Position numbers and translations under genes: made by a program
In this document: positions 1-64,000 of the stretch, in pieces
Position numbering within the stretch: position 1 is the stretch's first letter
Layout: each line of letters begins with the position of its first letter
The notes under the pieces: generated by a model
What the model saw: only the letters and a program-made list of their open reading frames with translations
Told to the model about the DNA's origin: nothing
Database searches by the model: none
NCBI GenBank assembly: GCA_038049695.1
Contig: CP142452.1
Span: 51,666,501-51,730,500 of the forward strand
Source of the DNA: Cinnamomum chago
Lineage: Eukaryota; Streptophyta; Magnoliopsida; Laurales; Lauraceae
Direction: 5' to 3'
Length of the DNA stretch: 64,000 bases

Positions 1-216
1 CAGTCGATTTCGCGATCGGGCGGGTAGAAAGTGCACTTTTTGGTTGTTCAGCCGGCAATCAACGAAGTTTTTGAAGTTCTTGGAAGGATTCCTGTGATCT
101 TGGCGAATATCGGCGAATTTGGAGCCTCAAAAGTCTGAATCTGGAAAAATCACAGGGACAGAACAACTCGTCTCGCGAAAACGGACGAAACGGGGGGTCC
201 CGGGGCGAAATCGGCG

Positions 217-316
217 CCCCGGACCTCCCAGGGTCGCCGGCCCCATGGTCGCCGGCGACCATGGCCCAGGGTCGCAGGCCTGGCCCAGGGTCGCGGGGCT
301 CTGCGACCCTGGGGGG
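217..316. repeat. GC-rich palindrome cluster, GGTCGCCGGCGACC type
   Basis: Several inverted words centred on GGTCGCCGGCGACC occur here. Positions 243-264 form a perfect 22-bp palindrome. The 5' LTR copy (about 21415-21473) is about 50 bp shorter, so the cluster has expanded or contracted. On the minus strand it lies in U3, several hundred bases upstream of the predicted TATA box. Its function is unknown. Confidence 0.7.
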
Positions 317-530
317 AAAATTGCTTCCCGGGGCCCGTTTCTGGCCGTTTTTCGTCGTTTTTCGCTTCCGTTTTTTTTTTTTGTTTTCTATGACATTTCT
401 CCACACTTTTGGCTTGATTTCCCTCTGAAAAACATGATGAGAATCCTTGCAAATTGGTTTGCAAAGTTTCCGATTTTCCGGGAAAAGCCGAGCGCAGAAC
501 TGCTGATTTTCCGCCAGAAGCTGAAACAGG

Positions 531-900
531 GTCAAACGATGTCGGAATGACCTGAAATTTGAGGTGAAGCTTCTTGAGCATTAAATAAGACCAACCATGG
601 GCTTTCGTTTGAGTTTTGAAGCCGTTTGGGGTCATGCAAATGCTTGCCTTTGATTTCACCGCGAGGGAAATGCCGAGGTTTGACTTTCGGTCAAACGATG
701 TCCGATTGACCTGAAATTCGACGTGTGACTCCCTCATCAGTAGATAAGACCAACCATAGGCTTTCGTTTGAGTTTTGAAGCCATTTGGAGTCATGCAAAC
801 GCTTGCCTTTGATTTCACCGCAAGGGAAATGCCGAGCTTTGACTTTCGGTCAAACGATGTCCGATTGACCTGAAATTCGACGAGGAGCCTATTGGAGTCA
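531..900 (-). repeat. 159-bp tandem repeat in Gypsy-1 LTR
   Basis: The word GTCAAACGAT recurs at 531, 690 and 849, giving two full 159-bp units and a partial third. The 5' LTR has starts at 21685, 21844, 22003 and 22162, so three full units. Each unit contains a CTTTCGTTTGAGTTTTGAAG block and a TTGCCTTTGATTTCACCGC block. Confidence 0.85.
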
Positions 901-1185
901 TTTTGAGATGATCCGCAAGCTCTGAATTAGGTGCCATGGTCCCGGGGTGGTCCGCCGCCGGGAGCTGCTGCTTAGCTGTTGGAGAAGTGAAGTTAGGCCA
1001 AATGATGTCGGAATGGCCCGAAACTTCATGTGTACCTCTCTTTTGGTTGTTTTGAATGACCTTGCAGTTTTTGTTTGATTCTGACAAGATCTGATGCTTG
1101 AAGTGGCGCCTGCCTATTTTTGGTAGGATGCGGCTCCATGTAGCTTTTGGTGTGAAGAGGCAAAGTGACATTTTTGGTGTCAACA

Positions 1186-1483
1186 CTTCTGCTAGTCCGT
1201 TTGCTGCCGGATTGTATGGAGTTGAGGGACAACTTTGGATTTTGTATTTGTCGCAGAACCTGTAGAATCGGTGATCGCGGAACTGTGGTCCGTTCTCATG
1301 GATGAATCTTTTATGTATGCCGAAGCGACAAATGATGTTGGTGCGCAAGAACTGAAGGACTGATGAGGTCTTCATTTCACTAAGCGCGAATGCTTCTAAC
1401 CACTTGGAGAAATAATCCGTGGCGGCGAAGATGAAGCGATGTCCTTTGCTTGAAGGGGGAGAAATAGGACCTATGATGTCCAT
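1186..1483 (-). pseudogene. Gypsy-1 integrase catalytic core, C-terminally truncated
   Basis: This is the DDE core of a Ty3/gypsy integrase, which would insert the element cDNA into the chromosome. The frame reads MDIIGPISPPSSKGHRFIFAATDYFSKW (written as two pieces in the element: first catalytic Asp in MDIIGP), then the ENGPQF segment where the second Asp is expected but Glu-Asn is seen, then YNPAANGLAEV with the third acidic residue. Immediately after that motif the frame runs into LTR sequence at 1185. The rest of the integrase, including any GPY/F module, is gone. An in-frame TAG at 1484-1486 separates it from the upstream part. The protein cannot be functional. Confidence 0.85.
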
Positions 1484-1486
1484 ACC

Positions 1487-2239
1487 CTAGGCTTCAAAGG
1501 GCCATGAGATTGCAGTAGGATGGAGCCATTCTGGAGGCCTGTGAATATAGTCTCCGTGAACTTGGCATTGTTGGCAGCATTTAGCGAATTGCATTGCATC
1601 AGCCACCATGGTAGGCCAATAATAACCTAACCTTTTTATCTGATCGTAGAGCTTAGGGCCAGCCTGATGGGCTCCACAAAGACCAGCATGGACTTCTTTG
1701 AGTGTTTCTTCAGCTTCTTGTTGTGACAAGCAGCGTAGAAGTACTCCGTTGTAGGATTTCCTATAAAGCATTTTTGAAGGAATATCGAAATGAAAGTTAG
1801 GTGCTGCTAACACTAGAGGTTTGGTAAGGTATGACTTGATATCTTGAAATGCGGCTTCACAGTCAGCATCCCAGACAAAGTCTACACCTTTCTTCATCAA
1901 TCGGGAGAATGGACGACATTTTCCCGAAAGGTTGGAGATAAACCGTCTGATATAGGCCAATCTCCCTTGGAGCCCTTTTAATTCTCTCAAGGTTCTTGGA
2001 GAGGGCATTTCTAGAATAGCCTTGACTTTGATGGGGTCAAGTTCTATTCCATCTTTCCGAACAAGGAATCCGAGGAACTTACCCGACGAGACGCCGAAGA
2101 AGCATTTTAGGGGATTCATCCGCAGTTTGTATTTGCGAAGTCGGAGGAATACTTCTCGAAGATCTTTGAGATGGTCTTCTTTTCTTTTGCTTTTGACGGT
2201 GAGGTCATCAACGTAACATTCAACCGTCTTGTGCTGCAT
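1487..2239 (-). pseudogene. Gypsy-1 pol: RT thumb, RNase H deleted, integrase zinc finger
   Basis: The frame opens just before the catalytic YVDD motif of reverse transcriptase (residues about 9-12), continues through the thumb (PLKCFFGV, FLGFLVRKDGIELDP) and the connection (TKPLVLAAP), then jumps at about position 1775 to the linker before integrase (LYRKSYNGVLLRCL) and its zinc finger (EVHAGLCGAHQ ... CQQCQ). No RNase H residues are present, whereas intact pol proteins have at least one RNase H domain here and Tat elements often two. It is flanked by in-frame stops at 1484-1486 and 2240-2242. The internal deletion alone would prevent cDNA synthesis. Confidence 0.85.
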
Positions 2240-2242
2240 ATC

Positions 2243-4102
2243 TTAGAATATCTTCATCATAGCCCTCTGATATGTAGCACCAGCATTTTTCAGACCAAAT
2301 GGCATGACAGTGTAGCAATACACGCCAAATGGGGTCCGAAATGAAGTATGCTTTTCGTCTTCAGGATGCATCTTTATCTGATTGTAGCCAGAGAAGCCAT
2401 CCATGAATGTCATTCGCTCGAATCCACAGGTATTGTCAATCATAACCTCTGGTATCGGGAGCAGGAATTCATCTTTGGGGCAGGCGTTATTCAGGTCTCT
2501 ATAGTCAATACACACCCTGATCTGCCCATTTTTCTTTGTCACGGGGACAATGTTGGCCAACCATTCAGGATGCTGTTCCTCACGGATGAAGCCGACGCTT
2601 TTGAGTTTCTGAACTTCTTGTTCAATTTTATCTATCACATCTGGACGGAATCTTCTTTGGCCTTGTTTAACAGGCTTGATATTTTTTTGAAGATTGAGTT
2701 TGTGGACTGCTATTTTCGGATCTAAATCGGGCATTTCAGCATAGGACCATGCAAAGCAATCAACGAACTCACGAAGAAAAGCGATATACTCGGGTAACTC
2801 ATCATCCTTTATATTCTTGCTTATGAATACAGGACGCGAGTTATTTGGTGTTCCCAAGTCTATCTTTTGAACAGGATCCTCTGTTGGAAGATTCGAGGGT
2901 GGTTCCTCCACAATGTTTTCGGAGGCCTCCAGCTCAACGAAACCTTCTGGTGTTTCAACAGCATTTCCTTTCCATGGGTCTTCTTGATTAGCAACCTTCT
3001 CAAGGCTCGCTATGAGATAGTCCCAATCGCCTGCTGTTACCGGGTCGAAGTAAGGTACTTCTGCTGTAGACGAGGGTTCTTCTGGGACAGAATCCTGCAT
3101 GTCTGTATCATCGGACAATTCCTCCATATCATTGGAGAAATCAAACCAATTGGAGGGGCTTCCCGGATCTTTGTCTGGTGCCTCTTCAAAGAGATACCCA
3201 GGGAGATCGATGTCTTCATGGACTGGAGCTATTGGGGCTTGGTCAACAAACTGACTTCTAAACCTTTGCGTTAGCTGTTTCAGAGGGGCGTCAGGATCGA
3301 ACCCTAACCCATATGAAGACTTTTCTATATAGCCATAGAGTCTCCAATCTTCCAGTTGGTGTTTGGCCAGTACGGGCTCCAGTGGTGTGAGAATACCATG
3401 GCCTTCCCCCAAGCCAACTAGGTTTTGAGCATCATATCTCATCTTCTTCATTATAGCTTGTGCCACAGGACTATACAGAGACAGTAGAGGCATACCTTTG
3501 TTTTGGAAAGGTTCAAGCAAGGATTTTGATGAAGCAACACTCGATCTATGGAAGAAGATCGGTTTTTCTTTAGATGATATTGCCGGAACAACAAAGGAAG
3601 CAGACGCAGGATCTTCTACATCAGCAGGTGTCTCTATTGGAGTAAGAGCGGGCTGAACTTGTTGAGTATCAGTTTGACTTGACGGAGTATCGTCTTCTGG
3701 CTCTGAATCCGAATCTGCATTTTGTTTGATGGACAGATAAGAGACAACAAATTTGCCCCCAGACTTTTGTTTTACCTTCTTCCCTTTAGTTGTAATGACC
3801 AAGGGTTTTGGAGTCTTGAGGGAGACTACAAAAGGAGATTGACTGCTCTCTTCGGGTTTTCCAGAGGGTTTATTTTCTTCCGGTGATTTTTGAGGAGCCT
3901 TGCCTTTATCTTTAAGGAGATTTTTGGCGGAAGACATCATTTCCTCTGTTTCTTTTTCTCCTTCATACATCTGAGAGTCTGCAAAGTGGACTTCTTTCCC
4001 TTTGAAAGCTTTTCTATCCGCAAAGACTCGATGTATCATGCCATCGTTGCCGATGAACTTGATGCATTGATGTAGTGTTGAAGGAACAATTCCATTCTCG
4101 TG
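2243..4102 (-). pseudogene. Gypsy-1 pol: acidic linker and RT fingers/palm
   Basis: The first two thirds is a low-complexity acidic linker rich in E, D, S and P, with no domain I recognise. The last 170 or so residues are the reverse-transcriptase fingers and palm: KPVKQGQRRFRP, SVGFIREEQHPEWLANIV, RVCIDYRDLNNACPKDEF, TFMDGFSGYNQIKMHPED (first catalytic Asp) and CYTVMPFGLKNAGATYQRAM. These motifs are characteristic of the Athila/Tat branch of Ty3/gypsy. The frame ends at an in-frame TAA at 2240-2242, a few residues before YVDD. An in-frame TAG at 4103-4105 separates it from protease. One gag-pro-pol polyprotein is inferred in the ancestor. Confidence 0.85.
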
Positions 4103-4105
4103 TAT

Positions 4106-4993
4106 CTAGGGGCGTCCGAGAAGGATGTTGTAGCATGACGGGGTTTTTATTGCATACACAGTGACTTCAGAGATAAGATCACCGATTTGCAATTTGAACC
4201 TGATTTTGCCGATGGGCCTTTGAGAATTGCCATCGTATCCAAAGATAGATACAGATGTGTGGCTCGGCTTGCTGGGCGGAATGCCCAACTCTTCGAGTGC
4301 CGAAGTGGAGATAAGATTCAGTGCAGAACCCGGGTCAATCTGAATTCTGCGCACCGACATTTCCTTAATATATCCTGTAAAGTACAGGGGTCGGTTGTGC
4401 TTTGTCTCACCAAGCAGGAGATCTTCCTTTGTGAAGGCGATAGTCGCACTGGTTATCTTTTGAACCGAGAGACATCTACTGCAAGATCCCTCAATTTTCT
4501 TCTCTTCTCCTTTTGAGGAAATTTCTGCATTTTTGACCCGATAGTCCATTTCAATTTGGAAGACTTGCGGGGCATGTTTGTCAACATCCTCATTCAGTTT
4601 TTGCAATTCTGAAATGAGATTATCACAAGTGCGTGGAGACATTCGTAACAAATCTAGGATGTGCAATCGTGCAGGTATGTGTTTGAAGTGCTCAACCAAG
4701 TCATACTTGAAAGCCTCCTTGGGGCCTACGCGTTCATCATTATTGCCACTGGGGGCTGTTATAACATCTTTCCCAGCAGGGTTTACATAAGTAAAGGAAG
4801 ATGTATTGTAATTTTTATGGTAGTCCCGACCAGAACGGGTGCCTCTACCAACTTCGAGAGCTTCTTGAGAAGAATCTTCATTTGGAAGACTGTCTTCAAG
4901 AGGCTGTCGTACTTCTTCCACTGGGGGTGTTCCTGCAGCTAAGCTAGTATCCTCAGTGATTGCGTTGCATGGAGCATTTTCCGGGAGCAAGTC
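4106..4993 (-). pseudogene. Gypsy-1 aspartic protease region
   Basis: This is the retropepsin-like protease that would cleave the element polyprotein. The active-site loop is read as IDPGSALNLIS (DPG in place of the commoner DSG or DTG), followed by hydrophobic strands and the C-terminal signature SCYNILLGRP. A hydrophilic stretch with GRDYHKNYNTSSFTYV precedes it. Stops in frame lie on both sides (TAG at 4994-4996 and at 4103-4105). About 70 bp upstream a solo LTR separates it from gag; across that insertion the reading frame would otherwise continue. It is a dead copy. Confidence 0.8.
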
Positions 4994-5582
4994 CTAAACA
5001 GCTTCCTGCAACTTTTCTTCTTCGTCGACCCCTTCATCATCCCCAGCCGGGTTTTCTTTATGACGATCATGTTAGGTATTTTGTATTTGCAATTTGATGG
5101 ATGCATTTGCACTTTAGCATCATTTGGATTCACACACTAGCATTGTTTTAGAAAACCTTGAAATCTAGTTTTATACATGCATAGCTTTTAAGATTTGGAA
5201 AAGTCTTTGCTTTATGCATGTTTTGGTTTTAAAGTTGGATGCATTGGTTTTGAAACCCAAACTCTTTTTGAAAACCTATTTCCTTGTGCACTACATTTGG
5301 AAAATCATGTTAGGTATTTAGGTTTGAGGTTTGCATACTTTCAGCACCTTTAGAATCAGTTTTGTATGCAATTTCATTTGAAAAGAGTTTTTCTCAAATC
5401 AAGCTAGCCTATGGTTTTAAAGTTTTCAAATTTGTTTAGGCTTCTTATAATCATGTTTTAATAACCTTTAGAATCTCTAAAACATGTATTTAAGCTTGAT
5501 TTAATGGCCCAAAAGGTCCCCCATAGAAATACCTTCAAATAGGCAAAAATTGAATTTTTGCAAAATGGGGTGTCTCGGCAGT

Positions 5583-5730
5583 GTCGCCGGTCGACCGAGA
5601 CCTGTGTCCCGGTCGACCGGGAACACTGTCGGGCAAGTGGAAAGTTTCTGTGCAGAAATTTTCCAACGGTCAGAAATACGACCGTTGTGTTGTCCCGGTC
5701 GACCGAGACACCTCTAGGTCGACCGAGACA
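5583..5730. repeat. GC-rich palindrome cluster, CGGTCGACCG type (K solo copy 1)
   Basis: Four copies of GGTCGACC occur here, one extended to TCCCGGTCGACCGGGA, interleaved with an ACGGTCAG...ACCGTTG hairpin. The cluster ends about 25 bp before the TATA box, so it is in the U3 promoter. Confidence 0.8.
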
Positions 5731-5755
5731 ACTAGCCGTTGGACTGTTTTTTGCC

Positions 5756-5761
5756 TATAAA
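5756..5761 (+). promoter_or_regulatory. TATA box of K LTR copy 1
   Basis: TATAAA sits in CCTATAAAGTCC, about 690 bp into the LTR. The equivalent positions in the other K LTRs also have a TATA word. Transcription would begin roughly 30 bp downstream; this start is inferred. Confidence 0.65.
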
Positions 5762-6566
5762 GTCCATTCATTTCCAACTTCTCAAAAGTTGAACAAATGA
5801 GCCTTTGAGAGCATTTTGGAGCCAAACAAAGGGGAAGAAGTTGGAAAGGCTAGGAGGTCATTAGGAGAGCTAAAGCTTGGATTAATGAGTTAAACCACCA
5901 AGTAAGCTTTACCTTTTGTTAATCATAGTTTTCATGTCTTGTTTAAGTAATTGGTAAATGTTTTTGTACATGATAACTATGAAGTGATGAATCCATTCTT
6001 CTCTTAATCTTTGATGTAATTAAGATTGGATTCTTTACTTTGTTTCAATCCAAGTTGTTTTTTTAAAACCTTCTTAATCATGCCTAGGTTAAATCTTTGA
6101 TTTTCTTTACATGCATGATTCTTTGTCTTGGTTGAAACTTGCTTGTTGTTTTCATTCATTTAAACATTAGTAAAATCTATTTGTTTTTTAAAACAACATT
6201 GCACATGCATCACATGTTCTAAGTTAGTCTTTTACATACAACTTGTGATTCTTGATTTTCATATCATAAACAAGTTATTAAAACATACATGTGATTTGCA
6301 TTAGACTTCATTCAAATCTTTTATATGTCTTAAACTTTGAATTGCTTTGAGCATACATATGAATGAGCCTTCATTTTAAACTTGATTGAAGTCATCACAC
6401 ACACACCTCATAAGCATACATCTTTGCATTCATAGAGTGTTTGTGTGAGTTTGTTATTCACTTTCATATCCGCCTATTTAGAGGCAATTTACTTGAGCTT
6501 AAATTGTAATCTCTTAGAGTGTTGAGTAAACACTTCCTTAGAGAATTATTGATTTGTAAAGGTTAT

Positions 6567-6758
6567 TGCTTAGCCTAAGAAAAGCATTGTAAAGGTTATT
6601 GCTTAGCCTAAGAAAAGCATCTTGTAAGGTTATTGCTTAGCCTAAGAAAAGCATTTTGTAAAGGTTATTGCTTAGCCTAGAAAAGCACATTGTAAGGTTG
6701 TTGTTGAGCCTAGAAAAACAACATTGTATAGGTTATTGCTTAGCCTTTGAAAAAGCAT
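6567..6758 (+). repeat. Six-unit tandem hairpin repeat in K LTR (loop AGCCTA)
   Basis: Six units of about 33-38 bp read GGTTATTGCTTAGCCTAAGA then AAAGCAT. Each folds with stem TGCTT/AAGCA around the loop AGCCTA. Unit five (6699-6723) has stem TGTTGTT/AACAACA: both arms changed together and the loop stayed. Other K LTRs carry four units. It lies downstream of the TATA box, so it would be in RNA. Confidence 0.85.
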
Positions 6759-7023
6759 ACATAGTGGAAATCCGGTGGGGTGATTGGATTCACAAGCCGG
6801 TAGTGGATGTAGGCATTGAGGCCGAACCACTATAAACATTGGTGTTGTGGTGCATGCTATGTGGTGATTGTATTTGTATTAGCTTCCGCATTTTGTTTGT
6901 TAATCATCACATGTGACTAGTTTATGCTAAGAAGTTAAAATTGGTCATAATTAGTCATAGTTGTAGCTCACCCTATTCACCCCCCCCCCCCCCCTCTAGG
7001 GTTAGGATCCTCGTGGACTTTCA

Positions 7024-8980
7024 GATCAATCGGAAGGGAAGTGAATTCTGAAGTCACAGTCTCAGGTGAAGAAACCTGAGAGGGTGTTATCTCCGTGTAT
7101 GTCTCATGAGACGAGGTAGCTTCAGAAGATATATTGCTTGGTGTCGCCGAAGTATAACTGATATCATCAGACGAGGCCTCGGAAGAGCTATGATCCTGAA
7201 TTATAACATTACAGGTAGCTCGAGTGGGAGATGTTGCCTGCTCGGAGTCAGACTCTTCCTCGGATGTAAGAGGATCATCAATCCAACAATTTTCTCCATT
7301 TTCAGGAGTTAGGGGAGAAGGTACCTGAGGGTCTTCAGGGATTCCTGGCTCCGGATTGGGAGGAAGCTCGTTGACGCGGTCGCGCTCTTGTTCGAGAGCT
7401 AGACGCTGCAAGATCCTCGCATATTCTGCAAGACCAGGCATGGGAGCCAGGTTTTCTTCTTCATCATCTCCTTGTGGCTCAACATGGTTGATTTCCACAG
7501 GATCAACGACGGGTGCTGGAATGACAGCATTTTCTTGTACAGCCGCTTGGTCATCTTCATCATCAGACCAGGATCCTTGTGGCCGTAAGGGGTCATACCA
7601 GATTACTGGCATAAGATAAGTATCAGGGACCCACTCTTCATCAGAGAGGTATTCTCCTGTCTCAAGGGATTCTTCCCACTCGTCAGTGCTGTCGAATCCG
7701 TCGTTGGTATCGCTGGACTCATATCCATCCATGGTGAATCCAACTACCGAGTTGCAAGAGTATGATGCCCCCTGCGTGGCCTCTTCTTTGAGTTGAGGTG
7801 GCATGAAATCATTGAGTATGAATTTTCTTACCGCCTTTGAGGTCTTTGAAGCGGTAGAGGAGGCCTCTGCCTTTTCATCAACTTCTTGCTTTGGTTGGGC
7901 CTTCTCTTGCTTTTTGGGCTTGAAAAGGTGTCTCCTAGCCTGCCTTCGCTGTTGAGCTGTCCGCTTTGTTTTTACGATCTCCCAATTTTCATCTTCTAGG
8001 AGATCAGGGTGTACCCATAAGGGTTGTCCATCTGGAGTCGGGTAAGGAACCAGCCCCTCGGACGCTTCGATTTCATTTATCACCTTGAAGGAGGTAGTGA
8101 TCTTCTTCTTTGGTGATTTTGATGTTTGTCCATACGAGATCATGTTGACGGAGGCGGACCCATAGTTTTTGTCGAAGATGATGACTCCATTTTTCCACAT
8201 CTCGTTTATCTTTTCTCTCACAACGAAGCATTGATTGAGAGGGTGTGACACCATCTGGTGGTATGGACAATACCGGGGATCGTTGGTTTTGCCAACATCT
8301 TCCGGCCTCTTTGGCTCAGGCAAGGTGAGCTTGCCATTTGCTATGAGAGCTTCAAAGATCTCGTCAACATCTTCGTCGAACGGGTATTTCTTCTCTACTC
8401 GCTCTCTGAAGGCTTCTGAGAGTTCAGGTCTCTTTCCGGCAGATTTGTTTTCAGCCTTCTTTTGTGGCTGAGGAGTTGACTTGGTTTGCACATTGAGGAC
8501 CTCTTTCTTCTTTGGTTTAGAGGTTGCAATGGCGGTTGGCTCCTTCTTTGATGACTTCTGACTGTTGAGGTCTTTGATCACCGTTTCAGCCTCCATAGAA
8601 GCTTCTAGGAGTTCTCCCAAGTTCTTTGATTTGTTGCCGATGATCATGGAGCGGATTCTGGCTCTCATGTTATTTCGGCAGATGTCGACCAGCGACGCTT
8701 GTGGCAGCACATCGGAGCATTTGTACGCCATGGCTTTCCACTTGTGAATGAAGTCGTATGTAGACTCATTCTCCCCCTGTTTCAGGCTGCAGAGCTGAGC
8801 CATAGTAACAGGATGATCCTCACCTTTGAAGTGAGTCAAGAAGCGTGTCTCCAGCATGGTCCAATTCTGAATGGAGTTCTCTGGAAGAGTGGAGTACCAA
8901 TCAAAGGCCGTACCTTTTAGGGTGCTTGCAAAGAGGCGAATCTTGAGTGCATCTTGATCCGAGTGCATCTTGATCCGCAA
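7024..8980 (-). pseudogene. Gypsy-1 gag, capsid and C-terminal part
   Basis: Gag forms the virus-like particle that packages element RNA. The first 140 residues are the retrotransposon gag (capsid-like) domain: LKIRLFASTLKGTAFDWYSTLP, FKGEDHPVTMAQLCSLKQ and STYDFIHKWKAMAYKCSD are diagnostic. A basic region follows, then an atypical zinc knuckle C237-x2-H240-x4-H245-x4-C250, as found in Tat-like gag proteins. The rest is a long acidic low-complexity tail. It is broken at both ends: a 16-bp tandem duplication shifts the frame at the N-terminal side, and the K solo LTR is inserted at 7024. Family assignment is firm; the lineage is inferred. Confidence 0.85.
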
Positions 8981-10472
8981 TAGCTCCTGTCAGGATCTTG
9001 AAGTGAATGACATGCTGTCTGGCTGAACCTTTTCCCGTATACGTTTGGAGAGTAGGTTGCTTGAATTTTGTAGGGAACGGGACCGAGTCCATCCACAAGG
9101 GATATGGTGGCTTGATCCCATGCTCCTTTAGCGTATCCTCTTCTTTTGCTTTGGCGAGGATATCGTCAACGTCCTTTTTGGTAAGGGCGCGTGACTCACT
9201 ATTTTCCGCATTTTCTTCGTCGCCTTGATGGCTCGGAGGAGCTTCATTGTTTGGCGGACGTTGGATAGTGAGAAGGAGGTTTTCCATTAGGGCCTCTATT
9301 CTCTGCTGTCCTTGTTCCAGCTGCTGGATGCGTGCAGCTACGTCATCATGTAGCGGAGGTTGCTCAGCATTTGTGACCAGGACGTTCACTCTTCGAGAGT
9401 CGAAAGAGGATACAGTCTTGGTGACTGAGCTAGAGCTCATTCTTTTAGATGAAGAGCTCGAAGAGTGATCACTCCGATGTCCTTGGCTTGAAGGAGCGGG
9501 AGAGTTTTCTTTATGTCTTCGTGTCCGGGAGACGCTGCGGGTCACCGGACGCCTGACATGGATTTTTGTTGCTGACTTCTGGCGTCTTCTGGTTTTGCCA
9601 ACCATATGGACAGCAGCAATTTGGTTGGGTTTTTCTTTTTCAACCCATTTTTGGGAAACTTGGAGTGTAGGAGGTTGAGTCCTCCGTTTCTCTAGTCTTT
9701 TTTGTCGGTATGACGCGCGGCGGCGTGCTCGACGAGCGAGTTGAGCTTCGGTCAGCTCTGGCTGGGCCTTGACGATGAAGGATGTACTCCCTCGGGCGCA
9801 GCAGCCGAGCTTGTCTTCTTTGTAGTTAGGCAAGGACAGGATGCGGACCCGGTCCTTCACCTGTTGCAGCGAGGCTTTGAATTGTGCAAGCTCGGCCCCT
9901 GTAGAGATGAAGGGTCGAACTGCAGTTTTGCAGGCCTTAGCAGACGCTTGGGGAGGCCTGGTGATGTAGGATTTGATTTTTGGCTTGTAGGAACAAGCTG
10001 GTTGATGCTGAATTGGCCTGGGAGTCAGGTCAGAGATGAGTTTCTCCTCTTTCATGTAAAAGAGAGGGTAGAACCGGTTTTCTTTGAGCGGGGCCAGGTA
10101 TGCTGGCTTGGCAGATGCTCGGGACCTCCTTTGTTTCCGTGAAGGCCCTGGGGACCAAGTCTTGGGACGGACCTGGCTGTTTGCGGGCTGAGGCTTCGCG
10201 GGGGTCGCCTTTGGTGTCACGGCGGTGACACATTGGGAGGCGATTTTCTGCTTCTTAGCGGGAGCAGCCTGTTCTTCAGGAAGTGGGAATGGTCCCAACG
10301 TCCCAAAGAAAATAGTCCGGGGAGTCGAGGTCGACCCGGAGTTTGGTGAATTGTTGGTGGTGTTGACGCTGTGGCAACTAGCAGTGCGCTTATGAGTGCG
10401 CACATTCTGCTTCTGTTGAAGCATCTGTTGGTGCTTTTTCTCGTCGAAGGTGATGGTCAAGGAAGCTGCCAT
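8901..10472 (-). pseudogene. Gypsy-1 gag, N-terminal part
   Basis: The frame starts with an ATG at 10472 (MAASLTITFDEKKHQQML) and is basic, glutamine- and proline-rich for about 380 residues with no recognised domain. It then has a short coiled-coil-like stretch (DVAARIQQLEQGQQRIEALM) and the start of the capsid domain (PPYPLWMDSVPFPTKFKQPTLQTYTGKGSARQ), which is typical of Tat/Athila gag. True gag sequence ends at the 16-bp duplication near 8961; the residues beyond are out-of-frame. The leader, PBS and LTR lie upstream in the expected order. Confidence 0.8.
8945..8976 (-). repeat. 16-bp tandem duplication breaking gag
   Basis: GAGTGCATCTTGATCC is present twice back to back (8945-8960 and 8961-8976). 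Sixteen is not a multiple of three, so the duplication alone explains why the two gag frames do not join. Removing one copy on paper puts them in register. Confidence 0.9.
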
Positions 10473-12346
10473 TGTTAGTAAACTTCTGAAACAAGACCAG
10501 ATCCATTAATAATCACAAGAATATAATGATTATAAATGGAAAAAAAAAAGCAATCTATGGGTTTGCCTTTTCAGATCGCTCAAGGGATATGACCCAGGCG
10601 ACGTGAGGAAGGCAAAAGCCATAGAGGGCACAATTGTTCTGATTGCAAGTATAGTGAGCCCCTAAATGAGCGTCCCAGTGACTGCTAGAAGCAATTGTAA
10701 ACCTAAATTCGACTTATCGCGAAGCAGGGTTTGCTTGAGATAAGAAGAATATAAGGTTGGAGTTTTACAAATGCGCCGGTCGCGAATACAGTAGACCCTG
10801 AAAAGGGCGTACTAGCACCGCTAGACACAAATGCTGGAGATCGCATCCATGAGATGGGATCCTCTAGTTTTTGAAATGTCAAAATGGATTCATCAAGGAG
10901 AGCATGTGGTATCCCGATCCAAAGACGGGCTCAACGATTTCCGCGAGCACCAGTACCCCGGAAGGAACCACAATTTCTCGGATCCGAATCCAAAATGACG
11001 AGAGTTTTTTTTTTTTTTTTGAAAGGCCAAGATCAGGTCCATCAAAGAGAGCAAATGATGTTCCAATCTGAACACGGGCTCAGCGGATAATCGCGAGCGC
11101 CAGTGCTCAGAAAGGAAGAGACCAAAATTTCTCAGATCTGAACCTAAAAATGACGAAAGCTTTTTTTTTTTTTTTTCTACGATTTTTTCTTTTCTTTTTT
11201 TTCTTTTTTTTTTTTTTTTTTTAAGATTTTTTTTTTTTTTTTTTTTTTTGAAAAGTTAGTTTTTTTTTTTTTTTACAATTTTTATTTAAAAGACAAGAGA
11301 GCACACATAGGCTTCCTAACCCGGTCTTATGAAATCACAATTGATAGAATTGCCACCAGGTAAGGGTAGGATTACTTAATGAACCCGTTTGGAGGACCCT
11401 TGCCTCGAACAGTCAGGCTGTCTCCACACTCTGGACAAGGCTTTTCTTGAATCAACCGAGATCAAAGAACGCAGTTGGTTTGTCCTTAGCGGTCTATGTC
11501 TTTCTTCTTTTTTTTTACTAGACTCATTGAAGAGAAACAATGATCCAAAACCTTAGTCGAACAGGCTCAACATTTCTGCAAGCGCGATGAACGATAGGAT
11601 AGGATCAAAACTTCTCAATTTTGAATCCAAAACGAAAAGAAGTTTGATTTTTTTTATTTTTTTTTTAAATTCTAATGAATTCATCAAAGAGAAACAATGA
11701 TCCAAAACCTTAGTGGAACAGGCTCAACATTTCTGCAAGCGCGATGAACGATAGGATATGATCAAAACTTCTCAATTTTGAATCCAAGGCAAAGAAGTTT
11801 GCTTTTTTTTTTTTTTTTTTTGAAATTGTTTTTTTTTTTTTTAAATTCTAATGAATTCATCAAAGAGAAACAATGATCCAAAACCTTAGTCGAACAGGCT
11901 CAACATTTCTACAAGCGCGATGAACGATAGGATAGGATCAAAACTTCTCAAATTTGAATCCAAGGCAAAGAAGTTTGCTTTTTTTTTTTTTTTTTTTTTT
12001 TTTTTGAAATCTCTAACAGACTCATCGAAGAGAAACAATGGCCCAATCCCCAATCCAAGCCGGTCTCAGCGGATAATCGCGAGCGCCAATGCCCAGAAAG
12101 GAAAGGATCAAAGTTTCTCAATTTTGAATCCAAAACGAGAAATCTGAACTTTTTTTTTTTTTTGAAAAGAGAAAGAATGGAAATAGATTGAAAGAATTTG
12201 ACATTTCCAAAAAAATCCCATCTCATGCGAAATCCAACATAGGCCACCAGCCAAAAGGTAGCCAAGGAATTCGGAAATGAAACATAAGCAAAGATATAAT
12301 ATGCGAATATTTCAATTCCAAGCATTCGGTGTTCTCAAGTAAACGG
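10473..12346 (-). other. Gypsy-1 5' leader with poly-T-linked tandem repeats
   Basis: This is the untranslated leader between the PBS and gag. No gene is seen. From about 10880 to 12160 it holds at least six diverged units of about 150-175 bp, each containing a word like CATCAAAGAGAAACAATGATCC's first 20 bases (at 11681, 11855 and 12013 most clearly), then AACAGGCTCAACATTTCTGC, and ending in T-tracts of 10 to 25. The T-tracts read as poly-A in the sense RNA. Confidence 0.75.
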
Positions 12347-12364
12347 GTCCCACCGGGTGTGCCA
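12347..12364 (-). other. Gypsy-1 primer-binding site (candidate)
   Basis: On the minus strand TGGCACACCCGGTGGGAC begins three bases after the LTR end (TCCATCA at 12368). TGG start, spacing and position fit a PBS. It is not the initiator-Met word used by the other families here; I cannot name the tRNA with certainty. Confidence 0.65.
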
Positions 12365-12637
12365 ACTTGATGGAACGCGCTCCAGGCCCCGGGCGCTACC
12401 GGGCGTCGGCGGACGTTGGAGTCCGTTTGGTCCAACCCTTTCGCCCCCGGAGGGCGGAGCGTGCATCAACGCTTTTGGGTGTTTGGGTGGGTGTGCCAGA
12501 TTTTCTATTTTACTTGGAATTGCAAGTGATGATCCGGAGATCAATCTTCACAAGTAAAAAAGGAAATCAACTTCTTTTCAAGTTTCCATTGCATATATAT
12601 TTAAGAAAAGAGACAGTTTTTTGATTTTGCCGTAAAA

Positions 12638-12708
12638 GGCGATTTTTTTGGCATTTATAGCCGATTTTTGGCGTTTATAGCCGATTTGTGGCGTTTATAG
12701 CCGATTTA
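12638..12708 (-). repeat. GGCGTTTATAGCCGATTT short tandem repeat
   Basis: Three to four units of 19-20 bp read GGCATTTATAGCCGATTTTT or GGCGTTTATAGCCGATTTGT. The same motif on the opposite strand makes up 48386-48700, linking Gypsy-1 to that fragment. Confidence 0.75.
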
Positions 12709-13218
12709 CAATTCTCATCAATAATGAAAGACAAGAGTTGTGGTTTTTTTGTTTCTTTAAAAAAAATACAAAATACAATGAAAAGAGAGAAAGGAAGAAT
12801 CTAACTTTTCAGGAGATTGTGGGAGGGACCCGTTTAGATTGACGGTCGCGAGTCATGTATGGACTCCGCCATCATCCATGCAAATGAGAACGTCGGATGC
12901 TTTGGATTCGCTTGGCTTGGCTATATCCTCAGATTTTTAGAGAACAAAGACCGATAGAAGGTCTTATGTTCAATAAAAAGCCGAGTAGAAGGGCTGAAGA
13001 GCCATGTCTAGCCATGTTGGATAGAAGGAGAGGTGGAACCTTGGGGGGGTGGCCCCCCAAGGGACTTCAATCACCTTGTAGTGTTGGTTGCTGCAGCAGA
13101 GTTTCTTCGTTCGCAAAGTGTCTGGATTTTCAGAGGCTTCAGATCTTCAGGCAATTTTCTGAGAATTTTTCTTGATCCTGAGAATTTTTCTTTTTCCGAA
13201 AACTTTGGACGTGACTCC

Positions 13219-13226
13219 TATTTATA
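13219..13226 (-). promoter_or_regulatory. Gypsy-1 LTR TATA box
   Basis: The minus strand reads GGCCTATAAATAGGAG. It is the best TATA word in the LTR and would place U3 at about 1.9 kb. Confidence 0.6.
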
Positions 13227-13612
13227 GGCCTTTAGGTAGCCTTTAGGAGTGATTTATGAGCCTTTATGGTAATAAAGCTCATTAAGGGAGGAGTTACAAG
13301 TTTAATTGTCTCTTGCTTTGTAACTCCTGCCCCTTGGATTTCATTGGCCGGAGGAGAGTGTAAGTCCATGGGGATCCGAACCCTAGAGGGGGGGTGAATA
13401 GGGTGAGCTTCTTTTATGACCAATTTTAACAATTTTAACTTCTTTAAAACAAACTAGTCATAAGTGATGATTATCAAACAATATGCGGAAGCTAATAAAA
13501 ACAATCACCACAAAGCAAGCACCATCACACAAGTATTTATAGTGGTTCGGCCTCAATGCCTACATCCACTACCGGCTTGTGATCCAACACCCCACCGGAT
13601 TTCCACTATTTA

Positions 13613-13735
13613 TGCTTTTCAATAGGCTAAGCAATAACCTTTACAATATGCTTTCCAAGGCTAAGCAATAACCTTACAATGATGTTTTTCAAGGCTTAAC
13701 ATCAACCTATACACTATGCTTTTAAAGGCTAAGCA
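13613..13735 (-). repeat. Four-unit tandem hairpin repeat in K LTR
   Basis: Written on the plus strand, stems are TGCTT 13613-13617/AAGCA 13629-13633, TGCTT 13649-13653/AAGCA 13663-13667, GATGTT 13681-13686/AACATC 13698-13703, and TGCTT 13717-13721/AAGCA 13731-13735. The loops share AGGCT. The third unit differs from the others in both arms by paired changes. Confidence 0.85.
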
Positions 13736-14025
13736 ATAACCTCTTCAACCACAAGGTTGGTTATCTCACTAATTAGTGTCTAACATACACTTGATGGAGA
13801 TTCTATTTAGCTCATTACAATGCCTCTTAAATAGGCGGATATGGAAGTGAAATACAAATACACACTCACACTATGAATGCAAAGATGAAAACAAATGAAG
13901 TGTGTGTGTGTGGTCCTCAATCATTTTGAAAATGAAAGCTCATAAATGTATGCCTAAGGCTTTTGAAAGTTTTAGCTCAAAAACATTTATGATTGAGGAT
14001 ATAATGCAATCACATGTTAAAAGTA

Positions 14026-14838
14026 ACAACTTGTTAATGATATCAAAGTTACACAAGTTGTATGAAATGGATTAGCTCTAAACATGTGATGCATAGGGAT
14101 GTCAATCAAATCACCAATGAAGCTCAAAACATAAAAATAGATTTGATTGAAAAGAGGGGACAAATCATATGTAATTATAAGGACAACTTGAAAATGATTT
14201 ACCTATCAAAGTGATGCAAGTTGTGAAACTTTAAAACAATAATACACATATGATTTGTAATGATGTTGAATCCAAAACATAAGATACATTTGAAAGAGAT
14301 TTTCTTATGATGGAAAAACAACAACCAATGATTCAACAAAGTATATGAATCATGTCACATATTTCATTAACATGATCTACTTAGATTTACCAAAGATAAA
14401 GTACTACTTTGATGAATCAATGGTGATGTATCCAAAACAATAGATCTATTCAAAATATAACACATGCTAAGGATACAACAAATCATAGATTAACATGTTA
14501 CAAAGATTTACCAATGATAAAACAAAACATGAAAACATATGATTTGTAAAGAAGTTGAATCCAAAACATAAGTTAGTTTTGAGAGAGATGTTCTTATGAT
14601 GGAAAACAACAATCAAAGATTCAACCAAGTATATGGATCATGTTACATATGATTTACCAAAGTTCTTTCATTAACATGATCTACTTTGATTTACCAATTC
14701 AAGTACTACTTGGATTGAATCATGTGATGTTGTATCCAAAACAATAAATCAACTCAAAACATAAAATATGTTAAGGACACAACACAAACATAGTTTAACA
14801 TGCTAGAAATGATTTACCAAAAATAAAACAAAAGCATG
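14026..14838 (-). repeat. Hairpins with GATTTACC loops in K LTR R/U5
   Basis: Perfect stems include ACAACTTGT 14026-14034/ACAAGTTGT 14053-14061, CAATCAAATC 14103-14112/GATTTGATTG 14140-14149, a 13-bp stem 14160-14172/14246-14258 enclosing CAACTTG 14184-14190/CAAGTTG 14217-14223, ATCATGTTA 14637-14645/TAACATGAT 14672-14680, and CATGCT 14799-14804/AGCATG 14833-14838. Several loops hold GATTTACC followed by an A-rich stretch. The same structures recur at 19330-20142 and, with changes, at 60731-61545. Confidence 0.8.
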
Positions 14839-15011
14839 CAAACATATGATTAAGAAAGGAAGAGCCTACTTGGTGGTTTAACTTCATTAATCCAAGCTTT
14901 AGCTTTCCTAATCTTCCCCTTCATCCCTTGGTTCTCTTCCCTTTTGATATGCCTCAAATCCTCTCAAGGAGGGGTTAAAAATTCCCAACTTTTGGTAAGG
15001 GAAAGAACTCA

Positions 15012-15018
15012 TTTTATA
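15012..15018 (-). promoter_or_regulatory. TATA box of K LTR
   Basis: The minus strand reads GGCTATAAAATGAG. It is conserved in position with the TATA words of the other K LTRs (the twin LTR has it at 20316-20322). It places all hairpin arrays within the transcribed part. Confidence 0.7.
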
Positions 15019-15047
15019 GCCAAAAAGGTCCAACGGCTATATCCTCG

Positions 15048-15184
15048 GTCGACCGGCACACAGGCCTCGGTCGACCGGGAAGGCACAACGGTCAGATTTC
15101 TGACCGTTGGAGGTTTCAGTGCAAAAATGCAGTTTTTACCTCCAGTTGTCTCGGTCGACCGAGACCTGTGTCTCGGTCGACCGG
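15048..15184. repeat. GC-rich palindrome cluster, CGGTCGACCG type (K LTR)
   Basis: Four CGGTCGACCG words lie just upstream of the TATA box in sense orientation. The twin LTR has the same cluster at 20352-20488. Confidence 0.85.
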
Positions 15185-15569
15185 CGACACTGCCGGGACT
15201 CCCCCCTATTTGCAAAAAATGCAACTTTTGCATATTTGAAGGTTTTTCTTTGGGGGACCTTTTGGCCACTAAATCAAGCTTGGAAAACATGTTTTAAAGA
15301 TTTTAAAGGTTTTTAAAACATGACATAAAAAGCCTAAAAAGTTTCAAAACTTTTAAAACAAAGGCTTGCTTGATTTCTTGAAAACTCTTTTCTAAAACAA
15401 ATGCATCCAAGATTTAAAAAACAAATCATGCATAAAGCAAGATCTTAAAAACAATGCATGAATAAATCAAGATTTCAAGTTTACTTTAAAACCAATGCAA
15501 GTGTGTAAAACAAATGATGCTAGAATGATATGCATCCATCAAATTGCAATCTAGAAAATTCCTAACAAT

Positions 15570-15579
15570 CTCCCCCTTT
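15570..15579 (-). other. K polypurine tract
   Basis: The minus strand reads AAAGGGGGAGAT directly before the LTR start TGTTAG. It would prime plus-strand cDNA synthesis. Similar tracts occur at about 15800, 15875 and 15932. Confidence 0.85.
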
Positions 15580-16316
15580 GCAATTTGATGGCAAACACAC
15601 TCACCACTGACAATACACACTTAGTCTTCAGCTCCCCCTCAGCTGGACAAGGCTTGAAATCTTCTTGGATGCTTCTTCTCATAGCTTGGGCTCTTGGACT
15701 TCAATCTTCATGATGCTTGGAGCTTGATCAACCTTCAAGCTTTCTTTCTTCATGGCCAAGCATCTTCTTTAGCTCCAAGCTTTCTTTCTTCTATTTACTC
15801 TCCCCCTTTGACCATGCCTCTTTCTCCCTTTGGCAAGGTATGTATTCTCTCCCTTTGTAGAAGATCATACACAACTCTCCCCTTTGGAAGCTTGGACTTT
15901 CTCTTCACCCTTTTGAGAACTTGCATAATTTCTCCCCCTTTGCCATTAAATTGCAAAGGTACCTACACACATGAAACAAAGAAAATACCTTTAGTAGCAC
16001 CTGTTAACAAATGAAATCGAAAATGAAATACATAACAGGCTATCATGTGAGGTAGTAGTCTCTAAGGGCTCAAGGGCAATCCAAGGGTCAATTTGATCAT
16101 AACTAATACTTCCTATGAAGGTTTACACTCCCCCTCAATCCATTCTCTTCTTTTGTCAAGCTTTTGACAAGATATAACTATTAGATTCAAGAAGTATATG
16201 GTTTATCCAAGTGAGGGTCAACTTCAAGGAAAGGATTAGATTCATTTAACTATCAAGCTCATATGATCAAATTGCCAAAAGAAAGCAAGGTCTATGGGAA
16301 AAGCCATCATGGATAT

Positions 16317-18514
16317 CAATTGGAAAGACAAAGAATACCAATTGAGATTTAGGATATGACTATTTAAATCAATCACTCTAAAATGGATTTAAAAATATAC
16401 CTATTAGGAAAAATCCAAATTAGAGCTATCCATGATACAATGGGGTTTATTAAACATAGCATCAAATAATCTAACTATTGAAAATCATATGCTATGTAAG
16501 TTTTGAACTCATTTCATTCAATCAATAAATATGACTATTAAAGTGCATGAAAGAGTGAAATGAAATTCAATCATGAAGCCAACCTCAAATAATAACCAAC
16601 CAATATTATTAACACATAAACATGGTGGTCATGAGATTTACCTATGAGAGCAAAGAGAGGTGGCAACAAGAGCATAATGATGCTAATGGTGTGTGACATG
16701 GAACAACCATATTACTTATCAAGTTCAATCCAATGCACACAAGATTTATCACATTCACAAGAAATCAAATCAATCAAACATTATACCAATTGAAACTAAT
16801 TGAATTTGATAACATGATAAAGAGCAAGAATGTGACAAAAATCCATCAAGCATCATAAATGCATATTCATCACTTTTAAAGATATAACTAAAGAGCATAG
16901 TGATGAACAAGAGAAATTGCAATGCAAAAAGATATGACTTGGTAAAGCATGCAATTTCCAAAGTGTCTAAATCATATGAATTCAACATCTAAGATATCCA
17001 TCAAACATATAGAAATATGAGAAATGGGTTTCAAAGAGTTTCATATGATTAAGAACACTACTTATGAAGTTGAAACATGTATAAGAATGAAATCACCTAG
17101 AGAATACACATGAATCAACATCATAACCATCCAAATAGAAATGACTATAAAAGCATAGAGGATGGATTTTAGTTCTAGTATGGTTTCTACAAATGTAATA
17201 AATAACACAACCATACATAGAACACTTTGACATTTGCATAGAGAGGATCTATCAACACTCAAGATCTAACTCATACCAATCATCAATAAAGAATATAACT
17301 TTTGAAAGCACAAGAAGGTATGAAGTGAGAGAGACATCATGGATCACATAAAGATGAAGATGGACCACATAAATGGATATACCTATTAAGAATAATGGTT
17401 TAATTCCAATTCATCTAAAATGATCCATTAAGCTATCATGTAACATCTCCACTCTTAGCAAGTGTACTATGCTTACAATGCAATGGAAAAGGATATGTGG
17501 TTTAAACCAAATGAACTTAGCACATAAAATCACATATGTACTTAAAAAGCTCAAATACAAGATTTTACTATAAAGCACATAAACAATCATCAAAATGCAT
17601 TAATGAGAATATACCAAGTTAGGCACAAACATGCAAATCAATGAAACATATCCAACCATGCAATGTAAGACAACAAAATCAATTTGCATAAAGAATGTAA
17701 CTTAATGAGCAAAGATGCAAATTGTTTGTAACAACTATTTCCTTCCAAAAGATATAATCATAATTAGGCACAAGGAAATAGATTCAAGGAAAATGTTTCT
17801 ATAAATATAACTAATAAAGCTTAGAACATTTTCCAAAGTTTCTCAAATCACTTCAACATTTGAAATTCCAACAAGGAATCAATTATAGAATTAAGAGCAA
17901 GTGAATTTGAAAAACAAGAAGTGTACTATTATAAAATTTTCAATTTTTGAAACAATAGTCACTCACAAATTTTCCATATCAAAAGATATAACTTATAAAT
18001 CAATGGAAAACTAAAGTTGCTTCAAATCATTTGATTTCCAAAAAGGATATAACTATGACAATCATCAAATGATTTTCCAACATCAATTGATCATGAAAAA
18101 CTAGCTATGAAAGCATTTGTAATCACAATCAATTGATCATGAATAGATATGCACTACAAGAGATATAACTATATGATCAAAATGCAAATCCATCATGAAA
18201 GTATTGCAATCAAAGGATTTTGAAAACCATGAGATATAACTTTAAAAGTTCATGAAGACAAAATCAAATGATCACAAAGAAACATTGCATTTTAAAAGAT
18301 GTGACTCTAAAGAAACAAAATGCAAATGTACTATGACCAACAAATAGATATAACTAAAAAGCATAAGTTGGTCTAGGGGTATCAAGGCCTTAAGGTTACT
18401 CAAATAGTCTACCTTTGAAAATACACCTAAGGTCTTGAAAAGGTGTCCTTGAGAGATTACTTTGAGGACTCACCAACTCTAGAAGATATAACTTAGAAAA
18501 GTCTTAGAGTGGTG
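16317..18514 (-). repeat. Array of at least 17 hairpins with constant loop and variable stem
   Basis: Plus-strand stems and positions: CAATTGG 16317/16338; GATTTA 16346/16365; TGGATTT 16384/16411; CATAGCAT 16455/16489; CATTTCA 16510/16556; TCACATTC 16749/16828; TTCATCACT 16866/16899; GAAATTGCA 16913/16950; CCATCC 17127/17160; CATACC 17272/17317; CAATTTGCAT 17680/17715; TATTTCCTT 17736/17772; GGAAAATGTT 17788/17825; TTTTCCAT 17970/18003; AAATCATTTGA 18024/18065; GATTTTG 18216/18259; TTGCATTTT 18285/18317; GACCAAC 18335/18367; CACCAACTCTA 18471/18505 (one bulge). Nearly all loops contain a variant of GATATAACTA followed by AAAGCA. Stems of different units are unrelated to one another. Confidence 0.85.
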
Positions 18515-18648
18515 CAATGAGGCAAGGGGAAAAATCATTTTCAAACATAGTGGAAATCTTTAAAAAGATATGCAATAAATCACAACACTAGGGTCCAAAT
18601 CTAGCAAGGATCAACTCCGGGTTGTTAAGCCCTAAAATGGAGTAACCC

Positions 18649-18660
18649 GCTCTGATACCA
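18649..18660 (-). other. K primer-binding site (initiator-Met tRNA)
   Basis: The minus strand reads TGGTATCAGAGC, the usual complement of plant initiator-Met tRNA, two bases from the LTR end at 18663. Confidence 0.95.
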
Positions 18661-18662
18661 CT

Positions 18663-20871
18663 TGTAAGTCCATGGGGATCCGAACCCTAGAGGGGGGGTG
18701 AATAGGGTGAGCTTCTTTTATGACCAATTTTAACAATTTTAACTTCTTTAAAACAAACTAGTCATAAGTGATGATTATCAAACAATATGCGGAAGCTAAT
18801 AAAAACAATCACCACAAAGCAAGCACCATCACACAAGTATTTATAGTGGTTCGGCCTCAATGCCTACATCCACTACCGGCTTGTGATCCAACACCCCACC
18901 GGATTTCCACTATTTATGCTTTTCAATAGGCTAAGCAATAACCTTTACAATATGCTTTCCAAGGCTAAGCAATAACCTTACAATGATGTTTTTCAAGGCT
19001 TAACATCAACCTATACACTATGCTTTTAAAGGCTAAGCAATAACCTCTTCAACCACAAGGTTGGTTATCTCACTAATTAGTGTCTAACATACACTTGATG
19101 GAGATTCTATTTAGCTCATTACAATGCCTCTTAAATAGGCGGATATGGAAGTGAAATACAAATACACACTCACACTATGAATGCAAAGATGAAAACAAAT
19201 GAAGTGTGTGTGTGTGGTCCTCAATCATTTTGAAAATGAAAGCTCATAAATGTATGCCTAAGGCTTTTGAAAGTTTTAGCTCAAAAACATTTATGATTGA
19301 GGATATAATGCAATCACATGTTAAAAGTAACAACTTGTTAATGATATCAAAGTTACACAAGTTGTATGAAATGGATTAGCTCTAAACATGTGATGCATAG
19401 GGATGTCAATCAAATCACCAATGAAGCTCAAAACATAAAAATAGATTTGATTGAAAAGAGGGGACAAATCATATGTAATTATAAGGACAACTTGAAAATG
19501 ATTTACCTATCAAAGTGATGCAAGTTGTGAAACTTTAAAACAATAATACACATATGATTTGTAATGATGTTGAATCCAAAACATAAGATACATTTGAAAG
19601 AGATTTTCTTATGATGGAAAAACAACAACCAATGATTCAACAAAGTATATGAATCATGTCACATATTTCATTAACATGATCTACTTAGATTTACCAAAGA
19701 TAAAGTACTACTTTGATGAATCAATGGTGATGTATCCAAAACAATAGATCTATTCAAAATATAACACATGCTAAGGATACAACAAATCATAGATTAACAT
19801 GTTACAAAGATTTACCAATGATAAAACAAAACATGAAAACATATGATTTGTAAAGAAGTTGAATCCAAAACATAAGTTAGTTTTGAGAGAGATGTTCTTA
19901 TGATGGAAAACAACAATCAAAGATTCAACCAAGTATATGGATCATGTTACATATGATTTACCAAAGTTCTTTCATTAACATGATCTACTTTGATTTACCA
20001 ATTCAAGTACTACTTGGATTGAATCATGTGATGTTGTATCCAAAACAATAAATCAACTCAAAACATAAAATATGTTAAGGACACAACACAAACATAGTTT
20101 AACATGCTAGAAATGATTTACCAAAAATAAAACAAAAGCATGCAAACATATGATTAAGAAAGGAAGAGCCTACTTGGTGGTTTAACTTCATTAATCCAAG
20201 CTTTAGCTTTCCTAATCTTCCCCTTCATCCCTTGGTTCTCTTCCCTTTTGATATGCCTCAAATCCTCTCAAGGAGGGGTTAAAAATTCCCAACTTTTGGT
20301 AAGGGAAAGAACTCATTTTATAGCCAAAAAGGTCCAACGGCTATATCCTCGGTCGACCGGCACACAGGCCTCGGTCGACCGGGAAGGCACAACGGTCAGA
20401 TTTCTGACCGTTGGAGGTTTCAGTGCAAAAATGCAGTTTTTACCTCCAGTTGTCTCGGTCGACCGAGACCTGTGTCTCGGTCGACCGGCGACACTGCCGG
20501 GACTCCCCCCTATTTGCAAAAAATGCAACTTTTGCATATTTGAAGGTTTTTCTTTGGGGGACCTTTTGGCCACTAAATCAAGCTTGGAAAACATGTTTTA
20601 AAGATTTTAAAGGTTTTTAAAACATGACATAAAAAGCCTAAAAAGTTTCAAAACTTTTAAAACAAAGGCTTGCTTGATTTCTTGAAAACTCTTTTCTAAA
20701 ACAAATGCATCCAAGATTTAAAAAACAAATCATGCATAAAGCAAGATCTTAAAAACAATGCATGAATAAATCAAGATTTCAAGTTTACTTTAAAACCAAT
20801 GCAAGTGTGTAAAACAAATGATGCTAGAATGATATGCATCCATCAAATTGCAATCTAGAAAATTCCTAACA
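18663..20871 (-). mobile_element. K element 5' LTR
   Basis: It has the same length as the 3' LTR and is offset by 5,304 bp, with no mismatch seen. It carries the same palindromes (20352-20488), TATA box and hairpins. Confidence 0.95.
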
Positions 20872-22646
20872 GAGAGTCATGGGCATTTAATCGCCTTTAA
20901 TCTCCATTATGTTAGGAGTTTCATGGCTTGAATGCCATGATTCTTTGGACTTGTAACTCCTGAACAGAGGCTTTTGATTGGGCCGTCCAAGATAATGGGT
21001 TAATGACTGCATTAACTTGCCATAAACGGGCCAATTGATAGCATTAAGTGTCCGCCTTAGTAGCTGAAGAGTCGCGGGCCATGTTGCGTCTTTTGGAATC
21101 CCCTTTGCGATGATCATCGATGGATCCTTATGTAAATCAACATCAGATGATCATGTAGTTTCAGATATTGGTTGATACCAGCGGGCCGGCAGCATCTGTC
21201 CAGTTGATTTCACGATCGGGTGGGCAGAAAGTGCACTTTTTTGGTTGTTCGGCTGGCGATCAATGAAGTTTTTGAAGTTCTGGAAAGGAGTCCTGTGATC
21301 TTGATGAATATCAGTGAATTTGGAGCCTCAAAAGCCTGAATCTAGAAAAATCACAGGGACAGAACAACTCGTCTCGCGAAAACGGACGAAACGGGGGGTC
21401 CCGGGGCGAAATCGGCGCCCCGGACCTCCCAGGGTCGCCGGGCCCATGGTCGCCGGCGACCCTGGGGGGAAAATCCCTTCCCGGGGCCCGTTTTTGGCCG
21501 TTTCTCGTCGTTTTTTGCTTCCGTTTTTTTTGCTTATTTTCTCTGACATTTCTCCACATTATTTGGCTTGATTTCCCTCTGAAAAACCTGATGAGAATCC
21601 TTGCAAATTGGTTTGCAAAGTTTCTGATTTTCCGGGAAAAGCCGAACGCGGAACTGCTGATTTTCCGCCAGAAGCTGAAACAGGATCAAACGATGTCAGA
21701 ATGACCTGAAATTTGAGGTGAAGCTTCTTGAGCATTAAATAAGACCAACCATGGGCTTTTGTTTGAGTTTTGAAGTCGTTTGGGGTCATGCAAACGCTTG
21801 CCTTTGATTTCACCGCAAGGGAAATGTCGAGCTTTGACTTTCGGTCAAACGATGTCCGATTGATCTGACATTCGACGTGTGACTCCCTTATCAGTAGATA
21901 AGACCAACCACAGGCTTTCGTTTGAGTTTTGAAGCCATTTGGAGTCATGCAAACGCTTGCCTTTGATTTCACCGCGAGGGAAATGCCGAGCTTTGACTTT
22001 TGGTCAAACGATGTCCGATTGACCTGAAATTCGACGTGTGACTCCCTCATAAGTAGATAAGACGAACCACAGGCTTTCGTTTGATTTTTGAAGCCATTTG
22101 GAGTCATGCAAATGCTTGCCTTTGATTTCACCGCGAGGGAAATGCCGAGTTTTGACTTCTGGTCAAACGATGTCCGATTGACCTGAAATTCGACGAGGTG
22201 CCTATTGGAGTCATTTTGAGATGATCTACAAGCTCCGAATTGGGTGCCATGGTCCCGGGGTGCTCTGCCGCTGGTAGGCTTGATTCAGCCGTTGGAGAGT
22301 TGATGATGGGTCAAACGTTGCTGGTTTGACTTGAGACTTGACGTGGAGCCCTTTGGACATATTTTGAGAACATCCATAGGCCCCGATCGAAGATTTGGTG
22401 TCTCCGATTCTGCTGCCGCCGGGAGCGCTTGTTTAGCTGTTGGAGAAGTGAAGCTAGGCCAAATGATGTCGGAATGGCCCGAAACTTCATGTGTACCTCT
22501 CTTTTGGTTGTTTTGAATGACCTTGCAGTTTTTGTTTGGTTCTGACAAGATCTGATGCTTGAAGTGGCGCCTGCCTATTTTTGGTAGGATGCGGCTCCAC
22601 GTAGCTTTTGGTGTAAAGAGTCAAAGTGACATTTTTGGTGTCAACA
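20872..22646 (-). mobile_element. Gypsy-1 5' LTR, U3 segment
   Basis: This is the continuation of 12368-13358 beyond the K insertion. It starts (minus strand) TGTTGACACC at 22646. It holds three 159-bp units, a GC palindrome cluster (21415-21473) and about 170 bp (roughly 22280-22450) not in the 3' LTR. At 22647 sequence changes to a Tekay LTR beginning ATGCA; the matching duplication at the other Gypsy-1 end is outside the window. Confidence 0.85.
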
Positions 22647-23411
22647 ATGCATAACACGCTTAGGAAGTGATCCCCTTTTTCTTGAAACATTTCTTCAAAA
22701 CAAGCTTATAATTGAAATCCAAAACTAGTACACGATGGCACTTATCGTACCAAAACGGAATTCAAACACGAAATTTGACAAGCATGTGTTAAGGCTGTTA
22801 ATTGACCTTCGTGTAATTGGGACTCCAAATGTCGGAATGTACAAGAATTGGTGTCCCGGAAGTTGGGTTGCATTTCGAAGTTCCATTTACACAACGTCTA
22901 GTCAAAACCCTTAACATAGTCTAGTTTTTCAATCTTCAAGAAAATACAGAACGAAATAATTCTTCTCCTGAATCTGGCAGGTTCGCTCGAGCGAACTTTA
23001 TAAGGCGATGACACTTCGCTCGAGCGAGACAGTTTGTTCGAGCGGATAATAAGTGCGCTCGAACGGACAACGCTCTATCTTGCTCCAGATTATACAGAGG
23101 GCAGTTCGCTCGAGCGGACAATAGGGTCGCTCGAGCGGACAGCTCTCTGTCTGCGCTCAGACCAAACAGAGGCTTGGTCGCTCGAGCGGACCCCAGGGTC
23201 GCTCAAGCGAATCAGCTTGTGAATTAGCTCGTAGAGTGCAGAAACTGCCTTTCTCTTGTAGAACCTCCACTACATTTTTCTCCTTCTTCTCATCCATCAA
23301 TCACATACAATCCTTTGAGCCTTCATGCTCACCAAGGGTTCATTTATCACCATTTCACACATCCAAATCCAATAAAACATAACCATGAAGCTTGTAAACA
23401 AATTTAATGCA
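22647..23411 (-). mobile_element. Tekay-type LTR A2, middle segment
   Basis: It aligns with 31352-32025 of the solo LTR at 30294-33048. It resumes at 38328 after the inserted block and starts before the window, being interrupted on its left by Gypsy-1. It carries a CGCTCGAGCG palindrome cluster. Confidence 0.85.
22981..23211. repeat. GC-rich palindrome cluster, CGCTCGAGCG type (LTR A2)
   Basis: Seven CTCGAG-centred words occur here, several as TTCGCTCGAGCGAA or CGCTCGAGCGGAC, spaced roughly 25-60 bp. Confidence 0.85.
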
Positions 23412-25231
23412 TGTAAGACCCCGACCCGAGTGAACCCGATTAGTGCTAATTAAGTTGCGTGTTAGTGCTAAGCTTGATTAGTGATTTCTGGTTAAGTTGG
23501 GTTTGGATTAGTTTTGATTATGGTTTCGGGCTAATTCGATTGTCTTGATTTGCTTTGGTAGCTTGTGGGGCCCTTTGGGGGTTCCCTTTTCGGCTTTGTA
23601 TTTTCTCGAGGAATTTCCCGATTTATTGTGGATTATGTTTTTGGCCCGTTGCATGCATCTTGTAGATCTCAACAACTTTCATGTTAATCCCCTATTCATT
23701 CGAGATCCCGAAACCCGATTTTCATAGCCTAAAGGGCAAAACAGTCATTGCACACCAAGTCTGTACCAAAAACTCGATATCCCCGAAACCCGTGAAATAT
23801 GTACTTTTTGGAAACTAGATATTTCGACGATCATTTCTTCCTTCTTCGTCGAATACATCCGAGGTCCCGAAGTAGATGATTTCAGCTAATATAGTTCCTT
23901 AAGTTGTGGGACCCAAGCTCCCTTTGTTAACAAAAGAGAACCCATCTTTTCTTTCTCATTCACTCTCCATTCTTGTTCCAGCACCACTGAGCCTAGGGTT
24001 TGCTCTTGTGCTTTTCTTCTTCTTCTTCTTCTTGTTTCTTCATCCCCAAGCCACACCTAGGGCTCATCAATCAAACATTGGAGATCACCAATCACTCCCT
24101 CATCTCTCAAGCTTTCCATTGGTACCATTTGTGAGGAGAACTCTCCATTCCAAGACCTTCATTGAGCTTACCATTGCCATTAGAGGACCTTCAAGGTAAG
24201 TGATCATTCTCATCTTCTAGATTTGTTGTCTCCTAGGCCATGAGGTACTACATTTGCATTATTGTTGGTTTGTTCATTGTCATTCCTTGTGTAACCCTTT
24301 TTAGGGTTGTTTTTGGGATTTTTGATTTGTAGCTTGCCTTTGAGCAATAGAGGTGATAAAAGGCTTGATTTCAACTAGCTTGGACTAGAGGCAAGTGGAT
24401 GTTTTGATCTTTATAAGTTCCATGATTTTTTTTGGTGTTTTTCACTCATGTCTATTTATTACATTGCTTTGACATAAATGTTCATAATGGAACTTTGGTA
24501 GTGCATTCATGGTATTGCATTTATGACTTATAAGTGTAGTAATGAATGGCATTTAATTCTTCTCTTGTTTATACCCAAAGTACTCTATGGTGAAATGGTT
24601 TCCTTCTTTCTTTGTATGGAATGGGATGTTGATGAAGGAAGTGATGCATGAACAATTATGGGAGCCTTGGGAGAAGTGTAATTAGATGTATTGGAGGAGC
24701 TTTTAGCTCAGTTTTGTGTCAAGGATTAAGTAAAAGTGAGGAGGATGGTTTTGAGGAGGAAAGTGACTCAAAAATCTGAACACAGTGGGTGATTCCCGCA
24801 CTGGCGGTAAGCCTGCGGTCACCCGGCGGTTAGCCGCTTGGTGACTGGCGGCTAACCGCCAGCTAGCCGAAATGTCACGGTGGCTTTTCCAGAGAGCACA
24901 CTTCTTCTCCTCAAAACTCAATCAGCTCCACGGTTGGCCAGCGGCTAACCGCCGAACACATCGGCGCCTAACCGCCAGCTAACCGCACTTGGCGGTCAGC
25001 TTTCCAGTAAGCTGCATTTCTCAGCCCAGCCGCGGTCAGCTGTGCGGTCAGCCAGCGGCTAGCCGCCCATCCCAGCGGCGGCTAACCGCCAGGTAACCGA
25101 AATTCCCCAGATTTCGAAAAGCTCCCCGGTTCGTTCGAGCGTTGAGCTTTGTCAATCGAAGGGGATTCACTAGGCATTGCTTGATGCCATCCGAGAAAGA
25201 AACCATATCACAAATATGTCATTCGAAATTT
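23412..25231 (+). mobile_element. Tekay-type LTR a, 5' part
   Basis: It starts TGTAAGACCCCGACCCGAG directly after ATGCA (23407-23411). The same 5 bp follow the end of the last LTR of the block (38323-38327), so the whole 23412-38322 block occupies one insertion site. It matches LTR c up to ATGTCATTCGAAATTT, where it switches to a different sequence. Confidence 0.85.
24797..25100. repeat. GC-rich palindrome cluster, GGCGGCTAACCGCC type (LTR a)
   Basis: Many words such as GGCGGTTAGCCGC, and TGGCGGCTAACCGCCA at 24846-24861, which folds as a 6-bp stem with a CTAA tetraloop. The cluster lies far downstream of the inferred TATA region of this LTR type. Confidence 0.85.
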
Positions 25232-25502
25232 GAAATGAGGATAATGGAAGTGTTGAATGATGCATTTGAGGAGCTTTTTAGCTCATTTGATGTCTTGAAA
25301 ACATTGGTTTATAGTTTTCATTATTTCTTGTTAATAGCTCAATGGATCCTTGTGATAAGTGGGTTTCTTCTCTCTTTGGTGATTGAATGTAAAAAGATGG
25401 AGGTATTTGGGATGGATGTTTTTGAAATTTGATGGCGTATGGGAGGGGCTTTTAGCTCATTTTATTGTATGAAGATGAATGGGAATGAAGGGAAATGGTT
25501 TA
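25216..25502 (+). repeat. Duplicate of 34911-35196 (module X)
   Basis: It matches 34911-35196 almost base for base and, like it, is followed directly by a Tekay LTR start. It is joined to LTR a through the 16 bp shared by both sequences. Confidence 0.85.
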
Positions 25503-27216
25503 TGTAAGACCCCGACCCGAGTGAACCCGATTAGTGCTAATTAAGTTGCGTGTTAGTGCTAAGCTTGATTAGTGATTTCTGGTTAAGTTGGGTTTGGATT
25601 AGTTTTGATTATGGTTTCGGGCTAATTCGATTGTCTTGATTTGCTTTGGTAGCTTGTGGGGCCCTTTGGGGGTTCCCTTTTCGGCTTTGTATTTTCTCGA
25701 GGAATTTCCCGATTTATTGTGGATTATGTTTTTGGCCCGTTGCATGCATCTTGTAGATCTCAACAACTTTCATGTTAATCCCGTATTCATTCGAGATCCT
25801 GAAACCCGATTTTCATAGCCTAAAGGGCAAAACAGTCATTGCACACCAAGTCTGTACCAAAAACTCGATATCCCCGAAACCCACGAAATATGTACTTTTT
25901 AGAAACTAGATATTTCGACGATCATTTCTTCCTTCTTCGTCGAACCCATCCGAGGTCCCGAAGTAGATGATTTCAGCTAATATAGTTCCTTAAGTTGTGG
26001 GACCCAAGCTCCCTTTGTTAACAAAAGAGAACCCATCTTTTCTTTCTCATTCACTCTCCATTCATGTTCCAGCACCACTGAGCCTAGGGTTTGCTCTTGT
26101 GCTTTTCTTCTTCTTCTTCTTGTTTCTTCATCCCCAAGCCACACCTAGGGCTCATCAATCAAACATTGGAGATCACCAATCACTCCCTCATCTCTCAAGC
26201 TTTCCATTGGTACCATTTGTGAGGAGAACTCTCCATTCCAAGACCTTCATTGAGCTTACCATTGCCATTAGAGGACCTTCAAGGTAAGTGATCATTCTCA
26301 TCTTCTAGATTTGTTGTCTCCTAGGCCATGAGGTACTACATTTGCATTATTGTTGGTTTGTTCATTGTCATTCCTTGTGTAACCCATTTTAGGGTTGTTT
26401 TTGGGATTTTTGATTTGTAGCTTGCCTTTGAGCAATAGAGGTGATAAAAGGCTTGATTTCAACTAGCTTGGACTAGAGGCAAGTGGATGTTTTGATCTTT
26501 ATAAGTTCCATGATTTTTTTGGTGTTTTTCACTCATGTCTATTTATTACATTGCTTTGACATAAATGTTCATAATGGAGCTTTGGTAGTGCATTCATGGT
26601 ATTGCATTTATGACTTATAAGTGTAGTAATGAATGACATTTAATTCTTCTCTTGTTTATACCCAAAGTACTCTATGGTGAAATGGTTTCCTTCTTTCTTT
26701 GTATGGAATGGGATGTTGATGAAGGAAGTGATGCATGAACAATTATGGGAGCCTTGGGAGAAGTGTAATTAGATGCATTGGAGGAGCTTTTAGCTCAGTT
26801 TTGTGTCAAGCATTAAGTAAAAGTGAGGAGGATGGTTTTGAGGAGGAAAGTGACTCAAAAATCTGAACACAGTGGGTGATTCCCGCACTGGTGGTCACCC
26901 GGCGGTTAGCCGCTTGGTGACTGGCGGCTAACCGCCAGCTTGCCGAAATGTCACAGTGGCTTTTCCAAAGAGCACACTTCTTCTCCTCAAAACTCAATCT
27001 GCTCCACGGTTGGCCAGCGGCTAACCGCCGAACACATCGGCGGCTAACCACCAGCTAACCGCACTTGGCGGTCAGCTTTCCAGTAAGCTGCATTTCTGCA
27101 GCCCAGCCGCGGTCAGCTGTGCGGCCAGCCAGCGGCTAGCCGCCCATCCCAGCGGCGGCTAACCGCCAGCTGACCGCCAGGTAACCGAAATTCCCCAGAT
27201 TTCGAAAAGCTCCCCG
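25503..27216 (+). mobile_element. Tekay-type LTR b, 5' part
   Basis: It is a near copy of LTR a and LTR c from TGTAAGACCC to the palindrome cluster (26885-27187). It stops at AGCTCCCCG and joins an inverted Tekay LTR with no shared sequence beyond a few bases. Confidence 0.85.
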
Positions 27217-29350
27217 CTTAGTGGTGCCGACTCATAGGTCAAATAACAAATCGAGACATGTGCAAGTAAATCAAGTACAAGTAAATAAACCGGCAGGACG
27301 GGGGTGCTCAAGGGCACACTGTCGTTTCATGTGGTGCAATGCACTTCAAGACAGGTAACTATTTCAAGTGTAATTCAATGCTTTCGGGAAAACAACGCAT
27401 GTAGTATAAATATCGGGATCGATAAAGTACAATAAACAATTGAAATTTCGGGTAAAGTATCGGGTTCAAGATTTATTTGAAGTAGATAGGGATCCCGTAT
27501 GTGGATCTAATAATAATTTGGTACTTTTTGAGTTTGGGGACATTCCGGGCTCCTTATACACTTTGAATTTTCAAAACTTCAAATGACATCTTCGTGATAT
27601 GGTTTCTTTCTCAAATGGCCTTATACATTGCTTAGTAAAACTCCCTGACATAGAGGGGTTCTCAATAAATAGTCCCAAAACGTTTAAATAGTTCATCATT
27701 GTCCCAAACATAGCCTTTGACCGACAAAGCTCATCACTCGAGCGAACCGATGAGTTCGCTCGAGCGAGGAGCTCTCGGAATGGTTGTCTGGGTGGGCTTG
27801 CTCGAGCGAAGTTGAGGTCGCTCGTACGAACTCATACAGTAGGTGGTTGGCTCGAGCGAAGTATTGGTTCACTCGAACTAACCACTCTCTGGAACAAGTT
27901 CCGGGATGTCCGCTCGAGCGACCAAGGGGTCCGCTCGAGCAAACTGCCTACTGGAATGCTCTGAACCCTTTTCTGGACACATCGCTTGAGCGAAGTGTCA
28001 TGTTCACTCGAGCGAACTGTCCAGAAACTGATTCCGGGGTAGTTCAACTCCTCTCTATCTCTTCCTTCTACAACCTCTTTCTAGCCACTTTTATACATCC
28101 AATGAGGAGTCTAAAACTTCATTCAAACAACATCAAATCTCTCACAACATCCATCACATTCTCCTCCATCAACATCACATTCAATACAAAGAAAGAAAGA
28201 AGGAAACCATTTCACAATAGAGTACATTTGGTACAAACAAGAAGAAATTAAATGCCATTCACCAATACACTTATAAGACATAAATGCACTACCAAAGCTC
28301 TATCATGAACATTTATTTCAAATTAATGCAATAAATAGGCATGAGTGGAAGATACCAAAATCATTGAAAGCTTATAAAAATCAAATCATCCACTTGCCTT
28401 GGGTCTTCAAATCAAGAAATAAAACTCTTATACTCTTCCAAGCCAAAGATCCAAGCTATGAACAAAATCCCCAAAAACAAACCCTAAAAGGGTCAAACAA
28501 TGAAATAGAAAGGGAAACCTTACAATAATGAAAATGGAACCTTTTCAAGGTCAAAGAGACACAAATCTAAGAGATGGGGAAGGTTACTTACTTGTAAGGT
28601 CCTCTAATGGACAAGGTGAGCTCAAAGAGAGTCTTAGAATGGGAGTTTTTTTTCTCCACAAAAGCTAATGAGAGAAAGCTCTCAAGGATATGAAAAAGAT
28701 GATAGCCTCAAATCTCCTATTGGTGCAAGTTTGGGAGTGGGTTGAGGATGGAAGAGCAATAAGAAGAAGAAGAAAGGGAAACCCTAGCTTTGAGATGTTG
28801 CAGTTTGCTAAAGAGGGAAATGAGGAAGATGGTCTCCTTATAAAGCAAGTGGGGAGTGGGCTCCACCACTTGCAATCTAATTGGGTTGAATTCATGGCTT
28901 TCGGGGCATCTAATGAATTCGACGAAGAAGAGAAAAGTGATCGTCGAAATATCTAGTTTCCAAAAAGTATATGTTTCGCGGGTTTCGGGAATATCAAATT
29001 TTGGGTATAGATTTAGTGCACAATGACTGTTTTGCCCTCAAGGTTATGAAATCGGGTTTCGGGGTCTCGAACGGGCACAGGATCAACATAAAAGTTGTAG
29101 GGATTAACAGTACAAATAAAACGGGATTAAAACAATGAATGTAAAATCTCAGATAAATCACCAAGCACATGCAAGGTCATAAAAAAAAGGACCCCCAAAG
29201 GGCCCCACTAATTACTAAGCAATCAAAATTCCCCAAAACTATATCAAAAGCTATTCCAAACCCAACTTAGTCAAAGACTACTAATCACACTTTAGACTAA
29301 CACACAACTTAATTAACACTAATCGGGTTCACTCGGGTTGAGGTCTTACA
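27217..29350 (-). mobile_element. Tekay-type LTR, inverted and truncated
   Basis: Read on the minus strand it starts TGTAAGACCTCAACCCGAG at 29350 and continues to about two thirds of an LTR, where it meets LTR b head to head. Its palindromes (27733-28018) are of the CGCTCGAGCG type, unlike the adjacent LTR b. A TATA word (TTTATAAGG) lies near 28836-28844. Confidence 0.8.
27733..28018. repeat. GC-rich palindrome cluster, CGCTCGAGCG type
   Basis: About nine CTCGAG-centred words, some decayed (CTCGAACTAAC, GCTTGAGCG). Confidence 0.8.
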
Positions 29351-30125
29351 GTCTCAATTGGAGCCAGCTTTTTATGGAATCCGTAGTGGTCCCCGCGCTA
29401 GCCCAAGATATTAAAAAGATACTAATCCTATTTGAACTCCAAAAGGAAGGAATTAGAAAGTTACTATTTCTATTTGAAGTAGGACTTCTAATAGTAGTAA
29501 TAGTAAGTTACTAGTTGTTGTAGAAGTGAGACTTCTATAGTAATTAGAAAGGAGAGAGTTATTAATTCTTAATTAGAAAGAAGAGAGTTATTTTAATTAG
29601 TAATAGGGGTTGCTTTGTGCTATAAAAAGGAGGAAATACACCCCCTTGGACGTCCATAACAAGGAGAACAAGTCCAACCCCTTTGTGCAAGTGTTGCACA
29701 ACTCCTCTCTTTCTTCTAGTTCTCTTCTAGATCCTTGGAGCTTCTAGTTCGGTTTTCTCTTGGAGCTTTCACCAATCTTCTTGAAAAAAGAGATCTGATA
29801 GCGGGTCATAGCATGGAAGACAACAAGGTCTTGGAGATCCTAATTTGCTTCAAGAAGAGTTCTTGTTCTAGTTGATTGTCTTATTCTCCATTAGAGCACT
29901 ACCGGGCTCCAAAGGTATAGTTTGCTTCTCTATTTGTTGGGATTATTTTGGATGCATGGTGTTGCCGATTTCTGTCTTTTAGATAGGTTTTATTGTTGTA
30001 CATGATAAATGAGATGGAGGGATTGCATCCTGGATATGGTTGATGGCCTTTTGGGCACTTGATCCCTGAGTCAAGTGGGTCAAAAGTTTTGAAAGTCTGT
30101 CCACGAGGCCCACCTACTTCAAACA
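29351..30125 (+). mobile_element. Copia-2 LTR, 3' part
   Basis: It aligns with 49746-50579 and ends CTTCAAACA next to a PBS. Its 5' part was lost where the inverted Tekay LTR lies. A TATA word TATAAAAAG is at 29621. Confidence 0.85.
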
Positions 30126-30127
30126 AT

Positions 30128-30139
30128 TGGTATCAGAGC
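30128..30139 (+). other. Copia-2 primer-binding site (initiator-Met tRNA)
   Basis: TGGTATCAGAGC follows the LTR end by two bases. Confidence 0.95.
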
Positions 30140-30293
30140 CATACCTCATTTCTAATCATGTTAGATCTGTAATCTAGATCTAATCTTTGCATGAGATGTG
30201 AAGAGGATAGACCTAGGGCTATGTAAGGATTAGTTATGATTGGGTTTGCTTACTTTTTAAAGTAGATCCATGTTTGGAATGTCACAAAAGGGT
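30140..30293 (+). other. Copia-2 leader, first part
   Basis: This untranslated leader matches 50594-50745 and continues at 33054 after a solo LTR insertion. No gene is seen. Confidence 0.8.
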
Positions 30294-33048
30294 TGTCGCG
30301 ACCCCAGAACGGATCCTCGGGCCCGCGACGTTGTTGATGTTACAATTACTATTGAAGATTTTGCTTTCCCACAGGTTCCCGCGGTGAGGATTCCCAAAGA
30401 CACGCGGAATCTGACTCACACGATCAAGTATGCGGAAGCGTGTAGCAAAACACATCAATCTGAGCACCAATAAAATATTTAAGTGCTATGACAAATAATA
30501 ACAAGACAAAGTATCAAAGAAAGAAGCTAACATGGCATTCCCATTAATGTTCAAGTTATGAGACTAATTCAAAAGTACTTTAAGTTTGGTTACAACCCAT
30601 AAGAGGCCAACAAAGGCCAATACAATTCTCCAAAATAATCAAAGAAACCCCAAGACAAAAGATGATGAGACTCAAAAACCCGCCCGACGTCTAGATGACA
30701 TCGTCGGGCTGCCACTCTCTCACAGGGGTTGGCTCGCAAGCCTCCTCCTGAAGCTCCTCCTCAAAGGCAACGTCTCCTGCACCTGGGCACCAACAAACAA
30801 GGGTCAAACACAACGGTTTGACAGGTAATCAATTTAGGTGCTAGCATGAAACAATAACGTTTAAGAAAACATATAAGCAAATCCTTAATTTAGAACACTA
30901 TAATGACTGAGGTACATTTGTAGAAATAATTAACTGAGCTGAGATACTAAAACAAACTAGCATGAGTACATAATATATCATGAATAGTTACAATCCACAA
31001 AGAGCCCATCCTTTCTCTATCATTTATAAAATGATAAGAGCAAGCACGCACGACATGCACGATATACATAATATAAGCACGACACGATTTCCAACAAAGA
31101 CGGGAATTCCGGCTGCGGAACCGGACACGCACGATGTGTAATAAATACACGACCAGTCTGCAGACAGTCCACATGTTTAAGGACCCCCAGACAGTGGATC
31201 AAACTGAAAGGGCAGTCCAAGCTCAGTGGTGTTTACTTAATTCATGAATGCACAAAACACGCGAAACACTATCAAAACACGTCGAGGTAAAAAGGGGGAA
31301 ATCACTTATCAAAACAAGATGAACACGACTAGCAAAAGCATAATTAATATGCATAACACGCTTAGGAAGTGATCCCCTTTTTCTTGAAACAAAACTTCAA
31401 AACAAGCTTATACTTGAAATCCAAAACTAATACACGATGGTACTTATCGTACCCAAAACGGAATTCAAACACGAAATCTGACAAGCGTGTGTTAAGGCTG
31501 CTAATTGACCTTTGTGTAATTGGGACCCCAAATGCCTGAATATACAAGAATTGGTGTCCCCGAAGTTGGGTTGCATTTTGAAGTTCCCTTTACACAATGT
31601 CAAGTCAAAACCATTAACATAGACTAGTTTTTTTCAACCTTCAAGAAAATACAGAAAATGAAATAATTCTTCTTCCTGAATCTGGCAGGTTCGCTCGAGC
31701 GAACTTTATAAGGTGATGGCACTTCGCTCGAGCGAGACAGTTCGCTCGAGCGGATATAAGGTGCGCTCGAACGGACAACTCTCTGTCTGCGCTCGGACCA
31801 AACAGAGGCTTGGGTCCGCTCGAGCGGACAAGCTGCTGCCTGTGCTCGCTGAGTGCAGAAATTGCCTTTCTCTTACACATCTGTCACTACTATCTTCTCC
31901 TTCTTCCCATCCATCAATCACATACAATCCCTTGAGCCTTCATGCTCACCAAGGGTTCATTTATCACCATTTCACACATCCAAATCCAATAAAAACACAA
32001 TCATGAAGCTTGTAAACAAATTCAATGCACAATTTCTAAAATACAATGAAATCAAAATACACATGCATCATTTCCTAGAAAGATTACTTGCCTTGACCAA
32101 TGCTAAAATACTCCTTCTCAAGCACTTCACTCAAGCTAATCCCACACTACAGGGAAACCCAAGAAAATCCACTCAAAACTCAAACAAAATGGAAACAAAG
32201 AACCTATTTTAACAAAAGGGTTTGTAAGCATGAAAAACATGATCTTTAAGGAACCAAAATACTTCATGAAAAACATGGGTTGAAGCTCTTACCTAGAAAT
32301 GGCCACAAAAGAAGGAATGAAGAAAATGTAGAGCTTGTTCCACAAGAAGCTCCAAGAAACTTGTATTGATAGAGAGCTTGCAAGGAGAGGAAGAAGGTGA
32401 TGATTTTGGAATTCTTTTTGGAGCTCTCTAGCTAAAGCATGCAAGAGGAATTGAAGAGGAAGAGAAAAAGGGTTTTCCTTGCCCTAGGCTAAGAAATTGC
32501 AGAGATTTGGTAAAGTGAATGAAAGGGAGGGAGATGGGGATTAAGTGAAGACAATGGGCCCCAACTAGATGAATCTTGAAGTGACCAAAACACGATCTTG
32601 TGGGCCTCGAATGACTTCGACGAAGAAGGATAAAACGATCGTCGAAATATCTAGTTTCCAAAAAGTATATTTTTGACATGGTTTTGAGATCTCAAAAATT
32701 GTGTCCAGATTTGTGCATAAAAGACAATTTTACCCTCTTTGGGCCAAAACATGGGTTTTTGGGCTTCAGACATGAATGAGCTTAAGACGAAAGTTGTAAC
32801 ACATCGAAAAATCATTCAAATGAAATCAAAATCACAATCGCATGGAAACCGATACGATCTTCCCAAACTTACACGTGCACTTGGGCCTTTCCGAGTGTGT
32901 CTAACTAATACTAAACGTCCTCAAAATTCCCAAAGCTATGTCCAAGACTAAAACTAATTACTTCTAACCCAACAACAACTAAACCCACTTAGGACTAAAC
33001 GCATACTAATCGTACACTAATTAAATTGGTCTGGGTCGGGGTCTAACA
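30294..33048 (-). mobile_element. Solo Tekay-type LTR A1, target duplication AGGGT
   Basis: This 2,755-bp LTR reads TGTTAGACCCCGACCCAG...GGTCGCGACA on the minus strand, flanked by AGGGT at 30289-30293 and 33049-33053. The uninterrupted site is seen in Copia-3 (50741-50745). It aligns along its length with the Gypsy-2 LTRs except in the palindrome cluster. It includes an 8-bp hairpin GCCCGACG/CGTCGGGC (30682-30709) kept in Gypsy-2. Confidence 0.95.
31690..31828. repeat. GC-rich palindrome cluster, CGCTCGAGCG type (LTR A1)
   Basis: Five CTCGAG-type words lie here. The aligned place in the Gypsy-2 LTR (53545-53835) has GGCTAACCGCC-type words instead. Confidence 0.85.
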
Positions 33049-33053
33049 AGGGT

Positions 33054-33694
33054 TTAACCATGATGGAAAGATGGTAGGAAGCCATTAGATGGTATTTGGA
33101 ATTATTTAGAAAGAGTTTGGGATCAGTTGGCTGAGATTTGTGAAAAACCCAATTTTTGGTGTTCGTCAAGTCGGCTAACCGCCGACTGCAGACAAAAAAT
33201 TTCTATTTTTTTTCGGATTTTCTTTTGGAATCCTATCTTTCCACTATGGTTTGGCAGCGGTTTTGTGAGTTGCATGGTTGTATGTGATACTAACTTGTAG
33301 GTGATTTTGTCCTCTCCATGTGGCCGACAAGTCTTTTACTTTCTATATATGGTAGATGGTTATTTTGGGCAACTTGTAAAGGGCATCATGGTTTCCTTGG
33401 TTTCCCGTGAAAGGGCAAGGCATGGTGAATTTCCCTACAACCCTTTTATTTCCATGTTTAGATTATCATGTAAGTCTCATAATTGAGGCATAGGAATTTA
33501 TGTATTTTTTCTAAATTTGTAAATTCTGGCGATGTCCGAAGAAGGAAAGTGAAGTTGGACTCCTAATCAAAGAGTTTGAAGATTGCCAAAAGCATTTTGG
33601 AGATGCCCAAAGAGCTTGAGGAATCCCAAAGTTTTGGAAAGTCTAGAAGTCCAGGAAGTCTATTCCGTTTGGGCCATGTGGAGGAGAGGACAAA
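33054..33694 (+). other. Copia-2 leader, second part
   Basis: It matches 50746-51440. It has one palindromic hairpin AGTCGG...CCGACT around GCTAACC (33169-33187) where Copia-3 has CGGTCGACCG words. The likely gag start ATGTCCGAAG at 33532 hits a stop after six codons. Homology to Copia-3 ends near 33694. Confidence 0.75.
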
Positions 33695-35196
33695 CCCCTA
33701 ATTTTCTGGATTAGTGTTGTTTTATTTGTGGATTAGTTTCTTTTTGTGGGATTAGTGTTTGTTGGGTTGAGTTTGTGAGCTAGAATGGTTTTTCACTAGT
33801 TTTGGGGAGTTTTGAGTGCCTTTGTAATTAGTGGGACCCTTTGGGGGTTCTTTTGCTGACTTTGCACGTGATTGGGAGATTATTTGAAATTTCCGATAAT
33901 TCATGTTTTAGCCTCGTTTGACTTAGTTTGTTAATCTCTACAACTTTCGTGTTCACTCCGTACCCATTCGAAGCTCCGAAAATCAGTTTTCCCAGCCCTG
34001 GGGGCAAAATTGGTCATTTCACATTGAATCTGTACCCAAATCGAGAGATCCTAGAACCATACCAAAATTATACTTTTTGAAAACTAGATTTTATGAGAAA
34101 CATTTTCCTCTTCTTCGTCGACTGCATCTGAGGCCCAGAAATTGATGTTTTAATCCTGACAAGTTTAAGTGATGGTGGGGCCCACACCCACCCTTTTATA
34201 AAAGGGATCAGCCCCTCTCTTCCTCTCCCATTCGTTCCAGCACACTTGAGGGGGGAGGAACTTCAGCTCCATAGGGCTTTTGCCCTTTTCTTCTTCTCCT
34301 TCTTGCTTCCTTTCACAAAACCCACCTCCAAACCTTGCAAAATGGAAATTGGAGCTCAACTTCTTCTTCTCCATCCTTCTAGCTTCCCATGGACACCATT
34401 TTTGTACAAATCTCAGCTGGAAAGCCCCTATTTCGAGCTTGTTCTTGTTGATTAAGGCCCCTAGAGGTAAGGACCTCTTTCCATCTCCTGTTGTTGAGCT
34501 ATGACATTCCCTTAAGTTCTATTTCCTAGTTTGGTTTGAGCCCATTCCTTGTCTTTCATTGTTTGACCCATTTTAGGGTTTGTTTTGGGGGTTTTGCTTG
34601 TACCTTTGGAGCTTGGATTTGGAAGAATGCTTAGGCTTGATTTCTTGATTAGAAGACCCAAGGCAAGTGGATGAATGGATCGTTTTGATTATTGACATGT
34701 TTTATGAGAAAAGCTTGATTGATTAATGGTTTTGATGATTTTAATACTTGTCTTTTGCTATGATTAATATTGATTTCAAAATGTGCTTATTGATGAGTCT
34801 ATTTCTCTCTTGTTCATACTTGGAAATGTATGCATCATGTTGTCAAGATTTCAAATGGTTTCACATAAATGAGTTTTCTCTACCTTGAGATTTGATTGTG
34901 AATGGAAGGAATGTCATTCGAAATTTGAAATGAGGATAATGGAAGTGTTGAATGATGCATTTGAGGAGCTTTTTAGCTCATTTGATGTCTTGAAAACATT
35001 GGTTTATAGTTTTCATTATTTCTTGTTAATAGCTCAATGGATCCTTGTGATAAGTGGGTTTCTTCTCTCTTTGGTGATTGAATGTAAAAAGATGGAGGTA
35101 TTTGGGATGGATGTTTGTGAAATTTGGTGGCGTATGGAGGGGCTTTTAGCTCATTTTATTGTATGAAGATGAATGGGAATGAAGGGAAATGGTTTA
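33695..35196 (+). mobile_element. Tekay-type LTR d, truncated and diverged
   Basis: It aligns loosely with LTR c (GGGACCCTTTGGGGGTTC, AAACTAGAT, GTTCCAGCAC) but lacks the first 60 or so bases. It has a clear TATA word (TTTATAAAAG near 34195) and no palindrome cluster. It is cut at GGTTTA by the start of LTR c. Its end, 34911-35196, is the module duplicated at 25216-25502. Confidence 0.75.
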
Positions 35197-38100
35197 TGTA
35201 AGACCCCGACCCGAGTGAACCCGATTAGTGCTAATTAAGTTGTGTGTTAGTGCTAAGCTTGATTAGTGATTTCTTGGTTAAGTTGGGTTTGGATTAGCTT
35301 TGATTATGGTTTCGGGCTAATTCGATTGTCTTGATTTGCTTTGGTAGCTTGTGGGGCCCTTTGGGGGTTCCCTTTTCGGCTTTGTATTTTCTCGAGGAAT
35401 TTCCCGATTTATTGTGGATTATGTTTTTGGCCCGTTGCATGCATCTTGTAGATCTCAACAACTTTCATGTTAATCCCGTATTCATTCGAGACCCTGAAAC
35501 CCGATTTTCATAGCCTAAAGGGCAAAACAGTCATTGCACACCAAGTCTGTACCCAAAACTCGATATCCCCGAAACCCGCGAAATATGTACTTTTTGGAAA
35601 CTAGATATTTCGACGATCATTTCTTCCTTCTTCGTCGAACCCATCCGAGGTCCCGAAGTAGATGATTTCAGCTAATATAGTTCCTTAAGTTGTGGGACCC
35701 AAGCTCCCTTTGTTAACAAAAGAGAACCCATCTCTTCTTTCTCATTCACTCTCCATTCTTGTTCCAGCACCACTGAGCCTAGGGTTTGCTCTTGTGCTTT
35801 TCTTCTTCTTCTTCTTCTTGTTTCTTCATCCCCAAGCCACACCTAGGGCTCATCAATCAAACATTGGAGATCACCAATCACTCCCTCATCTCTCAAGCTT
35901 TCCATTGGTACCATTTGTGAGGAGAACTCTCCATTCCAAGACCTTCATTGAGCTTACCATTGCCATTAGAGGACCTTCAAGGTAAGTGATCATTCTCATC
36001 TTCTAGATTTGTTGTCTCCTAGGCCATGAGGTACTACATTTGCATTATTGTTGGTTTGTTCATTGTCATTCCTTGTGTAACCCATTTTAGGGTTGTTTTT
36101 GGGATTTTTGATTTGTAGCTTGTCTTTGAGCAATAGAGGTGATAAAAGGCTTGATTTCAACTAGCTTGGACTAGAGGCAAGTGGATGTTTTGATCTTTAT
36201 AAGTTCCATGATTTTTTTTGGTGTTTTTCACTCATGTCTATTTATTACATTGCTTTGACATAAATGTTCATAATGGAGCTTTGGTAGTGCATTCATGGTA
36301 TTGCATTTATGACTTATAAGTGTAGTAATGAATGGCATTTAATTCTTCTCTTGTTTATACCCAAAGTACTCTATGGTGAAATGGTTTCCTTCTTTCTTTG
36401 TATGGAATGGGATGTTGATGAAGGAAGTGATGCATGAACAATTATGGGAGCCTTGGGAGAAGTGTAATTAGATGCATTGGAGGAGCTTTTAGCTCAGTTT
36501 TGTGTCAAGGATTAAGTAAAAGTGAGGAGGATGGTTTTGAGGAGGAAAGTGACTCAAAAATCTGAACACAGTGGGTGATTCCCGCACTGGCGGTAAGCCT
36601 GCGGTCACCCGGCGGTTAGCCGCTTGGTGACTGGCGGCTAACCGCCAGCTAGCCGAAATGTCGCGGTGGCTTTTCTAGAGAGCACACTTCTTCTCCTCAA
36701 AACTCAATCAGCTCCACGGTTGGCCAGCGGCTAACCGCCGAACACATCGGCGGCTAACCGCCAGCTAACCGCACTTGGCGGTCAGCTTTCCAGTAAGCTG
36801 CATTTCTCAGCCCAGCCGCGGTCAGCCAGCGGCTAGCCGCCCATCCCAGCGGCGGCTAACCGCCAGGTAACCGAAATTCGCCAGATTTCGAAAAGCTCCC
36901 CGGTTCGTTCGAGCGTTGAGCTTTGTCAATCGAAGGGGATTCACTAGGCATTGATTGATGCCATCCGAGAAAGAAACCATATCACAAATATGTCATTCGA
37001 AATTTTGGAAAAATCGTAGGAGTGCATAAGGAGCCCGGAATGTCTCAAAACTCAAAGTGTACGAAGTAAGGGCTAGAATAGACATACGGGACCCCTATTC
37101 ACTTAATTGGATTTCTAAATTGATATTTTACCCGAATTTCATTATAGTGTATTGTTTCACCTCATTCCCAGGAATTTCATCGCATGACTTGTTTTCTCGA
37201 AAGCTTTGGAGCTACAATAGTAACAGTGAATTGCCCCGAAATGTATTGCCCGATATGGAAAGACCGTGTGCCCTTGAGCACCCCCGTTTTACTGTTTATT
37301 TACTGTACTTGAATACTTGATATGCCTCGATTGGTTTTATCCTATGAGTCGGCATCACTAAGCTTGGATACCTTGTCAGTCTGATCCACTGACTTGGAAA
37401 TCCCTCTCCCGTCCCGCCAGCTGCAGTTTGGATCCCGATACCCGGTCTAATACCGTGGTCCCGTCCCGATACCCGGTTCGCTACCGTGGTCCCGTTCCCG
37501 TATAATTATATTGTATATATGTATACGTTGTTTCTCCTCTCCTTGTGTGACAGAGATCAACGTCCCGTGATACTGTTGTCACTTTAGTGACAGAGGACTT
37601 AGCTTTATGTGATTGCCACCTTGTTAGTTCCCGAATCCTTGGATACTTGATATGTTTTATATTGTTTACTTGTTCATCGCAAATGATTTATCTATTTTAT
37701 GAGAGTTCTTGCTTAACTCAGATTTATACGCTTCGCCAGAGATTTTCTTGTATTAGATATTGTTGTATCCTTGCTTTCTCTTGCCAGACCGTCGTGTCTG
37801 ACCCTTTGCTTTGGTACTCAGGTCCCGTTGTCGGCTTCCTTGAGGAGGAGCCGGAGGAGGCGGTAGGCGCGCCGCAACCTCTAGTCGAGTGGCGTGCTGA
37901 CGATGTCATGTAGACATCAGATTGCTTTGAGAAGCGTAACATTTTGAGGGGAACTATTTAACCATTCTTTTGGGTTGTTGTTTTGTGTACATTGGCCTTT
38001 GTTGGCCTCTATTTTTGGGAATGTAATTAAATGATATTTTGTCTAACTTTAACAACCATTGGGAAACATGCTATAAATCATTGCTCATTCTGATACAGTA

Positions 38101-38322
38101 TTTTAGTCTGGTGTTATTGTTTTTATGACCAAGGATGGTTTGACTATTTGATTTGCTACATGCTTCCGCATTTAACAGAAATATTCAATTATGGTTATGA
38201 TATCCTCACCGCGGACACCTGTGGGAAATTAAATAAATCATATGGTATTATTAAGCAGTTGTGGATCATCCTAACATCAATATTAGTCCCGATCCCGGAT
38301 CTCTCGGTCCGGGGTCGCGACA
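35197..38322 (+). mobile_element. Tekay-type LTR c, complete
   Basis: This is the only complete plus-strand member (3,126 bp), TGTAAGACCCCG...GGGGTCGCGACA. It has a palindrome cluster (36581-36872) and two copies of a CCCGATACCCGGT/ACCGTGGTCCCG unit at about 37433-37495. Short frames within it have no similarity I recognise. Confidence 0.9.
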
Positions 38323-39345
38323 ATGCACAATTTCTAAAATACAATAAAATCAAAATACACATGCATCATTTCCTAGAGAGATTACTTGCCTTGCCCAATG
38401 CTAACAATCCTTCTCAAGCACTTCACTCAAGCTATTCCAATGCTACAAGGAAACCCAAGAAAACCACACAAACTCACTCAAAATAGAAACAAAGAACCCA
38501 TTTTAACAAAAAGGGTTTTCCAAATGAAAAACAAGATCTTAAGGAACCAAAATAACTCTATGAAAAATATGGGTTGAAGCTCTTACCTAGAAATGGCCAA
38601 ACAAGAGAAAGAGAAGAAAAAGGAGCTTTTGCCCAACTTGGAAACTCAAGAAACTTGCATCAATGGAGAGCTTAGGTTCAGAGGAAGAAGATGACAGCCT
38701 TGGAATCTTCTTTGGAGTCTTCTAGCTGGATCATGCAAGGTGAGGAAGGTGGAAAGGAAAGAGGGATTTTCCAGCCCTAGGTCAAGAGAGTTGCAGGAAA
38801 TTTGGGGGAAATGAATGAAAAGAGAGGGAGAGGGGGATTAAGTGAAGACAATGGGCCCCAATTAACATGAACCTTGAAGTGACCAAAACACGATCTTGTG
38901 GGCCTCGGATGACTTTGACGAAGAAGGATAAAACGATCCTCGAAATATCTAGTTTCCAAAAAGTATATTTTTTACATGGTTTTGAGATCTCGAAAATTGT
39001 GTCCAGATTTGTGCATAAAAGACAATTTTACCCTCTTTGGGCCAAAACTTGGGTTTTTGGGCTTCAAACATGAATGGGCTTAAGACGAAAGTTGTGACAC
39101 ATAGAAAAATCATTCAAATGAAATAAAATCACAATCACACGGAAACCGATACGATCCTCCCAAGCTTACACGGGCACTCAGGCCTTCCTGAGTGTGTCAG
39201 ACTAGTACTAAACATTCTCAAAATTCCCAAAGTTATGTCCAAGACTAAAGCTAATTACTTCTAACCCAACGACAACTAAACCCACTTAGGACTAAACACA
39301 TACTGATCGCACACTAATCGAATTGGTCTGGGTCGGAGTCTAACA
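38323..39345 (-). mobile_element. Tekay-type LTR A2, U3 end
   Basis: It resumes LTR A2 from 23411 with the repeated ATGCA and ends (minus-strand start) TGTTAGACTCCGACCCAG at 39345. It matches 32026-33048 of LTR A1. It is inserted in the Copia-1 LTR; its other end is outside the window. Confidence 0.85.
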
Positions 39346-40336
39346 CCTCTTTTCCTTTTTGAAATAGAAGTTTAACTCCCATTACAAAATAGTAAACTTC
39401 TCCCTTGCTAGTTGCCATAGAAGTCTCAATTCCACAACACTTAGTAGCTTTCTCCTTTCTAATTAAAATAGAAGTCCTACTTCCATTAATAACTAGTAGC
39501 TTACCATTACCACTATTAGAAGTCTCACTTCAAATAGAAATAGTAACCTTCCTTTTAGAGTTCAAGTAGAATTAGTATCTTTCTAATAACTTGGGCTAGC
39601 GTGGGGGCCACTAGGGATTCCTTAGAAAGCTGGCTCCAACTGGGACACGCGACCCCACATCTCATGTGCAATCCGGGCCCACAGTTAATTGAAAACAACT
39701 CTACTATCTAAATGCAATTGCACTCCGGTCTTAGGAATAAATTACAGTGAAGACCCTAAACTTCCTCAATACCACAAGTAGGCCCCTCCATCTATATCCA
39801 TGGATCAAGTGGACCTGTCCACCAAAATAGATCCATATCTTGTTATCCTTGAGCCCCAATTAATTATAATGATCACTTGGTACCGATCCAATTAACCCTT
39901 AATTGGAATGGGTGCGCACTTACCAATGATAAATCAATTAATTAGCACAAGGGGATATTAAAGATAGATTCCATCTTGACCATTGAATGTTCCCACAGCT
40001 CTACTACCACGTACCCAAATCACCGAGGTGTTGACCTACAATTTGCCTCACTCATTGGTGACTTAAAGCAAATGAATAGATAGAAACTTGAGTTCATTAA
40101 TGTCTCAGGATTTTGAGCCTATTGCTAGGGAATTATGAGAGCATACCTTAAAATAAAGACAGTGTATATAAGGTGCTTCTCATGGTCCTTCAATACATCC
40201 AATGTACCGGCACCATGATCGAGAATCTTACATTCCGATGATCGAGACAAATCACACTATCTCATAGCGATCAAAGTGCTGCAACCTTGTCAGATGAGAT
40301 GTCCAATCTCATCACTAGTTGTGAAGATATTTAAGT
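39346..40336 (-). mobile_element. Copia-1 3' LTR, left segment
   Basis: It matches about 45569-46558 of the Copia-1 5' LTR. It is bounded on the left by LTR A2 and on the right by a solo LTR, and resumes at 42329. Confidence 0.9.
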
Positions 40337-42320
40337 TGAAAGTTCATGCATATCAGATTTAAAAGAGATAAACATGGCTGATTAGAGTTTTAAAAACTTA
40401 AAACCATGTCTGATATCAGCCATTAAATCATGCATGTAAACCCATGAAATCATGACCAACATGTTCCTAAATCAAGGAGTAGATAGTAATCTATTACCTT
40501 GATGATTTGTGTGCTCTGAAACTTTGAAAAGAGAAGCTTTAAGGTTCTGAAATCCTCCTGCAATCTACAACCCAGGTGCAGGAATTAATGTGCAGATTTA
40601 TCTCCTTTGATCTTCTCTCCTATTCCACTTCCAAATCTGATTGGCAATGATGGTGGGATCAAAGTATGGGATCCAAGAAGTGATTTCTGAATCACTAATT
40701 GTGGAGAAGAAAGTTGCTGGTCTTCTCTCTCCTAAGATGAAGAAGATGGCAGTAACTAGTATGGCTGGGCGTGAATTCTCCCCTTGCACTCAATGGCCGG
40801 CCAAGGGTTTTTATGTTGAGGCACGCCCCTCTTTGAATTCCCTTGATCTCTTTCTTAGTAAACCCTATGTTGCACGTCCAAGAAGGTGCTTCCTTTAAAT
40901 AGAGATCACATTCCTTTTCCTAATAGGAATGACTTTCCATAAAAATTAGAAACTAGTCTCCTTAGTTGTGCAACACTTACTAAATTAGGAAACTAAAATT
41001 AGTAACCTTTAAAGAGAGGAATTCTTACCCAAAGAGGAGTCTTGCCTTCCAAGTAAAGATGTCTAATCAAACTTGGAAACCTCACACATGTGACCCCACA
41101 TATGGCTGGCCCACAAAGTAGCTAAACACCCCATGGCCCACATGTCAATAATTTAGCTAGAGTTAAATTCATGTATGCCCATAGGAGCCTATTAGAATTT
41201 AAACTCAAAATTATTCTTCCACAAATTAATTCAATCACATTTCATCTAATTAGGAAACCATGCCAAAATAGGAAAGTGGCTAGAAGAGGGACCAAAAGAC
41301 ATATTTGCCCTTGGCTCCCAAAATGACCAAAATGTCCATGCTAACCCCATAGCAACATTAAGATCATTTTAACCCTAACTCATTCCACTAAAGAGTTATG
41401 GTTGCACTCCAGGGACAAATATTAAATTCAATTAAGCTCATCATAAATAGACGATAGTCTTCGACCTACCAAGCACAATGACCACAATGCCCCTCTATGT
41501 AACATCCATAATCAAGTAGGTTAACCGATGTACTATCTACCTTCTTGATTACATCTCAACCTTAGAACTTCATACCCTTGACCTAATCATCATCCGGATA
41601 TCATTCTCTTGATCCAGGGAGCGACCCACAAGTTCAATATCCATATGGAACATCCATATACTAAGATCTTAGATTATGATGATTAATTGGATAATTCTAA
41701 GGGGACGATCATTCCATCTCCCGATGGCATAGATTCCATATTGCATTTGCACGTTCCAACTAATCAAGCCCGAGCACCCAAAACACAGAGCTGTTGACCC
41801 ATGTACAGGATCTCACCCACAGTGAATTAAAGCACAAGAACTTGACTTCGTCAGTTCATCCACAAATGCTCAAGATTAAGAGCACTGGTCACTCAGTAGC
41901 AAGAGGTGGTTTGATCTCTCTCTGCGATAGTACTATTTTAGAGATCACACCTACAAGTGGTCCTGTTCAATGCATGACACATGCACTAATGAGATAAATC
42001 TGGGAAAGACCTCCCGTGACTAAGGTAAGTCACCCTAAACATAGGAGAGTTTCTCATTATAACTTATACCAAGATGAAGTGCCCAACTCCACCTCTCAGT
42101 TATGAACAAATTAGTTGTTTCCAATATCCATGACTCAGACCTTTCTGTGTGCAGCCACTGCACACCCAAGTCATTTACTAGAAAACAATGGGCCTTATAC
42201 AACCATACATATACACAAGTAATATGAGAAAGATGTCATTCCATTAAATAACCAATAAATATCCAGTTACAGAGATGAAAGTGCAGTCAGTGGGCTTTAG
42301 GGCATACACCAATCCCAACA
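40337..42320 (-). mobile_element. Solo copia-type LTR, 8-bp flanking duplication ATTTAAGT
   Basis: The minus strand reads TGTTGGGATTGGTGTATGCC...GAACTTTCA. ATTTAAGT is found on both sides (40329-40336 and 42321-42328) and once in the undisturbed LTR (46551-46558). The opening motif is typical of plant copia LTRs. It has no coding frame. Confidence 0.85.
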
Positions 42321-42566
42321 ATTTAAGTATAAGATTTGCAATACATGTCTCTTGTATGTGGATCTCATCCATACATATGTATTACATCTAGTATACTTGT
42401 GGACTCCGGCTCATCTCATGAACCATTATGTCATACGTATTGGTTATGTGCAAGTAATTAAACACCATTCATCTCATGAAAGGAAAGCAAGATTGTATTG
42501 ATAAATCAAGAAATGAATCATTTTATTACATTATATACCCTTGGTATTGAGACCATAAAACTAACA
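42321..42566 (-). mobile_element. Copia-1 3' LTR, right segment
   Basis: It starts (minus strand) TGTTAGTTTTATGGTCTC at 42566, next to the polypurine tract, and matches 46551-46796. Confidence 0.9.
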
Positions 42567-42580
42567 ATCTCCCACTTGGG
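42567..42580 (-). other. Copia-1 polypurine tract
   Basis: The minus strand reads CCCAAGTGGGAGAT immediately before the LTR start. Confidence 0.85.
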
Positions 42581-42581
42581 C

Positions 42582-43325
42582 TCAATGCCAATCAGGATTG
42601 CATCTCATGCCCATCCCATCTACATGCTGCTCAAAAGCCTTGGTGGTCAATGGCTGAGTAAAGGGATCTACCAGATTGTCTGCAGAGGCTATCTTGGTGA
42701 TAGCAATATCACCTCTCTGCCCAATCTCTCTGACCAAGTGATACTTCCTCTGTACGTGCTTTTGGCTTTTATGTCTCCTGGGTTCCTTGGACTGAGCTAC
42801 TGCCCCGCTGCTGTCACAGTAAACTGTGAGCGGCTGTTGTGCCAAAGGTACCACTCCAAGTTCCAAAAGGAATCTTTTGAGCCATACTGCTTCCTTAGCT
42901 GCTTCACAAGCTGCTACATATTCAGCCTCAGAAGTGGAATCAACGGTACATTCCTGTTTAATACTCCACCAGCTGATAGCTCCTCCGCCAAGCATAAACA
43001 CCTAACTAGAGGTGGATTTCCTGGAATCCTTATCTGACATGAAGTCAGAATCTGTGTATCCAACTGGAATCAGATCATCACTGCCGTAAATCAACATATA
43101 ATCTTTAGTTCTTCTCAAGTACTTGAGGATACATTTTACAGCAGTCCATTGGTCAGGACCTGGGTTAGACTGATATCTGCTGACTAAGCCTACTGCATGA
43201 TAGATATCCGGTCTAGTACATAGCATAGCATACATGAGGTTACCAACAGTCGAAGCGTATGGAATTGCTCTCATTTGCTCCTTTTCCTCTAGGGTCTTGG
43301 GACCCTGATCCTTGGAAAGCTGCAC
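42582..43325 (-). pseudogene. Copia-1 pol: RT tail and RNase H
   Basis: The upstream frame carries the copia RT C-terminus (YASTVGNLMYAMLCTRPDI, ILKYLRRTKDYMLIY) and the RNase H start YTDSDFMSDKDSRKSTSS. After an in-frame TAG near 42999 the second part gives ISWWSIKQ, STSEAEYVAACEAAKE and YCDSSGAV with the catalytic acidic residues, ending at the normal C-terminus just before the PPT. A stop near 43362 (in MQDSKKG-like context, Gln codon lost) separates it from the RT palm. The pattern is of an old copia pol with single-base decay. Confidence 0.85.
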
Positions 43326-43361
43326 TCCATGCCTGAAAGGTGTGATACCCTTCTTGGAGTC

Positions 43362-44017
43362 TTACATAGCAAACCGTACCAGTACCTTGTCTATGTAAGC
43401 AGTTTGAGATAAGCCAATCATCATATTTTTCCTGTCTCGATGGAGTTTGATCCCTAGGATGTAACTAGCTTCTCCCAAGTCCTTCATATCAAAAGTCTTT
43501 GCTAACCAAACTTTTACCGTTGACAACATTCCTATATCTTTCTCAAGGAGAAGGATGTCGTTGACATATAAAACCAGAAAAACTACCCTGTCACCTTCAT
43601 TTTTCATGTACACACATGACTCATCCGGATTTTGACTAAAACCAAATGATTTGATTGCTCGGTCAAAACGGATGTTCAGCTTCAGGATGCCTGCTTCAGT
43701 CCATAAATGGACTTCTGCAGCTTGCAAAGTCTTTGCTTTTGGTTACTTGCTATAAAATCGTCTGGCTGCATCATATAGATGTCTTCCTCAAGATGGCCGT
43801 TGAGAAACGCCGTGTTGACATCCATTTGCCAAATCTCGTAATCGAGATGAGCCGCAATGGATAAGAGTATCCGAATGGACATGAGCATGGCTACCGGCGA
43901 GAAGGTTTCCTCATAATCGATACCCTCTTTCTGAGTATACCCTTTCGCAACAAGCCTGGCCTTAAAGGTCTCAACTCTTCCATTTGATCCTCTTTTCTCT
44001 TGTAGACCCACTTGCAC
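43362..44017 (-). pseudogene. Copia-1 pol: reverse transcriptase, frameshifted
   Basis: Motifs in order are [66 protein letters not shown], then after a frameshift near 43680 NIRFDRAIKSFGF, VLYVNDILLL and FDMKDLGEASYILGIKLHRD. These identify Ty1/copia RT. The catalytic YVDD is YVND, so the active site has lost an Asp. Another frameshift near 43960 separates it from the integrase side. Confidence 0.9.
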
Positions 44018-45036
44018 CCAATAGGTTTGATATTGGCAGGCAAGTCCACAAGTGTCCAGACCTGATTAGAGTACATAGACTCCATCTCAGCTTTCATAGC
44101 ATCTTGCCAATGTCCCGAATCTATGTCATTAATTGCTTCATCATAGTTGCAGGGATCCTGTTCCAGTTCTTCCGGGATTGCCTCGTAAGACTCTCCCAAG
44201 AATGAGAACCTATCAGGGGGCCTGATTATTCTCCCACTACGACGAGGCACTGGTGTAACTACTGGGTCTGGTAGGGGCGGTTCTTCCTCAAGTTCGGTCA
44301 TACTAGGATTTGGAATTGATTGTTCTTGAATCTCTTCCAAGATCACCTTTTCTAAACATTTCCGGTCAATCATATAATCTTCCTCCAGAAAAACCGCATT
44401 GGTGCTTACCAGCACTTTCTTCTCTCTGGGATTATAGAATAACCAACCTTTAGTTCCTTTAGGATATCCTACAAACGTGCATACTTCCGACTTCGTTTCC
44501 AACTTATCCGTCTTTTCCTTCAACACGTGTGCCGGACAACCCCAAATGTGTAAATGTTGTAGACTAGGCTTTCACCCAGACCATAGCTCTCGGGGAGTCT
44601 TAGGTACAAACTTAGATGGTACGAGGTTTAGTATGTATATCGCAGTATCCAAGGCATATCCCCAAAAGGATATAGGTAATCCTGAGAAACTCAACATAGA
44701 CCTAATCATATCTAAAAGAGTCTGATTCCTTCTTTCCGCTACTCCATTCTGTTGAGGCATACCAGGAGCAGACAACTGGGATAGAACCCCATTTTTTGAT
44801 AAGTATCCCATAAAATCACCAGAGAGATATTCCCCTCCTCGATCTGATCGAAGAGTCTTGATACTTCTACCTAATTACTTTTCCGCTTCCGCTCGAAACT
44901 CTTTGAACTTTTCAAAAGCCTAGGACTTGCAGTGGATAAGGTATATATATCCATATCTTGAGTAGTCATCTGTGAAAGTGATGAAGTACTCATATCCTCC
45001 TCTGGCTCTTACATTAATGGGTCCACACACACCAAT
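43891..45036 (-). pseudogene. Copia-1 pol: integrase core and C-terminal region, 5' truncated
   Basis: The core starts abruptly at IGVCGPINV next to LTR sequence, then FITFTDDYSRYGYIYL (first Asp), [14 protein letters not shown] (second Asp) and [17 protein letters not shown] (Glu), [19 protein letters not shown], and HIWGCPAHVLKEKTDKL. The linker to RT follows ([24 protein letters not shown]). Stops interrupt it at 44920-44922, 44875-44877 and near 44570. The integrase zinc finger, protease, gag and leader are all missing. Confidence 0.9.
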
Positions 45037-46796
45037 TGTTGGAATATAGGTGGGCCTTCCAAACAGGTTTCAAAAACTTTTGACCCACTTGATGCAGGGA
45101 TCAATAATCTAGAAAGCATTAAACCCAATCCAGGATGCAATCCCTCAATCTCATAAATCATGTACAGCAACATAACCTATCTAGAAGATAGAAAATAGCA
45201 CATAAACATGCAACCACGAAATCTACAACATACAAGGATGTAGATATACCTTTGGAGCTTTGTTGTGCTCTAATGGAGAATTTGAGTTCTTTACTTTGAT
45301 GATGAACACCTTCACTATCCAATTCAGAATCTCCAACACCTTTTGATCTTCCACGCTATGACCCGTATTAGATCTCTTTTCTCAAGAAGATGGTGGAATC
45401 TTTAAAAGAAAACCCAACTAGTAACTCTAAGGAACTAAAGGTGAAAGAGAGGGGAACTTAGAGATGAAGAGAACTTGTGCAGCTCTTGCACAAAGGGGCT
45501 GGACTTGCACTACTTATTATGCACGACCAGGAGAGGTTTATTCCCCTTTATATAGCCCTCCAATCCACCTATTTCCCTATTTGAAATAGAAGTTTAACTC
45601 CCATTACAAAATAGTAAACTTCTCCCTTGCTAGTTGCCATAGAAGTCTCACTTCCACAACACTTAGTAGCTTTCTCCTTTCTAATTAAAATAGAAGTCCT
45701 ACTTCCATTAATAACTAGTAGCTTACCATTACCACTATTAGAAGTCTCACTTCAAATAGAAATAGTAACCTTCCTTTTAGAGTTCAAGTAGAATTGGTAT
45801 CTTTCTAATAACTTGGGCTAGCGTGGGGACCACTAGGGATTCCTTAGAAAGCTGGCTCCAACTGGGACACGCGACCCCACATCTCATGTGCAATCCGGGC
45901 CCACAGTTAATTGAAAACAACTCTACTATCTAAATGCAATTGCACTCCGGTCTTAGGAATAAATTACAGTGAAGACCCTAAACTTCCTCAATACCACAAG
46001 TAGGCCCCTCCATCTATATCCATGGATCAAGTGGACCTGTCCACCAAAATAGATCCATATCTTGTTATCCTTGAGCCCCAATTAATTATAATGATCACTT
46101 GGTACCGATCGAATTAACCCTTAATTGGAATGGGTGCGCACTTACCAATGATAAATCAATTAATTAGCACAAGGGGATATTAAAGATAGATTCCATCTTG
46201 ACCATTGAATGTTCCCACAGCTCTACTACCACGTACCCAAATCACCGAGGTGTTGACCTACAATTGGCCTCACTCATTGGTGACTCAAAGCAAATGAAAA
46301 GATAGAAACTCGAGTTCATTACTGTCTCAGGATTATGAGCCTATTTCTAGGGAATTATGAGAGCATACCTTAAAATAAAGACAGTGTATATAAGGTGTTT
46401 CTCATGGTCCTTCAATACATCCAATGTACCGGCACCATGATCCAGAATCTTACATTCCGATGATCGAGACAAATCACACTATCTCATAGCGATCAAAGTG
46501 CTGCAACCTTGTCAGATGAGATGTCCAATCTCATCACTGGTTGTGAAGATATTTAAGTATAAGATTTGCAATACATGTCTCCTGTATGTGGATCTCATCC
46601 ATACACATGTATTACATCTAGTATACTTGTGGACTCCGGCTCATCTCATGAACCATTATGTCATACGTATTGGTTATGTGCAAGTAATTAAACACCATTC
46701 ATCTCGTGAAAGGAAGGCATGATTGTATTGATAAATCAAGAAATGAATCATTTTATTACATCATATACCCTTGGTATTGAGACCATAAAACTAACA
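45037..46796 (-). mobile_element. Copia-1 5' LTR
   Basis: This 1,760-bp LTR reads TGTTAGTTTTATGG...TATTCCAACA on the minus strand. It is followed by ATTGGT, the first bases of the expected spacer-PBS, and then by integrase sequence. The TATA word TATATAAA lies at 45547-45554. Being adjacent to its own truncated pol, it is taken as the 5' LTR of that element. Confidence 0.85.
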
Positions 46797-46806
46797 TCCT
46801 ACCCCG

Positions 46807-47379
46807 GTGGCTCCAGTTGGAAAGAGTTTTTTTATTACTCTTCCAACGGGGCATGACAAGGGCAGTCGACCGATGGAGTGGGGTGAATCTTCATCTAGGC
46901 CATCCCTTCAGTTAATGAAGAAGGTGCTGGCGCGTGTTTTGAGTTCTTGGATCGAGACTCTCCTTTCTGGTTACTTATATGTCGGATTTGGCATGGTCAA
47001 GCATGTTTAGGAGATTTTTACCAATGTTGAAGAGGTTGGTCTGGATGTCATAGTTGCCAGGGCGATCATTGGCAGGATCATTACGTTGGGTTACAGGTGG
47101 TCTGAGAACAAGGATTTTCCTGATGAAGACTTCTTCAAAGAGATGTTTCCGAACCCCGCTAACAAAGCGAAGTCTGAAATGGATGAGACCACGTTGAGTA
47201 GGAAGCAGTTTGCCCGAGAGAGGAACGTCACCGAGTTGGCCATCATTGAGCTGAGGGATGACATTGAACGCCTCGATAGGGAGGTTCTTGAAGCTAGGCG
47301 TCGTCTTGAGCAACTAGAGGTGCAAGCTGCGGCTAACTGGGCTGCCTTAGTAGAGCTCATGCCGGGGAGAGGCACTTGA
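46807..47379 (+). pseudogene. Coiled-coil reading frame of unknown family, one stop
   Basis: A single frame runs from 46807 (no ATG; open to the LTR boundary at 46797) to 47379, with one in-frame TAG at 47008-47010. The N-terminal part reads PTGHDKGSRPMEWG, then a hydrophobic LARVLSSWIETLLSGYLYVG. The C-terminal 60 residues are a strongly charged heptad-like coiled coil (ELAIIELRDDIERLDREVL, RRRLEQLEVQAAANWAALVE). I do not recognise a domain. Its neighbours, shared with Gypsy-1 repeats, suggest the extra frame that Tat-like elements sometimes carry, but a captured host fragment is possible. Confidence 0.45.
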
Positions 47380-47728
47380 TTCTCCAGGTTGTAGACGCCG
47401 ATTGTGTTCTCAAGGAGTGGACTTGAGAACACACGTGATGGCAAATTGTTTGGGAGAAGCTTCCCGGTGTTGAAGACGGGTTACAGTGTTCAACCACATC
47501 TTATGGGAAATTTCTGAAGAAGCATGCCTCGGAAGCCTTGAGCGCCAAAGCCAAGAGTTTGCTTGAAGAGCTGAATCTTTGGTTGGAGGCCATGTTTGGC
47601 TGAGCTCCCCTTTTTTTTTTGGTAACAAACTCTCTTCTTCTTTTTTTGGTACCCCGTGTAAACACACATTCTTTTTTTGGGTACTCTTTTTTTTGTATTC
47701 CCTCCTTTCACTTAAATCCTTTTGTGAT
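47380..47728. other. Unassigned spacer
   Basis: No gene or recognisable element is seen here. Several T-tracts follow a GTACCC- or GTAACAAAC-like word. Confidence 0.5.
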
Positions 47729-48030
47729 GAAAACAAATTCAAGCAATAGTTTAATGGGAATGCTTGTTTGAAACTTTGATCAAAATCTTCTAATTTTTTG
47801 AAAATCTTTTGTCAAATGGTTGTTTTGGCATGGGAGCCGAATTTTGTTTGCAGCATGAAAGCCAAATTTGGAGTTTATGGCATGAGAGTCAAAATTTTAT
47901 TTTTCGCGTGAAAGCCAAGGTTTGTTTTTGGTTGCATGAGAGGCAAGATTTTACAGGATCTGAATTTTTGAGATGGCATGAAAGCCGGTTTTCAAGCTTA
48001 ACATTCGATACTTCCAAATTTCAAAATCGC

Positions 48031-48370
48031 CGAGAAGCGACACTTTGTCGATACTTGCACAAAAAGATCATGGAGATGAAAAATTCCAATTGATATCCAC
48101 AAACCCAGAATTTAAACAAAAACCGAGGTAAAAAAAAACAAACCTCAAATTTCAAAAATCGTGGGGAAGCGACATTCCATCGATACCCACAAAACCAAAA
48201 TTTTTGAGAAAAAAAAGCAAGGAAGCAATGCTTAGTCGATACTTGTGCCCAAATTTGCGAGGAGGCGACATTCCATCGATACTCCCAACCGAATGAGCAA
48301 GGATGCGACATTCCATCGATACTTGCAAGACCATTCAGCAGGGAGGCGACTTTTAGTCGATATTTGTATT
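48031..48370. repeat. GCGACATTCCATCGATAC tandem repeat
   Basis: About six units with GCGACATTCCATCGATAC or GCGACTTTTAGTCGATA recur every 35-130 bp. Some pair CGA with TCG around ATTCCA, so small hairpins are possible. Confidence 0.65.
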
Positions 48371-48385
48371 TTTGAAAACCAAAAC

Positions 48386-48700
48386 TCGGCTATAAATGCC
48401 ACAAAAAATCGGCTAATAATGCCACAAAAATCGGCTATAAACGCCACAAAAAACCGGCTATAAACGCCAAAAACTCGGCTCTCATGCCAAAAATTGGCTA
48501 TAAACGCCAAAAACCTGGCTCTCACGCCAAAAATTGGCTATAAATGCCACAAAACCTGGCTTTCATGCCAATAAAACAAAACTTGGTTTCAAAATTAAAT
48601 CGGCTATAAATGCCACAAAAATCGGCTATAAACGCCACAAAAAATTGGCTCTCATGCCACAAACTCGGCTATAAACACCACAAAATCGGCTATAAACGCA
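48386..48700. repeat. CGGCTATAAACGCCAC tandem repeat
   Basis: About fourteen units of 18-25 bp read TCGGCTATAAACGCCACAAA with variants. It is the complement of the short repeat in the Gypsy-1 LTR (12638-12708). Confidence 0.8.
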
Positions 48701-49109
48701 CAAAATTTTGGCTTCCATGCCAAAAACAAAATTTCGGCTTCTATGCCAACCAAAAACAAATCTTGGCTATCAATGCCACAAACAAAATTTTTTAGCTCCC
48801 ATGCCACAAATAAAACCGGCTTCCATGCCATCGCAAATTTTGGCTTTCATGCCATTTCAAAGAACTTCGACTCCTACGCCACAAAATTCGACTCATGCCA
48901 TTTCAAAAATTGGCTTTCATGCCATCCCAAAAAAATTTGGCACCCATGCCACAAACAAAATTCCGGCTTCCATGTCGACCCAAATTTGGCTCTCATGCCA
49001 TCTCAAAATTCAACTTTCACGCCATCACAAAATTCGGCTTTCACAAAATGACAAACTTTTGATCAAATTTCCAAACAAACATTCCCATTTAACTATTGCT
49101 TGAATTTAT

Positions 49110-50579
49110 CAGCACTTTGATCACTATGAGATAAAATGATTTGTCTCGATCATCGGAATGTAAGATTCTGGATCATGGTGCTGGTACATTGGATGTATTG
49201 AAGGACCATGAGAAGCACCTTATATACACTGTCTTTACTTTAAGGTCTGCTCTCATAATTCCCTATAAATAGGCTCATAATTCTGAGACATTAATGAACT
49301 CAAGTTTCTATCTATTCATTTGCTTTGAGTCACCAATGAGTGAGGCTAATTGTAGGTCAACACCTCGGTGATTTGGGCACGTGGTAGTAAAGCTGTGGGA
49401 ACATTCAATGGTCAAGATGGAATCTATCTTTAATATCCCCTTGTGCCAATTAATGGATTTATCATTGGTAAGTGCGCACCCATTCCAATTAAGAGTTAAT
49501 TGGATCGGTACCAAATGATCATTATAATTAATTGGGGCTCAAGGATAATAAGATATGGATCTTCTTTGGTGGACAGGTCCAATTGATCCATGGATATAGA
49601 TGGAGGGGCTTGCTTGTGGTAATGTGGAAGTTTAGGGTCTTCATTGTAATATATTCCTAAGACTGGAGTGCAATTGCATTTATATAGTGGAGTTATTTAC
49701 AATTAACTGTGGGCCCGGATTGCACATGAGATGTGGGGTCGCGTGTCCCAGTTGGAGCCAGCTTTCTAAGGAATCCCTAGTGGTCCCCACGCTAGCCCAA
49801 GTTATTAGAAAGATACTAATTCTACTTGAACTCTAAAAGGAAGGTTACTATTTCTATTTAAAGTGAGACTTCTAATAGTGGTAATGGTAAGCCACTAATT
49901 ATTAATGGAAGTAGGACTTCTATTTTAATTAGAAAGGAGAAAGATACTAATTGTTGTGGAAGTGAGACTTCTATGGCAACTAGAAAGGGAGAAGTTTACT
50001 ATTTTGTAATAGGAGTTAAACTTCTATTTCAAATAGGAAAAGAGGTGGATTGGAGGGCTATATAAAGAGGAATAAACCCCTCTAGGTCTTGCATAATAGT
50101 GTGAGCAACTTCAGTCCCTTTGTGCAAGTGTTGTACAAGTTCTCTTCCTCTCTAAGTTCTCCTCTCTTTCTCCTTTAGTTCCTTAGAGTTACTAGTTGGG
50201 TTTTCTCTTGGAGATTCCACCATCTTCTTGAGAAAAGAGATCTAATATGGGTCATAGCGTGGAAGATCAAAAGGTGTTGGAGATTCTGAATTTGGATAGT
50301 GAAGGTGTTCATCATCAAAAAAAGAACTCAAATTCTCCATTAGAGCACTATAAAGCTCCAAATGTATATCTACATCCTTGTATGTTGTAGATTTCGTGGT
50401 TGCATGTTTAGGTGTTGTTTTCTATCTTCTAGATAGTATATGTTGCTGTACATGGTTTATGAGTTCGAGGGATTGCATCCTAGATTGGGTTTTTGATTGC
50501 CTTCTAGATAGAGGTTCCCTGCATCAAGTGGGTCAAAACTTTTTGAAGCCTATCTGAAAGGCCCACCTATTTTCCAACA
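49110..50579 (+). mobile_element. Copia-3 LTR, 5' truncated
   Basis: It is the reverse complement of about 45037-46495 and ends TTTTCCAACA. The first roughly 300 bp are missing, replaced by the inverted-repeat fragment. TATA word TATAAAG is at 50061. Confidence 0.9.
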
Positions 50580-50581
50580 AT

Positions 50582-50593
50582 TGGTATCAGAGC
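50582..50593 (+). other. Copia-3 primer-binding site (initiator-Met tRNA)
   Basis: TGGTATCAGAGC lies two bases after the LTR end. Confidence 0.95.
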
Positions 50594-50850
50594 CATACAT
50601 CATCTCTAATTATGTTAGATAAACAAGCTTGCTCCAATCTTTGCATGAGATGCGAAGAAGATGATGCAAAGGCTATGTAAGGATCAGTTTTGATGAATTT
50701 ACTTGGTTTCATAGTAGATTCATGTTTGGATAGTCACAAAAGGGTTAAATAATGATGGAAGGATGGTAAGAAACCATTGGAACACTTTGGAAGTGATTTG
50801 GGGAAGAATGGACACGAAACAGAAAACCCATGTTGCAGGTTTTCGTCAGT

Positions 50851-50931
50851 CCGGTCGACCTGGCCCCGTGCTCAGTCAACAGGCTGACTTGCAGGTCGGT
50901 CGACCGAGCCCTCTGGCCGGTCGACCGAGCC
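50851..50931. repeat. GC-rich palindromes, CGGTCGACCG type, in Copia-3 leader
   Basis: Three GGTCGACC words occur here. The aligned part of Copia-2 has a GGCTAACCGCC word instead. Confidence 0.75.
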
Positions 50932-51290
50932 AACTGCACATCCTGATGCAGAAACTGGATTTTTCAGTTTCAGGTCTTCTCTTACATCCTATTTATCTAG
51001 CATTATTTGGCAGCCTATTTTTGTGATTTGTATGGTTGTATGAGATACTAACTTGCAGATGATCATGTCCTCTCCATATGGCCCACAAGTCTTTTGCTTT
51101 CTTTTTATGGTTATTGGTTTATTTCAGGCTAAGTGTAAAGGGCATCATGGTTTCCTTGGTTTCCCGTGAAAGGGCAAAGCATGATGAATTTCCCTATAGC
51201 CCTTTTATTTCCATGTTTAGATTACCATGTAAGTCTCATAATCAAGGCATAGGAATTTATGTAATTTTTCTAAATTTGTAAATTCCGGCG

Positions 51291-51383
51291 ATGTCCGAGA
51301 CGAAGAAGGAAAGCGATGTTGGACTCCTAATCAAAGAGCTTGAAGATTACCAAAAGAGTTTTGGAGTTTCCCAAAGAGTTTGA
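51291..51383 (+). pseudogene. Possible start of Copia-3 gag
   Basis: ATGTCCGAG opens a 30-codon frame (MSETKKESDVGLLIKELEDY and ten more residues) before TGA. It is in the place where gag should start and the Copia-2 copy keeps the ATG, but no gag motif follows. Confidence 0.25.
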
Positions 51384-52191
51384 GGAATTCCAAAGTTTTG
51401 GAAAGTCTAGAAGTCCAAGAAGTCTTCCGCTAGGGCCATGTGGAGGAGAGGACTAGTTTCTAATTTTAGCACTTTCTATTTATGGATGCATGCTTAATTT
51501 AGAATATTTCCAAATCTGATCCAAACATAGCAAGTTACTAAAATTGGTCAAATCAAATTAATTTTTGGAAAGAGTTCTAATTAGTGTTGATGACCCATGA
51601 GATGGACACATTGGTAACACTAATTTAGAAACTGGACTTTCCTTAAAATAACTTGACTTGGAACCAATCTTTGATCATATCATGAGATGATTTGATGTTC
51701 ATATGTATACATGTGGGCCCTAATACCTTACAAGGAAATCCTCAATTCTAAAATATTAAGTGGGAGCGGGGCATTTATATTTAGAAATCCCCATGGTTTT
51801 CCACCATAGGTCCATTGTAAGGAAAGTATTAGCCTCGCGCCATCTTGAGAATGGTCGTTCCCCACGGAGGGCTTTTACTTGTTCGGTTACTAGATATGGA
51901 TCTCCTATGGATAGTGTTGGTGAGATGGGGCGGGGGCCCACTCCCCAAGGAGGAGCTGCTCGCAATGGTTGTCATGCAATGCTAGTTGGTGGGTCACACT
52001 TAACTAAAACAATGATATAGTATCCCCAAGGATTTGCCTCATTTATTTTAGAAACCGAAGCTAATCGGGAGTCATTCATTATTTGGTATCAGATACCTAG
52101 ATAATAATGAATGAAGGGGATCATGGAAAGTTAGTCTTAATCCTAATTTTGACCAACTTTGATCCGCACCAAACTAGGTGGTATTCGCACT

Positions 52192-55039
52192 TGTCGCGAC
52201 CCCGGAACGGATCCCGGCCCCGCGACGCAGTAGATGATACTTTCCCACAGGTTCCCGCGGTGAGGATTCCCAAGGACAAGCGGAATCTGGCTCACACGTA
52301 CAAGTATGCGGAAGCGTGTAGCAAAACACCTCAAGATGAGCACCGACAAAACATTTAGGTGCCATAACAAATTATCACAAGGCATAGTATCAAAGAAAGA
52401 AACTAACATGGCATTCCCATTAATATTCAAGTTATAAGACTAATCAACAGTAAGTTAAGTTACAATTCCATAAGAGGCCAACAGAGGCCAATACAATTCT
52501 CAAAATATAGCAAACGAAACCCCCAGACAAAAGGTGACGAAACTCGAGAACCCGCCCGACGTCTAGATGACATCGTCGGGCTGCCACTCTCTCACAGGGG
52601 TTGGCTCACAAGCCTCCTCCTGACGCTCCTCCTCAAAGGTAACGTCTCCTGCACCTGGGCACCAACAAACAAGGGTAAAACACGACGGTTTGGCAGGTAA
52701 TCAATTTGGGCAGGAACATGAACAATAACATTTAGAGAAAACATGTGAGCAAATCTTTGATATGAAATACTATCAAAACTGAGGTACATTTTCAAGAATG
52801 CGAACAAAGCTGAGATACCGAAACAAACTAACATGAATACATAATATATCATGAATAGTTACAATCCACAAAGAGCCCATCCTTTCTCTATCATTTATAT
52901 AATGAAAAGAGCAAGCACGCACGACAAGCACGATATACATAATATAAGCACGACACGATTTCCCACAAAGACGGGAATTCCGGCCGCGGAACCGGACACG
53001 CACGATGTGTAATAAATACACGTCCAGTCTGCAGACAGTCCACATGTTTAAAGACCCCCAGACAGTGGATCGGACTGAAAGGGCAGTCTAAGCTCAGTGG
53101 TATTTACTTAATTCATGAATGCACAAAACACGCGAGATATTAACAAAACTTGTCGAGATAAACAGGGGGAAATCAATTATCAAAACACGATAAACACGAC
53201 TAGCGAGGGCATAATTAATATGCATAACACGCTTAGGAAGTGATCCCCTTTTTTCTTGAAACACATCTTCAAAACTAGCTTGTACTTAACTTCAAAACGA
53301 GTACACGATGATCTTCATTATATCGAAACCAAAGCACGAATACAGAGCCTATCAAGTTCATGCAAGGACCTTTGGTTGATCGTTGTGCAGCCGAAGCCCA
53401 GATGTTGGAATTAAAACAGAATTGGTGCCCCAAAAGTTCAAGGACATCTCGGGTTTCGAGTGCATAATATCCGGCTAAAGGCCCCTAAACATGTTCTAGT
53501 TTTCATTCTTGCAAAAAATCTTCAAAACAAGCAAATGTGTCAATTTCGGTCAGCTCGCGCTCAGCTGTCGGCTAGCCGAAATGGGAACTGGCAGCTAGCC
53601 GCAAGGTGACCGCTGGAAACCCAGGTCTGAAACAGCTCTCTGGAAAAGGAACCGAAATGCCCATAGCTGGCTTACGGTTAGCCGCAAGGGAAGCTGGCGG
53701 TTAACCGCGAGCTGACCGCAGGGCTGACCGCCGAACCCTGATGCAAAAGCCAGCTACTGGAAAAGCAACCGCCGAGTTCGGTTAGCCTGCGGTTAGCTGA
53801 AGTGGAGACTGGCGGCTAGCCGCAAGCTGACCGCTAATGCACGGGACACACGGTTCAGTGCAGGTTTTTCACATCTTTCTTCTACCCTTCTTCTTATTCT
53901 CATCCCACCTGCATTCCCTTGAGCCTACATGCTCTCCAAGGGTAAAACACACATATTTTTCCCAATCTTGCTCATTCAATCCGAAGAAAACAAGATCATG
54001 AAATTTGTAAACATATTCATATGCAAAATTTCCAAAACAACAATGTAGCTTAAAATACACATGCACAATGGTCCTATAGAGATTACTTGCCTTGCCCAAA
54101 TGCTAAACAATCATTCTCAAGCACTTCTCTCAAGCTAAGCCAACACTACAAGAAAACCCAAGAGAAAACCACACAACTTACTCAAAAATGGAACCAAGGA
54201 ACCCATTTGAACAAAATGTTTTGAAAACATGAAAAACATGATCTTGAGGAACCAAAATAACTCCATAAAGGATATGAGTGGAAGCTCTTACCTAGAGAAG
54301 GTCAAACAAGAAAGGAGGAAGAAAATGTAGACCTTGTTCCACAAGAAACTCCAATAAGCTTATACCAATAGAGAGCTTGCAAGGAGATGAAGAAGATGAT
54401 AAGCTTGGAATTCTATTTGGAGCTCTCTAGCCAAAGCACGCAAGATGAAGAAGATTGAAGAGAAGAAGAGCTTTCCTAGCCCTAGGTCAAGAAAGTTGCA
54501 GGAATTGGTAAAGTGAATGAAAAGAGAGGGAGATGGGGGAGGAAAATGGGCCCCAACTAGCTGAACTTGAAACTACGAAAACATGGTCTTGGGGACCTCG
54601 GATGACTTCGACGAAGAAGGATAAAACGATCGTCGAAAAATCTAGTTTCCAAAAAGTATATTTTTGACATGGTTTTGAGAACTTGAAAATTGTGTCCAGA
54701 TTTGTACATAAAAAACAATTTTACCCACTTTGGGCCAAAACATGGGTTTTTGGGCTTCAAATATGAATATGCTTAAAACTAAAGTTGCAACACGTCGGAA
54801 CCTCATTCAAATGAAATCAAAATCACAATCACACGGAAAACGATACGATCTTCCCAAGCTCACACGTGCACTCAGGCCTCCCTGAGTGTGTCTGACTGAT
54901 ACTAAACGTCCTCACCATTCCCAAAGCTATGTCCAAGACTAAAACTAATTACTTCTAACCAAACAACAACTAAACCCACTTAGGACTAAACACATACTAA
55001 TCGCACACTAATCGTAAAGGTCTGGGTCGGGGTCTAACA
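52192..55039 (-). mobile_element. Gypsy-2 (Tekay) 3' LTR
   Basis: This 2,848-bp LTR reads TGTTAGACCCCGACCCAG...GGGGTCGCGACA on the minus strand. GCACT (52187-52191) is the likely target duplication; its partner is off-window. It holds GGCTAACCGCC-type palindromes at 53545-53835. Comparison with the start of the 5' LTR shows about 1% difference (two changes in 177 bp). Confidence 0.95.
53545..53835. repeat. GC-rich palindrome cluster, GGCTAACCGCC type (Gypsy-2 3' LTR)
   Basis: Words such as GGCTAGCCG, GGCGGTTAACCGC and GGCGGCTAGCCGC recur here. The 5' LTR cluster (63455-63735) differs by small gains and losses of words. Confidence 0.85.
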
Positions 55040-55052
55040 TCCTCCACCCCTT
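55040..55052 (-). other. Gypsy-2 polypurine tract
   Basis: The minus strand reads AAGGGGTGGAGGA immediately before the LTR start. Confidence 0.85.
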
Positions 55053-55076
55053 ATGATATTTGGTCTACCAAATAAA

Positions 55077-57986
55077 TCAAACAATTATCTCTGGTAAAAG
55101 CTGTGGATACTTTCTTTGCACTTGCTCTCTCAATTCCCAGGTGGCTTCCTCTGGCTCGTGATTTTCCCAAAGTACCTTGACCCAATGAATAGTCCGGTTT
55201 CTCAATTCTTGCTCCTTGGTGTCAATGATCTTGATTGGTCTTTCCACATACGAGGCATCTTCCCGAATCTCTAAAGGCTCGTGCTGTAGAATGTGCGCAG
55301 GACTAGAGACATACTTCTTGAGCATAGAAACATGGAAAACATTGTGTACCCCGGAGAATTCCGGCGGTAACGCAAGTCTATAAGCGACATCTCCAATCTT
55401 GCTCAAAATCTCATACGGACCAATAAATCTTCTAGACAATTTGCCCTTCTGTCCAAATCTCAAAGTCCCTCTAGTTGGTGAGACTTTCAAAAACACCTTG
55501 TCACCCACTTGAAACTGCAATTCTCTTCGGCGAGTATCTGCATAACTCTTCTGCCTACTCCGGGCGATCTTCAAACGCTCTTGAATCAGCTTGACCTTGT
55601 CACTTGTCTCTCCAACTATCGTCGGTCCATGAAAACTACGTTCACCGACTTCTTCCCAGCAAACCGGAGTTCTGCATCTCCTACCATAGAGTGCCTCGAA
55701 AGGTGCCATACCGATGCTAGAGTGGTAACTATTGTTATATGCAAATTCACAAAGCGGAAAGCACTCATCCCACTGAATCTTAAAATCCAATACACAAGCA
55801 CGCAACATGTCTTCGAGAGTCTGTATTGTCCTTTCTGACTGGCCATCTGTCTGAGAATGATAAGCTGTGCTGAACTGAAGCTTGGTACCCATCGACTCAT
55901 GAAGAGTCTTCCAAAACTTTGAAACCAATCTACTGTCCCTGTCTGAAGTAATGGAGACGGGTTGACCATGTTTACTAACAATCTCATCAACAAATAACTT
56001 CGCCAATGGTGCCATATGCATCATGTTCCCTGTCTTCATCGGAATGAAGTGAGCAGACTTTGTCAGACGATCTACAATGATCCAAATTGCATTATTCCCC
56101 TTCTTAGTATTCGGCAAACCGGAGACGAAATCCATGGTGATGTGCTCCCATTTCCACTCCGGAATTTCAAAAGGCTGTAACAAGCCTGGAGGCTTCTGAT
56201 GCTCTGCCTTGATCAACTGACAAGTTAGACAACGAGACACAAAAGCTGCTATCTCTCTCTTCATGTTGTTCCACCAAAATCTATTCTTCAAATTGTGGTA
56301 CATCTTCGTGCTACCCGGATGCATAGAATATCTCGTGCTGTGAGCTTCGTTCATTATCTCATTCTTCAAATCATCCACATTTGGCACACACAACCGGTCA
56401 CGGAAATACAATATTCCATTCACCATCTTGAAATCGAGACGTTCTGTAATAACTTCTACTATCTTGGCCAAGTCTGGGTCTTGCAACTGATTTTCCTTAA
56501 TCTTCTGAATGAAGGTAGGTTCTGAAACTGTCATATTCGCTAACATCGCACCCAATCTCAGGGTCTGCACTTCTACACCCAACTCTTCAAACTGCTGTAA
56601 GACACCCATTCCTCTCAAATTGGCCATAGCCACTGATTTCCTACTCAATGCATCTACTACAACATTTACTTTGCCTGGATGGTACTTGATTGGAAAGTCA
56701 TAATCTTTGATATACTCCATCCACCTCCTCTGCCTCATGTTCAAATCCTTCTGCGAGAACAAATACTGTAGACTTCTGTGATCTGAATGGACTTCAAACT
56801 TCTCTCCGTAGAGGTAATGTCTCCACATCTTCAATGCGAAAACAGCTGCTGCCAACTCCAAGTCGTGAGTCGCATAGTTCTTCTCATGGTCCTTCAACTG
56901 TCTCGAGCCATAAGCAATTACCTTGCCCTCTTGCATCAATACACAACCCAGTCCCACACTCGAAGCATCTGTATAAACAATAAATCCGTCTTTGTCCGAT
57001 GGTAATGTAAGGATTGGGGCTGTGGTTAACCTTCCCTTCAACTCTTGGAAACTGGTTTCACACTGATCGGTCCACACAAATGGGACATTCTTCCTAGTCA
57101 ACTTTGTCGACGGGGCTGCAATGGACGAAAAACCTTGGACAAATCTTCTGTAATAGCCTGCTAATCCTAAAAAGCTTCTAATTTCTGTCACACTGCTTGG
57201 TCTCACCCAACTAACAACTGCCTCTATCTTGGCTGGATCAACTGCTAAACCTTCTCTGGAGATGATGTGGCCTAGAAAAGCAACTTGCTCTAACCAGAAT
57301 TCACACTTACTGAGTTTTGCATATAACTGGTTGTCCTTCAAGAGCTGCAACGCTGTCCTCAAATGTTCTTCATGCTCCATCTTACTCTTAGAATACACAA
57401 GGACGTCATCAATAAACACTACTGTGGAGTGATCCAAATATGGCTCAAAGACCTTGTTCATCAAAGCCATAAAGACTGCGGGTGCATTGGTCAAACCAAA
57501 GGGCATCACTAAGAACTCATAGTGCCCATATCTTGTTCTAAAGGCTTTCTTCTGAACATCTGAGTCTCTAACTCTCAACTGATGGTACCCTGACCTCAAG
57601 TCTATCTTGGAAAAATAGGCTGCTCCCTGCAATTGGTCAAACAATTCATCTATCTTTGGCAAAGGGTACTTGTTCTTCACGGTCACATGGTTCAACTTCC
57701 TGTAGTCAATGCACATTCTCAAGCTTCCATCCTTCTTCTTCACAAACAACACCGGTGCTCCCCACGGTGAAACACTTGGCCTAATAAAACCTTTGCTCAA
57801 CAAATCCTGTAATTGGAGCTTTAGCTCACCCATTTCTGCTGGAGCCATCCTGTATGGTGCAATAGAGATCGGAGTTGTCCCTGGAAGGAGCTCAATTGTA
57901 AACTCAACTTCTCTAATTGGTGGTAAACCCGGGATTTCTTCTGGAAAAACGTCCGGAAATTCACACACAATGGGGATATCCTCCAC
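55077..57986 (-). CDS. Gypsy-2 Pol: RT, RNase H, integrase, chromodomain (intact frame)
   Basis: This 969-residue frame copies the element RNA into DNA and integrates it. [22 protein letters not shown] near 75-94, catalytic D129 (SKIDL) and FIDD at 191-194. RNase H: D340 in YTDAS, E377, D402 and D445 in VDALSR. Integrase: zinc finger histidines H549/H556 with C586-x2-C589, then D619, D682 and E718 (35 residues between the last two), and a GPY motif at 856-858. A C-terminal chromodomain-like segment spans about 916-960 ([20 protein letters not shown], then [10 protein letters not shown]). Order and chromodomain place it in the Tekay/Del lineage. No stop or shift is present, but the first Met is internal: the true polyprotein would start in gag, cut off by a TAA at about 57993. 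Confidence 0.95.
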
Positions 57987-57992
57987 CCCTTG

Positions 57993-59341
57993 TTACTGTT
58001 TATCCTCCGTGATAATCGCAATAAATGCCTGACACCCACTCTGCACTAATCTGCTTGCCTTCAACACTGAAATAAACCCTGCCTGAGACTTTCTCCTGTT
58101 CCCCTGAAATATCAACTCTGCCTGTGGTCCTTGGAATCTGAATGTGATGGTCTTACTAAAACAATCCATAGTGGCATGATATGCTTCTAACCAATCCATG
58201 CCAATATGACATCAAAATCATGCATGTTCAAAACTATGAGGTTGGCCGGTAGATTAACATCTCCTAACAAAACTGTACAACTAGGGCAATGGTTTCTGCA
58301 CACAACTTGTTTCCCTACTGGAGTGGTAACCACTAAAATATAATCCAACTCACTACATGGTGCATCAATCAACTTAGCAAAACTAGGAGATGAAAAAGAA
58401 TGTGTGGATCCAGGATCAAATAATATCTGGGCTTCTACCCCACAAACAAGAAGTTTACCTTCTACCACGTCTCCTGCAGCTTCAGCATCTGCACGGTTGA
58501 GATAATACAAACGTCCATGCATCTGTAGTCTGTTTGGTACTTGGTTCTGCCTTCCTTGGCCATGCCTATTCTGCTGTGGAGGACGAGCATTCTGGTTCTG
58601 CACTGGTGGCCTAGCCTGTTGCTGCTGCTGAGGTGGTCTCATCTGGTTCTGCACCGGTGCTTGATTCTGAGGAGCTACTTGTCTCTGCTGCTGATTTCTG
58701 TTCCCTTGAATCTGAAGTAGTGGGCAATCCTTGATTGCATGATTCATAGCCCCACACTTGAAACAGGCACCCATGGCCTTACGAAATTCATGTGTCTCAT
58801 GACTCTTGCCACAATGTCCACACCCTTGCCTCACATGACCTTGTTCCTGCCTTGGCTTCTTGCCCTGCTGCTGCCTCTGATTCTGCTGTTGATATTGCTG
58901 CTTCCTGTCCTGAACAATCATGTTGTTAATATCCTCAAAAGTATAAGCTCGCTTGACTGCCTCGTCATATGTAGCTGGAGGTACTACTCCTATTACATCT
59001 CTCATGATGATCGGGTTCAATCCTTCTAAGAACTTGGTTATCTTCTTCCTTTCCGTATCAATCAGCTCGGTGGCATATCTAGCCAATCTTTCAAACTTGG
59101 TGACATAGTCTAGGACTGTCATGCTACCTTGCTTAAGCTGCTGGAACTCAATAGCCTTCTGCCGCTTGACATGAGAGGGGATGTATTTATCCTGAAACTG
59201 TGTCTTGAAAGCTGCCCATGCCTCATCGTCAGCCATCACTGCATATGGGTCCTTGACTGTTTGCCACCACCGGTCTGCAAGCCCATAAAATAATGAAGCT
59301 GTGAGGTTGACTTTCTGCACTCCCCGTGCACATGAAGACAT
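57993..59341 (-). pseudogene. Gypsy-2 gag C-terminal part and protease, frameshifted
   Basis: The first 384 codons (58187-59341) hold the gag capsid domain (LADRWWQTVK, FQDKYIPSHVKRQKAIEFQQ, FLEGLNPIIMRDVI), a glutamine-rich basic stretch, a zinc knuckle C193-x2-C196-x4-H201-x4-C206, and the protease active site FDPGSTHSF near 308-316. At about 58195 the frame shifts: GMDWLEAYHATMDC and the protease-RT linker continue in another frame down to a TAA at 57993-57995. Two lesions therefore separate gag-protease from the intact pol. An extra CxxC..H word (CGHCGKSHETH) precedes the knuckle. Confidence 0.9.
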
Positions 59342-59732
59342 CGAAGATCTTCTCCATATTGACTAGCCAGTCATCTGCCACCAACGGGTCCTCATTGCCA
59401 GAAAATTCTTTGGGTGCTCTCCTCCTAAACTTCTCAAACAGAGCATTAGGGTCAGGATCCCTATTCTGAATAACAATCTGTGGACCTGCGGGTGGTGCTA
59501 CATTCCTGTTCTGGAGAACTTCTAACAACTGCCTTTGGACTTGTGCCATTTCATCATCCTTCCTTGCCAACTGTTCTTGAAACCTTGCTTGGTTCTCATT
59601 AGCCTGCCTTTGTTGTGCTATCATGGCTTGCATAAGTTCTTGAAACTGTGTGGCTGTAGGTGTCTTAGATGCATCTGACTCATTATGATTACTGCCTGAA
59701 GCATGATGATTTGGAGCTTTTCTTGGAGGCAT
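59229..59732 (-). pseudogene. Gypsy-2 gag N-terminal part
   Basis: The likely start is the ATG at 59732 (MPPRKAPNHHASGSN), preferred over an upstream ATG at 59768 because related gag proteins start MPP. A short coiled coil (FQELMQAMIAQQRQANENQA) and the capsid entry FRRRAPKEFSGNEDPLVADD follow. The true frame is lost near 59335, where sequence continues in the next frame (RGVQKVNLTA). The last 35 or so residues are out-of-frame. Confidence 0.85.
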
Positions 59733-59876
59733 ATTGCTGTAAAATAAAGAGTTAGAACACAAAATCATAGTACAAGGGTTTCTAAGATCCTATACCAACG
59801 AATCTATCGAACTCACGAATCCTCGCCACGTTCCTAAGAGCTTTCTAGTTTCTTTTAAGTGCCTGAAACATGTCTC

Positions 59877-59888
59877 GCTCTGATACCA
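59877..59888 (-). other. Gypsy-2 primer-binding site (initiator-Met tRNA)
   Basis: The minus strand reads TGGTATCAGAGC, four bases after the LTR end at 59893. Confidence 0.95.
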
Positions 59889-59892
59889 GTCC

Positions 59893-60069
59893 TGTCGCGA
59901 CCCCGGAACGGATCCCGGCCCCGCGACGCAGTAGATGATACTTTCCCACAGGTTCCCGCGGTGAGGATTCCCAAGGACAAGCAGAATCTGGCTCACACGT
60001 ACAAGTATGCGGAAGCGTGTAGTAAAACACCTCAAGATGAGCACCGACAAAACATTTAGGTGCCATAAC
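59893..60069 (-). mobile_element. Gypsy-2 5' LTR, U5 end
   Basis: It matches 52192-52368 with two differences. It is interrupted at 60070 by a K solo LTR and resumes at 62277. Confidence 0.95.
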
Positions 60070-62271
60070 TGTAAGTCCTGGAGATCCGAACCCTAGAGGG
60101 GGGTGAATAGGGTGAGCTTCAACTATGACCAATTTTAACCAATTTTAACTTCTTTAAAACAAACTAGTTACATGTGATGATTTATCATACAAGATGCGGA
60201 AGCTAACAAAATAATCACCACAAAGCAATCACCATCACACAAGTATTTATAGTGGTTCGGCCTCAATGCCTACATCCACTACCGGCTTGTGAACCAACAC
60301 CCCACCGGATTTCCACTATTTATGCTTTTCAATAGGCTAAGCAATAACCTTTACAATATGCTTTCCAAGGCTAAGCAATAACCTTTACATTGATGTTTTT
60401 TCAAGGCTTAACATCAACCTATTCATTATGCGTTTATAGGCTAAGCAATAACCTCTTCAACCACAAGGTTGGTTATCTCTCTAAATTAGTGTCTAAATTA
60501 CACTTGATGGAGATTCAATTTAGCTCATTACAATGCCTCTTAAATAGGCGGATATGGAAGTGAAAATCTAATACACACTCACACTATGAATGCAAAGATG
60601 AAAGTATATGAAATGTGTGTGTGATGTCCTCAATCATTTAGAAAATGAAAGCTCATAAATGTATGCCTAAGGCTTTTGAAAGTTTTAGCTCAAAAACATT
60701 TATGATTGAGGAAAGAATGCAATCACATGTTAAAAGTAACAACTTGTTAATGATATCAAAGTTACACAAGTTGTATGAAATTAATTAGCTCTAAACATGT
60801 GATGCATAGGGATGTCAATCAAATCAACATGAAGCTCAAAACATAAAAATAGATTTGATTGAAAAGAGGGGACAAATCATATGTAATTATAAATACAACT
60901 TGAATAGTGATATACCTATCAAAGTAAGGCAACTTGTGAAACTTTAAAACAATAATACACATATGATTTGTAAAGATGTTGAATCCAAAACATAAGATAC
61001 ATTTGAAAGAGATTTTCTTATGATGGAAAAACAACAACCAAAGATTCAACCAAGTATATGAATCATGTTACATATTTCATTAACATGATCTACTTAGATT
61101 TACCAAAGATAAAGTACTACTTGGATTGAATCAAATGGTGATGTATCCAAAACAATAGATCTATTCAAAATATAAGACATGCTAAGGATACAACACATCA
61201 TAGGTTAACATGTTACTAAAGATTTACCAATGATAAAACAAAACATGAAAACATATGATTTGTAAAGAAGTTGAGTCCAAAACATAAGATAGTTTTGAAA
61301 GTGATTTTCTTATGATGGAAAACAACAACCAAAGATTCAACCAAGTATAGGAATCATGTTACATATAATTTCAAAGGTTCTTTCATTAACATGATCTACT
61401 TAGATTTACCAAAGATTAAGTACTACTTGGATTGAATCATATGGTGTTGTATCCAAAACAATAAATCAACTCAAAACATAAAACATGTTAAGGACACAAC
61501 ACAAACATAGTTTAACATGCTAGAAATGATTTACCAAAAATAAAACAAAACATGAAAACATATGATTAAGGAAAGTAAAGCCTACTTGGAGATTTAACTT
61601 CATTAATCCAAGCTTTAGCTTTCCTAATGCTCCCCTTCATCCCTTAGTTCATTTCCCTTCTATTTGCCTCAAAACCCCTCAAGGAGGGCCTTAAAATTCC
61701 CAACTTTTGGCAAAGGAAAGAACTCATATTTATAGCAAAACGTGCCCAACGGCTAGTCCCCGGTCGACCTGCAAACAGGTCTCGGTCGACCGGGATCACA
61801 CAACGGTCATATTTCTGACCGTTGGTGCGCCAGGGCAACTTTCTGCCTGCAGTGTTCCCGGTCGACCGGGACCCCTGGGCCGGTCGACCGGCGACACTGC
61901 CGGGACACCAAAAATCCACTTTTGCATGTTTGAAAGATTTTCTTTGTGGAACATTTTGGGCCAATAAACCAAGCTTGAATACATGTTTTAAATTATTCTA
62001 AGAGGTTTAAAAACATGAAACATAAAAAGCCTAAAATGATTCAAAACTTTAAAAACAAAGGCTAGCTTGATTTCTAAAACTTTTTCCAAAAACAAATGCA
62101 TCCAAGTTTTAAAAGCAAATCATGCATAAATCAAAACTTTTACAACTCTTAAAAACAATGCATGAATAAAACAAGATTTCAAGTTTATAAAACCAATGCA
62201 TAAGTGTGTGAATCAAATGATGCTAGAATGATTATGCATCCATCAAATTGCAATCTACAAAATTCCTAACA
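60070..62271 (-). mobile_element. Solo LTR of family K (copy 3), target duplication ATAAC
   Basis: This 2,202-bp LTR reads TGTTAGGAATTTTGTAG...CAGGACTTACA on the minus strand, with ATAAC at 60065-60069 and 62272-62276. The empty site is at 52364-52368 in the other Gypsy-2 LTR. It keeps the palindromes (61759-61892) and the tandem hairpin repeat, including the GATGTT/AACATC unit near 60391-60414. Confidence 0.95.
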
Positions 62272-64000
62272 ATAACAAATGATCACAAGGCATAGTATCA
62301 AAGAAAGAAACTAACATGGCATTCCCATTAATATTCAAGTTATAAGACTAATCAACAGTAAGTTAAGTTACAATTCCATAAGAGGGCAACAGAGGCCAAT
62401 ACAATTCTCAAAATATAGCAAAAGAAACCCCAAGACAAAAGGTGACGAAACTCGAGAACCCGCCCGACGTCTAGATGACATCGTCGGGCTGCCACTCTCT
62501 CACAGGGGTTGGCTCACAAGCCTCCTCCTGACGCTCCTCCTCAAAGGTAACGTCTCCTGTACCTGGGCACCAACAAACAAGGGTCAAACACGACGGTTTG
62601 GCAGGTAATCAATTTAGGCATGAACATGAACAATAACATTTAGAGAAAACATGTGAGCAAATCTTTGATATGAAATACTATCAAAACTGAGGTACATTTT
62701 CAAGAATGCGAACAAAGCTGAGATACCGAAACAAACTAGCATGAATACATAATATATCATGAATAGTTACAATCCACAAAGAGCCCATCCTTTCTCTATC
62801 ATTTATATAATGAAAAGAGCAAGCATGCACGACAAGCACGATATACATAATATAAGCACGACACGATTTCCCATAAAGATGGGAATTCCGGCCGCGGAAC
62901 CGGACACGCACGATGTGTAATAAATACACGACCAGTCTGCAGACAGTCCACATGTTTAAAGACCCCCAGACAATGGATCGGACTGAAAGGGCAGTCTAAG
63001 CTCAGTGGTATTTACTTAATTCATGAATGCACAAAACACGCGAGATATTAACAAAACTTGTCGAGATAAACAGGGGGAAATCAATTATCAAAACACGATA
63101 AACACGACTAGCAAGGGCATAATTAATATGCATAACACGCTTAGGAAGTGATCCCCTTTTTTCTTGAAACACATCTTCAAAACTAGCTTGTACTTAACTT
63201 CAAAACGAGTACACGATGATCTTCATTATATCGAAACCAAAGCATGAATACAAAGCCTATCAAGTTCATGCAAGGACCTTTGGTTGATCGTTGTGCAGCC
63301 GAAGCCCAGATGTTGGAATTAAAACAGAATTGGTGCCCCAGAAGTTCAAGGACATCTCGGGTTTCGAGTGCATAATATCCGGCTAAAGGCCCCTAAACAT
63401 GTTCTACTTTTCATTCTTGCAAAAACTCTTCAAAACAAGCAAATGTGTCAATTTCGGTCAGCTCACGCTCAGCTGTCGGCTAGCCAAAATGGGAACTGGC
63501 GGCTAGCCACAAGGTGACCGCCAGGGTGACCGCTGGAAACCCAGGTCTGAAACAGCTCTCTGGAAAAGGAACTGAAATGCCCACGGTTGGCTTACGGTTA
63601 GCCGCAAGGGAAGCTGGCGGTTAACCGCGAGCTGACCGCCGAACCCTGATGCAAAAGCCAGCTACTGGAAAAGCAACCGCCGAGTTCGGTTAGCCGAAGT
63701 GGAGACTGGCGGCTAGCCGCAAGCTGACCGCCAATGCACGGGACACGCGGTTCAGTGCAGGTTTTTCACATCTTTCTTCTACCATTCTTCTTATTCTCAT
63801 CCCACCTGCATTCCCTGGAGCCTACATGCTCTCCAAGGGTAAAACACACATATTTTTCCCAATCTTGCTCATTCAATCCGAAGAAAACAAGATCATGAAA
63901 TTTGTAAACATATTCATATGCAAAATTTCCAAAACAACAATGTAGCTTAAAATACACATGCACAATGGTCCTATAGAGATTACTTGCCTTGCCCAAATGC
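62272..64000 (-). mobile_element. Gypsy-2 5' LTR, remainder (runs off window)
   Basis: It matches 52369-54110 of the 3' LTR, including palindromes at 63455-63735. About 0.9 kb of the LTR should lie beyond the window. Confidence 0.95.

Follow-up and report, generated by a model that had tools for sequence, protein, structure and literature searches.

An array of hairpins with conserved stems in the internal domain of a gene-less LTR element of Cinnamomum chago

Why would a retrotransposon without genes carry a long row of short hairpins, each with a stem of its own and most with related loops? The question is raised by an LTR element, here called K1, in a stretch of 64,000 nucleotides from Cinnamomum chago (the window). 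An earlier note, made from the letters of the window, had described at 16317-18514 at least 17 consecutive units with perfect stems of 6-11 bp around a constant loop, in an element with no genes. It reasoned that either the two arms of each stem are kept complementary, with RNA shape as a likely selected trait, or a process copies one arm inverted. The genome with which the window was compared comprised 1.06 Gb in 14 contigs.

The element and its relatives

K1 occupies 13359-20871 with its sense on the minus strand, and GAGAG is present on both flanks (to the left of the 3' LTR and to the right of the 5' LTR). The internal domain (15568-18662) contained no stop-to-stop run longer than 72 aa in sense or 109 aa on the other strand, which bears out for K1 the claim that there are no genes; the claim fails for its relatives, among which the K3 subfamily has a long sense ORF.

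Judged by its sequence, K1 is a young non-autonomous LTR element of the Sirevirus type. The LTRs are identical, and when 40 genome matches of a 141-bp array piece were scored, 23 proved identical, counting that of the window (the 40 were drawn from 2900 first-look candidates and are not a copy number), suggesting that K1 has been mobile recently. An autonomous partner of K1 was looked for and was not found. K1 has no pol, and the Sirevirus-type assignment rests on non-coding marks, not on a reverse transcriptase. The polypurine octamer AGGGGGAG occurs seven times in the whole window, compared to a shuffled mean of 1.78, with five of these in 15570-16135; a motif scan of the plus strand found five CTCCCCCT between 15570 and 16135. 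The inverted repeat at the junction of the polypurine tract (PPT) and the 3' LTR is present in a 15-bp form in copy L021. In the available text of PMC2829016, such non-coding marks are described for Sireviruses, including an inverted repeat at the PPT/3' LTR junction. K1 shares with these elements the repeated AGGGGGAG before the 3' LTR, the AT/TG site, the junction repeat and the CGG-CCG boxes of the LTR with a TATA box close behind. The TATA-like CTATAAAATGAG lies directly downstream of the CGGTCGACCG boxes, as described there, and the box reported from a Vitis Sirevirus is identical to CGGTCGACCG. In contrast to Sireviruses, K1 lacks gag-pol, and a hairpin array is not among the motifs in the available part of that paper, whose text there does not contain the words hairpin or stem-loop.

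Other traces of the family were seen. Positions 60070-62271 are a solo LTR of the K2 subfamily (about 90% identity to the K1 LTR, ATAAC on both flanks), 5070-7024 is a K3-type LTR on the other strand, and two CGGTCGACCG boxes at 50897-50927, outside the K LTRs, perhaps belong to another Sirevirus-type element. Tandem K copies were found at G000:C12:57508675-57519423, G000:C2:2104267-2120315 and G000:C3:55167376-55178164 with spacings of 5304, 5203 and 5324 bp, respectively, a constancy expected from LTR-internal-LTR-internal arrays.

Three related subfamilies were recognized. Over the array, K2 (L017, L018, L019 and L056) is about 92% identical to K1, K3 (L020-L037, L046 and L048) 81-82% and K4 (L053, L057 and L059-L063) 80-82%; K3 and K4 lack most of K1 17240-17970. 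Among 21 loci searched for the K3 ORF with two short words, 17 have, beside the array, a stop-free run of 470 aa or more in sense, and two others have runs of 391 and 440 aa; in L032 and L043 these words found no ORF. Pairwise dN/dS of the ORF was 0.34-0.71 for pairs with dS above 0.03. The predicted protein combines coiled-coil sequence with a zinc knuckle, for which Pfam scores stay below the curated cut-offs, and shows no match to a Pfam capsid family. It aligns to the C-terminal half of the Gag ORF of L044, which carries PF14223 (BLASTP E=5e-9, 19% identity, filters off); part of this score reflects coiled-coil composition, and the better indication is the zinc knuckle within the alignment. 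On this sequence evidence K3 is a sister subfamily that retains a partial Gag ORF (coiled coil and second, zinc-knuckle half). A peptide pattern for relatives of the ORF matched seven stretches in IMG/VR, none of which was confirmed. The source of the Gag ORF, L044:6299-9866, is a small element that has several AGGGGGAG tracts and repeats at a distance of 3071 bp, another Gag-only element of the Sirevirus type.

Stems and loops of the array

The hairpins and other features of K1 are listed in Table 1.

Table 1. Positions of K1 features in the window
Feature	Position	Strand	Remarks
3' LTR of K1	13359..15567	-	2209 bp; 100% identity with 18663-20871; TG...CA ends
Inverted repeat spanning PPT/3' LTR junction	15536..15591	.	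arms 15536-15547 and 15580-15591; read from sequence
Terminal polypurine tract AAAGGGGGAGAT	15568..15579	-	adjoins 3' LTR; AT/TG attachment site
Extra AGGGGGAG octamers	15632, 15800, 15932, 16128	-	beyond terminal polypurine tract
First loop-word unit	16147..16194	-	6-bp stem, inner hairpin
Multi-branched fold	16306..16437	-	closing stem 16306-16315/16428-16437; inner hairpins including 16316-16345
Hairpin ACATAGCAT/ATGCTATGT	16454..16497	-	TCATAGCAT/ATGCTATGA in K2 copies
Hairpin TCATTTCA.../...TGAAATGA	16509..16566	-	loop word AATATGACT
Hairpin, 9-bp stem	16866..16907	-	loop word GATATAACT
Hairpin, 9-bp stem	16913..16958	-	loop word GATATGACT
Long-loop hairpin, 11-bp stem	16970..17050	-	hairpin scan; in K3 copies, inner hairpin GAAATCCAT/ATGGATTTC (loop word GATATAACT) at this place
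Hairpin GTATGGTT/AACCATAC	17178..17216	-	without loop word
Hairpin, 7-bp stem	17271..17323	-	loop word AATATAACT
Three adjacent hairpins, 10-bp stems each	17680..17834	-	17680-17724, 17735-17781, 17788-17834; stretch common to K1 and K2, absent from K3
Hairpins	17970..18180	-	17970-18010; 18024-18075 (12-bp stem); 18082-18137 and 18133-18180 overlapping
Hairpins	18216..18373	-	18216-18265, 18285-18325, 18335-18373 (7-bp stem; the loop-word unit at 18347)
Last loop-word unit	18476..18510	-	6-bp stem
TGGTATCAGAGC, presumably the primer-binding site	18649..18660	-	motif position from sequence
5' LTR of K1	18663..20871	-	2209 bp, identical to other K1 LTR
Nested hairpins, AT-rich LTR part	19313..19985	-	some with related loop word GATTTACC; same in 3' LTR
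TATA-like CTATAAAATGAG	20312..20323	-	in sense, upstream of all listed hairpins; read from sequence
Four palindromic boxes CGGTCGACCG	20350..20487	.	5' LTR; same four in 3' LTR, 15046-15183

Perfect stems were in clear excess over chance. In 16317-18514 there were 16 stems of at least 8 bp with loops up to 50, compared to a mean of 3.73 (maximum 7) in 40 dinucleotide shuffles, and 10 stems of at least 9 bp with loops up to 60 (mean 1.00, maximum 4, again in 40 shuffles). When units were defined by a broad loop word, 15 of 19 had a stem of at least 7 bp and the mean stem was 7.95; when arms were mixed between units, 9.9% reached 7 bp, the mean was 5.13 and none of 2000 permutations reached the observed values. 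With a strict loop word, 13 of 17 units had such a stem, relative to a mean of 1.22 and a maximum of 5 in 500 flank shuffles. The array of the earlier note is thus real, its example hairpins (16866-16907, 16913-16958 and 18335-18373) were recovered and its arms are complementary beyond chance. The count of at least 17 was not reproduced, since 15 units have stems of 7 bp or more, and the longest stems are 12 rather than 11 bp. The limits also shifted: the first unit lies near 16147-16194, one group is better described as a multi-branched fold and hairpins fill the LTRs as well. Simple tandem duplication was rejected as a source of the array because, by inspection, the listed stems differ from unit to unit.

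Folding of the sense (minus) strand against shuffles, a check that the earlier note had proposed, gave z = -8.94 for 16290-17230 and -6.44 for 17600-18520; the antisense fold of 17600-18520 gave -4.81 (20 shuffles each). In 1-kb tiles (greedy count, loop up to 45), tile 16001 exceeded all 25 shuffles; the counts of tiles 17001 and 18001, 4 and 3, did not pass the maximum of 4 that the shuffles reached for each. Tiles of 200 nt, which split hairpins apart and hence give mild z-scores, had a mean z of only -1.72 in sense over the array (12 tiles) compared to -0.86 in 39 other tiles. Hairpin-rich 1-kb tiles in LTRs were 5001, 15001, 19001, 20001, 60001 and 61001. With 10 hairpins (shuffled mean 1.08), tile 5001 in the K3-type LTR region ranked first in the window, and shuffles were also exceeded in three tiles distant from K (41001-42000, 48001-49000 and 54001-55000).

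The loop word accompanied stems of at least 7 bp in 69 of 116 cases in K-like DNA, where copies are related and so not independent, and in 2 of 30 cases in 160,073 bases of other DNA. A search of 13300-20900 against Rfam returned no match up to E=1. In IMG/VR the loop word was found in 40 stretches, one match each, of which 38 were testable, with stems of 4 bp (37) or 5 bp (1); because these stretches look like one conserved sequence, they were not used as a control.

The loop itself is less uniform than had been claimed. Its word is degenerate (AGUYANAUY in sense) and sits in a loop of about 25 nt that is rich in U. The 9-base core of orthologous units diverged by 0.156-0.356 per site and the loop flanks by 0.176-0.349 (seven comparisons, six of them third-party, as defined below), so the word is not a constant one. 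Conservation of the core barely exceeds that of its flanks, an argument against a strict recognition word, and the view that the loop alone is what is kept was rejected on the same ground. Four core positions do seem conserved (24/213 changed, compared to 77/276 at the other five); these positions were picked post hoc and the counts were pooled over the seven non-independent comparisons.

Conservation of the stems and the strand concerned

In third-party tests, divergence between two subfamilies of the same genome was counted with stems that had been defined in a third. Divergence was 0.051-0.116 in stems, 0.168-0.284 in loops and 0.132-0.188 in the rest. The seven comparisons, which have sequences in common, gave p = 2.3e-5, 2.7e-7, 0.17, 0.027, 1.6e-4, 0.0038 and 5.4e-5, i.e. 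below 0.03 in six. Conservation of the stems between subfamilies is well supported.

Mutations private to single K4 copies served as the neutral yardstick. With stems defined in K3 they fell on 28/1248 stem, 37/2054 loop and 182/9510 other sites; with stems defined in K1, on 28/1629, 33/2326 and 180/8632, respectively. Set against divergence in one table, private mutations gave an odds ratio of 3.14 (p=8.6e-4) for stems from K3 and a flat result for stems from K1 (1.12, p=0.78), so that the contrast between stem conservation and neutral mutation is supported in one of two third-party tests. Earlier versions of the table gave p=0.15, 1.0 and 0.11, and another p=0.75, 0.46 and 0.036, with singletons that were not all post-insertion. 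Two poorly aligned copies (L058 and L064) were left out of the third-party and private-mutation counts above and of the G.U counts over 180 stem pairs and at other thresholds below, and were included in the version with p=0.15, 1.0 and 0.11.

Consensus folding was carried out on two alignments, A1 (20 of 25 listed stretches) and A2 (21 of 28); a third stretch (24 listed) was left out. Relative to 40 column shuffles, A1 folded with z = -14.0 in sense and -9.4 in antisense, and A2 with -8.7 and -9.9, no better in sense than in antisense. In A1, 98.0% of cells were paired (96.3% shuffled, 0/500) and both sides had changed in 10 of 97 pairs, compared to a shuffled mean of 5.5 (0/500). In A2, 98.5% of cells were paired (98.1% shuffled) and 1 of 57 pairs was doubly changed, which was not significant (mean 0.7, reached in 307/500). 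Both structures were derived from the alignments on which they were scored, which favours them over slid versions. By a strict count, 3 of 180 pairs were doubly changed. The stems are mainly conserved, with few double changes. The proposition that arms are kept complementary thus holds in conservation between subfamilies and in the double changes of A1; the excess of paired substitutions that the note had looked to was not repeated in A2.

Could the arms be perfected without selection, by template switching or quasi-palindrome correction during reverse transcription? Arm copying could yield non-homologous stems around related loops, and the arms do change together in some subfamilies (16454-16497). 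In old copies, however, private mutations are about as frequent in stems as elsewhere. They lend no support to arm repair in the genome, nor to the suggestion that one arm is copied inverted in copies already inserted. Mutations that persist in stems exclude only correction after insertion; arm copying at the reverse-transcription step remains compatible with equal private-mutation rates. A strand-symmetric process would produce both types of G.U equally. A plus-strand A.C mismatch is a G.U in the sense RNA, and G.T is one in the antisense alone. In 180 stem pairs, mismatches common to at least three copies comprised 14 sense-G.U, 3 antisense-G.U and 23 others, while rarer or private mismatches comprised 18, 16 and 33, respectively. 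The expected sense share of G.U was 0.488, and transitions outside stems were balanced (0.110 per pyrimidine site and 0.123 per purine site). The asymmetry depended on the threshold: at other sharing thresholds sense:antisense was 17:8, 11:3, 11:3 and 8:1, and p ranged from 0.013 to 0.11 (0.108 at 2, 0.057 at 4 and 5). A first count without K4 gave 24 vs 15 (p=0.20), and LTR stems had no clear asymmetry (4:4 and 3:1, or 7 vs 5 in total). The G.U asymmetry is moderate evidence for selection on the sense RNA, and we consider reverse-transcription errors as the whole cause of the array to be improbable.

Selection probably sees the RNA strand, and selection on the shape of the sense RNA is our best reading. 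The earlier proposal of RNA shape as the selected trait gains from stem conservation and from the sense bias of common G.U; it is weakened by the threshold dependence of that bias and by the near-even LTRs.

Possible roles and known counterparts

If selection acts on shape, on which molecule and for what? Palindromes might serve as DNA or as silencing bait, i.e. as cis-regulatory inverted repeats or as hairpins that feed small RNAs; the available text of PMC2829016 and PMC10760457 assigns to the palindromic boxes in the LTRs of Sireviruses a regulatory role and hot spots of small RNAs. In K1 the sequence differs from stem to stem, whereas the CGGTCGACCG box is repeated, and the array sits in the internal domain and R-U5, with the TATA-like box upstream of all listed hairpins. 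For Dicer products, stems of 6-12 bp with loops of about 25 nt are also short. A role as DNA or bait therefore seems to us quite improbable.

With an even chance of being right as a whole, we propose that the array is a conserved fold of the sense (minus-strand) genomic RNA of K1, the part of the explanation that we hold with most confidence. K1 would have lost its own genes and would be copied in trans by the proteins of a Sirevirus. Its hairpins would offer the zinc-knuckle part of Gag a large number of scattered sites for binding or condensation, each of weak specificity, and would let a gene-less RNA enter particles; the coiled-coil and zinc-knuckle protein of K3 could once have supplied such a binder. 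We infer this putative role in packaging or Gag binding in trans because K1 needs a helper, the loop word is loosely shared and K3 has a Gag-derived ORF. The weak constraint on the loop counts against it, as do the cis-acting signals of yeast Ty1, which according to the available text of PMC4974528 lie close to the termini, so that internal deletions of up to 5 kb are possible.

The hairpins might instead be selected in the RNA as a generic shield or scaffold that blocks ribosomes, slows decay or aids export or reverse transcription, with no specific recognition by protein. Constrained stems with a loop core that evolves almost as fast as its flanks would suit such a function, as would hairpins without the loop word (17178-17216) and the turnover of whole hairpins among subfamilies. 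Hairpin 18024-18075 is absent in K3 copies L022, L025 and L037 (A1, columns about 370-450), suggesting that hairpins are gained or lost as units. A shield would not need the degenerate loop word that recurs in most K1 units (13 by the strict word with stems of at least 7 bp) and is rare elsewhere, and we regard this explanation as possible though unlikely. A more far-reaching form of the Gag-site proposal, to which we give slightly less credence than to a shield, is that RNA shape is the only selected product of K, its dispersed predicted Gag-binding hairpins making a gene-less transcript the preferred cargo; K3-like ancestors would have had their own partial Gag, and the family would document how an element that supplied a helper turned into a pure parasite made of RNA.

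Like K1, large retrotransposon derivatives (LARDs, e.g. Sukkula), as described in the available sources, have long LTRs around some 3 kb of internal sequence without genes; they rely on an autonomous partner, as K1 presumably does. K1 has LTRs around a non-coding internal domain and conserved internal RNA structure (weaker in A2), as found in LARDs. According to the available part of PMC7215508, the RNA structures specified by LARDs and TRIMs are well conserved; a gene-less element with structured RNA is thus of a known kind. K differs in being Sirevirus-type with a sister subfamily that keeps a partial Gag ORF, and these sources mention for LARDs no succession of separate hairpins in which a loop word recurs. 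TR-GAG elements, in the excerpts available, resemble K3 in that only a Gag-derived protein is encoded; the K3 ORF comprises coiled coil and second, zinc-knuckle half with no capsid match, and K1 has no ORF. The dispersed packaging signals of ssRNA viruses (MS2 etc.) are many stem-loops with varied stems and a loose loop motif, and in K1 the stems vary around a recurrent, degenerate word that is hardly better conserved than the loop around it; in the viruses coat-protein binding is demonstrated (PMC6281560, available text), whereas the K hairpins are known from sequence. A literature search of titles and the starts of abstracts returned no description of such a hairpin array, and the available text of PMC12218528 had none of the transposable-element words searched for.

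Structured RNA of transposable elements is thought to invite silencing, so a structure that is kept should have a function (PMC10760457, available text). K bears on the question of how LTR elements without genes outcompete autonomous ones for entry into particles. It has young copies that are identical, diverged subfamilies, several of them within a single genome, and a sister line that retains part of Gag, which makes the role of RNA shape directly testable. In the gene-less and recently mobile K1, it seems to be RNA shape, not protein, that selection preserves.
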